A DNA stretch of 64,000 nt from the NCBI RefSeq assembly GCF_030732865.1, contig NZ_JASHKB010000001.1, forward strand, positions 186,001 through 250,000, written 5' to 3'. The translations under genes were made by a program, and so were the position numbers. The notes beneath the pieces are model-generated. The model was given only the letters and a program-made list of their open reading frames with translations, was not told where the DNA came from and did not search any database. Of the stretch, positions 1 to 64,000 are shown piece by piece. Origin of the DNA: Roseitalea sp. MMSF_3546 (GTDB lineage: Bacteria > Pseudomonadota > Alphaproteobacteria > Rhizobiales > Rhizobiaceae). How positions within the stretch are numbered: position 1 is the stretch's first letter; the number at the start of each line of letters is the position of its first letter.

Positions 1-1043
1 CGGCGGATGCGGCGCGGATCGGCGTCCAGCACCTCCATCTCGTAGCCGGCGAATGACGGGATCACCTCGCCGCGCACCGGCACGTGGCCCAGGATCGAGA
101 AGATCAGCCCGCCGATCGTGTCGACATTTTCGTCCTCGCGCTGTGCGGCGGCGACGAAATCCTCGCCCAGTTCCTTGCCCGCTTCGACCACCTCGATTCG
201 CGCATCGACGATGAAGGTGTTCTCGTCCTTGCGCTCGATCTGGATCTCGTCCTCGTCATGCTCGTCCTCGATGTCGCCGACAACCATCTCGACCACGTCT
301 TCGAGCGAGACGAGCCCGTCCGTGCCGCCATATTCGTCGATCACCAGCGCCATCTGGATGCGCTGGGTCTGCATCCGGGCCATAAGGTCCGAGGCGAGCA
401 TGGACGGCGGCACGAACAGCACGTCCCGCATCAGCTTGAGCTCTCCGATCGTCCTGGAGAAATCGATCCGCGAGAAATCGAGCCCCGGCGCCGAAGCCTT
501 GCCGTCTGTCTGGCCATTGGCCTTGGCGCCGTTGCCCTTGCCGTTGCCGGCGCTGGCCTGGCGGCCGCCGCGGCGCGTGCGCCGGCGCGCGGTCTTGGTC
601 AGGTATGTGACGACATCGCGGATGTGCACCATGCCGCGCGGATCGTCGAGCGTTTCGTTGTAGACCGGCATCCGGCTGTGCCCGGAGGTCTCGAAGTGCG
701 CGAGCAACTCGCCCAGCGTCGTTGACAGGTCGATCGCCTCGACCTCGGCGCGCGGCACCATCACGTCGACAACGCGCACCTCGCGCAGCCGCAATATGTT
801 GTGCAGCATCACCCGCTCGTCGGCCGAGATGGTCTGGTCGCCGGGTCTTGGCGCGGCCAGCGCATCCTGCAGGTTCTCGCGGATGGTCACATGGCCTTGC
901 GGCCGGAACAGATAGGCCAGGCGCTGGAAGAAGCCCGGCTGCTTTCTGGCGGGGAGGACAGCCGGCAACCCCGTACTCGAGGGATCGGGGTCCTGGCTGG
1001 AAGGCGCATCCGGCGCCTTGGCGTTCGATTGTCGGTCTTCCAT
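1..1043 (-). CDS. corC: CorC/TlyC-type CBS-domain protein (3' end outside window)
   Basis: Reading the minus strand from ATG at 1043 gives an open frame that runs off the window edge, so the C-terminus is missing (about 347 residues present). It has no N-terminal membrane domain, as in the soluble CorC branch of the hemolysin-C family. A CBS pair lies at about residues 92-270 (motif VMVPRAEVEAI near 95, second half VLFVPPSMLASDLM and the typical VIDEYGGTDGLVS). The start of the transporter-associated CorC_HlyC domain follows the acidic stretch EDEHDEDE. Between the two CBS motifs sits a Lys/Gly/Asn/Ala-rich linker (about residues 152-183) that looks disordered. The family is linked to Mg/Co efflux. 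The gene follows ybeY by 6 bp in the same operon. Confidence 0.85.
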   Translation of the reverse strand, partial: MEDRQSNAKAPDAPSSQDPDPSSTGLPAVLPARKQPGFFQRLAYLFRPQGHVTIRENLQDALAAPRPGDQTISADERVMLHNILRLREVRVVDVMVPRAEVEAIDLSTTLGELLAHFETSGHSRMPVYNETLDDPRGMVHIRDVVTYLTKTARRRTRRGGRQASAGNGKGNGAKANGQTDGKASAPGLDFSRIDFSRTIGELKLMRDVLFVPPSMLASDLMARMQTQRIQMALVIDEYGGTDGLVSLEDVVEMVVGDIEDEHDEDEIQIERKDENTFIVDARIEVVEAGKELGEDFVAAAQREDENVDTIGGLIFSILGHVPVRGEVIPSFAGYEMEVLDADPRRIR

Positions 1044-1049
1044 TGTCTC

Positions 1050-1580
1050 TTAGCTGTCGGAAACCGGCGCGTAGGGATCGTCCATTCCCAGATCGGCCAG
1101 TATCACGCGTTCAAGGCGCTCCATCTGCTCGGCTTGGCTGTCTTTGACGTGATCATAACCCAGAAGATGCAAGATTCCATGAACAATCAGGTGAGTCAGA
1201 TGGGCATCGACGCTTTTGCCGTCAATGCCTGCCTCGCGCGCAATCGTTTCGCGCGCCAGCACGATGTCGCCGAGCATGGGCGGCAGCCGATCCCCCGGTG
1301 CCACCGCGAAGACCGGAAAGGACAGCACATTGGTTGGCTTGTCCTGGCCGCGCCATTGCGCGTTCAGCGCCGCGATGGCGGCATCGTCGGCGAAGACCAC
1401 CGAAAGCTCGCTCTCGCTGCCATCGGCCCCAAGGCGGTCGAACGTGGCCGCCAGCGCGGACGTCACAAGAGCGGCGAGTTCGGCCTCCGGCGGCCAGTCC
1501 GGGGCGGTGATCGCGATATCGACGGCAGGCGGTGTCGGTGTCGCCACGCGCCGGTCAATCCCTGCCGCCGGCACGATCAT
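1050..1580 (-). CDS. ybeY: Endoribonuclease YbeY (rRNA maturation factor)
   Basis: YbeY is a zinc metalloprotein needed for 16S rRNA 3' end maturation and late 70S quality control. The signature HGILHLLGYDH near the C-terminus supplies the three zinc-binding histidines, and KPTNVLSFP is the other conserved block. I chose ATG at 1580, giving 176 residues and a 26-bp overlap with phoH. GTG at 1547, just after the phoH stop, is a credible alternative that would remove eleven N-terminal residues. The longer frame upstream of 1580 is phoH in another frame. PhoH-YbeY-CorC is a widely conserved trio. Confidence 0.92.
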   Translation of the reverse strand: MIVPAAGIDRRVATPTPPAVDIAITAPDWPPEAELAALVTSALAATFDRLGADGSESELSVVFADDAAIAALNAQWRGQDKPTNVLSFPVFAVAPGDRLPPMLGDIVLARETIAREAGIDGKSVDAHLTHLIVHGILHLLGYDHVKDSQAEQMERLERVILADLGMDDPYAPVSDS

Positions 1581-2580
1581 AGGCGGCGACGATGCGCGCC
1601 ACCAGCGGATGGCGCACCACATCGGCCTCGCCGAAGCGCACCGTGACGATGCCTTCCACACCGGCGAGCAGGTCCAGCGCCTCGATCAGACCCGATCTCT
1701 GGCCGGGCGGCAGGTCGACCTGGCTGGGATCGCCCGTGACGATCATGCGCGCATTCTCGCCAAGCCGCGTCAGGAACATCTTCATCTGCATCGACGTGGT
1801 GTTCTGCGCCTCGTCGAGGATCACCGCGGCGTGGGACAGCGTGCGCCCGCGCATGAAGGCGAGCGGGGCGATCTCGATGACGCCGGCGGCGAGCGCGCGC
1901 TCCACCTTCTCGCCGGGGATCATGTCGTAGAGCGCGTCGTAAAGCGGGCGAAGATAGGGATCGACCTTTTCCTTCATGTCTCCGGGCAGAAAGCCGAGCC
2001 GTTCGCCCGCCTCCACCGCCGGACGCGACAGGATGATGCGGTCGACCTGGCCGCGCTCGAGCAGCATGGCGGCGTGGGCGACGGCCAGGAAGGTCTTGCC
2101 GGTGCCCGCCGGGCCGATGCCGAACACCAGTTCGGCGCGTTCGAGCGCCCGCATATAGGCGTCCTGATTGGGCGTGCGCGCGCTGACGGTGCGCTTGCGC
2201 GTGGCGATCTGCGCGGCGGCGAGGCGGTGCGCGCCATCGAGCGTTGGCAGCGAGAGCTGGTCGTCGTCCGCCATTGCCATCCGCAGCGCGCCTTCGACGT
2301 CGGAGGCCTCCGGCTCCAGCCCCTCGCTTTCCATCCTGTCATAGAGCCAGTCGAGCGCGCGCCGGGCCTGTTCGGTGGCCACCGGTTCGCCCTTGATGGT
2401 CACCTGGTTGCCGCGCGCACGCACATCCACGCCCAGCTGCTGCTCGATCAGGGCCAGGTTCTGGTCGAACTGGCCGAACAGGCCGCGCGCATGGTGATTG
2501 TTGTCGAACGTCAGGACGATGTGGGCGAGATCGGATGCACCATGCGGCGCCGTCTGCAGCTTGACCCCGCTCGTGCTCAA
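1555..2580 (-). CDS. phoH: PhoH family ATPase/helicase-like protein
   Basis: The 341-residue product has Walker A GIGPAGTGKT around residues 153-162 and Walker B VILDEAQN, the core of the PhoH P-loop family. An N-terminal KH-like segment (about 20-110) carries the usual NLALIEQQLGV motif. PhoH is a cytoplasmic ATPase, probably an RNA remodeller acting with YbeY; its exact substrate is unsettled. Start at ATG 2580, 22 bp after the miaB stop. Length and domain order match the rhizobial family. Confidence 0.93.
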   Translation of the reverse strand: MSTSGVKLQTAPHGASDLAHIVLTFDNNHHARGLFGQFDQNLALIEQQLGVDVRARGNQVTIKGEPVATEQARRALDWLYDRMESEGLEPEASDVEGALRMAMADDDQLSLPTLDGAHRLAAAQIATRKRTVSARTPNQDAYMRALERAELVFGIGPAGTGKTFLAVAHAAMLLERGQVDRIILSRPAVEAGERLGFLPGDMKEKVDPYLRPLYDALYDMIPGEKVERALAAGVIEIAPLAFMRGRTLSHAAVILDEAQNTTSMQMKMFLTRLGENARMIVTGDPSQVDLPPGQRSGLIEALDLLAGVEGIVTVRFGEADVVRHPLVARIVAAYDRAGGRD

Positions 2581-2602
2581 ACGAACCGCCCGTTCAGTTC
2601 GG

Positions 2603-4018
2603 TCATGCCGCGTCCCTGCGCTCGCTGCGGCCGGCTGCCGCCACGCCTTCCGAGATCAGGCTGTTGGTCGAAGCCCGATCGATTCGCACCGTCACTATAT
2701 CGCCGATCTTTCCGACAGTTTCATCACAGATGACCGGCTGCAGGAAGGGTGAACGTCCAACGAGCTGTCCCGGTTCCCGGCCCGGCTTTTCCAGCAGCAC
2801 CGCGATGCTGGTCCCGGCGAGCGAGGCCATGAAGGCCGCCTGCTGCTCGCCGAGCAGCGCCTGCAGGCGATGAAGGCGTTCGGTCTTGACCCGCTCGTCG
2901 ACCTGCGCGTCCATGTCCGCGCCCGGCGTCCCGGGCCGCGTCGAATATTTGAACGAAAACGCCTGTGCATAGCCGACATCGCGCACGATCCGCATCGTCG
3001 CCTCGAAATCGTCCTCGCCCTCGCCGGGAAAGCCCACGATGAAATCGCCCGATAGCGCGATATCCGGCCGCGCCGTGCGGATGCGGTCGACCAGCCGTCG
3101 ATAGTCGTCGGCGGTGTGCCGGCGGTTCATCGCCTTCAGGACGCGGTCGGAGCCCGCCTGCACCGGCAGGTGCAGATAGGGCATCAGCATGTCCAGGTCG
3201 CGATGCGCGGCGATCAGCGCGTCATCCATGTCGCGCGGATGGCTGGTGGTGTAGCGCAGGCGCGCAAGGCCGTCGATCTTCGCCAGTTCGTGCAGCAAGG
3301 CGCCAAGGCCCCATTGGCGGCCGTCCGGGCCCTCGCCGTGCCAGGCATTGACGTTCTGGCCCAAAAGCGTGATCTCGCGCACGCCCGCCGCGGCGAGCCG
3401 CCGCGCCTCATCGACGATCTGGGCGACCGGCCGGGAGACCTCGGCGCCGCGCGTATAGGGCACAACGCAGAAGGTGCAGAACTTGTCGCAGCCCTCCTGC
3501 ACGGTCAAAAAGGCGCTCACCCCCCGGCTGCGGACCTGGCGCCGATCCTGCGCCGGCAGGTGCTCGAACTTGTCCTCGACCGCGAACTCGGTATCGACGA
3601 CGGCCTCGCCCCCACGCGCCCGGGCTATGATCTCGGGCAGCCGGTGATAGGTTGTCGGCCCGACGACGAAATCGACCGCCGGCGCGCGGCGCACGATCTC
3701 GGCGCCCTCGGCCTGGGCGACGCAGCCGGCAACGCCGATCATCAGATCGCCGCCCGCCTTGTTCCGGCGGGCGCGCAACTGCTTGAGCCGCCCGATCTCC
3801 GAATAGACCTTTTCGGCCGCCTTTTCGCGGATGTGGCAGGTGTTGAGCAGCACCATGTCCGCCTCGTCGGGCGCATCGGTCTCGACAAAGCCGTCGCGCG
3901 CCAGCGCATCGGCCATGCGCTGGCTGTCATAGACGTTCATCTGGCACCCAAAGGTCTTCACGAAGACCTTGCGGGTGTTCGGCCGGTCGTGGCGGGCGGG
4001 CGGATTGCGATCGCTCAT
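2603..4018 (-). CDS. miaB: tRNA-2-methylthio-N6-dimethylallyladenosine synthase
   Basis: MiaB adds the 2-methylthio group to i6A37 of tRNAs reading UNN codons, using SAM and two [4Fe-4S] clusters. The 471-residue product shows the N-terminal MTTase domain with three cysteines (TFGCQMN, NTCHIRE, VAGCVAQ), then the radical-SAM triad GCDKFCTFC, and a C-terminal TRAM domain (about residues 395-455). Start is ATG 4018, which overlaps the plsC stop as ATGA; the longer open frame upstream is a shadow of plsC. Confidence 0.96.
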
Positions 4019-4854
4019 GGGGCGCGTTCTAGCGTTTTTTGCGGCGTGGGGGAAGCGGGGGCGCGGCCGCGCAGCAGCGCCGAGACCATGGCGCGCACCT
4101 GCTCTTCGGCGGTCGCGGCAAGCGCCTTGCGGTCGGTCGCCGCGTCGACGCCGATCGGCGCACCGAAGGCGATGGCGATGTCGATGCGCCCCTCGCGCAG
4201 CACGCGCCAAAGATGCGGCGCCATGGCGATGTCGCCCGGCCAGGCCGCCAGCGGCCGGCCGAAGCGTCCGAGCGGCATGCCGTCGGCACCGACATAGGCG
4301 ATGGCCGCGGGCACGACCTGGCCCATGGGCCGCCGGTCACCGCGCCGGCCGACGCCGAGCGCGCCGAACAGCGCGGACTTGAAGGGACGAACGAAATTGC
4401 CGCAGGAGGTGGTCCCCTCCGCAAACAGGACAAGATCGTCGCCGCGCGCCAGCCGGTCGCCGATCGTCGCCGCCTGCCGGCCGGTGGCGCTGCGCACGCT
4501 GCGGTCGATGAAGACGCTGTCCTGCAGCCTGGCGAGCAGGCCGAAGAACGGCCACCCCCGGACCTCGTCCTTGGCGATGAAACTGACCTCGGCCACCGCC
4601 CCGAGCGCGACGATATCGAGCCAGGAGACATGGTTCGCCGCGATCAGCACGCCCGGCCGACCGGGCGCCGGCGGCGTGCCGTGGACAAGGATGCGCAGGC
4701 CGAGCGCCCGGGCGGCGGCCCGATGCCACAGCCGCGCGGTGCGCTTGCGCAGCGCCATGCCGCGCCATTGCGCGACCAGATGCACCGGCAGCAGGGCGAT
4801 CGTGACCGTCGCGATGGCCGCCGCCGCCAGCACGGCGCGAACGGTGCCGTTCAC
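4015..4854 (-). CDS. plsC: 1-acyl-sn-glycerol-3-phosphate acyltransferase
   Basis: The 279-residue product has an N-terminal hydrophobic anchor (about residues 5-28) and the PlsC acyltransferase blocks: NHVSWLDI (catalytic HxxxxD), FIDRS, FAEGTTS and VPAAIAY. This fits lysophosphatidic-acid acyltransferase, making phosphatidic acid at the inner membrane. Start is GTG 4854, overlapping the rimI stop as GTGA; upstream residues in this frame are the rimI gene out of frame. A lyso-ornithine-lipid acyltransferase (OlsA type) cannot be excluded, since an olsB-like gene lies at 30.5 kb, but its place between rimI and miaB argues for housekeeping PlsC. Confidence 0.85.
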
Positions 4855-5363
4855 CGCCAGGCTCGCCTGGCCGGCGCGTCGCGCCGCATCACGATGGCGC
4901 GCGACTTCTGCGCGTCGGCGCCCGCATAGTAGTCCGGCCGGTCGCCCACGGTCACGAAGCCGAGCCGCTGATAGAGCGCGCGCGCCGCGGCGTTGGTCTC
5001 GTCGACCTCCAGGAACACCGAGGCGATGCGCTCGCGATAGGCATGGGTCAGGACACCGTCCATCAGCCGCCGACCGACGCCATAGCCCTGCCAGTCCGGT
5101 TTGACCGCGATGGTCAGGATTTCGGCCTCGTCGGCCGCCATCCGCGCCAGCACGAAGCCGACGGTCGCCGTGCCCCACCAGTCCGTGCCGCGCGCGACGA
5201 AGCCGAAGACCCCGTCGCGGCCCGAAAGCGTGGCGATCTCGCCATCGGTCCAGGGCCGGGCGAAATTGGCCGCGTGGATCTGGGCGGCATCGTGCACATG
5301 ATCGGCCTCGAAGGGATGGATCGCGATCTGGTCGGCCGGCCACAGCCCGAACAGCCATCTCAT
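4851..5363 (-). CDS. rimI: Ribosomal-protein alanine N-acetyltransferase (GNAT)
   Basis: The 170-residue GNAT protein has the acetyl-CoA loop QGYGVGRRLM around residues 91-100 and the motif FLEVDETNAAARALYQRLGF typical of RimI. RimI acetylates the N-terminal alanine of ribosomal protein S18. ATG 5363 overlaps the tsaB stop as ATGA, and the family pairing tsaB-rimI supports the call over a generic GNAT. The tail ends in a basic run and overlaps the plsC GTG start. Confidence 0.88.
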   Translation of the reverse strand: MRWLFGLWPADQIAIHPFEADHVHDAAQIHAANFARPWTDGEIATLSGRDGVFGFVARGTDWWGTATVGFVLARMAADEAEILTIAVKPDWQGYGVGRRLMDGVLTHAYRERIASVFLEVDETNAAARALYQRLGFVTVGDRPDYYAGADAQKSRAIVMRRDAPARRAWR

Positions 5364-6058
5364 CGCACGGGCTCCGTTGTGGCGCGCGGCAGCGCAAAGC
5401 CCGATTGCGGTTTGGCGTCGGCCTCGCGCAGATAGAGCGGAACGGGCCGGTGGCTGAAGCGCATGCCGGCGCGCGCCACCGCTTCGATCGTGCCGACGGG
5501 CCGGTCGATGGCGGCGCAAGGCGCGGCGCGCCCGGATGCCGCGATCGACGCGGCCGCAGGTCCCGCGCCGTTGCCGACCAAAAGGGCGGTCCCGGCGTCG
5601 ATCCGACCGGCCGCCTCGGTCTCGGCGATGGCGGCGGGCTCGTCGCGTGCCGCGCCGTCGGGGCCGAAATGCTGGATGAAGAGTTGGCCGCGCCCGCCCT
5701 GAATGACGGTGCCGAATGGCGCGTCGGGCGCGATCTCCGCGACCGCCTGCATGGCGAGCGCCTCGAGCGTGGTGACGCCTGTCGCCGGCACGTCGAGCGC
5801 CAGCGCGTAGCCGCGCGCGGCCGCAACACCCACGCGAATCCCGGTGAACGAGCCCGGCCCGATGGTCACCGCGATCCCGTCGAGCGCCGCAAAGTCGATA
5901 TCCGCCCGCGCCATGACCGCGCCGATCACCGCCATCAGCCGTTCGGCGTGACCGCGACCGATATCATGCTCGTCCGACGCCAGCACACGGTCGGCCTGCG
6001 GGTCGAACAGGCAGGCCGAGCAGTAGCGTGCGGCGGTGTCGATCACGAGGGTCGGCAT
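5360..6058 (-). CDS. tsaB: tRNA threonylcarbamoyladenosine biosynthesis protein TsaB
   Basis: The 232-residue protein starts with the ASKHA phosphate-1 strand LVIDTA and carries TIGPGSFTGIRVGVAAARG, the diagnostic YeaZ/TsaB block. TsaB is the non-catalytic partner of TsaD and TsaE in t6A37 synthesis. The first of a run of overlapping genes continuing to corC. The 39 bp upstream separate it from the last gene of the galactoside operon on the same strand; I see no strong terminator there, only a short GC-rich stem-loop, so read-through is possible. Confidence 0.93.
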   Translation of the reverse strand: MPTLVIDTAARYCSACLFDPQADRVLASDEHDIGRGHAERLMAVIGAVMARADIDFAALDGIAVTIGPGSFTGIRVGVAAARGYALALDVPATGVTTLEALAMQAVAEIAPDAPFGTVIQGGRGQLFIQHFGPDGAARDEPAAIAETEAAGRIDAGTALLVGNGAGPAAASIAASGRAAPCAAIDRPVGTIEAVARAGMRFSHRPVPLYLREADAKPQSGFALPRATTEPVR

Positions 6059-6097
6059 GATCGCCTGTGGTATTGCCCTTGGCGCCGCCGGGCAAGG

Positions 6098-8083
6098 TCA
6101 CAGATCGCGGCGCAGCGCCATCACGCCGCGCGGCGGCAGCGGATTTGCGCCCAGCACCACCGTGCCCGCCATGGCCGCATCGGGCACCGTGGCCGGCTCC
6201 GGCCCGTAATTGAAGACGTAGCGCAGCGCGCCATGGTCGCGGATGCGCACATCGCGCGGCAGGTCGATGGCGGCGAGGCCGGCGCGGGCGAGGGCGGCGC
6301 GCACGATGGTCTCGGCGAGAGCCGCATCGGGCCGTCCGGCGAGATAGTCGATCCGCCCGCACCGCAGATGCGCCGCATGCCCGTCCTGCGATTTCAGGAC
6401 GGTCTCGACTTCGCCGCCGCCGACCCTGACGAATTCGCGCCAGCCCTCGAAATGCGTGCCGTCCGCAAGCGGAACCGGCGCAAATGGCGGCCGGCTTTCG
6501 ACACGCGTCACGGCGATATCGATGAGCCTCCGGAGCGGGCCGGGCGGCAGATCGGGATGGATCGAAAAGTCCGGCGTCTTGGAGCCCGAACGCGGGCCGA
6601 CGATCACCTGGGCATCGCCGCGCGCCAGTTCGTCGACGAGCGCCTCGCCTGGCGCGAACACCGACGGCATCACGACCAGACTTCGTCCGGCGACCGCCGC
6701 GGCCGTCGGCGGCACCACATCCACGCTCGCCCCGCAGCGTCGCAGCGCGCGATAGAACCGCAGCGCCATGTCCAGATGCGAAAAGTCGGCGCCCTGTGGC
6801 TGGATCGTCCAGGCCCAGGCGCTCTCATAGTCGAAGACCAGCGCCACTTCCGCGCGCGTCGGCACCGCCATCGCCGCCAGCGTATCGAGCTCGGCAGCGA
6901 CCTGCCGGCAGACGTGCCAGCCCTCGTTCCTTTCTCCATCGGGCAGCAGCAGGCCCTCATGCATCTGCTCCTGGGCGAACGGCACCTGCCGCCAGCGGAA
7001 ATAGGACACGATCTCCGCGCCCGCCGCAAACGCCTCGAACGCCCAAAGGCGCAGCGCGCCCGGCTCCGGCGCCGGGTTGAACGGCGCCCAGTTCACCGGG
7101 CCTGGCTGCTGTTCCATCACCCACCAGCGCCCCGCATCGCCGTTGCGCACCTGCCCGCAGGCCCGGTACAGATCGTGGTGAAAGGCCTGCAGATCGGGGT
7201 CGCCCACGCCCAGATAGCGCCGCTTGTGGTCCGGATCCGCGGTGTCGCGGTCGAGAAAGCCGATCGGGTAGGAGTCCCAGGTGGCGATGTCCAGATCGGC
7301 GCTCACCGCATAGTGGTCGAAACCGGTCTCCGAACCCATGAAATTGTGGCTTATCGGCCGCCCCGGCGAATGGGCGCGGATGATGCGCGCCTGCAGCCGG
7401 TTGAAGCTGACCACCTGCTCGGAGGAAAACCGCCGGAAATCCATCACATGGGCCGGGTTGGGCTCGGTGACGGTCAGGTTGGGCAGCTCGATCTCGTCGA
7501 ATGCGCGATAGGCCATCGACCAGAAGACATTGCCCCAGGCCCGGTTCAGTGAGTCGACTGACTGGTATTTTTGCGCCAGCCAGTCGCGAAATTCGTCGCG
7601 GGCGGCTGCCGAGTGGCTGACTACCGTGTCGTGGCAGCCATATTCATTGTCGGTCTGCCAGGCTTCCAGGGCCGGGTGAGTGCCGTAGCGCCTGGCCAGC
7701 GCCTCGACGATGCGCGCGCATTCGGCCCGGTATCCCCGGTGGGAGAAGCAATAGTGCCGGCGCGAGCCGAAGCCGCGCGGGCGCCCCTCGGCGTCGATGG
7801 CGACCATGTCGGGCATGGCATCGACCAGCCATTTGGGCGGGGTCGCCGTCGGCGTGCCGACAATGACGCGCAGGCCGGCCGCGTGCAGAACCTCGAAGGC
7901 GTCGTCCAGCCAGTCGAAATCGTATCGGCCCGGTTCGGGCTCGAGCCGGCTCCAGGCGAACTCGCCGATCCGCACATGCGAAATGCCCGCTTCGACCATC
8001 AGCGCCGCATCCACCGGCCAGCGCGCGCGCGGCCAGTGCTCGGGATAATAGCAGGTGCCCAGCCGCTGGCGCCGCGCGGTCAT
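6098..8083 (-). CDS. Beta-galactosidase, glycoside hydrolase family 42
   Basis: The 661-residue protein has the GH42 architecture: an N-terminal TIM barrel beginning LGTCYYPEHWP, acid/base Glu147 in TDNEYG, nucleophile Glu324 in VMEQQPGPVNW, then a trimerisation domain (about 390-590) and a C-terminal beta domain. No signal peptide, so it cleaves beta-galactosides in the cytoplasm after uptake. It is the last gene of the minus-strand galactoside operon and its ATG overlaps the aldolase stop as ATGA. Substrate could be lactose, galactobiose or another beta-galactoside. Confidence 0.93.
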   Translation of the reverse strand: MTARRQRLGTCYYPEHWPRARWPVDAALMVEAGISHVRIGEFAWSRLEPEPGRYDFDWLDDAFEVLHAAGLRVIVGTPTATPPKWLVDAMPDMVAIDAEGRPRGFGSRRHYCFSHRGYRAECARIVEALARRYGTHPALEAWQTDNEYGCHDTVVSHSAAARDEFRDWLAQKYQSVDSLNRAWGNVFWSMAYRAFDEIELPNLTVTEPNPAHVMDFRRFSSEQVVSFNRLQARIIRAHSPGRPISHNFMGSETGFDHYAVSADLDIATWDSYPIGFLDRDTADPDHKRRYLGVGDPDLQAFHHDLYRACGQVRNGDAGRWWVMEQQPGPVNWAPFNPAPEPGALRLWAFEAFAAGAEIVSYFRWRQVPFAQEQMHEGLLLPDGERNEGWHVCRQVAAELDTLAAMAVPTRAEVALVFDYESAWAWTIQPQGADFSHLDMALRFYRALRRCGASVDVVPPTAAAVAGRSLVVMPSVFAPGEALVDELARGDAQVIVGPRSGSKTPDFSIHPDLPPGPLRRLIDIAVTRVESRPPFAPVPLADGTHFEGWREFVRVGGGEVETVLKSQDGHAAHLRCGRIDYLAGRPDAALAETIVRAALARAGLAAIDLPRDVRIRDHGALRYVFNYGPEPATVPDAAMAGTVVLGANPLPPRGVMALRRDL

Positions 8084-8724
8084 GGCGCGATCGCGTCAAG
8101 AGCGGCGACCGCGCGCCGTGCCCGCTCGGCCACTTCGCCCGCTTCCATGCCGGGTGCGAAAAGCGACGAGCCCAGCCCGAACGTCCTCACACCGACCGCC
8201 GCATAGGCGGCGAAATCGGCGTCCGAAACGCCGCCCACCGCGCCCACGACGCAACCCTTCGGCAGGATGGCCATGACCGCCTTGATGCCGGCCGGGCCGA
8301 GCACGCTTGCCGGGAAAAACTTCAGCGCCGATGCGCCATGCGACAGCGCCGCCAGCGCCTCGGTCGCCGTGAAGACGCCGGGCATGGTCACCAGCCCGCG
8401 CGCGCCGGCGCGCGCCATCACCGCGGCATCGATATTGGGCGAGACCAGCAGACGGCCGCCGCAATCGGCCAGCCGGTCGACATCGTGCGGGTCGAGCACC
8501 GTGCCGGCGCCCACCAGCACCGTGTCGCCGTGGCGTCGGGCGATCGTCTCGATGGAGGCGAAGGGCTCGGGGGAGTTGAGCGGCACCTCGATGGCTTCGA
8601 ACCCCGCCTCGACGAGCGCGTCGGCAATGGCGGGAGCGGCGTCGGGCGTCAGCCCGCGCAGGATCGCGATCAGCCCGCGCGACAGGTGCGGCCATGGTGC
8701 GGTCGGCGTTCGCGGTCGGCCCAT
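8080..8724 (-). CDS. dgoA: 2-dehydro-3-deoxy-6-phosphogalactonate aldolase
   Basis: The 214-residue class I aldolase shows the KDPG/KDPGal blocks GLIAILRG, IEVPLNSPEP (Glu46), VGAGTVL, MPGVFTATEA and LKFFPAS with the Schiff-base lysine near residue 135. EVPLNSP rather than EVTLRTP is typical of the galactonate enzyme, which yields pyruvate and glyceraldehyde-3-phosphate. The adjacent dgoK makes its substrate. ATG 8724 lies 2 bp past the dgoK stop. A dual KDPG/KDPGal activity is possible. Confidence 0.9.
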   Translation of the reverse strand: MGRPRTPTAPWPHLSRGLIAILRGLTPDAAPAIADALVEAGFEAIEVPLNSPEPFASIETIARRHGDTVLVGAGTVLDPHDVDRLADCGGRLLVSPNIDAAVMARAGARGLVTMPGVFTATEALAALSHGASALKFFPASVLGPAGIKAVMAILPKGCVVGAVGGVSDADFAAYAAVGVRTFGLGSSLFAPGMEAGEVAERARRAVAALDAIAP

Positions 8725-8726
8725 GG

Positions 8727-9683
8727 CTACACCGCGATCTGCGTCGGGTTCGCCCCGCCGAGGCGATGCGGCCAGACCTTGCCCGCGGCGGCCAGAAGCC
8801 CCGCCCGCGCGAGCGCCTCGCCGTCATGGATCTGCGGTGCGATGCCGGCGAGATCGAGCGCGCGTTCGTAAAGCGCACCGAGCCGCCCGCCGCCGACCAG
8901 GACCACGCGCCCGGGCCGGCCGAAACGCGCGATCGCGCCGGCGATGTCCTGGCCGATGATCGTGCCCGACAGCCGCGCCCGCGCGTCGGCCTCGCCCTCG
9001 CCGCGCAGCAGCGCGTGCGGGCGGATCGCGAACAGCCGCGTCAGTATCGTCTCGGGCCGTTCGAGCGAGGCCGCGACGGCCTCGGCAAAGCGCGGATGGT
9101 CGGCATCGACGGACCCGGTCCCGAGCGAATGGCGCAGCACCGTGCTCGTGCCGAGCGCGGCGTACAGTTCGCCGGTCAGCGCGGTCGCGAAGCGCCGCAC
9201 CTGCCGCGCCGCGCCGTCGATCTCCACCCATTTGGCATGGGTGCCGGGCATGCAGACAAGGCGCGACGCCGGCTCGGGTGCGACGGTGCAAAGGCCAAGC
9301 AGTTGCGTCTCCTCGCTGCGCATGACGTCGGGGGTTTCCGCGCTGCGATCGGCGATGCCGGGCAGGATGCGGATGTCGCGGCCCGGAACCTGCACATGCA
9401 CCGCCCGGTCGACCAGCGTGTCGAGGCAGGCGGGCACATCGACATAGGGCGCCTCCAGCCAGCCCTGGCGCGCGCCGACCATGCCGCACATCATCACCGG
9501 GGTGTCGGCCGGCGCGCCTAGGCGGTCGAGATGCGTCTCCAGAACGCCGGCAAAGGCGCTCGGAGCGGTCGCGCCCATGCCTTCGGCGCTGCGATCCTCG
9601 CCGACGATGCCGCCGCAGCAATCGACCGCCCACATGCGCAGATGCGAGGTGCCCCAGTCGACCAGTACCGCGGCGATCTGCAT
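8727..9683 (-). CDS. dgoK: 2-dehydro-3-deoxygalactonokinase
   Basis: The 318-residue sugar kinase opens with VLVDWGTSHLRMW, the phosphate-binding strand of the DgoK family, and has the conserved MCGMVGARQGW, MPGTHAKWV and VVLVGGGRLG blocks. It phosphorylates 2-keto-3-deoxygalactonate in the De Ley-Doudoroff pathway. Start chosen at ATG 9683; an in-frame GTG at 9695 overlapping the SDR stop (GTGA) is also possible. The long frame further upstream is the SDR gene out of frame. Confidence 0.92.
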   Translation of the reverse strand: MQIAAVLVDWGTSHLRMWAVDCCGGIVGEDRSAEGMGATAPSAFAGVLETHLDRLGAPADTPVMMCGMVGARQGWLEAPYVDVPACLDTLVDRAVHVQVPGRDIRILPGIADRSAETPDVMRSEETQLLGLCTVAPEPASRLVCMPGTHAKWVEIDGAARQVRRFATALTGELYAALGTSTVLRHSLGTGSVDADHPRFAEAVAASLERPETILTRLFAIRPHALLRGEGEADARARLSGTIIGQDIAGAIARFGRPGRVVLVGGGRLGALYERALDLAGIAPQIHDGEALARAGLLAAAGKVWPHRLGGANPTQIAV

Positions 9684-9691
9684 GGCACCGC

Positions 9692-10480
9692 TCACAGCAT
9701 CCCGCCGTCGGCCAGCAGCACCTGCGCGGTGATCGCGCTGGCCGCGTTCGAGGCCAGGAACAGGCAGGGCCCGACCATCTCCTCGGGCTGAAGCGCATGC
9801 TTGAGGCATTGCCGGCCGATCATCTCCTCGAGCCCTTCGTCGGTGACCCAGAGCTTTTTCTGCCGCTCGGTCATGATCCAGCCCGGCGCGATCGCGTTGA
9901 CGCGGATGCCGTGCTTGCCCAGCTTGCCCGCCAATCCCTTGGTCAGCCCGACAATGCCCGCCTTGGCGGTGGTGTATGCCGGCATGTCGCCGATATTGAG
10001 CATGTAGGAGGTCGAGGTGAAGTTGACGATCGCGCCCTTGCGCGCCTCGATCATGCCGTCGACCACCGCCTGCGCGGTGAAGAAGGCGTGGCGCAGATTG
10101 ATCGCCTGGTTCCGGTCCCAATAGGCCCCGTCGACCGCGTCGATCTCGTGGCGGTCGTCCCAGGCCGCATTGTTGATCAGGATCGAGATCGGCCCGTGCG
10201 CCCGCGCCGCATCCTCCACCGCCTTGCGCAGGGCGGCGATGTCGGTCAGGTCGGCATTGAGGAAATAGGGGATGGCGTCATAGCGCCCGCCAAGCGTATC
10301 GACGAGCGCGCGGCTCTGCGCCTCGGCGACATCGATGAAGGCGACCCTTGCGCCCTGGGCCACGAAGCCTTCGGTCAGCGCGGCGCCGATTCCCGTTCCG
10401 CCACCGGTGACAAGGACCGAGGCACCGGCGAGATCGGGATAGACGGGGTGGCTGCTCATTGCGGTCTCGTTCGTCGTCAT
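9692..10480 (-). CDS. SDR family dehydrogenase, probable D-galactose (or L-arabinose) 1-dehydrogenase
   Basis: A 262-residue classical short-chain dehydrogenase: NAD(P) motif TGGGTGIG, NNAA, catalytic Ser in FTSTSYM and YTTAK, and a C-terminal ADGGML. Position between melA and dgoK suggests it oxidises galactose to galactonolactone, starting the oxidative pathway completed by dgoK and dgoA. That substrate is inferred from context; the SDR fold alone does not define it. Start at ATG 10480, overlapping the melA stop as ATGA; ATG 10459 is the next in-frame choice. Confidence 0.85.
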   Translation of the reverse strand: MTTNETAMSSHPVYPDLAGASVLVTGGGTGIGAALTEGFVAQGARVAFIDVAEAQSRALVDTLGGRYDAIPYFLNADLTDIAALRKAVEDAARAHGPISILINNAAWDDRHEIDAVDGAYWDRNQAINLRHAFFTAQAVVDGMIEARKGAIVNFTSTSYMLNIGDMPAYTTAKAGIVGLTKGLAGKLGKHGIRVNAIAPGWIMTERQKKLWVTDEGLEEMIGRQCLKHALQPEEMVGPCLFLASNAASAITAQVLLADGGML

Positions 10481-11856
10481 TGCGCGGCGATGGACGACGC
10501 CGCACGCTCGTGCAGCCAGTCGGGCAGCCACGGGCCATGCGCCTCGATGAGCTGGTCGACGACGTTCCAGATCTGGTCGAGATCGAGTTCGGCGCCGGTG
10601 TGCGGGTCCATCATGGCAGCGTGATAGACGTGCGCGCGCTTGCGCTCAAGCAGGGCGCGCACGGTCAGTTCCTGCACATTGACATTGGTGCGCATCAGCG
10701 CGGCCAGTTGCGGCGGCAGCGCGCCGATGCGCGTTGGCTGGATTCCATTGGCATCGACAAGGCACGGCACCTCGACCGCGCAGCCCTCCGGCAGGCCGTC
10801 GATCAGCCCGTCATTGGGCACGTTGCCGTAGATCACCGACGGCGTGCCGGTGACGACCGAGTCGATGATGTCGGAGGCATATTCATGGCTCGCGTCGACC
10901 TCGATGCGCTCGGCCGCCTGCATCCGTGCATAATCGCGGGTCCAGCTTTCGACCTGCTCGACGCAACGCCTGGGATATTCGTCGAGCGGAATGCCGAAGC
11001 GCTCGATCAGGTCCGGCCGGTCGCGCTTGATGAACCAGGGCACGTATTCGGCGAAATGCTCCGAGCTCTCGGTGACGAAATAGCCAAGCCGCATCATCGT
11101 TTCGTAGCGCACCAGGTTCGGGCAGCGCGGGTTCCACGATGAAGGCTTGGGCATGCGTCCGGCGCGGTAGCCCTCGCGCAGAGCCGGGTAGAGATCGCGC
11201 CGCCGGCCGTCGGGAAGGCGCTGCTCCAGTTCCAGAAAGAAGGCGACATGGTTGATGCCCGCCACCTTGTAGCGCAGCGTTGCGACTTCGATGTCGAGAT
11301 CGCGCGCCAGTTCCGCCGCCGTGCCCTGCACCGAATGGCACAGGCCCACCTGGCGAATGCGCGGGAACTTCGCGGCGATCGCCCATGTGTTGATCGCCAT
11401 CGGGTTGACGTATTGCAGCAGGATCGCCTCGGGGCACAGCTCCTCCATGTCCGCGCACAGCGCCCACAGATGCGGTACGGTCCGCAGCCCGCGCATGATG
11501 CCGCCAAGGCCCAGCGTGTCGGCGATGGTCTGGCGCAGGCCGAAGCGCTTGGGCACATCGAAATCGGTGACCGTGGCCGGCTCGTAGCCGCCGATCTGGA
11601 AGGCGCAGATGACGAAATCGGCGCCCTCGAGCGCCGCGCGCCGGTCGGTGGTGGCACTCACGCGTGCACCGGCGCCGAGGCTGGCAATGAGCTTTTCGGC
11701 GATCAGCCGCGACTGCTCGAGCCGGCCCGCGTCGATGTCCATGAGCCGGAGATCGGCCTCGGCCAGCGCCTGGCGGCGGACGATGTCGCCGATCAGGTTC
11801 TTCGTGAACACGGTCGACCCGGCGCCGATGAAGGCGATTTTCGGAGCGGCGGCCAT
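10477..11856 (-). CDS. melA: Alpha-galactosidase, glycoside hydrolase family 4
   Basis: The 459-residue GH4 enzyme has the NAD-binding loop FIGAGSTVFTKNL at the N-terminus and metal ligands Cys173-His174 (GLCHSVQG) and His203 (GINHVAFF). GH4 enzymes work by an NAD- and Mn-dependent redox elimination mechanism and are cytoplasmic. QYVNPMAINTW and the overall length match MelA-type alpha-galactosidases rather than 6-phospho-glucosidases. This implies uptake of unphosphorylated alpha-galactosides such as melibiose or galactosyl-glycerol through the neighbouring ABC transporter. Confidence 0.93.
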   Translation of the reverse strand: MAAAPKIAFIGAGSTVFTKNLIGDIVRRQALAEADLRLMDIDAGRLEQSRLIAEKLIASLGAGARVSATTDRRAALEGADFVICAFQIGGYEPATVTDFDVPKRFGLRQTIADTLGLGGIMRGLRTVPHLWALCADMEELCPEAILLQYVNPMAINTWAIAAKFPRIRQVGLCHSVQGTAAELARDLDIEVATLRYKVAGINHVAFFLELEQRLPDGRRRDLYPALREGYRAGRMPKPSSWNPRCPNLVRYETMMRLGYFVTESSEHFAEYVPWFIKRDRPDLIERFGIPLDEYPRRCVEQVESWTRDYARMQAAERIEVDASHEYASDIIDSVVTGTPSVIYGNVPNDGLIDGLPEGCAVEVPCLVDANGIQPTRIGALPPQLAALMRTNVNVQELTVRALLERKRAHVYHAAMMDPHTGAELDLDQIWNVVDQLIEAHGPWLPDWLHERAASSIAAQ

Positions 11857-11862
11857 GGCCGA

Positions 11863-12717
11863 TCAGCCCTTGGTCGCGCCGAGCGTCAGCCCGGCGATGA
11901 AGTGCTTCTGCATGGCAAAGAACATCAGCACCGGCGGCAGCGCGGCGAGCAGCGAAGCTGCCGAGACGAGCTGCCACTGGTTGACGAACTGCCCGTTCAG
12001 CGAGCGCACGCCGACCGTGATCGGCAGATATTCGTCGGACTGGATGAGCACCGTCGCCCAGAAGAAGTCGTTCCACACGAATGTGAAGATCAGCACCGCC
12101 AGCGCCGCGATCGCCGGCCGCACCAGCGGCAGCACCAGATACCAGAAGATCTTGAACTCGCCCACGCCCTCGATGCGTGCCGATTCGATCAGCTCATAGG
12201 GCAGCGCCTTGATGAAGTTGCGCATGAACAGCGTGCAAAAGCCGGTCTGAAAGGCGGCGTGGAACAGCACCAGCCCGGTGATCGTGTCGTAAAGATCGGT
12301 GCGCACCGAAAGATCGCGCACCGGGATCATCAGGATCTGGAACGGCACGAAATTGCCGGCCACGAACAGGAAGAACAGCGGCAGCGCCCAGCGAAAGCCG
12401 CGATAGATCGCCAGCCCGTAGCCCGCCAGGCACGCCAGCGCCACCGAGACGATCACGGTCGGCACGGTAATGCGCAGCGAGTTCCACAGATAGACCGCCG
12501 CATCGGACGTCGTGAACACGGTCACGTAGTTCTCGATGAGCTGGAACTGCGACGGCCAGCCGAACACGTTGCCGGCATTGATGTCGGCGGCGGGGCGGAT
12601 CGAGGTCATGAAGATCGCCAGCAGCGGCAGCAGCCAGACGAACAGCGCGATCGGCAAGGCGAGCTTGTAGGTCAGTTGCGCGGACGGCGAGGCCTTCTGG
12701 ATCGGCGCCGGGAACAT
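11863..12717 (-). CDS. Sugar ABC transporter permease, MalG-like
   Basis: The 284-residue protein has about six membrane segments and the EAA loop ESARIEGVGEFKIFWYLVLP that contacts the ATPase. It is the second (MalG-like) permease of a CUT1 carbohydrate importer. The start ATG 12717 shares one base with the stop of the upstream permease (TGATG), so the two are translationally coupled; the longer frame upstream is the first permease out of frame. melA follows after 6 bp. Confidence 0.93.
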   Translation of the reverse strand: MFPAPIQKASPSAQLTYKLALPIALFVWLLPLLAIFMTSIRPAADINAGNVFGWPSQFQLIENYVTVFTTSDAAVYLWNSLRITVPTVIVSVALACLAGYGLAIYRGFRWALPLFFLFVAGNFVPFQILMIPVRDLSVRTDLYDTITGLVLFHAAFQTGFCTLFMRNFIKALPYELIESARIEGVGEFKIFWYLVLPLVRPAIAALAVLIFTFVWNDFFWATVLIQSDEYLPITVGVRSLNGQFVNQWQLVSAASLLAALPPVLMFFAMQKHFIAGLTLGATKG

Positions 12718-13661
12718 CAGCGGCCCTCCCGCTCGTCGCGCCACATCCGCCACAGGAAATAGGAGATGTAGACCAGCATGATGGTGAACAGCACCGTGGC
12801 GATGGCCGAGCCGTAGCCGTAGCGGAAGCCGTATTCGGACAGCGCCACCTCGTACATGTAATAGGCCAGCACGTTGGACGAGCCGTACGGTCCGCCCTGC
12901 GTCATGATCGCGATCAGATCGAACGAGCGCAGCGCGCCGATGACGGTGACGACCACGGCGATGAAGGTCGCCGGCCTGAGCTGCGGCAGGATGACGTGCC
13001 AGAGCATGCGCCAGCCCCTGGCGCCGTCGAGCCGGCCGGCCTCGACCTGGTCGGGCGAGACGTTGTTCAGACCGGTCAGGTACAGGATCATGCAATAGGC
13101 GATCTGCGGCCACAGCCCGGCGAAGATGATGCCATAGGTGACGTAGCGCTCATCGCCCAGAATGGACGGCGGTCTTGCGCCGAAGAACTCCCAGACCTGC
13201 CCGACGATGCCGAAATTGGGATTGTAGAACCAGGCGAAGATCAGCCCGACGACGACCTGGCTGATCACGAAGGGGAAAAAGAACAGCGACTTGTAGACGC
13301 GGATGCCGGCGACAGTCTGGTTGAGGAACAGCGCCACGGCGAGCCCGGCCGGCACCGCCGCCATGTAGAGCACCAGCCAGATGACGTTGTTCTTCAGCGA
13401 GGTGTAGAACCGGTCGTCGTAGAGCAGGTCCTCGTAATTGCGCAGGCCCACCCATTCGGCCTCGCCCAGCCCGTCCCACTCGTAAAACGAGATCCAGATC
13501 GACTGGAAGATCGGCGCGACCACGTAGATTGCGAACATGATCAGCGCCGGGGCGAGAAACAGCCAGGGCGCCAGCGCGATGCGGTTGCGCCGATACCAGC
13601 TGCGCCTGCGGCGCGCGCCCGCCGGCGAACCGGCAATGGGCGGAACGACGACATCGGTCAT
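12717..13661 (-). CDS. Sugar ABC transporter permease, MalF-like
   Basis: The 314-residue inner-membrane protein carries an early hydrophobic segment (ALAPWLFLAPALIMFAIYV), five more predicted helices and the EAA-type motif EAGRLDGARGWRMLWHVILP. This is the MalF-like subunit of a CUT1 importer. A strong ribosome site GAGGGAGG lies 7-8 bases before ATG 13661. A perfect 10-bp stem-loop separates it from the binding-protein gene upstream, consistent with higher expression of the latter. Confidence 0.93.
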   Translation of the reverse strand: MTDVVVPPIAGSPAGARRRRSWYRRNRIALAPWLFLAPALIMFAIYVVAPIFQSIWISFYEWDGLGEAEWVGLRNYEDLLYDDRFYTSLKNNVIWLVLYMAAVPAGLAVALFLNQTVAGIRVYKSLFFFPFVISQVVVGLIFAWFYNPNFGIVGQVWEFFGARPPSILGDERYVTYGIIFAGLWPQIAYCMILYLTGLNNVSPDQVEAGRLDGARGWRMLWHVILPQLRPATFIAVVVTVIGALRSFDLIAIMTQGGPYGSSNVLAYYMYEVALSEYGFRYGYGSAIATVLFTIMLVYISYFLWRMWRDEREGR

Positions 13662-13682
13662 GTCCGGCCTCCCTCGGCGCGG

Positions 13683-13704
13683 CCGGGCACCGTGCGGTGC
13701 CCGG
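13683..13704 (-). repeat. Perfect stem-loop between binding-protein and permease genes
   Basis: CCGGGCACCG at 13683-13692 and CGGTGCCCGG at 13695-13704 are exact inverted repeats around TG. No T-tract follows on the minus strand, so this is better read as an mRNA-stabilising or attenuating hairpin that raises binding-protein mRNA over permease mRNA than as a full terminator. Confidence 0.6.
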
Positions 13705-13724
13705 TCGATCGAATGGCTGGTCGG

Positions 13725-14960
13725 TTACTCGTAGACCCGTTCCTGGATGCGGTCGAGCCGCTCCAGAATGCGGTCCAGGCGATCGGGATTGATCATGAAC
13801 TCCTGGAAGCCCTCCATGCCGGCCTTGGCCATCTCGGCAGGCGCGTCGCGGTCGAAGAACTGGGCGATGCCGGCGGCGTCGTTGAGGACCTCGAAGCCCT
13901 GCTGCAGGAACTTGTCGTCGCCCACCTCGGCCTCCGAGTTGACCGGAAGCTGGCCAAGCCGCTTGTTCCACTCGGTCTGGATGTCCGGACGCGCCACGAA
14001 GGCCAGGAACAGGCGCGCATCTTCCTTGTTCTGGGCGTTGGAGGGAATGTGCCAGGTATCGGTCGGTGCTTCCTCGGCGTTCGGAATGTCCGGATCGATG
14101 ACCGGGAACTGGAAGAAGTCGATCTGGTCGTTGGTCAGTCCGGCGTCGCGCATCGCTGCGACGGCGAAATTACCCATGACATACATGCCCGCCTCGCCCT
14201 GCACGAACGGCGCCAGCGCGTCCTGCCAGCTCATCGTGGCGTGGTTCTCGATGAAGCCGCCGGCGTCCATCAGCTCGTTCCAGCGGTCGAAGGTCGCCCG
14301 CACGCGGTCGTCGGTCCAGTCAACGCGGCCCGCGGTCAGATCCATGTGGAAGTCGTAGCCGTTCTGACGCAGGTTCAGATAGTCGAACACGCCGGCGGCG
14401 GTCCACAGGAACTGGGTGCCGATGGTGAACGGTGTGATGTCGTTCTCCGAGAGCGTACGGGAAACCTCGAGCAGCTCTTCCCAGGTCTGCGGCTCCTCCA
14501 GGCCGAGCTCCTCGAAGATGTCCTTCCGGTAGTAGACGCCCCACTGGTAGTAGGTATAGGGCACGCCCCACTGCTTGCCGTCAATCGTCATGGACGGCAT
14601 GGTCGAGGCCAGCGTCTCGTCGAACCCGTTCTCCTCCCAGACGTCGGACACGTCATCGAACAGGCCGGCCTCGACGAACGGCGCCATGCGGTTGCCGGCA
14701 TACCAGGAGGTCACGTCGGGCGCGTCGGCCGACAGGAAGTTGCGGATCGCGGTCTTGTGCGCCTCGCGATCGTTGATGTTGGTGGTCACGTTGATGTCCG
14801 GATATTCGGCCTTGAACTGCTCGATCACCCATTCGAACGACTCCTTGGGTGCCGGATTGAGATCATCGAACGTGATGACGAGATCGCGTGCAAGCGCCGA
14901 GCCGGCCATCATGGCGAGCGTGGCTGCGCCGAGCACGGCGGTTTTGACGATGTGTTTCAT
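13725..14960 (-). CDS. Extracellular solute-binding protein, CUT1 sugar transporter
   Basis: The 411-residue family 1 solute-binding protein has a Sec signal peptide (residues 1-24, positively charged start then AVLGAATLAMMAGSALA). The mature part shows WYAGNRMAPFVEAGLFDDVSD and VPYTYYQWGVYYRKD, typical of oligosaccharide binders. Start ATG 14960 is set by a strong GGGAGG ribosome site 8-9 bases upstream; the frame extends further but without a site. First gene of the galactoside operon. Ligand not predictable from sequence; the enzymes downstream suggest an alpha- or beta-galactoside. Confidence 0.93.
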   Translation of the reverse strand: MKHIVKTAVLGAATLAMMAGSALARDLVITFDDLNPAPKESFEWVIEQFKAEYPDINVTTNINDREAHKTAIRNFLSADAPDVTSWYAGNRMAPFVEAGLFDDVSDVWEENGFDETLASTMPSMTIDGKQWGVPYTYYQWGVYYRKDIFEELGLEEPQTWEELLEVSRTLSENDITPFTIGTQFLWTAAGVFDYLNLRQNGYDFHMDLTAGRVDWTDDRVRATFDRWNELMDAGGFIENHATMSWQDALAPFVQGEAGMYVMGNFAVAAMRDAGLTNDQIDFFQFPVIDPDIPNAEEAPTDTWHIPSNAQNKEDARLFLAFVARPDIQTEWNKRLGQLPVNSEAEVGDDKFLQQGFEVLNDAAGIAQFFDRDAPAEMAKAGMEGFQEFMINPDRLDRILERLDRIQERVYE

Positions 14961-15063
14961 GTGCAGTTTACCTCCCGAATGCGAGCGTCGTCGCGCTCGC
15001 CCTGCCAAGAGCGCGCCGCCGTGCCGGGAACGGCCCGGATGCACGCCATTCACAGTCCAATCC

Positions 15064-15114
15064 ATTCCGAATAATGGAATCCGATTTGACTATTGTGAAT
15101 TATTGATCTAGCAT
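15064..15114. promoter_or_regulatory. Divergent promoters and candidate IclR-family operator
   Basis: Plus strand: TTGACT at 15086-15091, 17-bp spacer, TAGCAT at 15109-15114, reading to the iclR-type gene. Minus strand: TTCACA (15099-15094), 17-bp spacer, CATTAT (15076-15071), reading to the sugar operon. ATTCC (15064-15068) and GGAAT (15076-15080) form a dyad, ATTCCGAATAATGGAAT, that covers the putative minus-strand -10 box. The region is AT-rich against a GC-rich genome. The operator assignment is inferred from position and symmetry. Confidence 0.45.
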
Positions 15115-15168
15115 TCCTGCAATGTCAAGGGCGTGCGCCCTGACGCGCCGCGAACCGGGAAGGAGACG

Positions 15169-15975
15169 ATGACCATGTCCGCCGAAAGGGCATCGGGCGA
15201 CAGGGCGGGCTCGGGCACCGGCACGCTGGGCAAGGCGATGGCCGTGCTCGATACGGTCGCGCGGGCCGAACGTCCCTTGCGCTTTCGCGATCTGCGCGAG
15301 GCGATCCCGCAGCCGGCGGCGACCCTGCACCGGCAGGTCTCCAATCTGGTCTCGGAGGGGCTGTTGCAGGTCAATCCCGACCATTCCTACCAGCTCGGCG
15401 TCCGCCTGTTGCGCTTTGCCTCCAATGCCTGGTCCGGCAATCGCTTCCGCGAGGTCGCCGAGCCGCACCTGGCGGCGCTGCATGCGGCGACCGGGGAGAC
15501 GGTGCATCTGGGCGTCCTGCACGATCTGGAGGTCGTCTATCTGGACAAGGTGGAGTCGCGACAGTCGGTGCGCATGCACAGCCAGATCGGCAATGCCTCG
15601 CCATGCTATTGCACCGGCGTCGGCAAGGCGGCGCTGGCGGCCATGCCGATGCAGGCGGCCCAGGCGCTCGTTCGCCGCCTGACCTTCAGGCGCCATACCG
15701 AGACCACCATCACCGATGCGTCCGCCCTGCTGGCCGAGATCGCCGATATCCGCCGCACGGGCATCGCGTTTGACCGCGAGGAGCACGAGCCGGGCATTCA
15801 CTGCATCGCCGCGCCCATTCATTCGCCCGACCGGTCGCTGGTCGGCGCGGTCTCGGTCACCGCGCCGAGCTATCGCATTGCGATGGCCCAGCTCGCCGGA
15901 TGGGCGGACGAGGTGCGCCGCACGGCGCAGGCCATCAACAACGACATCGAAATCAGGTTGGGACCGCGCGCCTGA
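15169..15975 (+). CDS. IclR family transcriptional regulator
   Basis: The 268-residue protein has an N-terminal winged helix (about residues 18-75, including [18 protein letters not shown]) and the IclR effector domain (about 90-255, with [15 protein letters not shown] and [12 protein letters not shown]). It likely controls the divergent galactoside operon and its own unit with the transporter ATPase. AGGAG lies at 15161-15165, so ATG 15169 (3-base spacing) or ATG 15175 (9-base spacing) is the start; the family alignment does not decide. Confidence 0.9.
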
Positions 15976-16001
15976 TCGCGCGGGGGCAGGGGAGGCACGC
16001 A

Positions 16002-17084
<1,083 letters not shown>

Positions 17085-17108
17085 GGCATCGGAAATCCGT
17101 CGCCGGGC

Positions 17109-17573
17109 TCAGGCCGCGTTCGAGGCCGGTTCGCTGACCAGATAGTCATACAGCGCGTCCGGATCGGAGGTCGCGCGCAGATGGGCGACCCGCACCGGAT
17201 CGCGCATCAGCCGGGCGATCCGCGACAGCGCCTTGAGGTGATCGGCGCCGGCGCTTTCGGGGGCCAGCAGCAGGAAGACCAGATCCACCGGCTGATCGTC
17301 GAGCGCATCGAAATCGATGGGCGCCGACAGCCGCGCGAACACACCGGTGATGCGGTCGAAATTGGGGAACTTGCCGTGCGGGATGGCGATGCCGTTGCCC
17401 ACGCCCGTCGAGCCCAGCTTCTCGCGCTGCAGGATCGTGTCGAAGATTTCGCGCGCCGACAGGCCGGTCAGGTCGGCGGCATGCTCGGCGATGGCCTGAA
17501 GGAGCTGCTTCTTCGAACTGGCCCGCAGATCACCGATCACGGCCTCCCGAGGCAGTATGTCGCCTAGATTCAT
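17109..17573 (-). CDS. ptsN: PTS IIA-like nitrogen regulatory protein
   Basis: The 154-residue EIIA(Ntr) has the phosphorylation site His66 in GIAIPHGKF and the usual LGSTGVGNG lead-in. It is the output protein of the nitrogen PTS, receiving phosphate from PtsP via NPr and regulating transporters and metabolism by phosphorylation state. ATG 17573 gives the family length and has AAGGTG upstream. It lies downstream of hpf and rpoN on the same strand, a standard proteobacterial arrangement, with a 259-bp gap holding two inverted repeats. Confidence 0.95.
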   Translation of the reverse strand: MNLGDILPREAVIGDLRASSKKQLLQAIAEHAADLTGLSAREIFDTILQREKLGSTGVGNGIAIPHGKFPNFDRITGVFARLSAPIDFDALDDQPVDLVFLLLAPESAGADHLKALSRIARLMRDPVRVAHLRATSDPDALYDYLVSEPASNAA

Positions 17574-17677
17574 GTCGATCACCTTGCGTCGCCGGACCGC
17601 GGCATGCGCCATTTGGCCGGCATCACGGATGGACGTCCGGCTCCCCGCCAGGCAGAGCCGGTCCCTGGTGAAGCGGA

Positions 17678-17726
17678 TTTGACATTTGATACCCGCTCGA
17701 TGTCGCGCTCGAAATCAAATGTCAAA
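17678..17726. repeat. 13-bp perfect inverted repeat upstream of ptsN
   Basis: TTTGACATTTGAT (17678-17690) and ATCAAATGTCAAA (17714-17726) are exact inverted repeats with a 23-base spacer. The arms are AT-rich and each contains TTGACA on one strand, so they could be operator half-sites or a -35 element for ptsN. No clear -10 box found at 17 bp. Function unknown. Confidence 0.5.
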
Positions 17727-17767
17727 CTCGAGACTCCAAGCAAATCAAAGCGTTGCCAGTGGCCTTT

Positions 17768-17821
17768 GGTTCCGGCGTTTGCATCGATGTGTGTTGCCGG
17801 TGGGATGCGAACGTCGGAACC
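17768..17821 (-). terminator. Long imperfect stem-loop just downstream of hpf
   Basis: Arms 17768-17785 and 17804-17821 (18 bases each) are complementary at 16 positions with an 18-base loop, starting 11 bases after the hpf stop. There is no T-tract, so it may be a processing or mRNA-stabilising structure instead of an intrinsic terminator. Confidence 0.4.
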
Positions 17822-17832
17822 GGACGCCTGGC

Positions 17833-18408
17833 TTACTCCAGTGAACCCGGATCGATCCAGCCGATGTTTCCGTCCGGGCGCCGATAGACGAGATTGACGC
17901 CTCCGCTGCCCGCGTTGCGGAACACATAGACCGGCGTGTCCTGCAGGTCCAGTTGCAAAACCGCCGAGGAGACGGGCATTGTTGATAAGCTCTTGCGGGT
18001 TTCGGCGATCACCAGCGGCGCATAATCGTCGGGAATGTCCTCTTCATCGTCCTCGGGCAGCGCCTCCAGAACGCGATAGGCGTACTCCTCGGTGCGCGTG
18101 GCCGCGCCATTGGCGTGGTGCGATTTCAGCCGGCGCTTGTAGCGGCGCAGGCGCTTTTCGATGCGTTCGGCGGCGGCATCGAAGGAGGCTTGCGGATCCT
18201 GTGCTTCGCCGGTGGCCTGCAGCATGGCGCCCGAATCAAGATGCAGCATGCAGTCGGTGGTGAAGCGCGACTTCGACTTCTCGACCGTCACGTGCCCGGA
18301 GGCACGCCCGCTGAAGTACTTGGTGATCGCTTCGTCGATCCGGTCCTCGATCCGCGTGCGGAACGCGTCGCCGATCTCCATGTGCTTTCCCGAAACGCGC
18401 AGGCTCAT
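17833..18408 (-). CDS. hpf: Ribosome hibernation promoting factor, long form
   Basis: The 191-residue protein joins an N-terminal S30AE/YfiA domain (about 1-100; MSLRVSGKHMEIGDAFR) to the C-terminal dimerisation domain of long HPF (about 135-190; VYVFRNAGSGGVNLVYRRPDG). Long HPF pairs 70S ribosomes into 100S dimers in stationary phase. AGAGGTGAC precedes ATG 18408. It sits between rpoN and ptsN as in most rhizobia. Confidence 0.95.
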   Translation of the reverse strand: MSLRVSGKHMEIGDAFRTRIEDRIDEAITKYFSGRASGHVTVEKSKSRFTTDCMLHLDSGAMLQATGEAQDPQASFDAAAERIEKRLRRYKRRLKSHHANGAATRTEEYAYRVLEALPEDDEEDIPDDYAPLVIAETRKSLSTMPVSSAVLQLDLQDTPVYVFRNAGSGGVNLVYRRPDGNIGWIDPGSLE

Positions 18409-18538
18409 CGTGTCACCTCTTTCGAACCATCATTATTGGCTGCCCTGGCTCAACGCAGCAGCGACAGATTGGTGCAATCGGCACATATTGTGAAGGGTTC
18501 GCGCGGCAAAAGCCGTGCGTTCGCCCTTTCGGGCCCGT

Positions 18539-20056
18539 TCAGCCGGCCTCGGCCATGGCGCGGGCCCGCTTTTCGCGCCGACGCTGCACCGACGAGGCGA
18601 TGTTCATCGATTCGCGATACTTGGCGACCGTGCGGCGTGCAATGTCGATGCCCTCGTCCTGCAGCATCGACACAAGCGCATCGTCCGACAGCACTTTTGC
18701 GGGCGATTCCGCATCGATCAGGTCGCGGATGCGCTGGCGCACGCTTTCGGTCGAGTGTCCCTCGCCCGTGCCCGTCCTCGCGCCGATCGTGCCGGTGAAG
18801 AAATAGCGGAATTCGAACAGGCCGCGCGGCGTGAGCATGTACTTGTTCGCCGCCACCCGGCTGATCGTCGATTCGTGCATCGATATCGCATCGGCGACCG
18901 CCTTCATGGTCATCGGCTTGAGCGCGCCGACGCCATGCTCGAAGAACCCGTCCTGCTGGCGCACGATCTCGGCGGCGACCTTGAGGATCGTGTTGGCGCG
19001 CTGGTCGAGGCTGCGCTCCAGCCAGCTGGCGTCCTGCAGGCACTGGGTGAGGAAGGCCTTCTCCTCGCCGTCGCGCACGCCCGCGCTGATCCGCGCATGA
19101 TAGCCCCGGTCGACGAGCACGCGCGGCAGCGCGTCGGCGTTCAGATCGACCAGCCAGGCCCCGTCGGGCGCCTTGCGCAATTCGACATCGTGAATGATGG
19201 TCTCGGTGGGTGCGCTGTCGAAGGCGAGGCCCGGCCGCGGGTCGAGCGTGCGGATTTCGGCCAGCATGTCGATCAGATCGGACTGGTCGACGCCGCAGAT
19301 CCGGCCGAGCGCGGCGAAATCGCGGCGCGCCAGAAGCTCGAGATTCTCCAGAAGCGCCGCCATGGCCGGGTCGAGCCGGTCGCGCCGGGCGCATTGCAGG
19401 GCCAGACATTCGCCGAGATCGCGCGCGAAGAGCCCCGGCGGATCGAAGCGCTGCAGCCTTTTGAGCACCGTCGCAACGCGCCGCCGGTCGACACCGAAAC
19501 GGCGCGCCAGCGCGCCCAGATCGGCGTCCAGATAGCCGCGCTCGTCGAGCCCGTCGGCGAGTTCGGCGGCGATCATCCGGTCGGCCGGCGCGGCAAAGGC
19601 GAGCGCGATCTGCTCGGCGACGATCTGGCGCAGGCCCGGCCGGCCGGCCGGCAGCTCCTCGACCGTCCAGTCCGTCTCGACCACGCCGCCGACCGGCCCG
19701 CTCGCCGGTCCGGGTCCGAGGCGATCGGAGGCGCGCTCCATGCGCGGCGCGTCCTCGGCGAAGACGTCCTCGGGCGCGGCGTCGACCGCCTCGGCCATTG
19801 CGGCGATATCGGTGCCATGGGCGGCCGGCTCGGCTCCGCTCCCCGGCGCGTTCTCGGCATCGTCCGGGCCGATCTCGGCAGCACGCGCCGCACCCTCCTC
19901 GGCGCGCTCGAGCAGCGGATTGCGCTCGATCTGCTCGTCGATGAAACGCTGCAGCTCGACATGGCCCAGTTGAAGCAGCCGGATCGACTGCAGCAATTGC
20001 GGCGTCATGACCATGGATTGGGTCTGACGCAGGTTGAGGCGTGCCGACAGCGCCAT
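18539..20056 (-). CDS. rpoN: RNA polymerase sigma-54 factor
   Basis: The 505-residue sigma-54 has the Gln/Leu-rich activator-interacting region I (LNLRQTQSMVMTPQLLQSI), an acidic region II (about 55-120), the core-binding domain, and the C-terminal RpoN box ARRTVAKYRE. It directs transcription of nitrogen and other genes together with enhancer-binding proteins. ATG 20056 preferred over the adjacent in-frame GTG 20059. Downstream order rpoN-hpf-ptsN is conserved. Confidence 0.96.
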   Translation of the reverse strand: MALSARLNLRQTQSMVMTPQLLQSIRLLQLGHVELQRFIDEQIERNPLLERAEEGAARAAEIGPDDAENAPGSGAEPAAHGTDIAAMAEAVDAAPEDVFAEDAPRMERASDRLGPGPASGPVGGVVETDWTVEELPAGRPGLRQIVAEQIALAFAAPADRMIAAELADGLDERGYLDADLGALARRFGVDRRRVATVLKRLQRFDPPGLFARDLGECLALQCARRDRLDPAMAALLENLELLARRDFAALGRICGVDQSDLIDMLAEIRTLDPRPGLAFDSAPTETIIHDVELRKAPDGAWLVDLNADALPRVLVDRGYHARISAGVRDGEEKAFLTQCLQDASWLERSLDQRANTILKVAAEIVRQQDGFFEHGVGALKPMTMKAVADAISMHESTISRVAANKYMLTPRGLFEFRYFFTGTIGARTGTGEGHSTESVRQRIRDLIDAESPAKVLSDDALVSMLQDEGIDIARRTVAKYRESMNIASSVQRRREKRARAMAEAG

Positions 20057-20191
20057 CACTCGTCCACTCGAATACCCGCTACGCGTCCGGTCCCCGCCGC
20101 GGCAAATGGCCCGCAGCTTGCATGAGCGCCATTGAAGCGCTTTTTCAACGCGATGGCCAGTGCCCGATCGTCGCGGCGCGGCAAAGCCGGT

Positions 20192-21106
20192 TCAAAGGGT
20201 AAACCGGTCGCCAAGGTAAAGCCGGCGCACATCGGGGTTGGCGATGATCTGCCTTGGCGTGCCATGGGTGAGCACCTTGCCGGCATGGATGATGTAGGCC
20301 CGGTCGATCAGCCCCAGCGTTTCGCGAACATTGTGATCGGTGATCAGAACGCCGATGCCGCGTCTTGTCAGATGCCGCACCAGTTCCTGAATGTCGGCGA
20401 CCGCGATCGGGTCGACACCGGCGAACGGTTCGTCGAGCAGCATGAAGGCCGGCTCGGAGGCGAGCGCCCTGGCGATCTCGCAGCGCCGCCGCTCGCCGCC
20501 CGACAGCGCGATCGACGGCGACTTGCGCAGATGCGCGATCGAAAACTCCTCGAGCAGCGCGTCGAGCTTGCGCGCGCGCGCCCTGGCGCTCTTTTCGACC
20601 ACTTCGAGCACGGCGAGAATGTTCTTCTCCACGCTCAATCCGCGAAAGATCGAGGCTTCCTGCGGCAGATAGCCGATCCCCAGCCGGGCGCGCTGATACA
20701 TGGGCATGTGCGTGACGTCGTTGCCGTCGATCAGGATCTGGCCGGCATCGACGGGCACCAGCCCGGTGACCATGTAAAAGCAGGTGGTCTTGCCCGCCCC
20801 GTTCGGCCCCAACAGGCCCACCGCCTCGCCTGTGCGCACCGCCATGGACGCGCCGTCGACCACGCGCCGGCCGCGATAGCTCTTGGTCAGCCCGCGCGCG
20901 ATCAGCGTGCCCGTCAGGTCGATGCGCCCGTTGCGGCGGGCGGCGGGGCGGTTGCCGTCTTGCCCGTTGGCGGGGGGCTCGGGAGCGGCGGTCAAGGGCG
21001 CGGGCGCGATGTCATGCGGGTTGCGGGCGCTTCGGTCAGCGGTTGCGCGGCTGGATGAGGATGGTCGGCCGCGAGCTCTGGTCGCCGCAGCCTTCCAGCC
21101 GGGCAC
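20192..21106 (-). CDS. lptB: LPS export ABC transporter ATP-binding protein
   Basis: LptB powers LPS extraction with LptFG. Motifs: Walker A GPNGAGKT, signature LSGGERRR, Walker B MLLDEP, H-loop ITDHNVRE; the C-terminus RRLYLGDRF is typical. The ABC core begins at about residue 68. The only ATG (21106) lies 71 bp inside lptA and gives a basic, proline-rich N-terminal extension; such extensions occur in rhizobial LptB. TTG 20995 is the main alternative start, just after lptA ends. Boundary therefore uncertain. Confidence 0.92.
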
Positions 21107-21593
21107 GGCTCGAGCGCATGTTCACGGTGAGCCGGCATCCGGTCGCCACGTTGCCGGCTTCCGACAATGTCACGCGCTGGCCCGAAAGCGTCAGCGTCGC
21201 CGAGGCCATGTCGTATTCGGCGCGCTCGCCGGTCGCCACCTGCTCGCCGGACTGGATGTTGACGCCATTGCTCGCCTCAAGGCGCTCGATCGCCGAACCG
21301 CCCTCGATCAGCGATCCGCCTTCGCCGCGCGCGTAATGGATCACCAGCCGTCCGGTGCGCATCACCGTCTGCCCCTGCACGACTCGCACATTGCCCTCGA
21401 AGATCGCCCGGCCCTGGTCCTCGAGCACTTCGAGCCGGTCGCCGTCGACCTGCACCGGTTCGTCGGCGGTGATGGCGAAATTGGTGCCGCGCCCCTGTGC
21501 CAGGCCGGACTGTGGCCAGGCCAACAGAACGGCAAGGGCAACGCCCAGGCAGATGCGCAACGCGGTGCGGGTCATGTCTTGGTCCATCATCAT
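21036..21593 (-). CDS. lptA: LPS transport periplasmic protein LptA (OstA-like)
   Basis: The 185-residue protein has a Sec signal peptide (hydrophobic [19 protein letters not shown], cut before QG) and an OstA beta-jellyroll domain: [35 protein letters not shown]. LptA forms the periplasmic bridge carrying LPS from LptC to LptD. ATG 21593 overlaps the lptC stop (ATGA); two further in-frame ATGs follow directly. The end overlaps the long form of lptB. Confidence 0.92.
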
Positions 21594-22258
21594 CGCTCGG
21601 CCTCGCCGGCCCCGGCGTTCAGCGCCATGCCGGGCGCATCCGGCTGTATCACCACACCGACATCGTTTTCAAACACCATCCTGCGCCCATTGTCCTCGAC
21701 GCGCAGCCGGCCCGCCTCGATTCGAAGGCCGGGGCGGCTGATCGTCAACGGCTCGCGCGTTTCAAGCGCCCCGGCATCGAAGTCGATGCGCATGGCCGAG
21801 AACACCGCCCGCGTCCCGTCGGAGATGGTCACCGTGCCGGCTCTTTCGATATCGAGCACGCTGGTGTCGGTATCGAACACGCCGGTTTCGGCGATCAGGT
21901 CCACGGTCCGGCCGTCCTCGAGCTCGATTTCGGCGTCGAGCGCGTCGAGGCCGATCACGGTCGTGCCCAGCGTCTGTCGCGCCCGCTGCGCCGCGACCCG
22001 GTAGGCCCGGTCATCGGCGGTGAACCCGTTCAGAACCGGATCGGCGATGACGAACTGACCGTCGACGATGCCGCTGGCCGAGGGGTCGAATTCGAGCCCG
22101 GGCGTCGTCAGCCGCGAGACGATGACGACACCGGCAAGGGCGGCCAGGCCGACCGTCGCCAGCGCCGGCACCAGCCATTTGAGCAGCCGCACCCGCGAGG
22201 AATGCGAGGCGGCCCGCGCATAGGCGCCTTGCCGGGGCGGCTGACGTGTCTGGCTCAT
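21590..22258 (-). CDS. lptC: LPS export protein LptC
   Basis: The 222-residue single-pass protein has a basic N-terminus, one membrane helix (about residues 25-47, LLKWLVPALATVGLAALAGV) and a periplasmic OstA-like domain. LptC receives LPS from LptBFG and hands it to LptA. ATG 22258 gives the normal length; the frame continues upstream without a better start. First of the lptC-lptA-lptB-rpoN-hpf-ptsN series and divergent from sppA. A ribonuclease D gene often found upstream in rhizobia is absent. Confidence 0.9.
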   Translation of the reverse strand: MSQTRQPPRQGAYARAASHSSRVRLLKWLVPALATVGLAALAGVVIVSRLTTPGLEFDPSASGIVDGQFVIADPVLNGFTADDRAYRVAAQRARQTLGTTVIGLDALDAEIELEDGRTVDLIAETGVFDTDTSVLDIERAGTVTISDGTRAVFSAMRIDFDAGALETREPLTISRPGLRIEAGRLRVEDNGRRMVFENDVGVVIQPDAPGMALNAGAGEAER

Positions 22259-22410
22259 GGCATGGAACCTTGGCATTGCCGGCTGGATTTCGCGGGACCA
22301 TACTTCATTTGCGTGACTGCGCGCTAAATTCGCATTGTGGTCGATTTGGGATGTGCTAACTGCATGCGGCGGGCGGGCCGCCGATGCAACCGGACCGGGA
22401 GCCAGAGACG

Positions 22411-23400
22411 ATGGAACCATTGCGCGCCGACGACATCGTGGACCGGCAGCGGATGCGTCGCAAGCTGACCTTCTGGCGCATCGTGTCGGTGCTTGCGGCC
22501 CTGGCCATCATCGTCGCCCTCGCCGCCCGTTTCGGCACGGACCGGCTCGGCCCCCAGGCCCGGCCCCACGTTGCCAACGTTTCCATTGCCGGCACGCTCC
22601 TGGGCGACGAGCGCATGCTCGATCTGCTCGAACAGATCGCCCGTAGCAGCCGCGTTGCGGGCGTCATCGTGACCATCGACTCCCCCGGCGGCACGACGGC
22701 GGCCGGCGAGGCGCTCTACCACGCCGTCCGCGACATCGCCGCCGACAAGCCCGTCGTCGCCCGGATCGACACGCTGGGCGCGTCCGCCGGCTACATGATC
22801 GCGACCGCCGCCGATCACATCGTCGCGCGCCACACTTCCATCGTCGGCTCCATCGGGGTGATCGTGCAGTATCCGAATTTTTCCGGGCTGCTGGAGAGCT
22901 GGGGCATCGAAGTCACCGACATCAAGTCGACCCCGCTGAAGTCCGAGCCGTCCTTTTTCGGCGAACCGCCGCCGGGCGCCGAACGCATGATCCGCCAGAT
23001 GGTTCTCGACAGCTATCAGTGGTTCAAGGACCTGGTCGCCGAGCGGCGGGGCTTCGACGCCCAGACCATCGACCGCCTTGCCGACGGTTCGGTCTTCACC
23101 GGCCGTCAAGGCCTGCAGAACGGTCTGGTCGACGCGCTGGGCGGCCAGGACGTGGCGCGCGCCTGGCTGACCGAGCAGGGCGTCGATCCCGATCTGCGGA
23201 CGGTCGACTGGGAACCGCGTACGCCTTCGGCGGCATCGCTGCTGCTCGATTCGATCGTGGCGCGCTTTGCACGGGCGACCGGCCTTGCGCCGCTTTCGGC
23301 GCCGGCCGTCGAGGCGCTTCAGGAGCGGCTTTTCCTTGACGGCCTTGTCTCCCTTTGGCACGCTGAAAGTCCGGTTTCTCCAGCAGCATCAAACCCATGA
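22411..23400 (+). CDS. sppA: Signal peptide peptidase SppA, 36K type
   Basis: The 329-residue inner-membrane serine protease has one N-terminal helix (about residues 20-40) and an S49 domain. Putative catalytic dyad: Ser125 in TLGASAGYM and Lys177 in STPLKSEP, spaced as in Bacillus SppA. It degrades cleaved signal peptides. ATG 22411 chosen; ATG 22384 is also in frame. The stop overlaps ihfB (ATGA). SppA-ihfB-lapA is a conserved alphaproteobacterial order. Confidence 0.92.
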
Positions 23401-23681
23401 TCAAATCAGAGCTCGTGCAGATCATCGCCAATCGCAACCCGCATCTTTATCAGCGCGACGTCGAGAACATCGTCAACGCCGTGCTCGACGAGATCGCCGA
23501 GACGCTGGCTCAGGGCAACCGCGTCGAGCTGCGTGGTTTCGGCGCCTTTTCGGTCAAGAACCGCCCGGCGCGCGAGGGCCGCAATCCGCGCACCGGCGAG
23601 ACCGTCATGGTCGAGGAGAAATGGGTGCCTTTCTTCAAGACCGGCAAGGAATTGCGCAACCGCCTCAACGGGGCGGGCTGA
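23397..23681 (+). CDS. ihfB: Integration host factor subunit beta
   Basis: The 94-residue DNA-bending protein has the HU/IHF fold: [11 protein letters not shown] start, [12 protein letters not shown], and the minor-groove arm [12 protein letters not shown] followed by [13 protein letters not shown] sharply bends DNA at sigma-54 promoters, recombination sites and origins. Standard length for IHF-beta. ATG 23397 overlaps the sppA stop. Confidence 0.96.
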
Positions 23682-23700
23682 CCCACCGATCGGACCTGCC

Positions 23701-24045
23701 ATGCTGCGCCGCATTCTCTACGTCCTCATCCTGATCCCGCTGGCGATCATGCTGATCGCGCTGATGGTCGCCAACCGCCGGTCGGTGCCGCTGAGCATCG
23801 ATGTGTTTAATCCCGGCAATCCGGCTCTGACCTATGAGGCGCCGCTGTTCGTCTGGCTGTTCTGCGCGGCCGCGATCGGCATCGTGGCGGGCGGCGTCGG
23901 CGCCTGGCTGGCCCAGGGCAAGCACCGCAAGCAGGAGCGCAGCTACAAGCGCGAGGCGCAGAAGCTGCGCTACGAGGTCGAGGAGACCAAGCGCAAGGCG
24001 GGGACCGACGACACCGCCGGCAATTCCCTCGTCCTGCAGCGCTGA
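23701..24045 (+). CDS. lapA: LapA-like small membrane protein (DUF1049)
   Basis: The 114-residue protein has two membrane helices (about residues 5-25 and 46-68) and a charged C-terminal tail that looks helical (RKQERSYKREAQKLRYEVEE), the layout of LapA/YciS. In enterobacteria LapA works with LapB in LPS regulation; whether this holds here is unknown. Its position behind ihfB is standard for this order. 19 bp after ihfB. Confidence 0.8.
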   Translation: MLRRILYVLILIPLAIMLIALMVANRRSVPLSIDVFNPGNPALTYEAPLFVWLFCAAAIGIVAGGVGAWLAQGKHRKQERSYKREAQKLRYEVEETKRKAGTDDTAGNSLVLQR

Positions 24046-24057
24046 GCCGGTCGGCCG

Positions 24058-25002
24058 ATGCGTATCGTTTCGGCATCGGACATCGATGCGGCCCTTGATT
24101 TCCCGGCGCTGGTCGACGTGCTGCGGGAGGCGTTCGCCGGCGGCGTCCATGCCCCGCCGCGACACCACCACACCATCGCCAATGCGGCCGGCGACGATCA
24201 GACGCTGCTGCTGATGCCGGCCTGGTCGGACCGGCACATCGCTGTCAAGATGGTCGTCGTCACGCCCGACAACGGCACGCGCTCGCTGCCCACGGTGATG
24301 GGATCGGTCGTGCTGATGGACAAGACCACCGGCGCGCCGGTCGCCATGCTCGACGGCACGCGCCTGACCCTTTGGCGCACGGCCGCCGCCTCCGCCCTTG
24401 CCGCCCGCTACCTCGCCCCGGCCGAACCGCGCACGCTGCTTGTCATCGGCGCCGGCGCGCTCGCCCCGTTTCTTGCCCGCGCCCACTTGGCCGTGCGCGA
24501 CTTCCAGGCGATCGCTGTGTGGAACCGCCGCGAGGCGTCGGCCGAACGCCTCGCCGCCGAACTGGCGGCCGAGGGCCATGATGCGCGCCACGTGCCCGCA
24601 GGCCAACTCGACGCGGCCATCGGCGAGGCCGACGTGATCACCGCGGCGACGCTATCGACCGAGCCGCTGGTCAAGGGGGCCCATGTCAAACCGGGCACGC
24701 ATGTCGATCTGGTCGGCGCCTTCACCCCGGACATGCGCGAGAGCGACGACCGCTGCATCGAGATGGCGAGCGTCTTCGTCGACACCTATGCCGGGGCGCT
24801 GCATGAGGGCGGCGACATCGTGCAGCCGATCAAGGCCGGGCGCATCGCGCGCGGCCATATCAGGGCCGAACTGCGCGATCTCGTCGAGGGCGCCCACCCC
24901 GGCCGCACGAGCGCCGGGGAGGTCACCGTGTTCAAGTCGACCGGCGCCTCGCTCGAGGACATCGCCGCCGCCACGCTGGTCGCCGACCGGTGCGGCCTGT
25001 GA
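24058..25002 (+). CDS. Ornithine cyclodeaminase/mu-crystallin family protein
   Basis: The 314-residue product has the OCD family fold: MVVVTPDNGTRSLPTVMGSVV, the substrate lysine/arginine region LTLWRTAAASALAARYLA and the NAD-binding VIGAGALAPFLARAH. The normal GxGxQA is replaced by GAGALA, so cofactor use and substrate could differ from true ornithine cyclodeaminase; ketimine reductase or another imino-acid enzyme is equally possible. It begins 12 bp after lapA, where many rhizobia have trpF instead. Converges with the small gene at 25011. Confidence 0.85.
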   Translation: MRIVSASDIDAALDFPALVDVLREAFAGGVHAPPRHHHTIANAAGDDQTLLLMPAWSDRHIAVKMVVVTPDNGTRSLPTVMGSVVLMDKTTGAPVAMLDGTRLTLWRTAAASALAARYLAPAEPRTLLVIGAGALAPFLARAHLAVRDFQAIAVWNRREASAERLAAELAAEGHDARHVPAGQLDAAIGEADVITAATLSTEPLVKGAHVKPGTHVDLVGAFTPDMRESDDRCIEMASVFVDTYAGALHEGGDIVQPIKAGRIARGHIRAELRDLVEGAHPGRTSAGEVTVFKSTGASLEDIAAATLVADRCGL

Positions 25003-25010
25003 GCCGGCGC

Positions 25011-25115
25011 TCAGCCGAACAGCGAGGCCAGCAGCCACAGCGCCAGGCACGCGATCAGCGACCAGAAGAACACCGTGCCGACATTGTCCCGATAGCCTTG
25101 GTCTAGTTCGTCCAT
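25011..25115 (-). CDS. 34-residue single-pass membrane protein
   Basis: A short frame on the minus strand from ATG 25115 encodes a charged N-terminus (MDELDQGYRDNVG) and one hydrophobic helix (about residues 14-33, with FFWSLIACLALWLLASLFG at the end). A strong site AAGGGAGG lies 7 bases before the ATG, the best reason to call it real. It is the only candidate in the gap and ends 8 bp from the preceding convergent gene. Function unknown; may be an accessory peptide of a membrane complex. Confidence 0.6.
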   Translation of the reverse strand: MDELDQGYRDNVGTVFFWSLIACLALWLLASLFG

Positions 25116-25222
25116 TGCTTGCCTCCCTTGCCGGCTTCGAAGTCAAATGCGCGGGCAAGCGCACGTCAAGAACGCAGGCGCGCGCTCTTCACAACGCCAT
25201 CATTGGCGGCCATATCGGGCCG

Positions 25223-26329
25223 ATGAGCAAGGACCGGTCTCCCCGCGGCCGCCATTCCCGGCCCGCCGACACACGGCGCGACGCCCCCGCAAGACGCGAT
25301 CGCAACGGCGCCGGGCAGACCTTCCGGCCCAAGCCCAGGCACGCCGCCCCCACCGAGGCGAAGCGGCCGGACCGCGACGCGGCCCCGCGCCGGCGCCGAA
25401 GCGGCGAACGGCCGCGCCAGGCCGTGCCGGTGATCCTCGAGGCCCGGCCCGATGACGACTACGCGCTGCTCGACACGGGCGACGGCCGCAAGCTGGAGCA
25501 GTATGGCGCCATGCGGCTGGTGCGCCCCGAGCAGCAGGCGATCTGGGGCAAGGCCCTGCCTGCTTCCGAATGGGACGCGGCGGACGCGATCTTCACCGGC
25601 GACACCGACGAGGAGGGCGTCGGACGCTGGCGTTTTCCGAAGGCCCGGCATGGCGAGACCTGGCCGATGCGCTTCGACGGTATCGGCTATCTGGGCCGGT
25701 TCACCTCGTTCCGCCATGTCGGCGTCTTCGCCGAACAGGCGGTTCACTGGCGTGCCATGGACCAGGCCATTTCCCGTGCGGGCCGGCCGGTGCGCGTGCT
25801 CAACCTGTTCGGCTATACCGGCATCGCCTCTCTCGTCGCCGCCCGCGCCGGCGCCGAGGTCACCCATGTCGACGCCTCCAAAAAGGCGATCGGCTGGGCG
25901 CGCGAGAACCAGGCCCATGCCGGGCTCGAGGACAAGCCGATCCGCTGGATCTGCGAGGACGCGATGAAATTCGTCGTCCGCGAGGGCCGGCGCGGCAATG
26001 TCTACGACATCGTGCTGCTCGACCCGCCCGCCTATGGCCGCGGCCCGGCGGGGGAGGTCTGGCAACTGTTCGAGCATCTGCCCGACATGCTCGACGGCTG
26101 CCGCGCCATCCTCACCGAGAGACCGCTGATGATGGTGCTGACCGCCTATGCCATCCGTGCCTCGATGTTTGCGATCCACGAGCTCATGATGGAGACGATG
26201 ACCGGTTTCGCGCCGCCTGGCCGGAACGAGCCGGGCTATGTGGAATCGGGCGAACTGGTCCTGCGTGAGAAGGCCGCCGATCGCGCGCTTTCCACCTCCA
26301 TGTTCAGCCGCTGGACGCCGGGAGCGTGA
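25223..26329 (+). CDS. Class I SAM-dependent RNA methyltransferase (RlmI/RlmK-like)
   Basis: The 368-residue protein has a very basic N-terminal tail (about residues 1-70, rich in Arg, Pro, Ala), then a Rossmann methyltransferase domain: RVLNLFGYTGIASLVAARAGA binds SAM in family members, followed by VTHVDASKKAIGWARENQ and the catalytic-loop motif LLDPPAYGRG. The fold matches RlmI/RlmK-type 23S rRNA methyltransferases, but without the PUA domain of RlmI. ATG 25223 chosen; the tail could start later. Its stop overlaps the next gene (GTGA). Confidence 0.82.
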   Translation: MSKDRSPRGRHSRPADTRRDAPARRDRNGAGQTFRPKPRHAAPTEAKRPDRDAAPRRRRSGERPRQAVPVILEARPDDDYALLDTGDGRKLEQYGAMRLVRPEQQAIWGKALPASEWDAADAIFTGDTDEEGVGRWRFPKARHGETWPMRFDGIGYLGRFTSFRHVGVFAEQAVHWRAMDQAISRAGRPVRVLNLFGYTGIASLVAARAGAEVTHVDASKKAIGWARENQAHAGLEDKPIRWICEDAMKFVVREGRRGNVYDIVLLDPPAYGRGPAGEVWQLFEHLPDMLDGCRAILTERPLMMVLTAYAIRASMFAIHELMMETMTGFAPPGRNEPGYVESGELVLREKAADRALSTSMFSRWTPGA

Positions 26330-27189
26330 CCGCCGTGGACACCGCTGCGCGCGCCCCCGGCCGGGTCAAGGAGATCACCTCCGCCGCCAATCCGATCGTC
26401 AAGCAGATCCGCCTGCTCGAAAAAAAGCGCCATCGCGAGGAAACCGACAGCTTCCTCGCCGAGGGCATGAAACTGATCATCGACGCGCTCGATGCCGGTT
26501 GGCGCGTGCGCACGCTGATCCAGGCGCGCTCGCAACGCGGCAATGACCGTGTCGAGGCGCTCGCCGCGCGCTGCGTGGCCGCCGGCGCCGATGTCCTGCT
26601 GGTCCCCGAAAAGCTGCTGGGGACGATCACCCGCCGCGACAATCCGCAGATGGTCGCCGCGGTCATGCAGCGGCGCTTCGCCGATCCCCGTCGCATCGAT
26701 CCTGCCCCGGGCGATGTCTGGATCGCGCTCGACCGGGTGCGCGATCCGGGCAATCTTGGCACGATCATCCGCACCGCCGACGCCGCCGGCGCGGCGGGCG
26801 TGATCCTGGTCGGCGAGACCACCGACCCGTTCGCCACCGAGACCGTGCGCGCCACCATGGGCTCGATCTTCGCCGTGCCCGTCGCGCGGATGCGCCAGGA
26901 CGCGTTCATCGCGCTCGCCCGCAACTGGCCCGGCCAGATCGTGGGCACTCATCTGGAGGGCGCGGTCGACTACCGCGCGCCGGACTATGCCGACGGCCCG
27001 ATCCTGCTGCTGATGGGCAACGAACAGGCCGGACTGCCCGCGGCGCTCGTCGAGGTCTGCACCACTTTGATCCGCATTCCGCAGGCCGGCCGCGCCGACT
27101 CGCTCAACCTGGCCGTCGCCACCGCCATCTGCCTTTACGAGGCGCGCCGCCACGCGCTAGCCGTCGAGCCCGCAGGAGCCCTGCCATGA
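26326..27189 (+). CDS. SpoU/TrmH family RNA methyltransferase
   Basis: The 287-residue SPOUT enzyme shows motif 1 [17 protein letters not shown], motif 2 [12 protein letters not shown] and motif 3 [20 protein letters not shown], plus an N-terminal RNA-binding substrate domain (about 15-105). It 2'-O-methylates rRNA or tRNA; target not predictable. Start GTG 26326 overlaps the preceding stop, and its own stop overlaps lspA, so three genes are translationally coupled. Confidence 0.92.
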
Positions 27190-27680
27190 AGCGCCTCTCG
27201 ACGGCCGTTGTGACCGTCACCGCGCTGGTCGCCGCCGACCAGGCGATCAAGATCGGCATCGAGCAGGTCATGGACTATCACCAGCGCATCGACCTGCTGC
27301 CCTTCTTCGCTCTCTTCCTGACGCACAATCCGGGCATCGCCTTTTCCATGCTGTCGGGCGCCGGTCCGCTGCCGCTGATCGGCCTCAGCCTGGCCGTTTC
27401 GGCCTTCGTCACCTGGCTTTGGGCATCGAGCCCGCCCGAGCGCCGGCTCGCCCATATCGGCTTTGCGCTGATCATTGGCGGTGCAATCGGCAATCTGATC
27501 GATCGCGTGCTATATGGCTATGTGATCGACTATTTCCTGTTTCACACGCCGGGCTGGTCGTTCGCCATCTTCAACCTGGCCGATGCGGCGATCACCATCG
27601 GGGCGGGGCTGGTGATCCTGGACGAAGTGCTCGCCTGGCAGGCCGCCCGCAAGAGCGAACGCAAGGGAGAGGACGAATGA
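27186..27680 (+). CDS. lspA: Lipoprotein signal peptidase (signal peptidase II)
   Basis: The 164-residue inner-membrane aspartic protease has four helices and the catalytic asparagine/aspartate blocks GNLIDRV, YVIDYF and FNLADAAI. It removes signal peptides from prolipoproteins after diacylglyceryl transfer. Length and motifs are standard. ATG 27186 and the stop at 27678-27680 both overlap neighbouring genes. Confidence 0.96.
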
Positions 27681-28672
27681 GCGACACGTTCAAGGCGATC
27701 ATGGTCACGCGCGACGAGGCCAGGAACCAGTCCGTGACCGTCAAGACGCTGACCGAGGACGACCTGATGGACGGCGACGTCACCGTCGCCGTCGAAGCGA
27801 CGACGGTCAACTACAAGGACGGGCTCGCCATCACCGGCGCTTCGCCGGTCGTGCGCCGCTGGCCGATGATTCCCGGCATCGACTTCGCCGGCACCGTCCT
27901 TTCTTCCGACCACGCCGACTGGAAGCCCGGCGACCGCGTGATCCTCAATGGCTGGGGCGTCGGCGAGACCCACTACGGCGCCTATGCCGGCCGCGCGCGC
28001 GTCAGCGGCGACTGGCTCATCGCCCTGCCCGATGCGTTCACCGCGCAACAGGCCATGGCGATCGGCACTGCCGGCTACACCGCCATGCTGTCGATCCTGG
28101 CGCTCGAACGCGCCGGCGTCACGCCCGATGCCGGGCCGGCCATCGTCACCGGCGCCAATGGCGGTGTGGGCACGGTCGCCATCTCCGTCCTGTCCCGGCT
28201 CGGCTATCATGTCATCGCCTCGACCGGGCGCACCGGCGAGAGCGCGTTCCTGTCCTCGCTTGGCGCGTCGGAAATCATCGACCGCGCCGAACTGTCCGAA
28301 CCCGGCCGGCCGCTCGGCGCCGAGCGCTGGGCGTGCGGCGTCGATTCAGCGGGCTCGCATACCCTTGCCAACGTGCTCGCGCAGACCATGCGCGGCGGCA
28401 CCATTGCCGCCTGCGGGCTCGCCCAGGGCATGGACCTGCCGGCCACGGTCGCGCCGTTCATTCTGCGCGGGGTGTCGCTTCTGGGCATCGATTCGGTAAT
28501 GGCGCCGCGCCCCCTGCGCGAGACGGCCTGGGCGCGGCTGGCGACCGATCTCGACCCGCAAAAGCTTCAAAGCCTGTCGCGCACGATCGGCTTTGACGAC
28601 ATCATACCGACGGCCGAAGCCATCCTGAACGGACAGATACGCGGCCGGGTGGTTGTCGACATGACCGGTTGA
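27677..28672 (+). CDS. acuI: Zinc-free MDR oxidoreductase, acrylyl-CoA reductase AcuI/YhdH type
   Basis: The 331-residue medium-chain reductase has [10 protein letters not shown] and PGIDFAGTV at the N-terminus, NADPH-binding [12 protein letters not shown], and [15 protein letters not shown], which define the YhdH/AcuI group. AcuI reduces acryloyl-CoA to propionyl-CoA, protecting against acrylate from DMSP or 3-hydroxypropionate metabolism. No zinc-ligand cysteines are seen. ATG 27677 overlaps the lspA stop. Confidence 0.88.
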
Positions 28673-28714
28673 GCCGTCCGCAACCGCTCTCGCGCAGGCA
28701 ACGAAACGATAACC

Positions 28715-30379
28715 ATGGCGTGCGATGATCGCGCCATGGAGCGACGCCCAGCACAATCCGGCATCGGTGCCGAGGCGGACGAAGCCAGCCACGACCGGCA
28801 CTGGCGGACAGCCGACGCGCACGCATTGCTGGGCGATGCGCATGCGGCCAAGTCGCGCTTTCTGGCCATCGTCAGCCACGAGCTCCGCACGCCGCTCAAC
28901 GGCATCATCGGCATGAGCAAGCTGCTCGCCGACACCCGGCTCACCGCCGAACAGCGCAACTATGTCGAGGCGATCGGCTCGTCCTCGCAGGCGCTGATGC
29001 TGCTGGTCGGCGACCTTCTCGAATTCGGGCGCAGCGGCGCCGAAACGCCCGCTCCGGTCTATGAGGCGACCGAGATTCGCAGCCTCACCGGCGGCGTCAT
29101 CGAGCTTCTGGCCGCGCGCGCCCACGACAAGGACCTCGATCTCGCCTATCGCATCGATCCGGCGGTGCCCGAGACCTTCCGCGCCGATTCCAAGGGGCTG
29201 CGCCAGATCCTGTTCAATGTCGTCGGCAACGCCATCAAGTTCACGCAGGCCGGCGGCGTGCTCGTCGAGATCGGCCTGTGCGCGGCGCGCGCGGACACCG
29301 TGGCCCGCGATCTCAAGGTCGCCGTCAGCGATACCGGGCCGGGCATTCCCGCCGACAAGCAGGCAGACATCTTCGAACCCTTCGAGCAGGTCGACATGAG
29401 CCTCGCGCGCCCGCACGAGGGGGCCGGCCTCGGCCTTTCCATCGCAAGGCGCATCGTCGACCGGCTGAACGGCACGATCGCCTGCCACAGCACGGTCGGC
29501 GCGGGCACGCGTTTCGAGATCCGCCTTCCGACGGGCATCGCGCCGGCTCCAGCCAGGCGCGAGGCGCCGCTGTCCGGCCGCGACTTCGTTTTGCTGATGC
29601 GCGCCGGCTTCGAGGCGCAAGCGCTTGCCGCCGTCATGGCCGAAGCGGGCGCCAAGGCGGTCCGCTGCGACACCGCCGCAGACGTGTCGGAGCGCGCCGC
29701 GGCACGGCACAACGGCACGGCGCTGATCGACAGCCGCATCCTTGGCGAAAGCGGCTCCGCGCTCGCCCTCGCCGACAGGCTGAAGGAAACCGGCTGGCGC
29801 GCGGTGGTGCTGATCGAGCCGGCCCAGCGCGGCACGCTCGGCGCCGCGTTCAAGGCCGCCGGTCACGCCTTTCTGACCCGCCCGGTGCGCGAGGCGACGC
29901 TCCTGCGCGTGCTCACCCACAGTTTCGACGACAGCGATGCCGACACCGTGCGCGAGAAGCGCCGCGCGCCGCATCTGGGCACCACGCCGCGCAGCATTCT
30001 TCTGGCCGAGGACAATCCGGTCAACGCGCTTTTGGCCCGCACCATGCTCGAAAAGGCCGGACACAAGGTCACGCTCGCCGAGAACGGACAGGACGCCGTG
30101 CGGCACTTCGTGGCGGGCGGCACCGCCTTCGACCTCGTCCTGATGGATGTGCACATGCCCGTCATGGACGGCGCCGAGGCGATCCGCATGATCCGCAGCC
30201 ACGAGGACGCCGCCGGGCTCGCCCCGCGCGTACCCGTCATCGCGCTGACCGCCGACGATCACGCCGAAACCGAACAGTCGCTTCTGGCGCTCGGAGCCCA
30301 GGCGGTCATCCAGAAGCCGCTCTGTCTTGAATATCTGGACATGTTCCTGCCCCGGGTCGACGCGCAGTCCGCCGCATGA
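28715..30379 (+). CDS. Soluble hybrid histidine kinase with degenerate middle receiver
   Basis: The 554-residue protein has HisKA with phospho-acceptor His in [13 protein letters not shown] (about residue 55), HATPase_c (about 145-275; [25 protein letters not shown]), a divergent receiver-like segment (about 290-405) lacking the N-terminal acidic pair, and a canonical C-terminal receiver (about 425-548; [18 protein letters not shown] with Asp near 478, ALTADD, KPL). No membrane helix or sensory domain precedes HisKA, so signal input is unknown. ATG 28736 is an alternative start; neither has a good ribosome site. Confidence 0.9.
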
Positions 30380-30488
30380 GGCGGTTTGCGTTTTTTCGTC
30401 GCAACGGGGCGAAAAGCCTGTCATCGAATTGTGTTCGCACCTACATAATGGCCTTGCCGTACATCTGCGCCGAACACGGGGTTCGTCG

Positions 30489-31340
30489 ATGACCGTCCTC
30501 AGTCCTGCCCCGCTCGATGAACTGCCGAACCCGGAGCCGTGCCTTGGAAGCCTTGGCAGGCTCGGCCCGCTCGAGACCCGTCTCATCCGCAACTCGGCCG
30601 AACTGCGCGCCGCTCAGAGGCTGCGCTTTGACGTGTTCTCGCAAGAATTCGGCGCCGATCTGGGGACCAAGGCGTGCAGCGGGCGCGACGAGGACGCCCA
30701 CGACGCCGTCTGCGACCACCTGATCGTCCTCGACACCGGCCTGCCCGGCCCGGACGAGCGCCGCATCGTCGGCACCTACCGGCTGCTGCCCGCGGACCGG
30801 CTTGGCGCCGGCGGCGCCTTCTATTCGGCCGCCACCTTCGACATCGCGCCCCTGCTGGCGCGGCATCGCGGCCGGCGGTTCGTCGAGCTCGGACGTTCCT
30901 GCGTGGCGCCCGCCTATCGCGGCAGGCGCACCATCGAACTGCTCTGGCAGGGGATCTGGGCCTATTGCCGCCGCCATGACCTCGATGTCATGCTCGGCTG
31001 CGCCTCCTTTGCCGGCACCGACCCGGCCGCCCATGCCCAGGCACTGTCCTTGCTCCACCACCATGCCCGCGCCGAAGGCGCCTGGGCCGCGCGGGCGCAT
31101 GACGCTATCGGCGTCGACATGGACATGACCGGCGCCGAGGCCATCGACCTGCGGACGGCGATGCGCGCCCTGCCGCCGCTCGTCAAGGGCTATCTGCGTC
31201 TCGGCGCGAAGTTCGGCGACGGCGCGGTGATCGATCCTGTCTTCGCCTCGATCGACGTGCTCGTCATTCTGCCCGTCGAGCATATCGATGCCCGCTATCT
31301 GACCTATTACGGCACCGACGCCAGCCGCTTTGCGGCCTGA
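30489..31340 (+). CDS. olsB: L-ornithine N-alpha-acyltransferase (ornithine-lipid synthesis)
   Basis: The 283-residue protein matches the OlsB-type acyltransferase family (GNAT fold, acyl-ACP dependent): [44 protein letters not shown] and [11 protein letters not shown]. OlsB makes lyso-ornithine lipid from ornithine and 3-hydroxyacyl-ACP. No olsA partner is adjacent. ATG 30489 is preceded by a weak GGGG site. In rhizobia this gene lies next to mutS, as here. Confidence 0.87.
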
Positions 31341-31425
31341 AGGCACGGCCGGCACGCGCAAAACCCGTGGCATGGCGGCCCGGGGGCGTTGGAAACGCGG
31401 CGCAAGACGCGTATTCAAGCTGACC

Positions 31426-34134
31426 ATGACCCAGATGCGCCCCGTCACGACCGGCAAGGACGATGCCGCCACGGCGACGCCGATGATGGCGCAGTATATC
31501 GAGATCAAGGCGGCCAATCCCGATTCGCTGCTGTTCTACCGGATGGGCGATTTCTACGAGTTGTTCTTTGGCGACGCCGAGATCGCCGCGCGGGCGCTCG
31601 GCATCGCGCTGACCAAGCGCGGCAAGCACGCCGGCGAGGACATCCCCATGTGCGGCGTGCCGGTCCATTCCGCCGACGACTATCTGCAAAAGCTGATCGC
31701 GCTCGGCCACCGCGTCGCGGTCTGCGAGCAGCTCGAGGACCCGGCGGAAGCGAAAAAGCGCGGCTCCAAGGCCGTCGTGCGCCGCGATGTCACGCGTCTG
31801 GTCACGCCGGCCACCATCACCGAGGACAAGCTGCTCGCGCCGGGCGAGGCCACTTTCCTGCTTGCCATTGCGCGCATCCGCGCCTCCGGCGAGATGGCCA
31901 TGGCCTGGATCGACATCTCGACCGGCGAGTTCCGCCTTGGCGAGACGGCCGCCGAACGCCTCGAGGCCGACATCACCCGCATTGCGCCCAGGGAGATCAT
32001 CCTGGCCGAGCCGCTGTTCCACGAGCCCGGACTTCGGCCGGTCTTCGATGCCTTCGGCCGCATGGTCGCGCCGCACCCGCCAAGCCTGTTCGACAGCGCC
32101 ACCGCCGCCGACCGGCTGGCGCGCTATTTCGGCGTGGCGACGCTTGAGGGCTTTGGCGACTTCTCCCGCGCCGAACTGGCCGCCGCCGCCGGCGCGCTCG
32201 CCTATGTCGAAAAGACCCAGGTCGCCGAACGCCCGGTGCTGCAGCGCCCGCAGCGCGACTCGGTCACCGACAAGATGTTCATCGACCCGGCGACGCGGGC
32301 CAATCTCGAACTCGAGCGCACCCTTGCGGGCGGGCGCGAGGGCAGCCTGCTGCACGCCATCGACCGCACGGTCACCGGTGCCGGCTCGCGCCTTCTCGCC
32401 GCCCGTCTGCGCGCGCCGCTGACCGATCCGGCGGCGATCGCCGACCGGCTCGATTCGGTCGCGTTCTTCGTCGCCGACGACGCGCTCGCCGGCGAGCTCG
32501 TCGCCCGGCTCAAGCAGGCGCCCGACATGGCGCGGGCCCTTTCGCGCCTGTCGCTCAACCGCGGTGGCCCGCGCGATCTGCGCGCGCTGGGCGAAGGGCT
32601 GCAGACCGCCGCCGAACTGCGCCACCTGCTCGAGGGCCGCGACCTGCCCGCCGAACTGGCCGCGGCGCGCCAGGCGCTCGGCGCCCTGCCCGCCGACCTC
32701 GCCGAGGCGCTCGCCGCCGCCCTTGACGAGGACGTGCCGCTTCTGGCGCGCGATGGCGGCTTCGTGCGCGCCGGCCACCACGGCGAACTCGACGAGATGC
32801 GCGCGCTGCGCGACGAAAGCCGCCGCGTCATCGCCGGCCTTCAGGCGGACTATGCCGCCCAAACCGGCGTCAAGTCGCTCAAGATCCGCCACAACAACGT
32901 TCTTGGCTATTTCATCGAGGTCACTGCGCTCAATGCCGGCGCGCTGACCGGCACGCACGAGGCCAAGGCACGTTTCATCCATCGCCAGACGCTGGCCAGC
33001 GCCGTCCGCTTCACGACGACCGAACTGGCCGACCTGGAAAGCCGCATCGCCAACGCGGCGGGCCGCGCGCTCGAGATCGAGCTCGCCGTCTTCGACGAGC
33101 TGCGCACCATGGCCGTCGAACGGGCCGAGGCGATCGGCGCCGTCGCCCGGGCGCTCGCCGTGTTCGATGTCTCGGCGGCGCTCGCCGATCTCGCCACCGC
33201 CCAGGGCTGGTGCCGGCCGGTGGTCGATGGCAGCCGCACCTTCCGCATCGTCGCGGGCCGTCATCCGGTGGTCGAGCAGGCGCTCAGGCGCCAGGCCGCC
33301 GACCCGTTCGTCGCCAATGACTGCGACCTGTCTCCGCAGAACGGCGCGGGCCATGGCGCGCTGTGGCTGCTGACCGGCCCGAACATGGGCGGCAAGTCGA
33401 CCTTCTTGCGCCAGAACGCGCTGATCGCGATCCTGGCCCAGATGGGCGCGTTCGTGCCCGCCGGCCAGGCGCATGTCGGCGTGGTCGACCGGCTGTTTTC
33501 GCGCGTTGGCGCCTCGGACGACCTGGCGCGCGGGCGCTCGACCTTCATGGTCGAGATGGTCGAGACCGCCGCGATCCTCAATCAGGCCGGCGAGAATGCC
33601 CTGGTCATTCTCGACGAGATCGGCCGCGGCACGGCCACCTTTGACGGGCTGTCGATCGCCTGGGCGGCGATCGAATTCCTGCATGAGCACAATCGTTGCC
33701 GGACGCTGTTTGCGACCCATTTCCATGAACTGACGGCGCTGAACGAAAAGCTCGGCCGGCTGGTCAACGTGACCATGCGCGTCAAGGAATGGCAGGGCGA
33801 TGTCATCTTCCTGCACGAGGTGACGCGCGGCGCCGCCGACCGCTCCTATGGCGTCCAAGTGGCCCGGCTGGCGGGGCTGCCGCATGCGGTCGTCGAGCGC
33901 GCCCGCCAGGTGCTCGACCGGCTCGAGGCACGGAACCGCGACCGTGGCACGGCCGACCTGATCGACGACCTGCCGCTGTTTTCGATCGCCTCGGCCGCGG
34001 CGCCGGCGGCGCCGGCCGGCAAGCCCAGCCAGATCGAGGCGGCGCTGGCCGAACTGACGCCCGACGACATGACACCGCGCGCCGCGCTCGAGGCGCTCTA
34101 TGCGCTCAAGGCCCTGGCGGCGGGAAAGGACTGA
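31426..34134 (+). CDS. mutS: DNA mismatch repair protein MutS
   Basis: The 902-residue ATPase contains the mismatch-reading Phe-x-Glu in GDFYELFF (about residues 41-48), clamp and lever domains, Walker [11 protein letters not shown] (about 650-659), Walker [12 protein letters not shown] and the C-terminal dimerisation tail. It recognises mismatches and recruits MutL. Start is uncertain: ATG 31426, 31435 and 31372 are all in frame and none has a clear ribosome site; the conserved part begins at [15 protein letters not shown]. Confidence 0.95.
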
Positions 34135-34137
34135 TCG

Positions 34138-36978
34138 ATGGCAACGGCCCGGATGATGCCCGCCGCGCTGACCGACGACCCGCCGGAACCGGACGCCGAT
34201 GCGCTCACCGCGCAACTGGTCGCGCTGGCCCGCACGTCGGGCGCCGACGCGGGGGCGAGCAGCACGCGGGCGCTCGTGCTCGGCCATCTCAAGCAGACGC
34301 TGAAGGACGGCCGCGCCGAAGCCGAGCGCCGCCTGTTTGCCGACGGTTCGGGCCATCGCTGCGCCCAAAGGCTCGCCCAACTGCAGGACACCATCATCCG
34401 CGCCACCTACCGCTTCGCGCTGACCGAGGTCTTCAGGGTCTCGAACATGTCCCGGGGCGAGCGCATCGCGCTGGTCGCCGTGGGCGGCTATGGACGCGGC
34501 ACGCTGGCGCCGGGCTCCGACGTCGACCTTCTGTTCGTGCTGCCCTACAAGCAGACGCCCCTTGGCGAACAGCTCGCCGAATACATCCTTTACATGCTGT
34601 GGGACATGGGGCTGAAGGTCGGCCACGCCACCCGCAATCTCGACGATTGCATCCGCCTTTCCAAGGACGACATCACGATTGCGACCACGATCCTGGAAGC
34701 GCGCTTCCTGATCGGAAACGAGGAGCTGTTCGACACGCTGATCGCGCGTTTCGACGATGAAGTCGTGCGCACCAGCGCGGCACAGTTCATTCAGGCCAAG
34801 ATGGCCGAGCGCGATGCGCGCCACCGGCGCATGGGCGAAACGCGCTATCTGGTCGAGCCCAACGTCAAGGACGGCAAGGGCGGTCTGCGCGATCTGCATA
34901 CCCTGTTCTGGATCGCCAAATACGTCTATCGCGTCCGCCGCCGCGCCGAACTGGTCAAGCTCGGCGTGTTCACCCGCAAGGATTACAATCTGTTCGTCAA
35001 GTGCGAGGATTTCCTGTGGGCGGTGCGCTGCCACCTGCATTTCATGACCGGCAAGGCCGAGGAGCGCCTGTCCTTCGACGTCCAGCGCGATCTGGCCGAA
35101 CGGCTGGGCTATCAGACCCACCCCGGGCTCGAGGACGTCGAGCGCTTCATGAAGCACTACTTCCTCGTGGCCAAGGATGTCGGCGATCTCACCCGCATCT
35201 TCTGCGCCGCCCTCGAGGATGCGGAGGTCAAGCAGGCGCCGGCCCTGTCGGCCCTGCTCCAGAGCCTTCCCTTTTCCCGGCGCGCCACCACGATCCGCGG
35301 CATCAAGGACTTCGTCATCGACCGCCAGCGCATCAACATCGCCGATGACGATGTGTTCAAGCGCGATCCGGTCAATCTGATCCGCATGTTCCATCTCGCC
35401 GACCGCTACGGTCTGGAATACCATCCAAGGGCGCTGCAACTCGTGCGCCGTTCGCTCAAGCTGATCGACCGCGACCTGCGCGCCGACGTCAACGCCAATT
35501 CCCTGTTCGTCAAGATCCTGACCTCGCGCAACGATCCCGAGCTCAACCTGCGGCGCATGAACGAGGCCGGCGTGCTTGGCCGGTTCATCCCCGAATTCGG
35601 CAAGATCGTCGCGATGATGCAATTCAACATGTATCACCACTACACCGTCGACGAGCACCTGATCCGCGCCATCGGCGTGTTGGCGAACATCGAGAAGGGC
35701 ACGCTCAAGGAGGACCATCCGCTGGCCGCCACGCTGATCCCGGGCCTTCGCGCCGACCGGGCGATCCTCTATGTCGCCCTGCTCCTGCACGACATCGCCA
35801 AGGGCCGGCCGCAGGACCATTCCGTCGCCGGCGCCGAGGTGGCGCGCCGGCTGTGCCCGCGCCTTGGCTTTTCGCCCGAGGATACCGCGCTGATCGCCTG
35901 GCTTGTCGAGGAACACCTGACCATGTCGATGACGGCGCAGGGGCGCGACCTGTCCGACCGCAAGACGATCGAGGATTTCACCGCCCGTGTGCAGACGGTG
36001 CGGCGGCTCAAGCTGCTGCTGATCCTGACGGTCTGCGACATTCGCGCCGTCGGCCCAGGGGTCTGGAACGGCTGGAAGGGCCAGCTCCTGCGCACGCTCT
36101 ATGCCGAAGCCGAACTGGCGCTGACGGGCGGATTTTCGGAGACCGGCCGCCGCAGCCGTGCCGCCGAGCGCCGCGCCCGCCTGGCCGAGGCGCTGGCCGA
36201 CTGGCCGCAGGCCGAGCGCACGGCCTATCTCGACCTGCATTACGACAACTATCTCCTGACCGTCGATCTTCACGACCAGATCCGCCACGCCGAGATGATC
36301 CGCGCCGCCGACGCCGCCGGCCGCCCGCTGGCGACGGCCGTGCGCACGCACGGCTTTCACGCCATCACCGAGATCACCATTCTGGCGCAGGACCATCCGC
36401 GCCTGCTGTCGGTGATCGCCGCCGCCTGTTCGAGCGCCGGCGCCTCCATCGACAGCGCCCACATCTTCACCACGACCGACGGACGGGCGCTCGACGTCAT
36501 CCAGATCGAGCGCGAATTCGCCGCCGACGAGGACGAGTTGCGGCGCGCCCGCCGTATCGGTGCGCTGATCGAGGATGTGCTGCGCGGCCATATCGGCCTG
36601 CCCGAGATCCAGCAAAAGCCCAAGCGGGCCGCGCGGGCCCTGCGCGCCTTCCAGGTCGAGCCTGCGGTCAGGATCAACAACACCTTGTCCAACCGCTTCA
36701 CGGTGATCGAGGTCGAAGGGCTCGATCGGCCGGCCCTGCTGTCGCATCTGACCGGCGCGATCTCCGATCTGCGGCTCGACATCCGCTCGGCGCACATCAC
36801 GACCTTCGGCGAGAAGGTGATCGACAGCTTCTACGTGACCGACCTGACCGGTCAGAAGATCGTCGATCCGGCGCGACAGGGCCGCATCCGCAAGTCGCTG
36901 ACATCCGTTCTCAAGCAGCACGGGGCGGGCGGCGACACCGCGCCTTCGGGGACGATCAGGGCCGCGTCAAGCCCATGA
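34138..36978 (+). CDS. glnD: Bifunctional uridylyltransferase/uridylyl-removing enzyme GlnD
   Basis: The 946-residue protein controls PII by uridylylation in low nitrogen and removal in high nitrogen. Domain order: nucleotidyltransferase (GGYGRG 116-121, GSDVD 126-130), PII-uridylyltransferase helical domain, HD hydrolase (LLLHDIAKG about 549-557) and two ACT domains (from about 741 and 853) for glutamine sensing. It starts 3 bp after mutS and overlaps murJ. Together with rpoN and ptsN it gives three nitrogen-control genes in the window. Confidence 0.96.
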
Positions 36979-38537
36979 GCCTTTTGCGCAATTTCGCCAC
37001 CGTCGGCGGCGCGACGCTGGCCAGCCGCGTGCTCGGCTTCGTCCGCGACATCCTGTTCGCCGCCGCCCTGGGCGTCGGGCCGGTGGCGGACGCCTTCGTC
37101 GTCGCCTTCCGCTTTCCCAACCTGTTCCGGCGCCTGTTCGCCGAGGGCGCGTTCAACTCGGCCTTCATTCCGCTGTTCTCGCGACGGCTCGAGGGCGAAG
37201 GCCGTGCCGAGGCGAGCCGCTTTGCCTCCGAGGCCATGGCCGGGCTGATCACGGTGCTGGCGACCCTGACGGCGATCGCCATGATCGCCATGCCGGTGCT
37301 CATGTATGCCCTGGCGCCCGGCTTCTCCGCCGACCCCGACAAGTTCGGCCTCGCCGTCGAACTGACCCGGATCACCTTTCCCTATCTGGCGCTGGTCTCG
37401 CTGCTGGCGCTGATATCGGGCGTCCTGAACGGGCTGGGGCGCTTTGCGGCGGCGGCCTTCGCGCCGGTCCTGCTCAATGTCGTCCTGATCGCCGTCCTCG
37501 CCTACATCGTCGCCGCCGGCCTTGTCGGGCAGCGCGCGGCGGGCGTCTGGCTGTCCTTCGGCGTGATCGCCGGCGGCATCGCCCAGCTTGCCATGGTCGT
37601 CATCGCGCTCAGGCGCGAGGGCTTCCCGCTCGGCTTCGTGCGCCCGCGCTGGAACGGGCGCATGAAGCGGCTCGTCACGCTGGGCATACCCGGCGTCATC
37701 GCCGGCGGCATCACCCAGATCAACATCGTTGTCGGCACGATCATCGCCTCCATGCAGGCCGGCGCGGTGACGCTGCTCTATCTCGCCGACCGGCTCTACC
37801 AGTTGCCGCTCGGCGTGGTCGGCATCGCCATCGGCGTCGTGCTGCTGCCCGAACTGTCGCGCCAGCTCAAGGTCGGCAATGGCGAAGTCGTCAGGCAGAC
37901 CGAGGCCCGCGCGCTGCAGTTTTCGATGATGCTGACCCTGCCCGCCGCCGTGGCGCTGGCGGTCGTGCCGGTGGAACTGGTCTCGGTGCTGTTCGAGCGC
38001 GTCGAGTTCACCGCCGAGGATACGGCCGGCACCGCCGCCGCGCTGCGCGCCTTTGCCATCGGCCTGCCGGCCTTCGTGCTGGTCAAGGTGTTCTCGCCGG
38101 GCTTTTTCGCGCGCGAGGACACAGCCACCCCGATGAAGATCGGCGCGGTCGCCGTCGCCGTCAATATCGGCGCCAGCCTGGCGCTGTTTCCGATTCTGGG
38201 CCATGTCGGCATCGCGCTTGCGACCTCGCTGGCCGGCTGGGTCAATGCGCTGCTGCTTTATGCGCTGCTCAACCGGCGCGGGCTGTGGACCATCGACGCT
38301 TCCATGGCCCGACTTCTGGGCCTGATGGCACTGAGCGCCGTGCTGATGGGCGCGTGCGTCATGGGTGCGGCGGCGCTGCTCGCCGAGCCGCTGGCGCGAA
38401 CCAGCCCGCTGCCGGTTCGCGTCGGCGCGCTGGCCGTCGTCGTCGGCACCGGCATTGTGAGCTTTTTCGCCATTGCGCATCTGACAGGCGCGGCGCGCCT
38501 TGGCACCTTGCGCCGCATGCTGGTGCGCAAGGCGTGA
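36975..38537 (+). CDS. murJ: Lipid II flippase MurJ
   Basis: The 520-residue membrane protein has about 14 helices and begins with [22 protein letters not shown]; the MurJ/MviN core motif [20 protein letters not shown] and RVEFTAEDT are present. It flips lipid II across the inner membrane for peptidoglycan assembly. ATG 36975 overlaps the glnD stop. The longer frame upstream is a shadow of glnD. Confidence 0.96.
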
Positions 38538-38610
38538 CGGCGAGCCTTGCGCCGCGGGCGGACCCGTTGCATAAGGCGCTCGCTTTTTGCCCACACGCTC
38601 CGGTTTTCCG

Positions 38611-39678
38611 ATGACCGCCACCTTTCACGAACGCGTCTTTTCCGGCGTCCAGCCGACGGGCAATCTCACGCTCGGCAACTATCTGGGCGCGATCCGCAAG
38701 TTCGTCGCCATGCAGGCGCATTACAAGTGCATCTACTGCGTGGTCGACCTGCACGCCATCACCCTGCCGCAGGATCCGCGCGAACTGCTCGACGCCACGC
38801 GCTCGGTCGCGGCGGCGTTCATCGCCTCGGGCATCGACCCAAGGGACCACATCGTCTTCAACCAGTCGCGCGTGCACGAGCACGCGGAACTGGCCTGGGT
38901 GTTCAACTGCGTGGCCCGCATGGGCTGGCTCAACCGCATGACCCAGTTCAAGGAAAAGGCGGGCAAGGACCGCGAGAACGCTTCGGTCGGCCTGTTCGCC
39001 TATCCCACGCTGATGGCCGCCGACATTCTGGTCTATCGGGCAACGCATGTCCCCGTCGGCGAGGATCAGAAGCAGCATCTGGAGCTGACCCGCGACATCG
39101 CGCAGAAGTTCAACAACGACTATTCCGCCCACATCGCCGAACTGGGCCTTGGCGTCGAGATGGAAGTCGGCCGCGAGACCGTGTCGGGCTATTTCCCGCT
39201 CACCGAACCGGTGATCGAGGGGCCGGCGACGCGCATCATGAGCCTGCGCGACGGCACCAAGAAGATGTCGAAATCCGACCCTTCCGACATGTCGCGCATC
39301 AATCTGACCGACACCGCCGAGGATATCGCGCGCAAGATCCGCAAGGCCAAGACCGATTCCGAGCCATTGCCCTCCGACACCGGCGGTCTCGAGGGCCGGC
39401 CGGAGGCGGCCAATCTGGTCGGCATCTACGCCGCGCTCGCCGATGTCAGCAGCCACGCCGTGCTGGCCGATCACGGCGGCCGGCCGTTCTCGGCGTTCAA
39501 GCCGGCGCTGGCCGATCTCGCCGTCGAGGTGATCAGCCCGGTCGCCGGCGAAATGCGTCGTCTGCTGGCCGATCCCGCTCACATCGATGCGGTTCTCGCC
39601 GACGGCGCCGAGCGCGCTTCGACGATGGCGGCGCGCACCGTGGCCGACGTCAAGCGCATCGTCGGCCTCAGTCCGTGA
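38611..39678 (+). CDS. trpS: Tryptophanyl-tRNA synthetase
   Basis: The 355-residue class I synthetase shows [18 protein letters not shown] (HIGH equivalent) and KKMSKSD (KMSKS loop), plus the tryptophan site region [10 protein letters not shown]. It charges tRNA-Trp. ATG 38611 gives standard length. It follows murJ by 73 bp, the usual rhizobial position. Confidence 0.96.
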
Positions 39679-39751
39679 CCCGGCCCGTCGGCATATCGAT
39701 GCCGGTGACGGCATCTTGTGGCGACATCGCGGTCATGACAGGATCGCATCC

Positions 39752-40243
39752 ATGGTAACCAAGCGCCTGTCCGGCGAGGCCGGCCACCATCGCAAGTTTC
39801 TCGCCATCATGGACGAGACGCCCGAATGCGAGCGTGCTTTGCTTTATGCGGCGCGCCGGGCGGTCAATTCCGGTGGCGGGCTGATCCTCCTGTTCGTCAT
39901 CGAGCCGGGCGATTTCCAGCACTGGCTGGGCGTCGAGCAGGTCATGCGCGAGGAAGCGCTCGAGCGCGCCGAGCAGGTGCTCGCCAAATACGCCTCGCTC
40001 GCCCGCGAACGCTGCGGCGTGGAGGCCGAGACCGTCATTCGCGAGGGCCGGCCGGCCGAGCAGATCCACGCGCTGATCGAGGAGGACCAGGACATCGCCA
40101 TCCTGGTGCTGGCCGCCGCCGCCGCCAAGGAGGGGCCGGGCCCGCTCGTCTCCTCGGTGGCCGGGCGCGACGCGGCCTTTCCGATCCCGGTCACGGTCGT
40201 GCCCGCCAATCTGACGGACGAGGACATCGAGAGCCTGTCATAG
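39752..40243 (+). CDS. Universal stress protein UspA family
   Basis: The 163-residue Usp-fold protein has FLAIMDETPECERALLYAARRA at the N-terminus and the C-terminal block LVSSVAGRDAAFPIPVTVVP. The ATP-binding GxxGxxxxGS-type loop is not well preserved, so it may be a non-nucleotide-binding Usp. The trpS-uspA-nfuA order is conserved in rhizobia. Function beyond stress association unknown. Confidence 0.85.
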   Translation: MVTKRLSGEAGHHRKFLAIMDETPECERALLYAARRAVNSGGGLILLFVIEPGDFQHWLGVEQVMREEALERAEQVLAKYASLARERCGVEAETVIREGRPAEQIHALIEEDQDIAILVLAAAAAKEGPGPLVSSVAGRDAAFPIPVTVVPANLTDEDIESLS

Positions 40244-40289
40244 CGCCCCGGCCCGGACGCCCTTGATGTCGGGGAGAAAGCCCCCTATT

Positions 40290-40304
40290 TTGGAATCATT
40301 CCAA
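40290..40304. promoter_or_regulatory. Perfect 15-bp palindrome upstream of nfuA, candidate Irr (ICE-like) site
   Basis: TTGGAATCATTCCAA is exactly symmetric around C40297 and lies 20 bases before ATG 40324. The spacing and TTnGAAT-N-ATTCnAA pattern resemble the iron control elements bound by Irr in rhizobia, and iron-sulfur genes are known Irr targets. The two central-flank bases differ from the commoner TTTAGAA half-site, so the regulator is inferred. Confidence 0.5.
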
Positions 40305-40323
40305 TCTTTGACCGGTGACCGCC

Positions 40324-40899
40324 ATGTTCATCCAGACCGAAGCCACGCCCAACCCCGCAACGCTGAAGTTCCTGCCCGGACAGGTCGTCATGGAGATGGG
40401 CACGGCCGATTTCCGCGAGCCCGAAGCGGCCGCCGCGCAATCGCCGCTGGCCGGCCGCCTGTTCGCCATCGACGGCGTGACGGGTGTGTTCTTCGGCTAT
40501 GATTTCGTCACCGTGTCCAAGCAGGACGGCGTGGACTGGTCGCATCTCAAGCCCGCCGTGCTGGCCGGCATCATGGAGCACTTCATGTCCGACGCGCCGG
40601 TCATGGCCGATCAGGGCGGCGCCGGCGGCCCGTCCATGGGTGCCGACGAGGAGTTCTTCGATGCGGGCGACGAGACGATCGTCGCCACGATCAAGGAGTT
40701 GATCGAGACGCGCGTGCGGCCCGCCGTTGCCCAGGATGGCGGCGACATCACCTTTCGCGGCTTCAGGGACGGCGTGGTCTTCTTGCACATGAAGGGCGCC
40801 TGCGCCGGTTGCCCGTCTTCGACGGCAACGCTCAAGCACGGCATTCAGAACCTGCTGCGCCACTTCATCCCCGAAGTGCAGCAGGTCGAGGCCGTCTGA
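40324..40899 (+). CDS. nfuA: NfuA/NifU-like iron-sulfur cluster carrier
   Basis: The 191-residue protein has an Nfu N-terminal domain (about 1-88; MFIQTEATPNPATLKFLPG) and a C-terminal NifU domain with the cluster ligands GACAGCPSS (CxxC). It carries [4Fe-4S] clusters to target enzymes. ATG 40324 is preferred over in-frame GTG 40315. A palindrome just upstream suggests iron-responsive control. In many rhizobia tsaB follows; here a convergent transpeptidase gene does. Confidence 0.94.
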   Translation: MFIQTEATPNPATLKFLPGQVVMEMGTADFREPEAAAAQSPLAGRLFAIDGVTGVFFGYDFVTVSKQDGVDWSHLKPAVLAGIMEHFMSDAPVMADQGGAGGPSMGADEEFFDAGDETIVATIKELIETRVRPAVAQDGGDITFRGFRDGVVFLHMKGACAGCPSSTATLKHGIQNLLRHFIPEVQQVEAV

Positions 40900-40934
40900 G
40901 CGGCGCCGCCGGACCCGGCCAGGCCAGACGCAAC

Positions 40935-40959
40935 AAAGGCCGGATCGTCTCCGGCCTTT
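40935..40959. terminator. Bidirectional intrinsic terminator between nfuA and ldt
   Basis: AAAGGCCGGA (40935-40944) and TCCGGCCTTT (40950-40959) are perfect inverted repeats with a TCGTC loop. The 10-bp stem has T/A ends usable on both strands and lies between two converging genes. Confidence 0.85.
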
Positions 40960-40986
40960 CTTGGATGCGGTCCGGCACCGAACCGG

Positions 40987-41625
40987 TCAGCCCTGCTTGA
41001 CGATCACCTTGGCGCCCGGATCGACGCGTTCGTAAAGGTCGATCACGTCCTGGTTCATCAGCCGGATGCAGCCCGACGAGACCGCCCCGCCGATCGACCA
41101 CCATTCGGGCGTGCCGTGCAGGCGGTAGCCGGTGTCCCGCCGACCCTGCATCAGATAGAGCGCCCGTGCGCCGAGCGGATTGGTCAGGCCCGGCTCCATG
41201 CCGCCACGGTATTTGGCCAGTTCCGGTTGCCGGCGAATCATCGGCTCGGGCGGCGTCCAGGTCGGCCATTTGCGCTTCCAGCCGACGCGCGCCGTGCCGG
41301 CCCAGCGGAAGCCGTCACGGCCCACGCCAATGCCGTAGCGCATCGCCTTGCCGTCCTCCTGGACCAGGTAGAGGAACCGGTTCGGCGTATCGACGATGAT
41401 GGTGCCGGGCTTTTCGTCAGTGGGATAATTGACCACCTGGCGGCGGTATTTCGCCGGCACCTTGGACACCGGAATCGACGGCAGCTTGTACTGACCATCG
41501 GTCCGGCCGGCATAGGCATTGGCGAAATAGGCCGAATTGGTGATCGTGTTCGTGATCGTCGAGCATCCCGCCACGCCTGTTGTCGCAAGCGCCGCCACCC
41601 CTGCGAGAAACTGTCTTCGCTGCAT
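40987..41625 (-). CDS. L,D-transpeptidase (YkuD domain) lipoprotein
   Basis: The 212-residue protein has a twin-Arg-like N-terminus (MQRRQFLAG) and lipobox VAGC, so it may be a Tat- or Sec-exported lipoprotein. The YkuD domain covers about residues 70-210: IIVDTPNRFLYLV, HGTPEWWSIG and the catalytic SSGCIRL. Such enzymes make 3-3 peptidoglycan cross-links or attach proteins to peptidoglycan. GGGGGA lies 7-8 bases before ATG 41625. Confidence 0.92.
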   Translation of the reverse strand: MQRRQFLAGVAALATTGVAGCSTITNTITNSAYFANAYAGRTDGQYKLPSIPVSKVPAKYRRQVVNYPTDEKPGTIIVDTPNRFLYLVQEDGKAMRYGIGVGRDGFRWAGTARVGWKRKWPTWTPPEPMIRRQPELAKYRGGMEPGLTNPLGARALYLMQGRRDTGYRLHGTPEWWSIGGAVSSGCIRLMNQDVIDLYERVDPGAKVIVKQG

Positions 41626-41837
41626 GTCCGTCTTCCCCCATCCGGTGAGCAGAGCGTCCTCCGCTCTCCGCCTCACCTCGTTTGTACCGATTTGTGATTG
41701 CACGAGCAAGCTTATGCGTGCCTTGCGGGCGTGGCCGCTGTGCGCTTTGGCACACCGTGTCGCATTGTGAACACAGATATGGCACAATTCGACCCGAGCC
41801 TTCCCCTCCGCCGACGATTGCCGGAGACGATCCGAGC

Positions 41838-42311
41838 ATGCCGCTTGTCACCGTGAACGCCTCGCCGCCCACCGAAGACGGCCGCCAGTCCGACCGGGCC
41901 CTTCGCGTGCGCCGCGGCGTGCAGACGCTTCTGTTCGAGGCCGGTCTCGCCCTTGTGCCGGAGATGACGCTCGCCAATGGCCGGCGCGCGGATCTGGTCG
42001 GGCTGACGCGCGAGGGCGCGATCTGGATCGTCGAGATCAAGTCCTCGCCCGCCGATCTGCGTGCCGACCGCAAATGGCCCGACTATCGCGATTTCTGCGA
42101 CAGGTTCTTCTTCGCCACCCTGCCCGACGTGCCGCAGGCGCTGTTTCCGGCCCAGTGCGGCTTCATCCGCGCCGATGCCCATGGCGCCGAGATCCTCGTC
42201 GAGGCGCCCGAGCATCGCCTGGCCGCTGCCCGGCGCAAGGCGATGACGCTGCGCTTTGCGCGCTTTGCCGCCGAACGGCTTCTGGCGGCCGAGTGGATGA
42301 TGACGGGGTGA
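41838..42311 (+). CDS. mmcB: MmcB family DNA repair protein
   Basis: The 157-residue protein belongs to the MmcB family (PD-(D/E)XK-like fold): VPEMTLANGRRADLVGL followed by IWIVEIKSSPADLRADRKWPD gives the D and E-x-K residues. MmcB is implicated in DNA damage tolerance in Caulobacter, where it is SOS-controlled. I found no GTTC-N7-GTTC type LexA box upstream. ATG 41838 gives the family length. Confidence 0.87.
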   Translation: MPLVTVNASPPTEDGRQSDRALRVRRGVQTLLFEAGLALVPEMTLANGRRADLVGLTREGAIWIVEIKSSPADLRADRKWPDYRDFCDRFFFATLPDVPQALFPAQCGFIRADAHGAEILVEAPEHRLAAARRKAMTLRFARFAAERLLAAEWMMTG

Positions 42312-42315
42312 GCAC

Positions 42316-42343
42316 GGGCGAACGCCCCCTTTTTCGTTCGCCC
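42316..42343. terminator. Stem-loop between converging mmcB and actR
   Basis: GGGCGAACG (42316-42324) and CGTTCGCCC (42335-42343) pair perfectly around a C5T5 loop in the 31-bp gap. Likely bidirectional terminator, though the T-tract is in the loop rather than after the stem. Confidence 0.6.
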
Positions 42344-42912
42344 TATCTCGGCGCGCGTTTTGCCAGAATGCGCTGCAGCGTCCTGCGATGCATGTTCAAC
42401 CGGCGCGCCGTCTCCGACACGTTGCGGTCGCACATCTCGTAGACGCGCTGGATGTGCTCCCAGCGCACCCGGTCCGCCGACATCGGATTTTCCGGCGGCG
42501 GCGGCGGCTGGTTTGGCGCCACGGTGAGCGCGTTGTACACATCGTCGGCATCGGCGGGCTTGGACAGGTAGTCGATCGCGCCCAGCTTGACCGCGTTGAC
42601 GGCGGTGGCGATGTTGCCGTAGCCGGTCAGCACGATCGCGCGCGTGTCGTCGCGCTTGGCGTGCAGCGCCTTGATGACCTCGAGGCCGTTGCCGTCTTCG
42701 AGCCGCATGTCGACCACCGCATAGGCCGGTGGCGCCGCCTCGACCTTGGCCAGGCCCTCGGCGACCGATTCGGCCATCTCCACCACGAAGCCGCGGCTTT
42801 CCATGGCGCGGCCGAGCCGCCGCAGGAATGGCACGTCGTCGTCGACGACCAGCAGGGTCGGGTCCGGCCCGATGGCCGGCGCATCATGGTCTGCGATCTG
42901 TGTGTGTGTCAT
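42343..42912 (-). CDS. actR: Redox response regulator ActR/RegA
   Basis: The 189-residue regulator has a receiver (about 18-130; LLVVDDD, phospho-Asp in VVDMRLEDGNG, YGNIATAVNAVKLGAIDYLSKPA), a proline linker PNQPPPPPENP and a Fis-type helix-turn-helix (MCDRNVSETARRLNMHRRTL) that is nearly invariant in the RegA/ActR/PrrA family. It controls energy metabolism genes according to redox state. Encoded 22 bp after actS, its kinase. Confidence 0.95.
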   Translation of the reverse strand: MTHTQIADHDAPAIGPDPTLLVVDDDVPFLRRLGRAMESRGFVVEMAESVAEGLAKVEAAPPAYAVVDMRLEDGNGLEVIKALHAKRDDTRAIVLTGYGNIATAVNAVKLGAIDYLSKPADADDVYNALTVAPNQPPPPPENPMSADRVRWEHIQRVYEMCDRNVSETARRLNMHRRTLQRILAKRAPR

Positions 42913-42934
42913 GAATCACCTGTTTTGTCTTCAA

Positions 42935-44260
42935 CTACGCAGCTTCCGCCTCGATGGATGAGCGGGGCCAGTGTACCGAGATCTTGGCGCCGGTACCGGG
43001 CTGCGGCCCATTGGAAAAATGCAGCGTCGCGCCGCTGCGCTCGAGCAGCGTCTTGGCGATGAAGATGCCCAGGCCGAGCCCGGGCCCGCCCTTGCGGCTG
43101 CGCAGGGCGCCGCGCGCCATGCTGATATCGGGCTCGCCCAGCTTTTCGAGCTGGTCGGACGGGAACCCCGGTCCGTCGTCGACGATGTCGATCTCGACAC
43201 GCTCCTGCGACCAGCCCAGCCGGATGGAGACCCGGTTGCGCGCAAAGTCGACGGCGTTCTCGACCAGGTTTCCCAATCCGTAGAGGATGCCCGGATTGCG
43301 CCGCATCACCGGTTCGGCCGAACCGTCGCCCTCATGCGTTGTGGCGATGTCCACGCCGAACTCGCGATGCGGATCGACCACTTCCTCGATCATCTCACGT
43401 AGCGAGAGCCGGGACATCAGCGCTTCGGACGTCGTGTTCAGCGTCGACAGCTGGCTCAGGATCTGCCGGCAGCGGTCGGCCTGCGCGCGCAGAAGGCGCA
43501 CATCCTCCTTGAGCGGGTCGTCTTCGGTGGTGGCCCGGTCCATTTCCTTGGAGACGAGCGAGATCGTGGCCAGCGGCGTTCCCAGTTCGTGCGCCGCGGC
43601 CGCGGCGAGCCCGTCGAGCGCCGACAGGTGCTGCTCGCGCTGCAGCACCAGTTCGGTCGCCGACAGCGCGTCGGCCAGGCTGCGCGCCTCGTCTGCGACG
43701 CGATAGACGTAAAAGGCGGTGAAGGCGACCGACGAGATCACGGCGCCCCACATGCCGGCCACGAAGATGAACGGTATGTCGAGCGCAACGTCCGAATACC
43801 AGGGCAGCGGCAGGTGCGAGAAGACCAGAACGGTTGCCGCGGTGACCACGAGGAAACCCAGAGTGGCCGTGTAAAGGGCCGGCAGCGTTGCGGCGGAGAT
43901 GATCACCGGCACGATCAGCAGCACCGAAAAGGGGTTCTCGAGCCCGCCGGTCAGGAACAACAGCGCGGCAAGCTGCATGATGTCGAATGCCAGGACGCCG
44001 AACACGCTCATCGGGTCGAGCCGCCGATTGGCCGGATAGATCCATGTCAGCACCAGATTGAGCGCCGCCGAAATGGCGATCAGCGCGAAACAGGCGACGA
44101 CCGGAAACTGAAAGCCGAACCATGCGGCAACGAATGTGACGGCCGCGCTCTGGCCGAACACCGCGATCCAGCGCGTGTTGATCAGCGTCGACATGCGCAG
44201 CCGGCGCCGCTCGAAGCGCTCGGACTGGCCCACTTCCTGCTGCACGACCTGTTGATCCAT
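42935..44260 (-). CDS. actS: Redox sensor histidine kinase ActS/RegB
   Basis: The 441-residue membrane kinase has about six N-terminal helices, the quinone-binding heptapeptide GGLENPF (105-111), phospho-acceptor His224 in AAAAHELGTPLA, the redox-responsive cysteine Cys264 in DRCRQIL, and an HATPase domain (GNLVENAVDFA, GPGLGLGIF). Positions of His224 and Cys264 are almost the same as in Rhodobacter RegB. It phosphorylates ActR under reducing conditions. Confidence 0.95.
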   Translation of the reverse strand: MDQQVVQQEVGQSERFERRRLRMSTLINTRWIAVFGQSAAVTFVAAWFGFQFPVVACFALIAISAALNLVLTWIYPANRRLDPMSVFGVLAFDIMQLAALLFLTGGLENPFSVLLIVPVIISAATLPALYTATLGFLVVTAATVLVFSHLPLPWYSDVALDIPFIFVAGMWGAVISSVAFTAFYVYRVADEARSLADALSATELVLQREQHLSALDGLAAAAAHELGTPLATISLVSKEMDRATTEDDPLKEDVRLLRAQADRCRQILSQLSTLNTTSEALMSRLSLREMIEEVVDPHREFGVDIATTHEGDGSAEPVMRRNPGILYGLGNLVENAVDFARNRVSIRLGWSQERVEIDIVDDGPGFPSDQLEKLGEPDISMARGALRSRKGGPGLGLGIFIAKTLLERSGATLHFSNGPQPGTGAKISVHWPRSSIEAEAA

Positions 44261-44309
44261 GCCCGCTCATATGGCGCCCGGGGCTGCCGATTGCCAGATT
44301 TGAAGGTTT

Positions 44310-46772
44310 CTAATTTCGCCGTTTTGCCTGTCGTGTCGGCTCGGCATGGGCCGGGTCGTCCGGCCAGGCATGTTTGGGGTAGCGCCCGCGCATGGCCGCG
44401 CGCACATCCCTCCACGATCCCGCCCAGAAGGCGGGCAGGTCCGTGGTGCGCTGGATGGGCCGGTGAGCCGGCGAGAGTAGCTCGATGACCATCGGCACCG
44501 AGCCGCCGAGCACAGTCGGATGCGCCCTTATGCCGAACAGCTCCTGCACGCGGACCGACAGCACCGGCGCGGCGCCGTCTTCGGGATAGGCGAGCGGGAC
44601 CTTCGAGCCGGTCGGCGCGGTGAAGTGGTGCGGTGCGAGGCGGTCGAGTTCGCCGTGCAGCGCGTGGTCGAGCCGGCTCAGCAGCGCCGCGCGCAGCGGG
44701 ACATCGGCAAGGCCGGTCCTGCCGGCCAGAAACGGCGCCAGCCAGTGCTCGAGCGAGGCGATCAGCGCCGCCGCGCCCATCTCCGGCCAGGGCGCCCCGA
44801 GCCGCGCATGCAGCCAGGCGAGGCGTGCGCGCAGGTCGCTGCTCGACCTCTCCCAGGGCAGCGTGTCGAGGCCGTGCCGGCGCACCGCCTCGATCAGCGC
44901 CGTTGTCGTCTTCTCGCCCGCTTCGACCGGCCGGGGCGCCGCATCGAGCGTGATCGCGCCGAGCCGGCGGACCGCGCGCGCCGACAACGTGCCCGACGCA
45001 GGATCGAAGCGATGCTCGACCGCTTCGGCGATCCGGTCGCCAAGCCGCTCCTCGATCTGCGCGCGAGTGACCGCAGCCCCTGCGATCAACCGCGTATCGG
45101 CGCCCGCGCCGGCCACCTCGGCGCAGACGATGAAGTCCTCGGCGGCGAGCGGATCGGCCTGCTCGACCCTGACGCCGCGGCCGCCGGCCATCACGAAGCG
45201 TCCGGGCTGGCCGGGCCGCGCCCGCGCCACCCGGTCGGAAAACGCGCCCAGCAGCATCGCGCCGGCGCCGGACGCCGCCGCGCCACCATCGGACAGGTCG
45301 AGCCCGCCGGCGAGCCGCGCGGCAAGCTGGCGGCTTTGCCGGCCGCGCGGCGAGCGGTCGCTTTCGAAGGCGGCGAGCCGCCGGTCGAGATCGGTCGAGG
45401 CCCCGCCAAGGCCGCGCTCGGTGATCAGCACGGCCAGTCGCGCGCGCCGCACGGCATCGTCCCGGCCCGTGGCATCGGCCACCATCGCCGCCAGCGGCAC
45501 CGGCAGCGCGATCGTGCGCAGTCTTTGCCCCTTTGCGGTCAGGGCGCCCCCGGCATCGATCGCACCAAGGCTTTCGAGCCTGGCGCGTGCTTTCATCAGG
45601 GCCGGTTCGGGCGGCGCATCGACGAAGCGCAGGGCGCGCGGGTCCTTGACGCCCCAGGCCAGGCAGTCGAGCACAAGTCTCGACAGGTCGGTCTGGGTGA
45701 TCTCGGGCGGATCGAACGCGATCAGCGAGGCGGTCTGGCCCTCATGCCACAGGCGGAGCGCGACACCTTGCTGCGTGCGTCCGGCACGGCCGGCGCGCTG
45801 GTCGGCCGAAGCGCGGCTGACGCGCACGGTTTCGAGCCGCGTGATCGCCTGCCCCGGCTCGAACACCGGGCGCCGCGCCAGTCCCGAATCGATGACGACG
45901 CGCACGCCGTCGATCGTCACCGAGCTTTCGGCGATCGCGGTCGCGAGCACGATCTTGCGCCGGCCTGCCGCGGCCGGGGCGATCGCCCTGTCCTGATCGG
46001 CAATGTCCATCGCGCCGAACAGCGGCGCCAGATAGGCATCGGCCGGAAGGCGCGGTTCGAGCCGCTCGGCGGTCCGGCGGATTTCCGCCTGTCCGGGCAG
46101 AAAGGCGAGGATGCTGCCCTCCTCCTCGCGCAGCGCGGTGCGCACCGCTTCGGCCGTGGCGTCCTCGATGCGCAGGTCGGGCCGTCGCGGCCGATATCGG
46201 ATCGCGACCGGATAGGACCGGCCGGCGCTTTCGATGACCGGCGCATCGTCCATGAGCGCGGCCACGCGCCCGCCATCGAGCGTGGCCGACATCACGACCA
46301 GCCGCAGATCGTCGCGCAGGCCGGCCTGCACGTCGAGCGCCAGCGCCAGCGAGAAGTCGGCATCGAGCGAGCGCTCGTGAAACTCGTCGAAGATCACCGC
46401 CGCGATGCCGGTCAGTTCGGGATCGTCGAGCAGCATGCGCGCGAAGACGCCTTCGGTCACCACCTCGATCCGGGTCTGCGCGCCGACCTTGCTGTCGAGC
46501 CGCATGCGGTACCCCACCGTTCCGCCCACCTGATCGCCGATCAGATGCGCCATGCGCCGGGCGGCGGCGCGCGCGGCAAGCCGTCGCGGTTCGAGCATGA
46601 CGATCCGCTGGCCCGCCGCCCATTGGGCATCGAGCAGCGCGAGCGGCACAAGCGTCGTCTTGCCGGCGCCGGGCGGGGCGACGAGCACGGCGTTGGGCCT
46701 GTCGTCGAGTGCCGCGGCGAGATCGCCCAGCACGTCGACCACAGGCAGGCCCGTGGCCGCAAGGTCGATCAC
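44310..46772 (-). CDS. hrpB: ATP-dependent helicase HrpB (DEAH-box)
   Basis: The 820-residue superfamily 2 helicase has Walker A APPGAGKTT (32-40), IFDEFHER (DExH), MSAT, ATAIAESSVTIDGV and QRAGRAGRT, followed by the HA2/OB region and HrpB C-terminal domain. Biological role is poorly defined (RNA processing suggested in some species). Start GTG 46772 overlaps the ynjD stop (GTGA), so the helicase is coupled to a transporter operon; the longer upstream frame is a shadow of ynjD. Confidence 0.93.
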   Translation of the reverse strand: MIDLAATGLPVVDVLGDLAAALDDRPNAVLVAPPGAGKTTLVPLALLDAQWAAGQRIVMLEPRRLAARAAARRMAHLIGDQVGGTVGYRMRLDSKVGAQTRIEVVTEGVFARMLLDDPELTGIAAVIFDEFHERSLDADFSLALALDVQAGLRDDLRLVVMSATLDGGRVAALMDDAPVIESAGRSYPVAIRYRPRRPDLRIEDATAEAVRTALREEEGSILAFLPGQAEIRRTAERLEPRLPADAYLAPLFGAMDIADQDRAIAPAAAGRRKIVLATAIAESSVTIDGVRVVIDSGLARRPVFEPGQAITRLETVRVSRASADQRAGRAGRTQQGVALRLWHEGQTASLIAFDPPEITQTDLSRLVLDCLAWGVKDPRALRFVDAPPEPALMKARARLESLGAIDAGGALTAKGQRLRTIALPVPLAAMVADATGRDDAVRRARLAVLITERGLGGASTDLDRRLAAFESDRSPRGRQSRQLAARLAGGLDLSDGGAAASGAGAMLLGAFSDRVARARPGQPGRFVMAGGRGVRVEQADPLAAEDFIVCAEVAGAGADTRLIAGAAVTRAQIEERLGDRIAEAVEHRFDPASGTLSARAVRRLGAITLDAAPRPVEAGEKTTTALIEAVRRHGLDTLPWERSSSDLRARLAWLHARLGAPWPEMGAAALIASLEHWLAPFLAGRTGLADVPLRAALLSRLDHALHGELDRLAPHHFTAPTGSKVPLAYPEDGAAPVLSVRVQELFGIRAHPTVLGGSVPMVIELLSPAHRPIQRTTDLPAFWAGSWRDVRAAMRGRYPKHAWPDDPAHAEPTRQAKRRN

Positions 46773-47464
46773 GCGCCGCTCCCTTCGCAGCCCTCGGGCG
46801 GGGCGACATGGATGGTCACGCCGCAGGCCGCGTCCGCATCGGCCTGATCGTGCGTGACCAGCAGCACCGGCAGCCGCATGGCGCGCGCGCGGTCGAAGAC
46901 CAGCCGCCGGATCTGCGCGCGCAGGCCGGCATCGAGCTTGGAGAAGGGCTCGTCGAGCAGCATGAAGGCCGGCTCGGAGACGAGCACGCGGGCCAGCGCC
47001 ACCCGCGCCTTCTGTCCGCCCGACAGCGTGTCCGGATCGCGGTCGAAGAAACCCGCAAGTCCGACATCGGCGAGCGCTTCGGCGGCCCGTTCCTTGCGTC
47101 TTGCGACCGGTCGCACATGCTGGGGCAGCGCGAAGACCAGGTTGCCGCCCACCGACATGTGCGGGAACAGGAGCGGATCCTGGAACAGGAGGCCGGCATG
47201 GCGGGCCTGCGGCGGCTCGTCGGTGATGTCGCGTCCGGCGCACCAGATGCGCCCGTGCGCCGTGAAGGCCGGGTCGAGAAACCCGCCGATGAACGCCAGC
47301 AGCGTCGACTTGCCCGATCCCGAGGGACCCATCACGGTGAGCACCTCGCCGGGCGCGATGGCATGGTCCGCCGCGACCAGCGGCCGACCGTCGAGCGTGA
47401 TCCTGACATCGGCCAGGCGCAGGCCGGCGGCATCGCTCGTTGTGGACGGGGCGGCGGGAGTCAC
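46769..47464 (-). CDS. ynjD: YnjD-type ABC transporter ATP-binding protein
   Basis: The 231-residue ATPase has Walker A GPSGSGKST, signature LSGGQKARVALAR, Walker B MLLDEPFSKLD and H-loop VTHDQAD. It resembles ThiQ and YnjD; the neighbours are YnjC- and YnjB-like, so YnjD fits best. Substrate unknown. Start GTG 47464 overlaps the permease stop (GTGA). Confidence 0.86.
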   Translation of the reverse strand: MTPAAPSTTSDAAGLRLADVRITLDGRPLVAADHAIAPGEVLTVMGPSGSGKSTLLAFIGGFLDPAFTAHGRIWCAGRDITDEPPQARHAGLLFQDPLLFPHMSVGGNLVFALPQHVRPVARRKERAAEALADVGLAGFFDRDPDTLSGGQKARVALARVLVSEPAFMLLDEPFSKLDAGLRAQIRRLVFDRARAMRLPVLLVTHDQADADAACGVTIHVAPPEGCEGSGA

Positions 47465-49140
47465 ACGCCCCTGATCGCGCGGCGATTGCGGAAAAGCAAG
47501 GCGGGAACCAGGCCGGCAAGGACAAAGCCGATGAACGGCAGCATCATCTGCAGGAAGGCGTAGACGCCGATCACCCGGCGATTGCCGCCCGAGCCGAGCG
47601 CCACCGCTTCGGTGGTGATGGTGGGAAACCGGCCCGCGCCGACGAGCAGCGTCGGCAGGTACTGGCCGACCGACACGGCAAAGCCGACCGCGCTCGCCGC
47701 CAGCACGGCCCGTGTCAGCATGGGCAGTCGCACGCGCCAGAAGATGCGGCCGGTGGTCGCGCCGAGCGCGGCGGCGATCGCCTCGTATCGCCGGTCATAG
47801 GCGCGCCAGGGCGCCGACAGCGACAGGAAGACGTAAGGCAGCACGAAGATGACGTGCGCGCCGATCAGCGCCGCCCAGTTGGCGTCGGCATCGGCGGCCA
47901 CGAGCAACAATTGCAGGCCGAACAGAAAGCCGATCTGCGGCACCAGCAGCGGCAGGTAGACGAGCGCCAGCGCCCGGTTGCCGCCCGTGCGGCCGGTCTC
48001 GTTCTCCCGCTGCAGGCAGGCGAGCGCGATGGCAAGCGAGATGGCGGTCGCCGCGACACCGACGATGATGGTGGTCGCGAGCGGGCCGGCCAGCACCGGC
48101 AGGCTCTGCTTCCAGCTGCGCAGCGACAGGTTCGCCGGCAGCGCATCGGGGAACTGCCACAGCCCCGAGACCGACCACAGCGCCAGGATCGCAAGGCCGC
48201 CGAAGACGAGCAGCGCCTGGACCGTCATCGCCGCGCCGGCGAGCATGCGCATGGCCCCGTCGCGCCGGAAACGGCGTCCGGTCTCGCACACGCGCTCGGC
48301 GAGTATGTGCATGGCCCTTTCCATCGCGACCCAGATAGCGATGGCCGTGGCGGTGACGCCGATCTGCAGCACCGCGCCTGCGCAGGCCATGAAGCGCATG
48401 GAAAGGTCGGGATCGTTCATCCAGCCAACGAGCCGCACCGGCAGCGTTTCCGGCGTGGTCGGGCCCAGGATGATGGCGACGTCGACATTGGCGCTCGCAT
48501 AGGCGATCACCGCGAAGACGGCGAGGCGGATCTGCCGGTAGAGCGCCGGCCACACGGTGAACATGAAGCCGGCGAGCAGGCCATAGCCGAGCGACTGACT
48601 GAGTTCTTGCGCGCGCGTGGCGGGCACCTGCGGCAGCGCGGCGAGCGTCACCAGAAGCAGGAACGGCACTTCCTTGAGCACAAGCCCCGCGATCAGCGCG
48701 AGCCCGGCCGGATCGTTGACGATCAGCCAGTCCGGCGGGCGTTCCCAGCCCGTCGCCCATGGCGAGACCAGGCGCGCCAGATAGCCCGACGGCGCGATCA
48801 TGAAGGCAAAGCCGAAGGCGGCCGCCGCGTGCGGGACGGCGAGCAGCGGCGAGACCAGATGCTGGATGAAAGCGAAGGCGCGCGTGCCATACCAGGCGCA
48901 GACGAACCCGGCCACGAGAACAAGCGAGACGGCGGTCGTCGCAAGGCCGATCAGCAGCGCCTGGATCGATGAACGCACAATGCCCGGTTGGGCCAGCAGT
49001 TCGGCGAAGGGCGCAAGGGTGAGGCGCGTGCCGCCGAGCGCCGGCAGGTAACCCAAGGCCGGCAGCACCGTGCCGAGCACGCCGAACGCCAGCGGCACCG
49101 CCAGGACGATCAGCGCGAGCGGCGGGGCAAGGCGAAGCAT
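47461..49140 (-). CDS. ynjC: YnjC-type ABC transporter permease (fused double permease)
   Basis: The 559-residue protein has about twelve membrane helices and two BPD permease domains in one chain (EAA-like RAQELSQSLGYGLLAGFMFTV and YEAIAAALGATTGRIFWRVR), as in ThiP and YnjC. ATG 49140 chosen; an ATG at 49218 would add a repeat-coded basic leader (RFGRLRFGRLRPGRL) that looks spurious. It lies 306 bp downstream of its binding-protein gene. Confidence 0.88.
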   Translation of the reverse strand: MLRLAPPLALIVLAVPLAFGVLGTVLPALGYLPALGGTRLTLAPFAELLAQPGIVRSSIQALLIGLATTAVSLVLVAGFVCAWYGTRAFAFIQHLVSPLLAVPHAAAAFGFAFMIAPSGYLARLVSPWATGWERPPDWLIVNDPAGLALIAGLVLKEVPFLLLVTLAALPQVPATRAQELSQSLGYGLLAGFMFTVWPALYRQIRLAVFAVIAYASANVDVAIILGPTTPETLPVRLVGWMNDPDLSMRFMACAGAVLQIGVTATAIAIWVAMERAMHILAERVCETGRRFRRDGAMRMLAGAAMTVQALLVFGGLAILALWSVSGLWQFPDALPANLSLRSWKQSLPVLAGPLATTIIVGVAATAISLAIALACLQRENETGRTGGNRALALVYLPLLVPQIGFLFGLQLLLVAADADANWAALIGAHVIFVLPYVFLSLSAPWRAYDRRYEAIAAALGATTGRIFWRVRLPMLTRAVLAASAVGFAVSVGQYLPTLLVGAGRFPTITTEAVALGSGGNRRVIGVYAFLQMMLPFIGFVLAGLVPALLFRNRRAIRGV

Positions 49141-49155
49141 CAGCCGACCCGGCCG

Positions 49156-49185
49156 CAGGCGGCCGAACCGCAGGCGGCCGAACCG
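49156..49185. repeat. 15-bp direct repeat, two copies
   Basis: CAGGCGGCCGAACCG occurs twice in tandem without mismatch just upstream of the ynjC start, with a partial third copy before it. Probably slippage-derived. Confidence 0.8.
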
Positions 49186-49344
49186 GAGGTGCCGTTGCCT
49201 CTCGCCTCTTGCGCCCACCGATCTGCGCTTTCCCGTCCTTCGGCCGGCTCAGCGTATTGGAAGGGGGGCATGAGCCTGCGCGCCTGTCGCACCGTCGCTG
49301 GTCCCGGGCGCACAAGTCGGCACCAAGGCGGCGGCGCCGGTGTC

Positions 49345-49372
49345 GCCCCTCCCACCGCGATGGGGGAGGGGC
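49345..49372. repeat. Stem-loop in ynjB-ynjC gap
   Basis: GCCCCTCCC (49345-49353) and GGGAGGGGC (49364-49372) pair perfectly around a 10-base loop. Composition resembles short palindromic repeats scattered in alphaproteobacterial genomes. It may attenuate expression of the permease relative to the binding protein. Confidence 0.55.
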
Positions 49373-49446
49373 AAGGTCTGGAGCGGCTCATTGCGAAGAG
49401 ACGCGAAGCGGGTGCGTCGGCGTGGCGTGGCGCCACCGGCTGGCTG

Positions 49447-50676
49447 TCAATTGCCCACCGCATAGCGCGCGGCCCATTTTTCCTCGATGCGCGTCATCCA
49501 GCTCGGATGCGGCTCTGCGAGCGACGGGCCGAGTTCGTCGGGGCGCAGCGTCGCGATGCCCAGATCGAGCGCCTCGAACCGCGCGCGGTCCTCCTCGGAC
49601 AGCTTGTCCATGGCGAGCACGGTCGGATCGCCCCACACTTCCGGATCCTGCTTGCGCGCCTGCGCTTCCGGCGAGAGCAGGAGGTTCGCCGTCACCAGCG
49701 CGCCGGCCTTGGCGTTGGCGTTGTAGGGAATGGCGACGAAATGGGTGTTGGCGAGCGTGCCGCCCGAAAAGGTGAACGAGCGCACCGTCTCCGGCAGAAG
49801 CTGGTTGGCGATCGCGTTGGACGCTTCGGCCGGGTTGAAGGCGAAGGTGATGTCCAGTTCGCCGTCCGCCAGAAGCTGGCTCATGGACGGATAGTCCTTG
49901 GGAAAGGTGCGCGCGCTGCGCCACAAATGTGGATGCAGCGCATCGAGATAGTCGAAAAGGGGCTCGGTCACCGCCTCGAACTCGGCCTCGACCACCGGCG
50001 CCTGCAGGACGGACGGATCGTCCACGGTCTCGATCAGCACCTGCTTGAGAAAGCTCGACCCGACGAAATCGGGCGGCTGCGGATAGGAGAACCGGCCCGG
50101 ATTGGCCCTGGCCCATTCCAGCAATTCGGCCGCGCCGTCGGGCAGGTCGGCGGCATCGGTGCGCGCGCTGTCGTGGAAGAACACCATCTTGGCCATGCCC
50201 CAGGGCGATTCGAGCCCGTCGGTCGGCACCGTGAAATCGACCGTGATCGTCGGCTTGGTCTCGTGGTCGACGAATGCCCAGTTGGGCAGTTTCGTCGTCC
50301 AGTCCGGCGCGAACAAGAGGCCCTGCCGCTTCATCGAGGCGAAGTTCTCGCCATTGATCCAGATCAGATCGATCGATCCGCCCTCGTCCCGACCGGCCGC
50401 CTTTTCGGCGACCACCGTCGACACCGCATTTGCCGTATCGTCGAGCTTGACGTGCACCAGATCGATGTCGTGACGCTCGGCGAGCCGGTCGCCGATCCAG
50501 TCGATATAGGCGTTGATCTGGGTCGAGCCGCCCCAGGCGTTGAAATAGACCTTTTGCCCTTCGGCCGCGGCGAGCACCGCCTCCCAGTCGGCCGGGTCGG
50601 GCGTCTCGGCAAGGGCGGGGAAGGCGGCCGCAGCGAGGCTGGCGGTCAGGGCGATGGTGCACGAAAGCGGCTTCAA
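49447..50676 (-). CDS. ynjB: YnjB-type ABC transporter substrate-binding protein
   Basis: The 409-residue protein has a signal peptide (hydrophobic CTIALTASLAAAAFPALA) and the YnjB block VYFNAWGGSTQINAYIDWIG with IDLIWINGENFASMKRQG. The family is periplasmic and its ligand is unproved. Start TTG 50676 is chosen because GGAG sits 9 bases upstream and the signal peptide then begins normally; GTG 50700 is an alternative giving an unusual acidic leader. Confidence 0.88.
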   Translation of the reverse strand: MKPLSCTIALTASLAAAAFPALAETPDPADWEAVLAAAEGQKVYFNAWGGSTQINAYIDWIGDRLAERHDIDLVHVKLDDTANAVSTVVAEKAAGRDEGGSIDLIWINGENFASMKRQGLLFAPDWTTKLPNWAFVDHETKPTITVDFTVPTDGLESPWGMAKMVFFHDSARTDAADLPDGAAELLEWARANPGRFSYPQPPDFVGSSFLKQVLIETVDDPSVLQAPVVEAEFEAVTEPLFDYLDALHPHLWRSARTFPKDYPSMSQLLADGELDITFAFNPAEASNAIANQLLPETVRSFTFSGGTLANTHFVAIPYNANAKAGALVTANLLLSPEAQARKQDPEVWGDPTVLAMDKLSEEDRARFEALDLGIATLRPDELGPSLAEPHPSWMTRIEEKWAARYAVGN

Positions 50677-50824
50677 GGCTCGGTCTCCGGAAGGTTCCAC
50701 GGTACGGCAAACATCACGCAGGCCGGCAAAAGGTCAACAAACCGATGCTCAAACCGGCTCACATTGCGGTGAGACCTGCGTCAGCGCCGCCTCGGCTGCT
50801 TTTTCCGGCCGGCGCCGGCCAGGC

Positions 50825-51250
50825 TCAGTCCTTCTGGCTGATGGCGATCCTGCGCACCTGCCGCTCGGGCTGCGGCCGGTCCAGGTCGATCATCAGCAGG
50901 CCGTTTTCCAGTTGCGCCCCGATCACCCGCATGCCGTCGGCGAGCACGAAGGCGCGCTGGAACTGGCGCGCGGCGATGCCGCGATGCAGGTATTGCCGGT
51001 CCGGCTGGTCCTCTTCGGCGCGCTGGCCGCGAATGATCAGCTGGCTGTCCTCGGTGGTGATCTCCAGATCGTCGATGCCGAAGCCGGCCACCGCCAGCGT
51101 GATGCGCACGATGGCGCGATCCTCGGCCGCGATGCGCTCGATATTGTAGGGCGGGTAGCCGTCGCCCGATTTGGCGACGCGTTCGAGCGACTTCTCGATG
51201 GCTTCGAACCCCACGAGCAGCGGGCTCGACAGCGTGGTCGTGCGTGTCAT
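50825..51250 (-). CDS. Small heat-shock protein Hsp20/IbpA
   Basis: The 141-residue alpha-crystallin protein begins with LSSPLLVGFEAIEKSLERV and has YPPYNIER, LAVAGFGIDDLEIT and RGIAARQFQRAFVLADG, typical of class A rhizobial Hsp20. It is a holdase for denatured proteins. ATG 51250 is favoured over in-frame ATG 51259 because AGGA at 51264-51261 is too close to the latter. Its leader can form a ROSE-like thermosensor. Confidence 0.93.
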   Translation of the reverse strand: MTRTTTLSSPLLVGFEAIEKSLERVAKSGDGYPPYNIERIAAEDRAIVRITLAVAGFGIDDLEITTEDSQLIIRGQRAEEDQPDRQYLHRGIAARQFQRAFVLADGMRVIGAQLENGLLMIDLDRPQPERQVRRIAISQKD

Positions 51251-51362
51251 GGCCGTCATGTCCTTTTGCAAAGCAACGGCGATCGAAACATTTCGCTTGC
51301 ATTTCGACCGCGGCCCGGCGAACCCGGACGGCATTCGCCTGTCGCGGTTTATGCCGTCCGGG
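51251..51362 (-). promoter_or_regulatory. ROSE-like RNA thermometer in the hsp20 leader (candidate)
   Basis: On the minus strand UUGCU (51276-51272), a 7-base loop and AGGA (51264-51261, the ribosome site) can pair in the ROSE manner with a bulged G. Further upstream the leader has a small dyad CGAAATGTTTCG (51296-51285) and a perfect 12-bp stem (51323-51334 with 51351-51362). Such multi-hairpin leaders repress small heat-shock genes of rhizobia at low temperature. Confidence 0.55.
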
Positions 51363-51396
51363 CGGGCGTTTTTCAAGGAAATCCGGGGATCAGACC

Positions 51397-52338
51397 ATGT
51401 CAGACAGGCGCGCCATCATCATCGACACCGATCCGGGCCAGGACGACGCGATCGCGATCCTGTTGGCGCTGGCGAGCCCGGAACTTGAAATCCTCGGCAT
51501 CACCACGGTGGCCGGCAACGTGCCGCTCGAACTGACCACGAAGAACGCGCGCAAGATCTGCGAACTGGCCGGCAGGCCCGAAACGCCGGTCCATGCCGGC
51601 GCCTCGCGACCGCTGATGCGCCGTCTCGTCACCGCCGAGCACGTGCACGGCAAGACCGGCCTGGACGGGCCCGACCTGCCCGAGCCGACCATGCCCGTCC
51701 AGCCGCAAAACGCGGTCGACTTCATCATCGATACGGTCCGCGCCCATCCCGACGGCCATGTCACGCTGTGCCCGCTCGGCCCGCTGACCAATATCGCGCT
51801 GGCGCTGATCAAGGCGCCCGACATCGCGCCGAAGATCGCCCGCATCGTGCTGATGGGCGGCGGCTTCTTCGAGGGCGGCAACACCACGCCGGCGGCCGAA
51901 TTCAACATCTATGTCGACCCGCACGCCGCCCATACGGTCTTCACCGCGGGCGTGCCGATCGTCATGGCGCCGCTCGATGTCACCCACAAGGCGCTGACGA
52001 GCAATGCCCGGCTGGACGCGCTGCGCGCCAAGGGCACGCCGGTCTGCGATGCGGCCGCCGCGCTGCTCGACTTCTTCGACCGCTATGACGAGGAGAAATA
52101 CGGCACCGATGGCGGGCCGCTGCACGATCCGTGCGTGATCGCCTATTTGCTGCGGCCGGAACTGTTCTCGGGCCGCGACTGCCATGTGGCGATCGAGACC
52201 GGCTCGGAACTGACCATGGGCATGACGGTCGTCGACTGGTGGCGCGTGACGAAAAAGCCCGCCAACGCCAATGTGCTGCGCGAGATCGACGCGACCGGCT
52301 TCTTCGACCTGATCGTCGAGCGCCTGGCGCGGCTGTGA
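51397..52338 (+). CDS. Inosine-uridine preferring nucleoside hydrolase
   Basis: The 313-residue enzyme has the N-terminal calcium-binding signature IIIDTDPGQDDAIA and other family blocks TTVAGNVPLE, GPLTNIALAL, VLMGGGFFEGGN, EFNIYVDPHAA and the late Asp in DPCVIAYLL. It hydrolyses ribonucleosides to base and ribose for salvage. ATG 51397 chosen. No signal peptide. Divergent from hsp20. Confidence 0.93.
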   Translation: MSDRRAIIIDTDPGQDDAIAILLALASPELEILGITTVAGNVPLELTTKNARKICELAGRPETPVHAGASRPLMRRLVTAEHVHGKTGLDGPDLPEPTMPVQPQNAVDFIIDTVRAHPDGHVTLCPLGPLTNIALALIKAPDIAPKIARIVLMGGGFFEGGNTTPAAEFNIYVDPHAAHTVFTAGVPIVMAPLDVTHKALTSNARLDALRAKGTPVCDAAAALLDFFDRYDEEKYGTDGGPLHDPCVIAYLLRPELFSGRDCHVAIETGSELTMGMTVVDWWRVTKKPANANVLREIDATGFFDLIVERLARL

Positions 52339-52375
52339 CCGGTTTGCCGGCGCCGGCCTGTCGGCTTGGTTCGTG

Positions 52376-52404
52376 TTGACAGTGATGGAGCGAGCGCGTA
52401 TGCG
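52376..52404 (+). promoter_or_regulatory. Promoter of tRNA-Leu
   Basis: TTGACA (52376-52381) with a 17-bp spacer and TATGCG (52399-52404). The -35 box is a perfect consensus and the tRNA starts 16 bases after the -10 box. Confidence 0.75.
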
Positions 52405-52419
52405 ACGATCCGATTTCGT

Positions 52420-52506
<87 letters not shown>

Positions 52507-52826
52507 CCCATCCTCCTCATCGCTGCTCTTGGACGCGTTCAGCACCACAGCCTCGTCCGGCAGGCTGGGCGGAAGGTGCGCGATCGGCGCGGTCGGTGCC
52601 AGCGCGCTGATCCACATGGAGTGGGCCAAGTTCTCGGCCGAAAACCCCTCTCGATCGCAAAGGTGGAGCGAAAAAGTCCGGATCGTCCCTGCGGTCTTTC
52701 GGGGTGAAGCCGCCATTGCTGCCCGGCAGACCGGTCCTCTCCCCGGTCCCGTTGATCGCGGCGGCAAGGCCTCGATGGCCACCGGTGACCGGTACGGTTC
52801 TTTGCGCTTGGGACATGGAAGGCCTT
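52507..52826. other. 320-bp region downstream of tRNA-Leu without a convincing gene
   Basis: A 99-codon minus-strand frame (52517-52816, ATG with AAAGG six bases upstream) is open but its product matches nothing I recognise and the tail is low-complexity. A second minus-strand frame looks protein-like near 52540-52650 but lacks a start. The region may be a decayed gene or integration scar. No terminator seen right after the tRNA. Confidence 0.4.
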
Positions 52827-53273
52827 TCAGAACGATTTGATGAGAACGACGCCCGCGACCATCAGCGACAAACCCGCGGCGCGGCCGAGGCCAAGCGTCT
52901 GTTGCGGGTTGCCGAAGGCGCCGAAGTGATCGAGCGCAAGGGCCATGCAGAGCTGGCCGACAAGAATCAGCCCGGTCGTCACCCCGACGCCGAGGCGTGG
53001 CGTGATGATGACGATGGCCACGATATAGGCGGTCGCGATCAGCCCGCCGAGCCATACGGTCTTCGGCGCCGCCATGAGCGTTCCGACGCTCGGCAAGGTC
53101 GGCCGCGTGATCACGACCATCGCGGCCAGCACGAGGGCGCCGATCAGGAACACGATCAGCGATGCGGTGAAGGCATTGCGTGTCACCCCGCCCAGCTGAC
53201 CGTTGAAGACCAGTTGCAACGGAACGAGCGCGCCGGTGGCGAAGGCGGCAAGAATCAGCGCCCATTGCGTCAT
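52827..53273 (-). CDS. Small DMT-type membrane transporter (YdcZ/DUF606 family)
   Basis: The 148-residue protein has about five membrane helices and begins WALILAAFATGALVPLQLVFNGQLGG, the hallmark of DUF606 (half-size DMT proteins, which likely dimerise). Substrate unknown. ATG 53273 preferred over in-frame GTG 53279. It follows the DJ-1/PfpI gene by 20 bp on the same strand and may be co-transcribed with it. Confidence 0.85.
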   Translation of the reverse strand: MTQWALILAAFATGALVPLQLVFNGQLGGVTRNAFTASLIVFLIGALVLAAMVVITRPTLPSVGTLMAAPKTVWLGGLIATAYIVAIVIITPRLGVGVTTGLILVGQLCMALALDHFGAFGNPQQTLGLGRAAGLSLMVAGVVLIKSF

Positions 53274-53293
53274 GCCCACGACTCCGACCGCCC

Positions 53294-54010
53294 TCAGGAG
53301 AGCGCCGCGACGATCTCGCGGGCCGCCGCGCCGGCCGAGACCTGCTGCTGGCCGGTAATGAGATTGCCATCCCGGATCGCATGCTCCTCGAGCGGGCCGG
53401 CGACCTCAAATCGGGTCTCGGCGATCTTGCGTGCTTCCGTCTCGATCCAGAAGGGCTGGATCTTCTGGCCGACCGCCTGTTCGACATAGGCTTCCTCGGA
53501 ATCCGCGAAGCCGGTCCAGCGCTTTCCCTTCACCAGCAGGTCGCCGGTCGACAGGCGGGTCTTCAGAAGAATGCAGGTGCCGTGGCAGACGGCGGCGGTC
53601 ACCTTGCCGGCCTCATAGAATTCGGCCACGAAACGATGCACGCGCTCGTCGTCGATCATGGTCACCATCGGGCCCTGCCCCCCGACAACGAAGAGGGCAT
53701 CGTAGTCGTCGGGGCGCACGTCTGCGAGCGCCGGCGTGTTGTCGAGGCGTTGCATCTTGGCCGGATCGTTCTTGAAGGCGAGCGAGATCGTGTCCTGCAC
53801 CGAGTAGCCGCTTTCGTCCTCGGGGTCGGAGTAGCCGTCCGCCTCCAGCTTGCCGCCGTCGGGCGACACGATGTCGATCCGGTAGCCGGCCTGCTCGAAG
53901 ACCGCGTAGGCATGGGACAGTTCGGCCCACCAAAAGCCGATCGGCCAGCCCGTGACCGGCGAGGTGGCGGGGTTCGAGACGATCATCAGGATCCTTCGGG
54001 GATTGCTCAT
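53294..54010 (-). CDS. DJ-1/PfpI family protein, Hsp31/glyoxalase III-like
   Basis: The 238-residue protein has a conserved Glu in WWAELSHAY and a nucleophile-elbow cysteine in TAAVCHGTC, after ALFVVGGQGPM. The region SPDGGKLEADGYSDPED matches the group of larger type 1 glutaminase-like proteins related to Hsp31. Likely activity is methylglyoxal detoxification or deglycase-like; not proved by sequence. AGGAG lies 6 bases before ATG 54010. Divergent from a LysR gene that probably controls it. Confidence 0.88.
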   Translation of the reverse strand: MSNPRRILMIVSNPATSPVTGWPIGFWWAELSHAYAVFEQAGYRIDIVSPDGGKLEADGYSDPEDESGYSVQDTISLAFKNDPAKMQRLDNTPALADVRPDDYDALFVVGGQGPMVTMIDDERVHRFVAEFYEAGKVTAAVCHGTCILLKTRLSTGDLLVKGKRWTGFADSEEAYVEQAVGQKIQPFWIETEARKIAETRFEVAGPLEEHAIRDGNLITGQQQVSAGAAAREIVAALS

Positions 54011-54074
54011 TGTCTCTCCTGGGCGCTGAAGGGGCGGGAATGTCGTCGGCGAAGAGTTGGACCAGCACTGATAT

Positions 54075-54090
54075 GAATGCTAACGAATTC
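54075..54090. promoter_or_regulatory. Candidate LysR-type binding dyad
   Basis: GAAT-N8-ATTC lies between the DJ-1 gene and the divergent LysR gene in an AT-rich patch next to the LysR start. Short dyads of this kind fit LysR boxes. Weak evidence. Confidence 0.3.
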
Positions 54091-54095
54091 GCCTC

Positions 54096-55016
54096 ATGTC
54101 TGACTTGAACGAGACTAAAATCCGGCGGCTGGATTTCATGCTTCTGCTCGTCCTGCGCGAGGGCGTGCGTCGTCGGAAGCTGTCCGACGTCGCCGCTGCG
54201 CTGGGCGTGACGCAGACCGCGATCAGCCATTCGGTGGCGCGGCTTCGCGACGTCTTCGATGACGAACTGTTCATCCGTCGCCCGCACGGCGTGGAGCCGA
54301 CGACACGGGCCATTCAACTGGCGCGGATCGCCGAACAGGTGATCGAGGCGGCAGAGACGATGCTGGCAAACCCGGCACCGTTCAATCCGGCGACGGAACA
54401 CCGGGAACTGCGGATCTGCGCGCTCGACTTCGAGGTCACGCTACTATCCGGTGTGATCGAGCGGCTGCATCAGGAGGCCCCGGGCCTGCGGTTCCTGTTC
54501 AAGGGCATGGGCCGCGACGCGGCGGTGGCCGCGCTTGAACGCGACGAGGCCGACCTGTGGATCGGATTTGCAAGACAGCTACCGGGAAGCCTTCAGACAA
54601 GACACCTGGTCGATGAGACCTACAAAGTGATTGCCCGGTCCGATCACCCAAGGATCGCGGCGGGCGGCCCCGTCACGCTGAACACCTACTGCGCCGAGCA
54701 CCATGTCGTTGCCGCGCCCGGTGGCACGACGGGCGGCATCGTCGACAGCGCCCTGCGGGCAAGGGGCCGCACGCGTACCGTCGCGGTAACGACGACGGGG
54801 TTTCTTACCGCCCTTGACCTCGTGTCCCGGACCGAGCTGATCGCGACGGTCCCTGCCAGCCTCGCCATGGCGCACGCAACGAACTTCCGGCTGCTTGTGG
54901 TCGATCCGCCGGTCACGCCGCGGCCATTCAACGTCTCGGCCGTCTGGCACAAGCGCGCCAGCGGCGATGCCGTGATCGCCTGGGTCGTCGCGAGGATGTG
55001 CGAAGCGACGATGTGA
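54096..55016 (+). CDS. LysR family transcriptional regulator
   Basis: The 306-residue regulator has the N-terminal winged helix (about 10-70; KLSDVAAALGVTQTAISHSVARLRD, broken here as KLSDVAAALG and TQTAISHSVARLR) and a periplasmic-binding-type effector domain. HTH and length are typical, close to the NodD/PcpR/LinR branch. It probably regulates the divergent DJ-1/DMT pair. ATG 54096. No target identifiable from sequence alone. Confidence 0.9.
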   Translation: MSDLNETKIRRLDFMLLLVLREGVRRRKLSDVAAALGVTQTAISHSVARLRDVFDDELFIRRPHGVEPTTRAIQLARIAEQVIEAAETMLANPAPFNPATEHRELRICALDFEVTLLSGVIERLHQEAPGLRFLFKGMGRDAAVAALERDEADLWIGFARQLPGSLQTRHLVDETYKVIARSDHPRIAAGGPVTLNTYCAEHHVVAAPGGTTGGIVDSALRARGRTRTVAVTTTGFLTALDLVSRTELIATVPASLAMAHATNFRLLVVDPPVTPRPFNVSAVWHKRASGDAVIAWVVARMCEATM

Positions 55017-55109
55017 GCAGCCAGTGGCGCCAAGTCGGAGCGCTGTGTCATTGGCTTGACGCATAGCCTGCGTCTGTGAAGTGGTCCGCGCTGCGCGTTG
55101 ATCCGCCAG

Positions 55110-55127
55110 GGCGGGCTCGAGCCCGCC
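55110..55127. repeat. 18-bp perfect palindrome
   Basis: GGCGGGCTCGAGCCCGCC lies in the 270-bp gap between two converging genes (LysR and MscS). It could form a hairpin and end transcription from either side, though no T-tract follows. Confidence 0.45.
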
Positions 55128-55286
55128 GCGCCTTGCGCCATCTGCGTGCCGCAAGTCGTGCGCCCGACTTCGACGGATCTGGCCTGCGCCGCCATCGGCG
55201 GCGTTGTTGCCCGGCCATTGCGATGCGCACCGATCGCGATGGGGCGAAGACGGTGTGGGCAGGACCACCCTGTCGGGCTCGCCACG

Positions 55287-56936
55287 TCACGCCGCCTCGG
55301 CCGGGTTGGCTTCGGGAAAGACGTTCTCGCCGCCGGCCTCGATCCGCGCGGCGGCGGCGAGCAGTTTCTCGCGCACCTCGCACTCGAGCATCCAGGCCGC
55401 ATTCGGATCGGCGCACGGCACCATGAACATCACGTTCTGCCCGAAGATGTCGTGATCGGTGACGTGCACGCCGCGATTGTCGAGGTCGCCGAGCCGGTCG
55501 GCCATCTGCTCGAGAATGGCGTGATAGGATTTGCGCAGCGGATCGATGTCCGCGTCGTGGGCAAGACGCAGGTCGACGCGGCGGATGATGGTGGGATCGA
55601 CCATCGTCCAGTTCTCGAAGCTTTCCTCGACGAAGTCGGAAACCGGCACGACGATCCGCTTGCCCGTCCAGTCGCGCAACTGCACGAAGGTGAAGTGGAT
55701 GCGCTCGACCGTGCAGATATAGCCGTTCCAAAGCAGCTTGTCTCCGATCTTGGCCGACTGGTTCAGCGCGATCTGCATCGATGACAGGATATTGGCCAGG
55801 ATGCTGCGGGCGGCAAAGGCCAGGACCAGGGTGAGCACCCCGGCCGAGGCCACCAGCGACAGGCCCAGCGTCTGCGACAGATCGGCCCGGCGCAGCACGA
55901 TGACGGCGCCCGTCACAACCAGCCCCACGATCAGCAGCCGCCTTGCCGCGGCGACCTTGGTTGCAATGCCGCGCTTGCGCTCCTGGCCGGAACCGATCGT
56001 GCTGAGCTGACCCTGGTCGAAGTCGATCAGGCGGTTGAGGATCGTGTCGGCCGCGTTGATGATCAGCCACACCGTGGCAACGAAGTAGCCAATGGCGATC
56101 AGTGGCGCAAGGAAGGCGTCGATCCGCCCCGAAAATGCGAGCACCCAATGGGTCAGGACATGAACGACGCCCGTCATGACATAAAGGATGAGCGGGCCGC
56201 GCAGCGCGAGCGTGAATGACTTGCCGCCCTCGTCGCGGCGGATCCGATACATGCCGCGCGACATCAGCGCATAGGTGAGCACGCCAAGGCCGACCGACAG
56301 GGCGAGCACCAGTGGCAGGCCGATGACCTCCCAGACACGCAGGTCCCAGAAGACCTCTTCTTGCAGCAGTTCCGGCAACATCGCCTCAAAGCGCGAGGCA
56401 CCGTAGCGCGCAGCGAGCGCCGGCAGGTTCTCCACCGATTGCTCGGAAAAGACCCACACCGGATCCGCTCCGGCGGGCTTCAGCCGGTTGAGGCGGATGG
56501 AGACCGGCCGGTTTTCGAGTTCGACCATCCACACACGGATCGACCGTCGCGGCTCGCCCGCCAGCACCGCGTTCGACGGCGCGCGCGATTTCAGCCCGTC
56601 GGGCCGGTCGGGCAGGTCGTCCCAGTTGATGACCACCTGCCGCTCGATGACCGTGTGCAGTTTGCGGGCGAGTTCAGGGCCGGCCTGCGGCTGGCTAGCC
56701 GGCTCGAGGTTGGTCAGGTCGAGAAGATGGGCGGCCGCCTTCCACTCGCCGCCATGGGCGCGGTTGAGAAACGATTCCACCGCCGCCTGGGGCGTGTCGC
56801 GGTCGATCCCTTCGGGCACGGGGCCAAGGCCGGTGTTCAGGCTGTCGACTTCGAAATAGCGCAGCACACCATCCTGCGCCGCGGCGGCGACCGCGAGCAC
56901 GAAAAAGACCAGCACGGTGCCAAAAGGACGTTTCAT
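55287..56936 (-). CDS. Mechanosensitive ion channel family protein (MscS-like)
   Basis: The 549-residue protein has a cleavable signal peptide (about 1-20), a periplasmic domain of about 170 residues, five membrane helices, then an MscS core: pore helix region SLVASAGVLTLVLAFAARSI followed by LSSMQIALNQSAKIGD and a cytoplasmic beta domain (IHFTFVQLRDWTGKRI). Likely an osmotic release valve. ATG 56936; earlier residues in the frame are non-coding. Confidence 0.9.
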   Translation of the reverse strand: MKRPFGTVLVFFVLAVAAAAQDGVLRYFEVDSLNTGLGPVPEGIDRDTPQAAVESFLNRAHGGEWKAAAHLLDLTNLEPASQPQAGPELARKLHTVIERQVVINWDDLPDRPDGLKSRAPSNAVLAGEPRRSIRVWMVELENRPVSIRLNRLKPAGADPVWVFSEQSVENLPALAARYGASRFEAMLPELLQEEVFWDLRVWEVIGLPLVLALSVGLGVLTYALMSRGMYRIRRDEGGKSFTLALRGPLILYVMTGVVHVLTHWVLAFSGRIDAFLAPLIAIGYFVATVWLIINAADTILNRLIDFDQGQLSTIGSGQERKRGIATKVAAARRLLIVGLVVTGAVIVLRRADLSQTLGLSLVASAGVLTLVLAFAARSILANILSSMQIALNQSAKIGDKLLWNGYICTVERIHFTFVQLRDWTGKRIVVPVSDFVEESFENWTMVDPTIIRRVDLRLAHDADIDPLRKSYHAILEQMADRLGDLDNRGVHVTDHDIFGQNVMFMVPCADPNAAWMLECEVREKLLAAAARIEAGGENVFPEANPAEAA

Positions 56937-57444
56937 GGTGCGCGCGAGAGTTTGAAGGCTGCAACTCAACGGCGCGGCTGGGCTCGAGGTTCCCCAGGCG
57001 AAGCGACCGGTGGCCGATCGGCCCCGATCCGGACCCGCGTCGTTGACGGCCCGCCGGTCGCCGCCGCGCGCCTTGCCGGCCGCACCCTCCACGGAACCGC
57101 AGGCGCCATCGACGCTTGTTTGGGCAAACGCCGAAACACCCGATCCGACAGGATGCGCCATGACCATGCCCGATCGCCCGCCACGGCATCCGCACTCAAT
57201 GACCGGTCGCCGCCACGCCCCGGAGCGGGCCGGGGCGCGCCGCCGGCTGACAGGCACGGTTCGCCCTGGGGGCGCCCTTTACGGCGTGTGCGGCCAGCCG
57301 CGCCCGGCCGAGGGCGCGGGCACGGGCGCCGACGGCTCCAGCGGCTGAGCCGGCAATGGCGCAGGGACCGTCGCTGCGAACGTTAAGGCAACCGATCGGC
57401 CTTCAGCGACGTTACCGCTTTCGTTGAGCTGATCGGATTTTGCG
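56937..57444. other. 508-bp region without a convincing gene
   Basis: Lies between the divergent MscS and glycosyltransferase genes. Open frames are arginine- or proline-rich and lack ribosome sites, so I call none. It should hold the promoters of both flanking units; the stretch near 57375-57440 is lower in GC and is the best place for the plus-strand one, but no consensus promoter is clear. Confidence 0.5.
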
Positions 57445-58386
57445 ATGCACACCGACCCCGCCCGATGGATCGTCGTGATCCCGGCCAAAGACGAGCAATT
57501 GCGCATTCCCCGCGCCTTGCAGGCTCTCGACCGGGCCGCGCGAGGGGTGTCGGAGGAGGTGAACGTGCTTGTCTACGCCAACAACTGCACGGACGGGACC
57601 GCCATGGCCGCCGGGCACACGGCCCGCAGCGCCCACCTGAACACGGTCGTCGAGGAGCGACGGCTGCCCGATGCCCTGGCGCATGCCGGCGGGGCGCGCC
57701 GCGCGGCGGTCGAGGCGGCGCGGCGCGTGTTCGGCGCCCGTGATCGCGACCGCCTGTTTTCCACCGACGCCGATGCGATCGTTCCCGAAGACGGGCTTCG
57801 GACGGCCGGCGCGGCATTTGCCGCAGGCGCCGATGTCGTGTTGGCCCGCATCGCCTGCCTTGCCGATCCGGCCGAGCCTGCGCCGCAGACCGCGCTGCGC
57901 CGGCGCGCGCGGATCGTCTTGTGGCGCCGCCATGTGCGCGAGGTCGTCGAGTGGCTGCGCACGGGGCAGCCGGCCTCCGAACTGCTGCATGGCGATCACG
58001 GCGCGGCCGGCATCGCCGCGACCTTTTCGGCCTACGACGAGGCTGGAGGATTTCCGCCCGTGCCCAGCGAGGAAGACCGCAGCTTCGTCGGCTCGGCGGA
58101 CGCACTGGGCCTGCGTGTCGACCGCAGCAGCGGCTTTGCGGTGCGCGCCTCCACAAGGGTGACGGGGCGTGCCCTGGGCGGCATGGCCGACCTGCTGCAC
58201 CGCGATGCCGCGTCCGCCGACCCCGGTCTCGTCGAACGCCATGACCTGACGCTTGAACGGCTTTGCGCCGGTCCCTGCCATGCCCGCGCCTTCGTGCAGT
58301 GGCCGGCGGCGCTGGAGCCGGCCGATCGCGCCATCGCCGGCCTGGAGGCATTCCTTGCACAGATGCGGGCCGGGAGGGCAGCGTGA
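57445..58386 (+). CDS. Family 2 glycosyltransferase
   Basis: The 313-residue GT-A enzyme has WIVVIPAKDEQLRIPRALQAL (cut here as VVIPAKDE), nucleotide-sugar region VLVYANNCTDGT and a DxD-type metal site STDADAIVP, then SEEDRSF as the acceptor-base region. No membrane helix. First gene of a four-gene coupled unit; its stop overlaps the next start (GTGA). Donor and acceptor unknown; a sugar transferred to a lipid or polyketide-like acceptor is plausible given neighbours. Confidence 0.87.
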   Translation: MHTDPARWIVVIPAKDEQLRIPRALQALDRAARGVSEEVNVLVYANNCTDGTAMAAGHTARSAHLNTVVEERRLPDALAHAGGARRAAVEAARRVFGARDRDRLFSTDADAIVPEDGLRTAGAAFAAGADVVLARIACLADPAEPAPQTALRRRARIVLWRRHVREVVEWLRTGQPASELLHGDHGAAGIAATFSAYDEAGGFPPVPSEEDRSFVGSADALGLRVDRSSGFAVRASTRVTGRALGGMADLLHRDAASADPGLVERHDLTLERLCAGPCHARAFVQWPAALEPADRAIAGLEAFLAQMRAGRAA

Positions 58387-59453
58387 ACCATGCCGAGCTG
58401 ACCGACGCGTTGCGCGCCTGCGCCAGCGACGCCTTTCCCGCCCAAGGGCTGGACCTGCTTCGCCACGAGGGGCTGACCGATCCGGCGCGTATCGCCACGC
58501 TCGTCGCCCCACGCGAGGGCGCGCCGCCGCAGATGTGTGACCTCCTGATCGCGCTCGGCCGGGCCGACCTGGCGCTGGGCCGGATCTATGAAGGCCATGT
58601 CAACGCGATCGGATTGATTGCGCGGCTGGCCAGCGCCGCACAGCGCGAGCGACTGCTGGACATGGCCCGACTTGGCGGCCTGTTCGGCGTCTGGGGCGCC
58701 GACGACCGTGCCAGCCCGGCTTGTCTGCGCAAGGGTCGGCTGCACGGCCGCAAGGTCTATGCCTCGGGTGCCTCCCACCTCGCCTTGGCCCTGATACCGG
58801 TCCGCGACGATGCCGACCGCATGGTGCTTGTCCTTGCCGATCGCAAGACGCTGGAAGGCCGGTTCGACACAAGCTGGTGGAAACCGCTCGGCATGGAGCG
58901 CACCGACAGCCACGCCGTCGACCTTGAAGGCACCGTCGTGGACGAGGCTGACGTTCTGGGCGCGCCGGGCCGGTATCTCGACCAGCCGTTTTTCGGCGGA
59001 GGCGCAATTCGCTTCGTTGCGGTGCAACTGGGCGGGCTTCTGGCTGTCTGGGATGCCACCAGGGCGCACCTGGCGGACACACGCAGGCACGCCGACCCCC
59101 ACCAGGCGGCGCGGCTGGGCGAAATGCTCGCCGATGCCGAGGCGGCCTATGCGGCCGTCAGGGCCGCCTACCGCCGCATCGCCCCTGCCATTGCCTGGCA
59201 GGACGCTGCCGCCTCGCCCGAGGCGGCGCTGATTGCCGATGCCGCGCGCACGCACCTGGTGCAGGCTGGCGCCCGCGTCCTCGATCTTGCGCAGCGTTCG
59301 GTGGGCTGTCCGGGTCTGATGGCCGGTCATCGGCTTGAAAGGGTCTTGCGCGACCTGTCGGTCTATCTGCGTCAGCCCGCCCCCGACGCAGCGCTTTGCC
59401 GGGCGGGCACGGCGGCCGCGGAGGGGCGCTATGTGCCGCTCTTCGATGCATGA
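58383..59453 (+). CDS. Acyl-CoA dehydrogenase-like flavoprotein, catalytic Glu not seen
   Basis: The 356-residue protein aligns with the acyl-CoA dehydrogenase fold (helical N- and C-domains, mid beta domain KVYASGASHLALALIPV) and the C-terminal block LAQRSVGCPGLMAGHRLERV ending in LRDL. Where acyl-CoA dehydrogenases have Glu eight residues before the Arg-Asp pair, this has Gly. It is also shorter than usual. It may use another base, or act as an oxidase, monooxygenase or non-catalytic partner. Start GTG 58383. Confidence 0.8.
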   Translation: MNHAELTDALRACASDAFPAQGLDLLRHEGLTDPARIATLVAPREGAPPQMCDLLIALGRADLALGRIYEGHVNAIGLIARLASAAQRERLLDMARLGGLFGVWGADDRASPACLRKGRLHGRKVYASGASHLALALIPVRDDADRMVLVLADRKTLEGRFDTSWWKPLGMERTDSHAVDLEGTVVDEADVLGAPGRYLDQPFFGGGAIRFVAVQLGGLLAVWDATRAHLADTRRHADPHQAARLGEMLADAEAAYAAVRAAYRRIAPAIAWQDAAASPEAALIADAARTHLVQAGARVLDLAQRSVGCPGLMAGHRLERVLRDLSVYLRQPAPDAALCRAGTAAAEGRYVPLFDA

Positions 59454-60165
59454 GCCGATCGTCGACTGGCCCCGCCTTGCGCGCCTGAGCGGCGCCGGTC
59501 GCGGCATCTTCGTGCTGGCCCCGCATCCCGACGATGAATGCATCGGCACGGGCGCGCTGATCGCCCATGCGCGCATGCGCGGGGTGAGGGTCGAGGTCGC
59601 TCTGCTGACCGACGGCGCCGCCTCGCACCCCAGAAGCCGGCAGCACGGGCCCGCGCGCCTGGCGGCCATCCGGTTGGCCGAGATGCGCGCGGCGCTGCGT
59701 TGCCTGGGGCAGATCCGGCCGCTTTTGACCCTCGATCTTCCCGACAGCGCATCCGGCACGGTTGCCGACGCGCAATGGCAAGGGACCCGTCGCCGCCTGC
59801 GCGCCGCCATAGTGCAAAGCGGCGCCGGGCTCGTCGTCACCACCTGGCGCCGCGAGCCGCACCGTGATCACCGCAGCGCATACCGGCTGTTGCGTCAGGC
59901 CATGTACGGCCTGCCGGCAACCCTTGCCGAATGCCTTGTCTGGACGCCCATCACGGGCACGCGCCGGGACCGGCCGAGCGCGCGCGAGGGCCGTCTGGTG
60001 CACCTGACCGTGGGCGCCGCGCGCCCGCGCAAGGTCGCCGCCCTGAGAGCCCATCGCAGCCAGTTCGGCGCTGTCGTCGGCGACGATCCCGATGGCTTTT
60101 GCATCGATCCGGCCACCTTCAGGGCCATGACGGGGCCACACGAAAGCTATGTTCTGGAACGCTAG
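59446..60165 (+). CDS. PIG-L family N-deacetylase (LmbE-like)
   Basis: The 239-residue zinc hydrolase shows the motif LAPHPDDECIGTGALI (zinc ligands His, Asp, Asp) and a second ligand region WRREPHRDHRSAY. PIG-L enzymes remove N-acetyl groups from GlcNAc conjugates such as GlcNAc-PI or mycothiol/bacillithiol precursors. With a glycosyltransferase two genes upstream, a likely step is deacetylation of a GlcNAc-containing product. ATG 59446 overlaps the previous gene by 8 bp. Confidence 0.9.
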   Translation: MHEPIVDWPRLARLSGAGRGIFVLAPHPDDECIGTGALIAHARMRGVRVEVALLTDGAASHPRSRQHGPARLAAIRLAEMRAALRCLGQIRPLLTLDLPDSASGTVADAQWQGTRRRLRAAIVQSGAGLVVTTWRREPHRDHRSAYRLLRQAMYGLPATLAECLVWTPITGTRRDRPSAREGRLVHLTVGAARPRKVAALRAHRSQFGAVVGDDPDGFCIDPATFRAMTGPHESYVLER

Positions 60166-60736
60166 CACGGCGCCGGGGCAGGCGGCGCACTTCGAGGCGC
60201 TCTATGCGGGTTCCGACGACCCCTGGTCGTATGAGCGCGATCGCGTCGAGCGCTGCAAGCGCGCCGTGATCGGCCGCATGCTCGGCGCGGGGCGGCTTGG
60301 CCGGGGTCTCGAACTCGGCTGCGGGCCGGGCGTTTCGACGCGCGAACTGGCGCCGCGTTTCCTGCGGCTCGAGGCCGTCGATGTCGCAAGGGGCGCGGTC
60401 GCCCATGCGCGAAGCCGGACCGCGCATCTGCCGCATGTCACGATCCGCCAGGCCGCCTTGCCGCTTCGCCTGGCCTGCGCGCGATATGACGCCGCGATCG
60501 CCAGCGAGGTGCTCTACTATCTGGCCGGCAGGGAACGTCGGGCGACCATGGCTTCAACCTTTGCGGCCCTGCGCCCGGGCGGGCGGCTGGTCGTCGTCAA
60601 CACCGTCTGGCGCTATGACGACATGACCTGCACGAGTGCCCGGATCGGCACCGAACTGCGCGCGCTGTTCGGTGCGCCGCGCAGCGCTGTCCGCACCCGG
60701 CACTGGGTCGCCGAGGCCTTTGTGAAGCCGCGTTGA
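60149..60736 (+). CDS. SAM-dependent methyltransferase, NodS-like
   Basis: The 195-residue methyltransferase has HFEALYAGSDDPWSYERDRV, the NodS family signature, then SAM motif I LELGCGPGVST and motif II DAAIASEVLYYL. NodS N-methylates the deacetylated glucosamine of Nod factor precursors. Following a PIG-L deacetylase by 17-bp overlap, it may N-methylate a freed amino group. Last gene of the cassette. Confidence 0.88.
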   Translation: MFWNASTAPGQAAHFEALYAGSDDPWSYERDRVERCKRAVIGRMLGAGRLGRGLELGCGPGVSTRELAPRFLRLEAVDVARGAVAHARSRTAHLPHVTIRQAALPLRLACARYDAAIASEVLYYLAGRERRATMASTFAALRPGGRLVVVNTVWRYDDMTCTSARIGTELRALFGAPRSAVRTRHWVAEAFVKPR

Positions 60737-60785
60737 TCGGTCTGCGCGGGGCAAAGGCGTCCTGCGCGCCTTGATGCCCCGCCAT

Positions 60786-61241
60786 TCACTCGGCGCTCGC
60801 GAACCAGGCGCGGTGCCTTTCCTCGTCGGCCAGCGCCTTTTCGAAGAAGCTGCGCCATTCCGGTCTGGCGGCGCTGTTGTCTCGGGCCTGCTGATAGGCC
60901 TGCACCGTGTCGTCCTCATTGGTCTTCATGGCGCGAAGGATGGCCTTGTCGCCGCCCAGATTGGCCAGCGCGATCTTGCCGGTCGTCAGCAATTTCTTGA
61001 AATCGCCGTTCGAGCTGGCCTCCATGCCCAGCTCCGCCGCGATCGAGCGCAGTTCGGCCACCTGCTGGTCGTGGTCGGCCTTGAATGCGGTGACGCGCTC
61101 CTTGTGGCTGGCATTGTCGAGCTTGTCGATCACCGATTCGTAGGCGGCGATGGCGTCATGCTCGAGATTGATCAGATGGCCGATCATCGTCTTCTCATCG
61201 GCCTCGGTTCCGACTGTGGTGGGCATCGCGGTCTCTTCCAT
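60786..61241 (-). CDS. Ferritin-like four-helix stress protein (PA2169/DUF2383 type)
   Basis: The 151-residue protein has LINLEHDAIAAYESVIDKL, HDQQVAELRSIAAELG and DEERHRAWFASAE, giving Glu/His ligands expected of a di-iron ferritin-like bundle. The family is often induced by general stress; exact role unknown. ATG 61241 chosen; the frame extends upstream without support. Convergent with the cassette and divergent from the small acidic protein gene. Confidence 0.82.
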   Translation of the reverse strand: MEETAMPTTVGTEADEKTMIGHLINLEHDAIAAYESVIDKLDNASHKERVTAFKADHDQQVAELRSIAAELGMEASSNGDFKKLLTTGKIALANLGGDKAILRAMKTNEDDTVQAYQQARDNSAARPEWRSFFEKALADEERHRAWFASAE

Positions 61242-61410
61242 GGTTTGCGACTGAAACTTCTCGAATAAGCATTGCGGAGCGATCGGGTTCCCAATCGATC
61301 GGTCGATGGACAGTCGCTGAACGACAGGCCGGCCGGCGCGTTGATGTACTGTGGCCATGGCGGTAGCCTGCTGCCGACCATGACCGAGGACATGAACCAG
61401 GAGTTGTTCG

Positions 61411-61602
61411 ATGACCAAACGGCACAGACCCGAACACGAATCCGAGGACCGCACCGAAAAGCCGACACCGTCGAAAGAGCCGCGCCCGGAGGATGCGGAC
61501 AACCAGCCCGAACGCCAAAACGGCGACGTGGACGAGGCGCTCGAGGAAACCTTCCCGGCCAGCGATCCGCCCTCGTGGTGGCCGGGCAGCACCGGCCGCT
61601 GA
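61411..61602 (+). CDS. 63-residue acidic, disordered protein
   Basis: The product is rich in Glu, Asp, Pro and Arg, then ends with DEALEETFPASDPPSWWPG, a motif seen in many small proteobacterial proteins of unknown function. AGGAG lies 7 bases before ATG 61411, supporting it as a gene. No hydrophobic segment. May belong to the stress response with its divergent ferritin-like neighbour. Confidence 0.75.
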   Translation: MTKRHRPEHESEDRTEKPTPSKEPRPEDADNQPERQNGDVDEALEETFPASDPPSWWPGSTGR

Positions 61603-61675
61603 ACGGCGTGCATTGCCGCAATCGCGCCGGTCGCGGGCCGAAATCCCGCTGGCCCTCGCCACGCTTGGCGCGGGC

Positions 61676-61695
61676 ATATGCACTTATGCTTATAT
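61676..61695. promoter_or_regulatory. AT-rich imperfect dyad upstream of metK
   Basis: ATATGCACTTATGCTTATAT has ATAT at both ends and 12 of 20 symmetric positions, in an AT-rich patch. It sits upstream of a possible promoter TTGACC (61709-61714)-N17-TAACCA. It could be an operator for an ArsR/SahR-type methionine-cycle regulator. Weak. Confidence 0.3.
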
Positions 61696-61814
61696 CTTTC
61701 TATTGTCCTTGACCTGCGTCGGATTGTTGCCTAACCACGCTGCCACTGGGAACCAAACAGCCAACAACAAGGGGCGCGGCACCCATGGCGCGCACCAAAC
61801 CAGAAGGCAGCAAC

Positions 61815-63089
<1,275 letters not shown>

Positions 63090-63099
63090 CGGGCCCGTC

Positions 63100-63798
63100 A
63101 TGTCCGCCGACCGGCCAGGGCGGGCCACCGAGGCGTTTTTCGGCCGGCGGCGCGGCAAGGCGCTCAAGCCGCGCCAGGCGCAGGCGCTCGCAACGCGCCT
63201 GCCCGAACTGCGCATCGATCCGGGCGTACCGGCGCCCGCCGACATCGCGCGGCTTTTCCCGCACAGCCCGCAGACTGTCGTTCTCGAGATCGGCTTTGGC
63301 GGCGGCGAACACCTTCTGGCGCACGCCCGCCGCCGGCCCGAAGCCGGCTTCATCGGCGTCGAGCCCTTCGTCAATTCCATGGCCAAGCTGCTCGTCGCCC
63401 TCGAACGGACGCCGGCGCCCAACATCCGCGTCTATGACGACGATGCAACGCAGCTTCTGGACTGGCTGCCCGACGCCTCGATCGACGAGATCGACCTTCT
63501 GTACCCCGACCCATGGCCGAAGCCGCGCCATTTCAAGCGCCGTTTCGTCAACCGGACCAATCTCGACCGGTTCGCCCGCGTCATGAAGCCCGGCGGGGTC
63601 TTCCGCTTCGCCTCCGACATCGACAGCTATGTCAACTGGACGCTCCGCCATGTCGGCGGCCACCGGTGCTTTGCGTGGACCGCCCGCCGCGCCCGGGACT
63701 GGCGGCGCCCGTTTCCCCACTGGCCCGGCACGCGCTATGAGCAAAAGGCGCTGGCCGAGGGGCGCAAGCCCGCCTACCTTACGGTCAGAAGGCTCTGA
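63100..63798 (+). CDS. trmB: tRNA (guanine-N7-)-methyltransferase
   Basis: The 232-residue protein has SAM motif [16 protein letters not shown] and the TrmB signature [18 protein letters not shown]. It methylates G46 of tRNA. ATG 63100 lies 10 bp after metK, so both are likely one transcript. Order metK-trmB-rimP is conserved in rhizobia. Confidence 0.95.
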
Positions 63799-63806
63799 GG
63801 CGGCCC

Positions 63807-63835
63807 TTGCAACGCCCCGCGCCAAGGCGTATATA
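63807..63835 (+). promoter_or_regulatory. Promoter of the rimP operon
   Basis: TTGCAA (63807-63812), 17-bp spacer, TATATA (63830-63835). Start of transcription expected near 63842, giving a leader of about 64 bases. Confidence 0.7.
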
Positions 63836-63861
63836 GCGCTTAAATCTTGGTCGCAGACGAA

Positions 63862-63890
63862 GAGTGGGCCCGCCGGACCCGCTCTTTTTT
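63862..63890 (+). terminator. Intrinsic terminator/attenuator in the rimP leader
   Basis: GAGTGGG (63862-63868) pairs with CCCGCTC (63878-63884), one G-U pair, followed directly by six T. It lies between a strong promoter and the rimP start, so it acts as an attenuator for rimP-nusA or also ends the metK-trmB transcript. This matches the known alphaproteobacterial rimP-leader. Confidence 0.75.
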
Positions 63891-63905
63891 ATATTCAGAT
63901 CGCAC

Positions 63906-64000
63906 GTGACGACACAGGCAGCGCAATTCGCGCCCATCATCGACGACGAGCCGCGGCTGGTGCGCGAAACCGGCCTCGATGCGCGTGTCGCCGAACTGAT
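63906..64000 (+). CDS. rimP: Ribosome maturation factor RimP (5' part only)
   Basis: From GTG 63906 the frame stays open to the window end (31 full codons). The residues EPRLVRETGLDARVAELI match the RimP N-terminus of rhizobia. RimP is needed for 30S subunit maturation and begins the rimP-nusA-infB operon. Start codon chosen by family alignment; no strong ribosome site. Confidence 0.85.
   Translation, partial: MTTQAAQFAPIIDDEPRLVRETGLDARVAEL

Follow-up and report, generated by a model that had tools for sequence, protein, structure and literature searches.

Four overlapping genes, here called A to D, form one conserved unit in the window, the 64,000-nucleotide stretch of Roseitalea sp. MMSF_3546 DNA that was analysed, and they encode a glycosyltransferase, a flavoprotein, a deacetylase and a methyltransferase. 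We give an even chance to the reading that they make up a self-contained, horizontally mobile cassette whose product would be a small, soluble, N-methylated and oxidised amino-sugar glycoside, most likely one that would serve stress tolerance. The cassette spans positions 57445-60736, with all genes on the forward strand and no internal stops (Table 1). Open reading frame coordinates and sequence confirmed the overlaps given in the first-pass annotation (GTGA, 8 bp and 17 bp), and the GTGA at the A/B junction is suggestive of translational coupling. The labels GT2, PIG-L and NodS-like in that annotation were retained; for B, "acyl-CoA dehydrogenase-like" held for the fold and failed beyond it. 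No clear membrane segment was found in any of the window's four proteins.

Table 1. Features of the four-gene cassette, in positions of the window.
Feature	Position	Strand	Detail
Gene A, GT2-type (GT-A fold) glycosyltransferase	57445..58386	+	313 aa, ATG start
Gene B, acyl-CoA-dehydrogenase-fold flavoprotein	58383..59453	+	356 aa, GTG start
Gene C, PIG-L/LmbE-type Zn deacetylase	59446..60165	+	239 aa
Gene D, NodS-related class I SAM methyltransferase	60149..60736	+	195 aa
GTGA overlap, A stop/B start	58383..58386	+	4 bp
B/C overlap	59446..59453	+	8 bp
C/D overlap	60149..60165	+	17 bp

The 86 loci gathered through B fall under 41 labels of genus rank or higher, and each of the other three families is found under 39-40 of these (A in 64, C in 58 and D in 79 loci). 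When the distance matrices of the four proteins are compared over the window and 71 complete loci, their correlations are r = 0.88-0.94; permutations, under a null that ignores species relatedness, reach 0.24 at most. Both results bear out the earlier view of the genes as one set. A constant fifth gene was not found in the B-anchored loci, where the next real neighbour occurs in at most 9 of the 41 labels, a count taken over clusters with at least 4 labels, of which several minor ones (4-6 labels) were left unnamed. Other wide neighbour clusters were rejected as partners, as the coordinates of their representatives identified them as antisense ORFs overlapping the cassette on the opposite strand. 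Since no fifth family exceeds 9 of 41 labels, an acyltransferase, carrier or exporter is not a constant partner, in agreement with the first-pass remark that no acyltransferase or exporter is present.

Close homologues of B (E below 1e-27) were found in 30 other genomes of the family sample, and all 19 of the loci fetched from these (L003-L021) hold the four genes. All four lay within the fetched stretch in 48 of 80 named genome loci, with parts of the set missing from that stretch at L042, L030 and L026. A scan of 398 Pseudomonadota genomes, in which at most four candidates were scored per genome, found a close B (E <= 1e-50) in 12, the window's own included, a lower bound because this first threshold missed a second clade. 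Every one of the 12 also has A (worst E 1.7e-60) and C (worst E 4.2e-37), and A at E <= 1e-50 was found in one of the remaining 386. Within the 13 kb fetched from genome G516, A stands without B, C or D; all 18 Methylobacterium-type genomes have C, which is not adjacent to B in 15 of them; and all 12 genomes or records from cyanobacteria, Bacteroidota, Deinococcus, Puniceicoccaceae and Parvularcula have A.

The set was seen in six phyla, in hosts that include cyanobacteria, Deinococcus, Bacteroidota, Acinetobacter, Methylobacterium, Hymenobacter and a plasmid of Kitasatospora. A neighbourhood search across the Hyphomicrobiales had been proposed as a check of the unit, and the co-occurrence found reaches far beyond that order; the first refuting condition named there, that the genes would not occur together elsewhere, thus did not apply. 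For all four proteins the window's nearest relative among the 71 complete loci is Parvularcula. The hosts in this spread are plant-surface, soil, aquatic and clinical bacteria. An apparent fusion of glycosyltransferase and flavoprotein in Deinococcus radiodurans was rejected, as the N-terminal 426 aa of the 779-aa ORF match nothing in Pfam and the replicon has its A homologue at another site.

The second clade, which includes Acinetobacter baumannii, mostly has the gene order B-C-D-A; B, C and D occur together at 18 of its 20 loci, 16 of which have A as well. All but one (G644) of the 21 B-negative genomes that have C at E <= 1e-36 were inspected, and 17 of these 20 hold B, C and D; only C was seen in G507 and G463, and G588 has a GT2-PIG-L fusion. 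All four families are carried by an A. baumannii stretch (L176). In this species ACICU_02432-02435 are listed as one operon (PMC5660220, Table 2), and the same four kinds of gene appear in a gene key in the context of BLUF photoreceptor genes (PMC9020721, Figure 3); the available parts of these two papers give no function for the operon. The likeness of this set, which lies near blsA, is one of annotation only, and it differs from the window copy in its order (B-C-D-A), a short 214-aa glycosyltransferase, a DUF2171 gene upstream and its place in a different clade.

No Pfam family, GT2 included, matches the window copy of A at E <= 0.01, and its NCBIfam matches to glycosyltransferases are weak and far under cut-off. 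Its predicted fold is GT-A (model pLDDT 90.2), with the fucosyltransferase WrtF as the best structural match (Z 21.2, rmsd 2.2 over 182 residues), and the DxD (D108, D110) and the acidic pair E210-D211 are retained in 72 of 72 sequences, so that A has the GT-A fold, DxD and catalytic acidic motif of a GT2 enzyme. The protein is divergent and short, at 313 aa versus 339-420 aa in most first-clade relatives. Gene C matches PIG-L (PF02585) at 79.8 bits (cut-off 28.2) and has the intact PHPDDE and HxDH zinc motifs of the PIG-L/LmbE superfamily; H27, D29, D30, H139, D141 and H142 are retained in 72 of 72 sequences, presumably with the zinc roles of their MshB counterparts. Its best solved relative is diacetylchitobiose deacetylase, and it falls short of the NCBIfam equivalogs BshB1 (45.9 bits, cut-off 182.5) and MshB (28.5 bits, cut-off 224.35).

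Gene D is related to NodS: it matches the Pfam family PF05401 at 53.6 bits (cut-off 24), and its second-best solved relative is NodS (E 2.2e-31). Against the NodS equivalog NF041650 (NCBIfam) it scores 62.6 bits, far below the cut-off of 300. A part in anti-phage defence was considered and rejected, as only D matches a PADLOC model (mad2, 43.9 bits, residues 39-152) and the match is its methyltransferase domain. The window proteins depart from relatives at near-invariant sites in A (Trp117 to Gly), C (Asp137 to Glu, Tyr163 to Cys) and D (His151 to Asn), and the substrate of this cassette may therefore differ.

By sequence and modelled structure, B is probably a class D flavin monooxygenase-like protein and unlikely to be a canonical acyl-CoA dehydrogenase. 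Its match to PF00441 (19.4 bits) lies below the cut-off of 22.4, and the usual dehydrogenase catalytic Glu is absent from 44 of 44 sequences at both usual places, read by offset from a shared R-D motif: the IYEG motif and a second position that we assume from isovaleryl-CoA dehydrogenase. Five acyl-CoA dehydrogenases of the same genome that score over the cut-off retain the (Y/W)EG motif. The sequence ranking of B among solved structures is led by DszC (E 7.4e-23), TdsC and MsuC, with 4u83 as the best plain dehydrogenase (E 6.5e-17). In a Foldseek search with the predicted structure (pLDDT 93.2), 11 of the 12 top rows bear the title or molecule name of a monooxygenase, most of them DszC and TdsC, and row 1 is 5gj7, titled putative acyl-CoA dehydrogenase. 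This sequence and fold likeness to the DszC type is what places B in class D, with the reservation that second-look fold scores tie with dehydrogenases (butyryl-CoA dehydrogenase Z 36.0, rmsd 2.6, 334 residues; DszC Z 35.6, rmsd 2.8, 343 residues) in a VIA-align comparison, which does not tell dehydrogenases from oxygenases for B.

That tie is one reason to keep some weight on B as a true dehydrogenase or desaturase of a carrier- or sugar-linked substrate; others are ColB1, a flavoprotein that dehydrogenates a tethered cysteine and stands at Foldseek row 13, and an invariant Asp335 close to the lost Glu. We regard the dehydrogenase reading as doubtful, though with a real chance, given the Glu missing at both places and the lead of DszC and TdsC in the two rankings. 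B is only ~20% identical to DszC and does not keep its histidines: His92, which we take to be catalytic, aligns with Arg67 in 72 of 72 sequences, and His391 with Arg330 in 71 of 72 (Lys in one). A role for His391 in DszC has been described (PMC11134501), and with Arg at both positions and Asp335 near the lost Glu, another catalytic base is possible in B. N-oxidation by B has no specific sequence support, since the amino-sugar N-oxygenases KijD3 and DnmZ lie lower in the rankings, mixed with dehydrogenases: 4u83 outranks KijD3, the nitrososynthase and DnmZ by sequence, ColB1 and 2dvl stand above KijD3 in Foldseek, and the fold scores tie.

With B as a monooxygenase, a pathway can be proposed in which A would load a cytosolic acceptor with an N-acetylhexosamine, GlcNAc from UDP-GlcNAc being the probable choice, C would then strip the acetyl group from the glycoside, and D would methylate the freed amine with SAM. 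B, supplied with reduced flavin by a general reductase, would oxidise the product; N-oxidation of the amine is chemically the most attractive option, and C- or S-oxidation is possible. The product would most likely serve osmotic, desiccation or oxidative stress tolerance. The sugar, acceptor, order of steps, substrates, product and physiology given here are those we infer. The earlier idea of deacetylation followed by N-methylation fits the relatedness of D to NodS and a fusion of C and D in Leeuwenhoekiella. Family models and openly licensed literature yielded neither a characterised product nor a close characterised pathway for the four-gene set; the first-pass annotation likewise knew of no described product.

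In Nod factor synthesis, NodB deacetylates and NodS then N-methylates an amino sugar, and the cassette resembles this system in the NodS relatedness of D, in a deacetylase that precedes D as NodB precedes NodS, and in its many hosts from genera that we place in the Hyphomicrobiales. The first-pass frame of Nod-factor-type or glycolipid tailoring, in which the cassette would finish a lipid-linked or lipo-oligosaccharide signal, is nevertheless highly improbable: D lies far under the NodS equivalog cut-off, the hosts of the set include cyanobacteria, Deinococcus, Bacteroidota and Acinetobacter, no lipid or export partner is constant among the neighbour clusters counted, the window glycosyltransferase has no clear membrane segment, and B is nearest to flavin monooxygenases. 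The PIG-L fold of C is, we assume, non-homologous to the NodB-type fold. A NodA search of the genome gave no match, as it did in 14 of 14 control genomes. A chemical parallel may be sought in the bacillithiol (BshA/BshB) and mycothiol (MshA/MshB) pathways, in which a glycosyltransferase and a PIG-L deacetylase make a free amino-sugar glycoside in the cytosol. C matches both deacetylase families weakly, and catalase neighbours are consistent with a redox cofactor, a bacillithiol- or mycothiol-like glycoside whose amine would carry a redox-active oxidised group instead of cysteine. We consider this cofactor improbable, as the BshB and MshB equivalog cut-offs are far off, the cassette glycosyltransferase is GT2 and not GT4, and an N-methyltransferase and a flavoprotein replace the cysteine ligase, with no such ligase as a constant fifth gene.

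Envelope glycan tailoring, the addition of an N-methyl amino sugar to LPS, capsule or exopolysaccharide, is rather unlikely. GT2 enzymes often serve glycans, and the set has a GT4 gene nearby in Bradyrhizobium, a Caulobacteraceae MAG, Leeuwenhoekiella and Methylobacterium. Expression of the A. baumannii operon falls 31- to 62-fold in two colistin-dependent mutants, in which otsA/otsB are down too (PMC5660220, Table 2); lpxC is disrupted in one lineage of these mutants (PMC5660220). Against this stand the lack of a constant envelope-export family among the neighbours, the lack of clear membrane segments in the window's proteins, and the movement of the unit between phyla with different envelopes.

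The proposed soluble glycoside most likely belongs to stress physiology, as suggested by neighbouring stress genes (catalase, LigD, GlgX, OtsA/B) and by the A. baumannii expression table, which compares colistin-dependent mutants and is not a stress experiment. Catalase genes occur in the cassette loci of five genera, and LigD or its 3'-phosphoesterase domain in loci under four labels. Nine of the 20 second-clade loci have GlgX, LigD, Ku or GT20 (OtsA-type) neighbours, or 8 if only the 18 with B, C and D are counted; one of the nine (L172) holds only C, and several of the loci share a genus. Among 20 arbitrary 20-kb stretches from second-clade genomes, one has any stress marker; the markers were picked after the neighbours had been seen, and three queries came from the tested loci. 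In Acinetobacter ursingii, catalase, OtsA/OtsB and DUF2171 genes adjoin the cassette. The DUF2171 gene adjacent to the A. baumannii operon is up in colistin-resistant strains in a separate study (PMC6330354), GlgX and trehalose have a role in P. aeruginosa stress (PMC8084333), and the terms looked for are absent from the main text of an A. baumannii desiccation paper (PMC6181384).

A compact orphan pathway so tightly conserved in six phyla is worth solving. We tentatively entertain, at well below even confidence, that its proposed N-methylated, flavin-oxidised amino-sugar glycoside is a new stress metabolite that works next to trehalose as an osmolyte, a redox cofactor or a protectant against desiccation, across at least six phyla. 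If so, it would join trehalose, glycine betaine and the low-molecular-weight thiols as a further class of compounds, and would account for an operon apparently unexplained in A. baumannii expression data. Two labels are also called into question: B, the "acyl-CoA dehydrogenase", probably acts as an oxygenase, and D, the "nodulation" methyltransferase, is not constantly linked to nodulation.

Upstream of the cassette an EcfG-like motif exceeds expectation yet is seldom present, in 3 of 71 regions versus about 0.15-0.27 expected, or 7 of 71 versus 0.7-0.9 for a relaxed form; the window's A has no strict motif upstream, and a scan for sigma-70 promoters and terminators gave chance-level results. 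At a single Caulobacteraceae locus, an NMO/FabK-like gene suggestive of nitro-sugar chemistry lies beside the set.

Four overlapping genes in the window encode a GT2-type glycosyltransferase (A), an acyl-CoA-dehydrogenase-fold flavoprotein (B), a PIG-L/LmbE deacetylase (C) and a NodS-related methyltransferase (D). Judged from sequence, they best fit an orphan, conserved and apparently mobile amino-sugar pathway, a variant of those that pair a glycosyltransferase with a PIG-L deacetylase. The first-pass annotation had reported the overlaps, which are indeed present (4, 8 and 17 bp between consecutive genes), and had known no product for the combination; likewise, searches of open-licence PMC papers turned up no characterised product. 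Its coupled set survives as one conserved, probable amino-sugar set, but its Nod-factor or glycolipid frame finds no support. The orientations of the flanking genes indicate that A-D stand alone. An EcfG-like motif, GGAAC-N17-CGTT, about 32 nt 5' of the probable ATG start at 56936 in the neighbouring mechanosensitive channel gene, suggests that this gene is under general-stress control; the motif and its distance are common to L009, a locus from the same family, and to a Chelativorans locus (L064).

Locations of the cassette, its flanking features and related arrangements in other loci
Feature	Location	Strand or orientation	Organism
Genes A-D	window 57445-60736	+	Roseitalea sp. MMSF_3546
Mechanosensitive channel gene	left of A-D	minus, divergent from A-D	Roseitalea sp. 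MMSF_3546
EcfG-like motif	window 56968-56993	-	Roseitalea sp. MMSF_3546
DUF2383 gene	right of A-D	convergent with A-D	Roseitalea sp. MMSF_3546
B orthologue, extended	L022:7543-8820		Deinococcus radiodurans
LigD-type insertion between A and B	L040, L043, L044, L049, L051, L052, L053, L055, L067		Methylobacterium
GT4-A-B-C-D and following gene	L048:562-6876		Caulobacteraceae MAG
GT2-PIG-L fusion	L134:5291-7150		

ORF clustering over 86 loci (L022-L107), every one found through B, recovered A, B, C and D, each as a family present under 39-41 of the 41 genus-or-higher labels taken from record titles (A in 64 loci, B in 86, C in 58, D in 79), far beyond the Hyphomicrobiales for which a neighbourhood check had been proposed. 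All four genes lay inside the fetched stretch in 48 of 80 named loci; 26 of the 32 incomplete loci were Methylobacterium or Methylorubrum, with C missing from the stretch in 25 of them. A C orthologue (E < 1e-60) was present in 18 of 18 genomes, 15 of those 25 without linked C and three with it, and D or A lay within the stretch at seven of nine fetched unlinked C places in Methylobacterium-type genomes. Among 398 sampled Pseudomonadota genomes, B was found at E <= 1e-50 in 12, all of which carried A (E no higher than 1.7e-60) and C (no higher than 4.2e-37), and A reached E <= 1e-50 in one genome beyond these. C was found at E <= 1e-36 in 21 B-negative genomes, with B, C and D present in 17 of 20 inspected. 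In 20 stretches of the second clade, which includes Acinetobacter baumannii, B, C and D were found in 18 and A as well in 16, ordered B-C-D-A in 14 and with A first in two. B and C with A or D occur in at least 30 of the 398 genomes, counting the weaker G576.

The distribution is patchy. B was found in one of five genomes of the window's genus (host genome 4.05 Mb). Some B match at E <= 1e-3 occurred in 98 of 199 genomes of the family sample, where 31, the window's own included, formed a distinct group scoring below 1e-27; A-D were all present in 19 of 19 loci fetched from the other 30. The best 80 of at least 557 matches in a named-genome scan for B include Aureimonas, Aurantimonas, Methylobacterium, Sphingomonas, Hymenobacter and other Bacteroidota, cyanobacteria, a Puniceicoccaceae MAG and Parvularcula, and plasmid records add Deinococcus, Bradyrhizobium, Sulfitobacter and Nostoc. 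On a Kitasatospora plasmid B-C-D are annotated, and a match to the A profile (E 2.6e-42) lies in a frame that runs across the unannotated interval following D. B reached E <= 1e-50 in six of 146 sampled cyanobacterial genomes, the centre genome counted. When identity-distance matrices are compared between the four proteins across 71 complete loci and the window, the correlations are 0.88-0.94, against a maximum of 0.24 under a permutation null that leaves species relatedness in. Among the 71 complete loci, Parvularcula dongshanensis is the nearest relative of all four window proteins (52, 59, 57 and 49% identity for A, B, C and D), and changes common to the two at near-invariant sites of A, C and D indicate a divergent branch. 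Because of this branch and the patchy distribution, we infer that the cassette moved as a block.

The PIG-L motifs of C are intact in 72 of 72 sequences, and among solved structures diacetylchitobiose deacetylase is its closest relative. For D the closest is 4isc, titled "Methyltransferase" (E 8.9e-56) and probably a D orthologue, followed by NodS (E 2.2e-31); substrates could be docked directly into PDB 4isc_A. Leeuwenhoekiella encodes C and D as a single fused protein, which is consistent with their acting in consecutive steps. Structure prediction makes A a GT-A enzyme, and no clear membrane segment was found in the window copy. The earlier label of B as acyl-CoA dehydrogenase-like holds for the fold, predicted with high confidence, but in 44 of 44 B sequences neither position where the catalytic Glu normally lies is acidic, and DszC, MsuC and TdsC rank above the best plain dehydrogenase by sequence, with DszC and TdsC occupying most top Foldseek rows. 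The DszC histidine pair (His92/His391) aligns to an arginine pair in B (Arg67/Arg330), and Asp335, close to the lost Glu position, is invariant. Since the amino-sugar N-oxygenases KijD3 and DnmZ rank lower, mixed with dehydrogenases, N-oxidation by B is a suggestion rather than a finding. In Deinococcus radiodurans the B orthologue is extended at its N-terminus by 426 aa, for which neither Pfam nor NCBIfam gave a match.

Neighbouring genes and published expression data hint that the cassette works in a stress setting. Genes near the set include catalase (five genera), LigD or its 3'-phosphoesterase domain (four labels), a GT4 gene (four labels) and a Gfo/Idh/MocA oxidoreductase (five labels); its neighbours include catalase, OtsA/OtsB and DUF2171 in Acinetobacter ursingii, and a glycine-betaine-type substrate-binding gene in D. 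radiodurans. GlgX, LigD, Ku or GT20 (OtsA-type) genes occurred in nine of 20 second-clade loci (one, L172, holding C only), compared with any marker, a catalase, in one of 20 arbitrary windows from six second-clade genomes, the markers having been chosen after viewing the neighbours, with three queries drawn from loci of the set and several loci from the same genus. In the first set 21 of 80 loci had a marker, mostly a Methylobacterium LigD-domain gene. The matching A. baumannii genes are operon "e" in Table 2 of PMC5660220 and fall 31- to 62-fold, along with otsA/otsB, in two colistin-dependent mutants, which supports co-expression of the four. The adjacent DUF2171 gene, near blsA, was up in colistin-resistant strains in a separate study (PMC6330354), and PMC9020721 places the same gene kinds in contexts of BLUF genes.

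In nine Methylobacterium loci, the stretch of about 160 aa between A and B resembles the LigD 3'-phosphoesterase domain and looks like an inserted DNA-repair-type domain. The 620-aa GT2-PIG-L fusion, with B and D not found within the 13 kb fetched, possibly represents a related two-step pathway. In the Caulobacteraceae MAG, GT4-A-B-C-D form a probable operon; after it comes the gene for a protein of 653 aa that includes a nitronate-monooxygenase/FabK-like domain. Several non-alpha Pseudomonadota (L123/L155, L156, L164, L165) have another PIG-L gene after the set, and the L123 locus also has a gene for a GlgX-type debranching enzyme that touches or overlaps the beginning of B.
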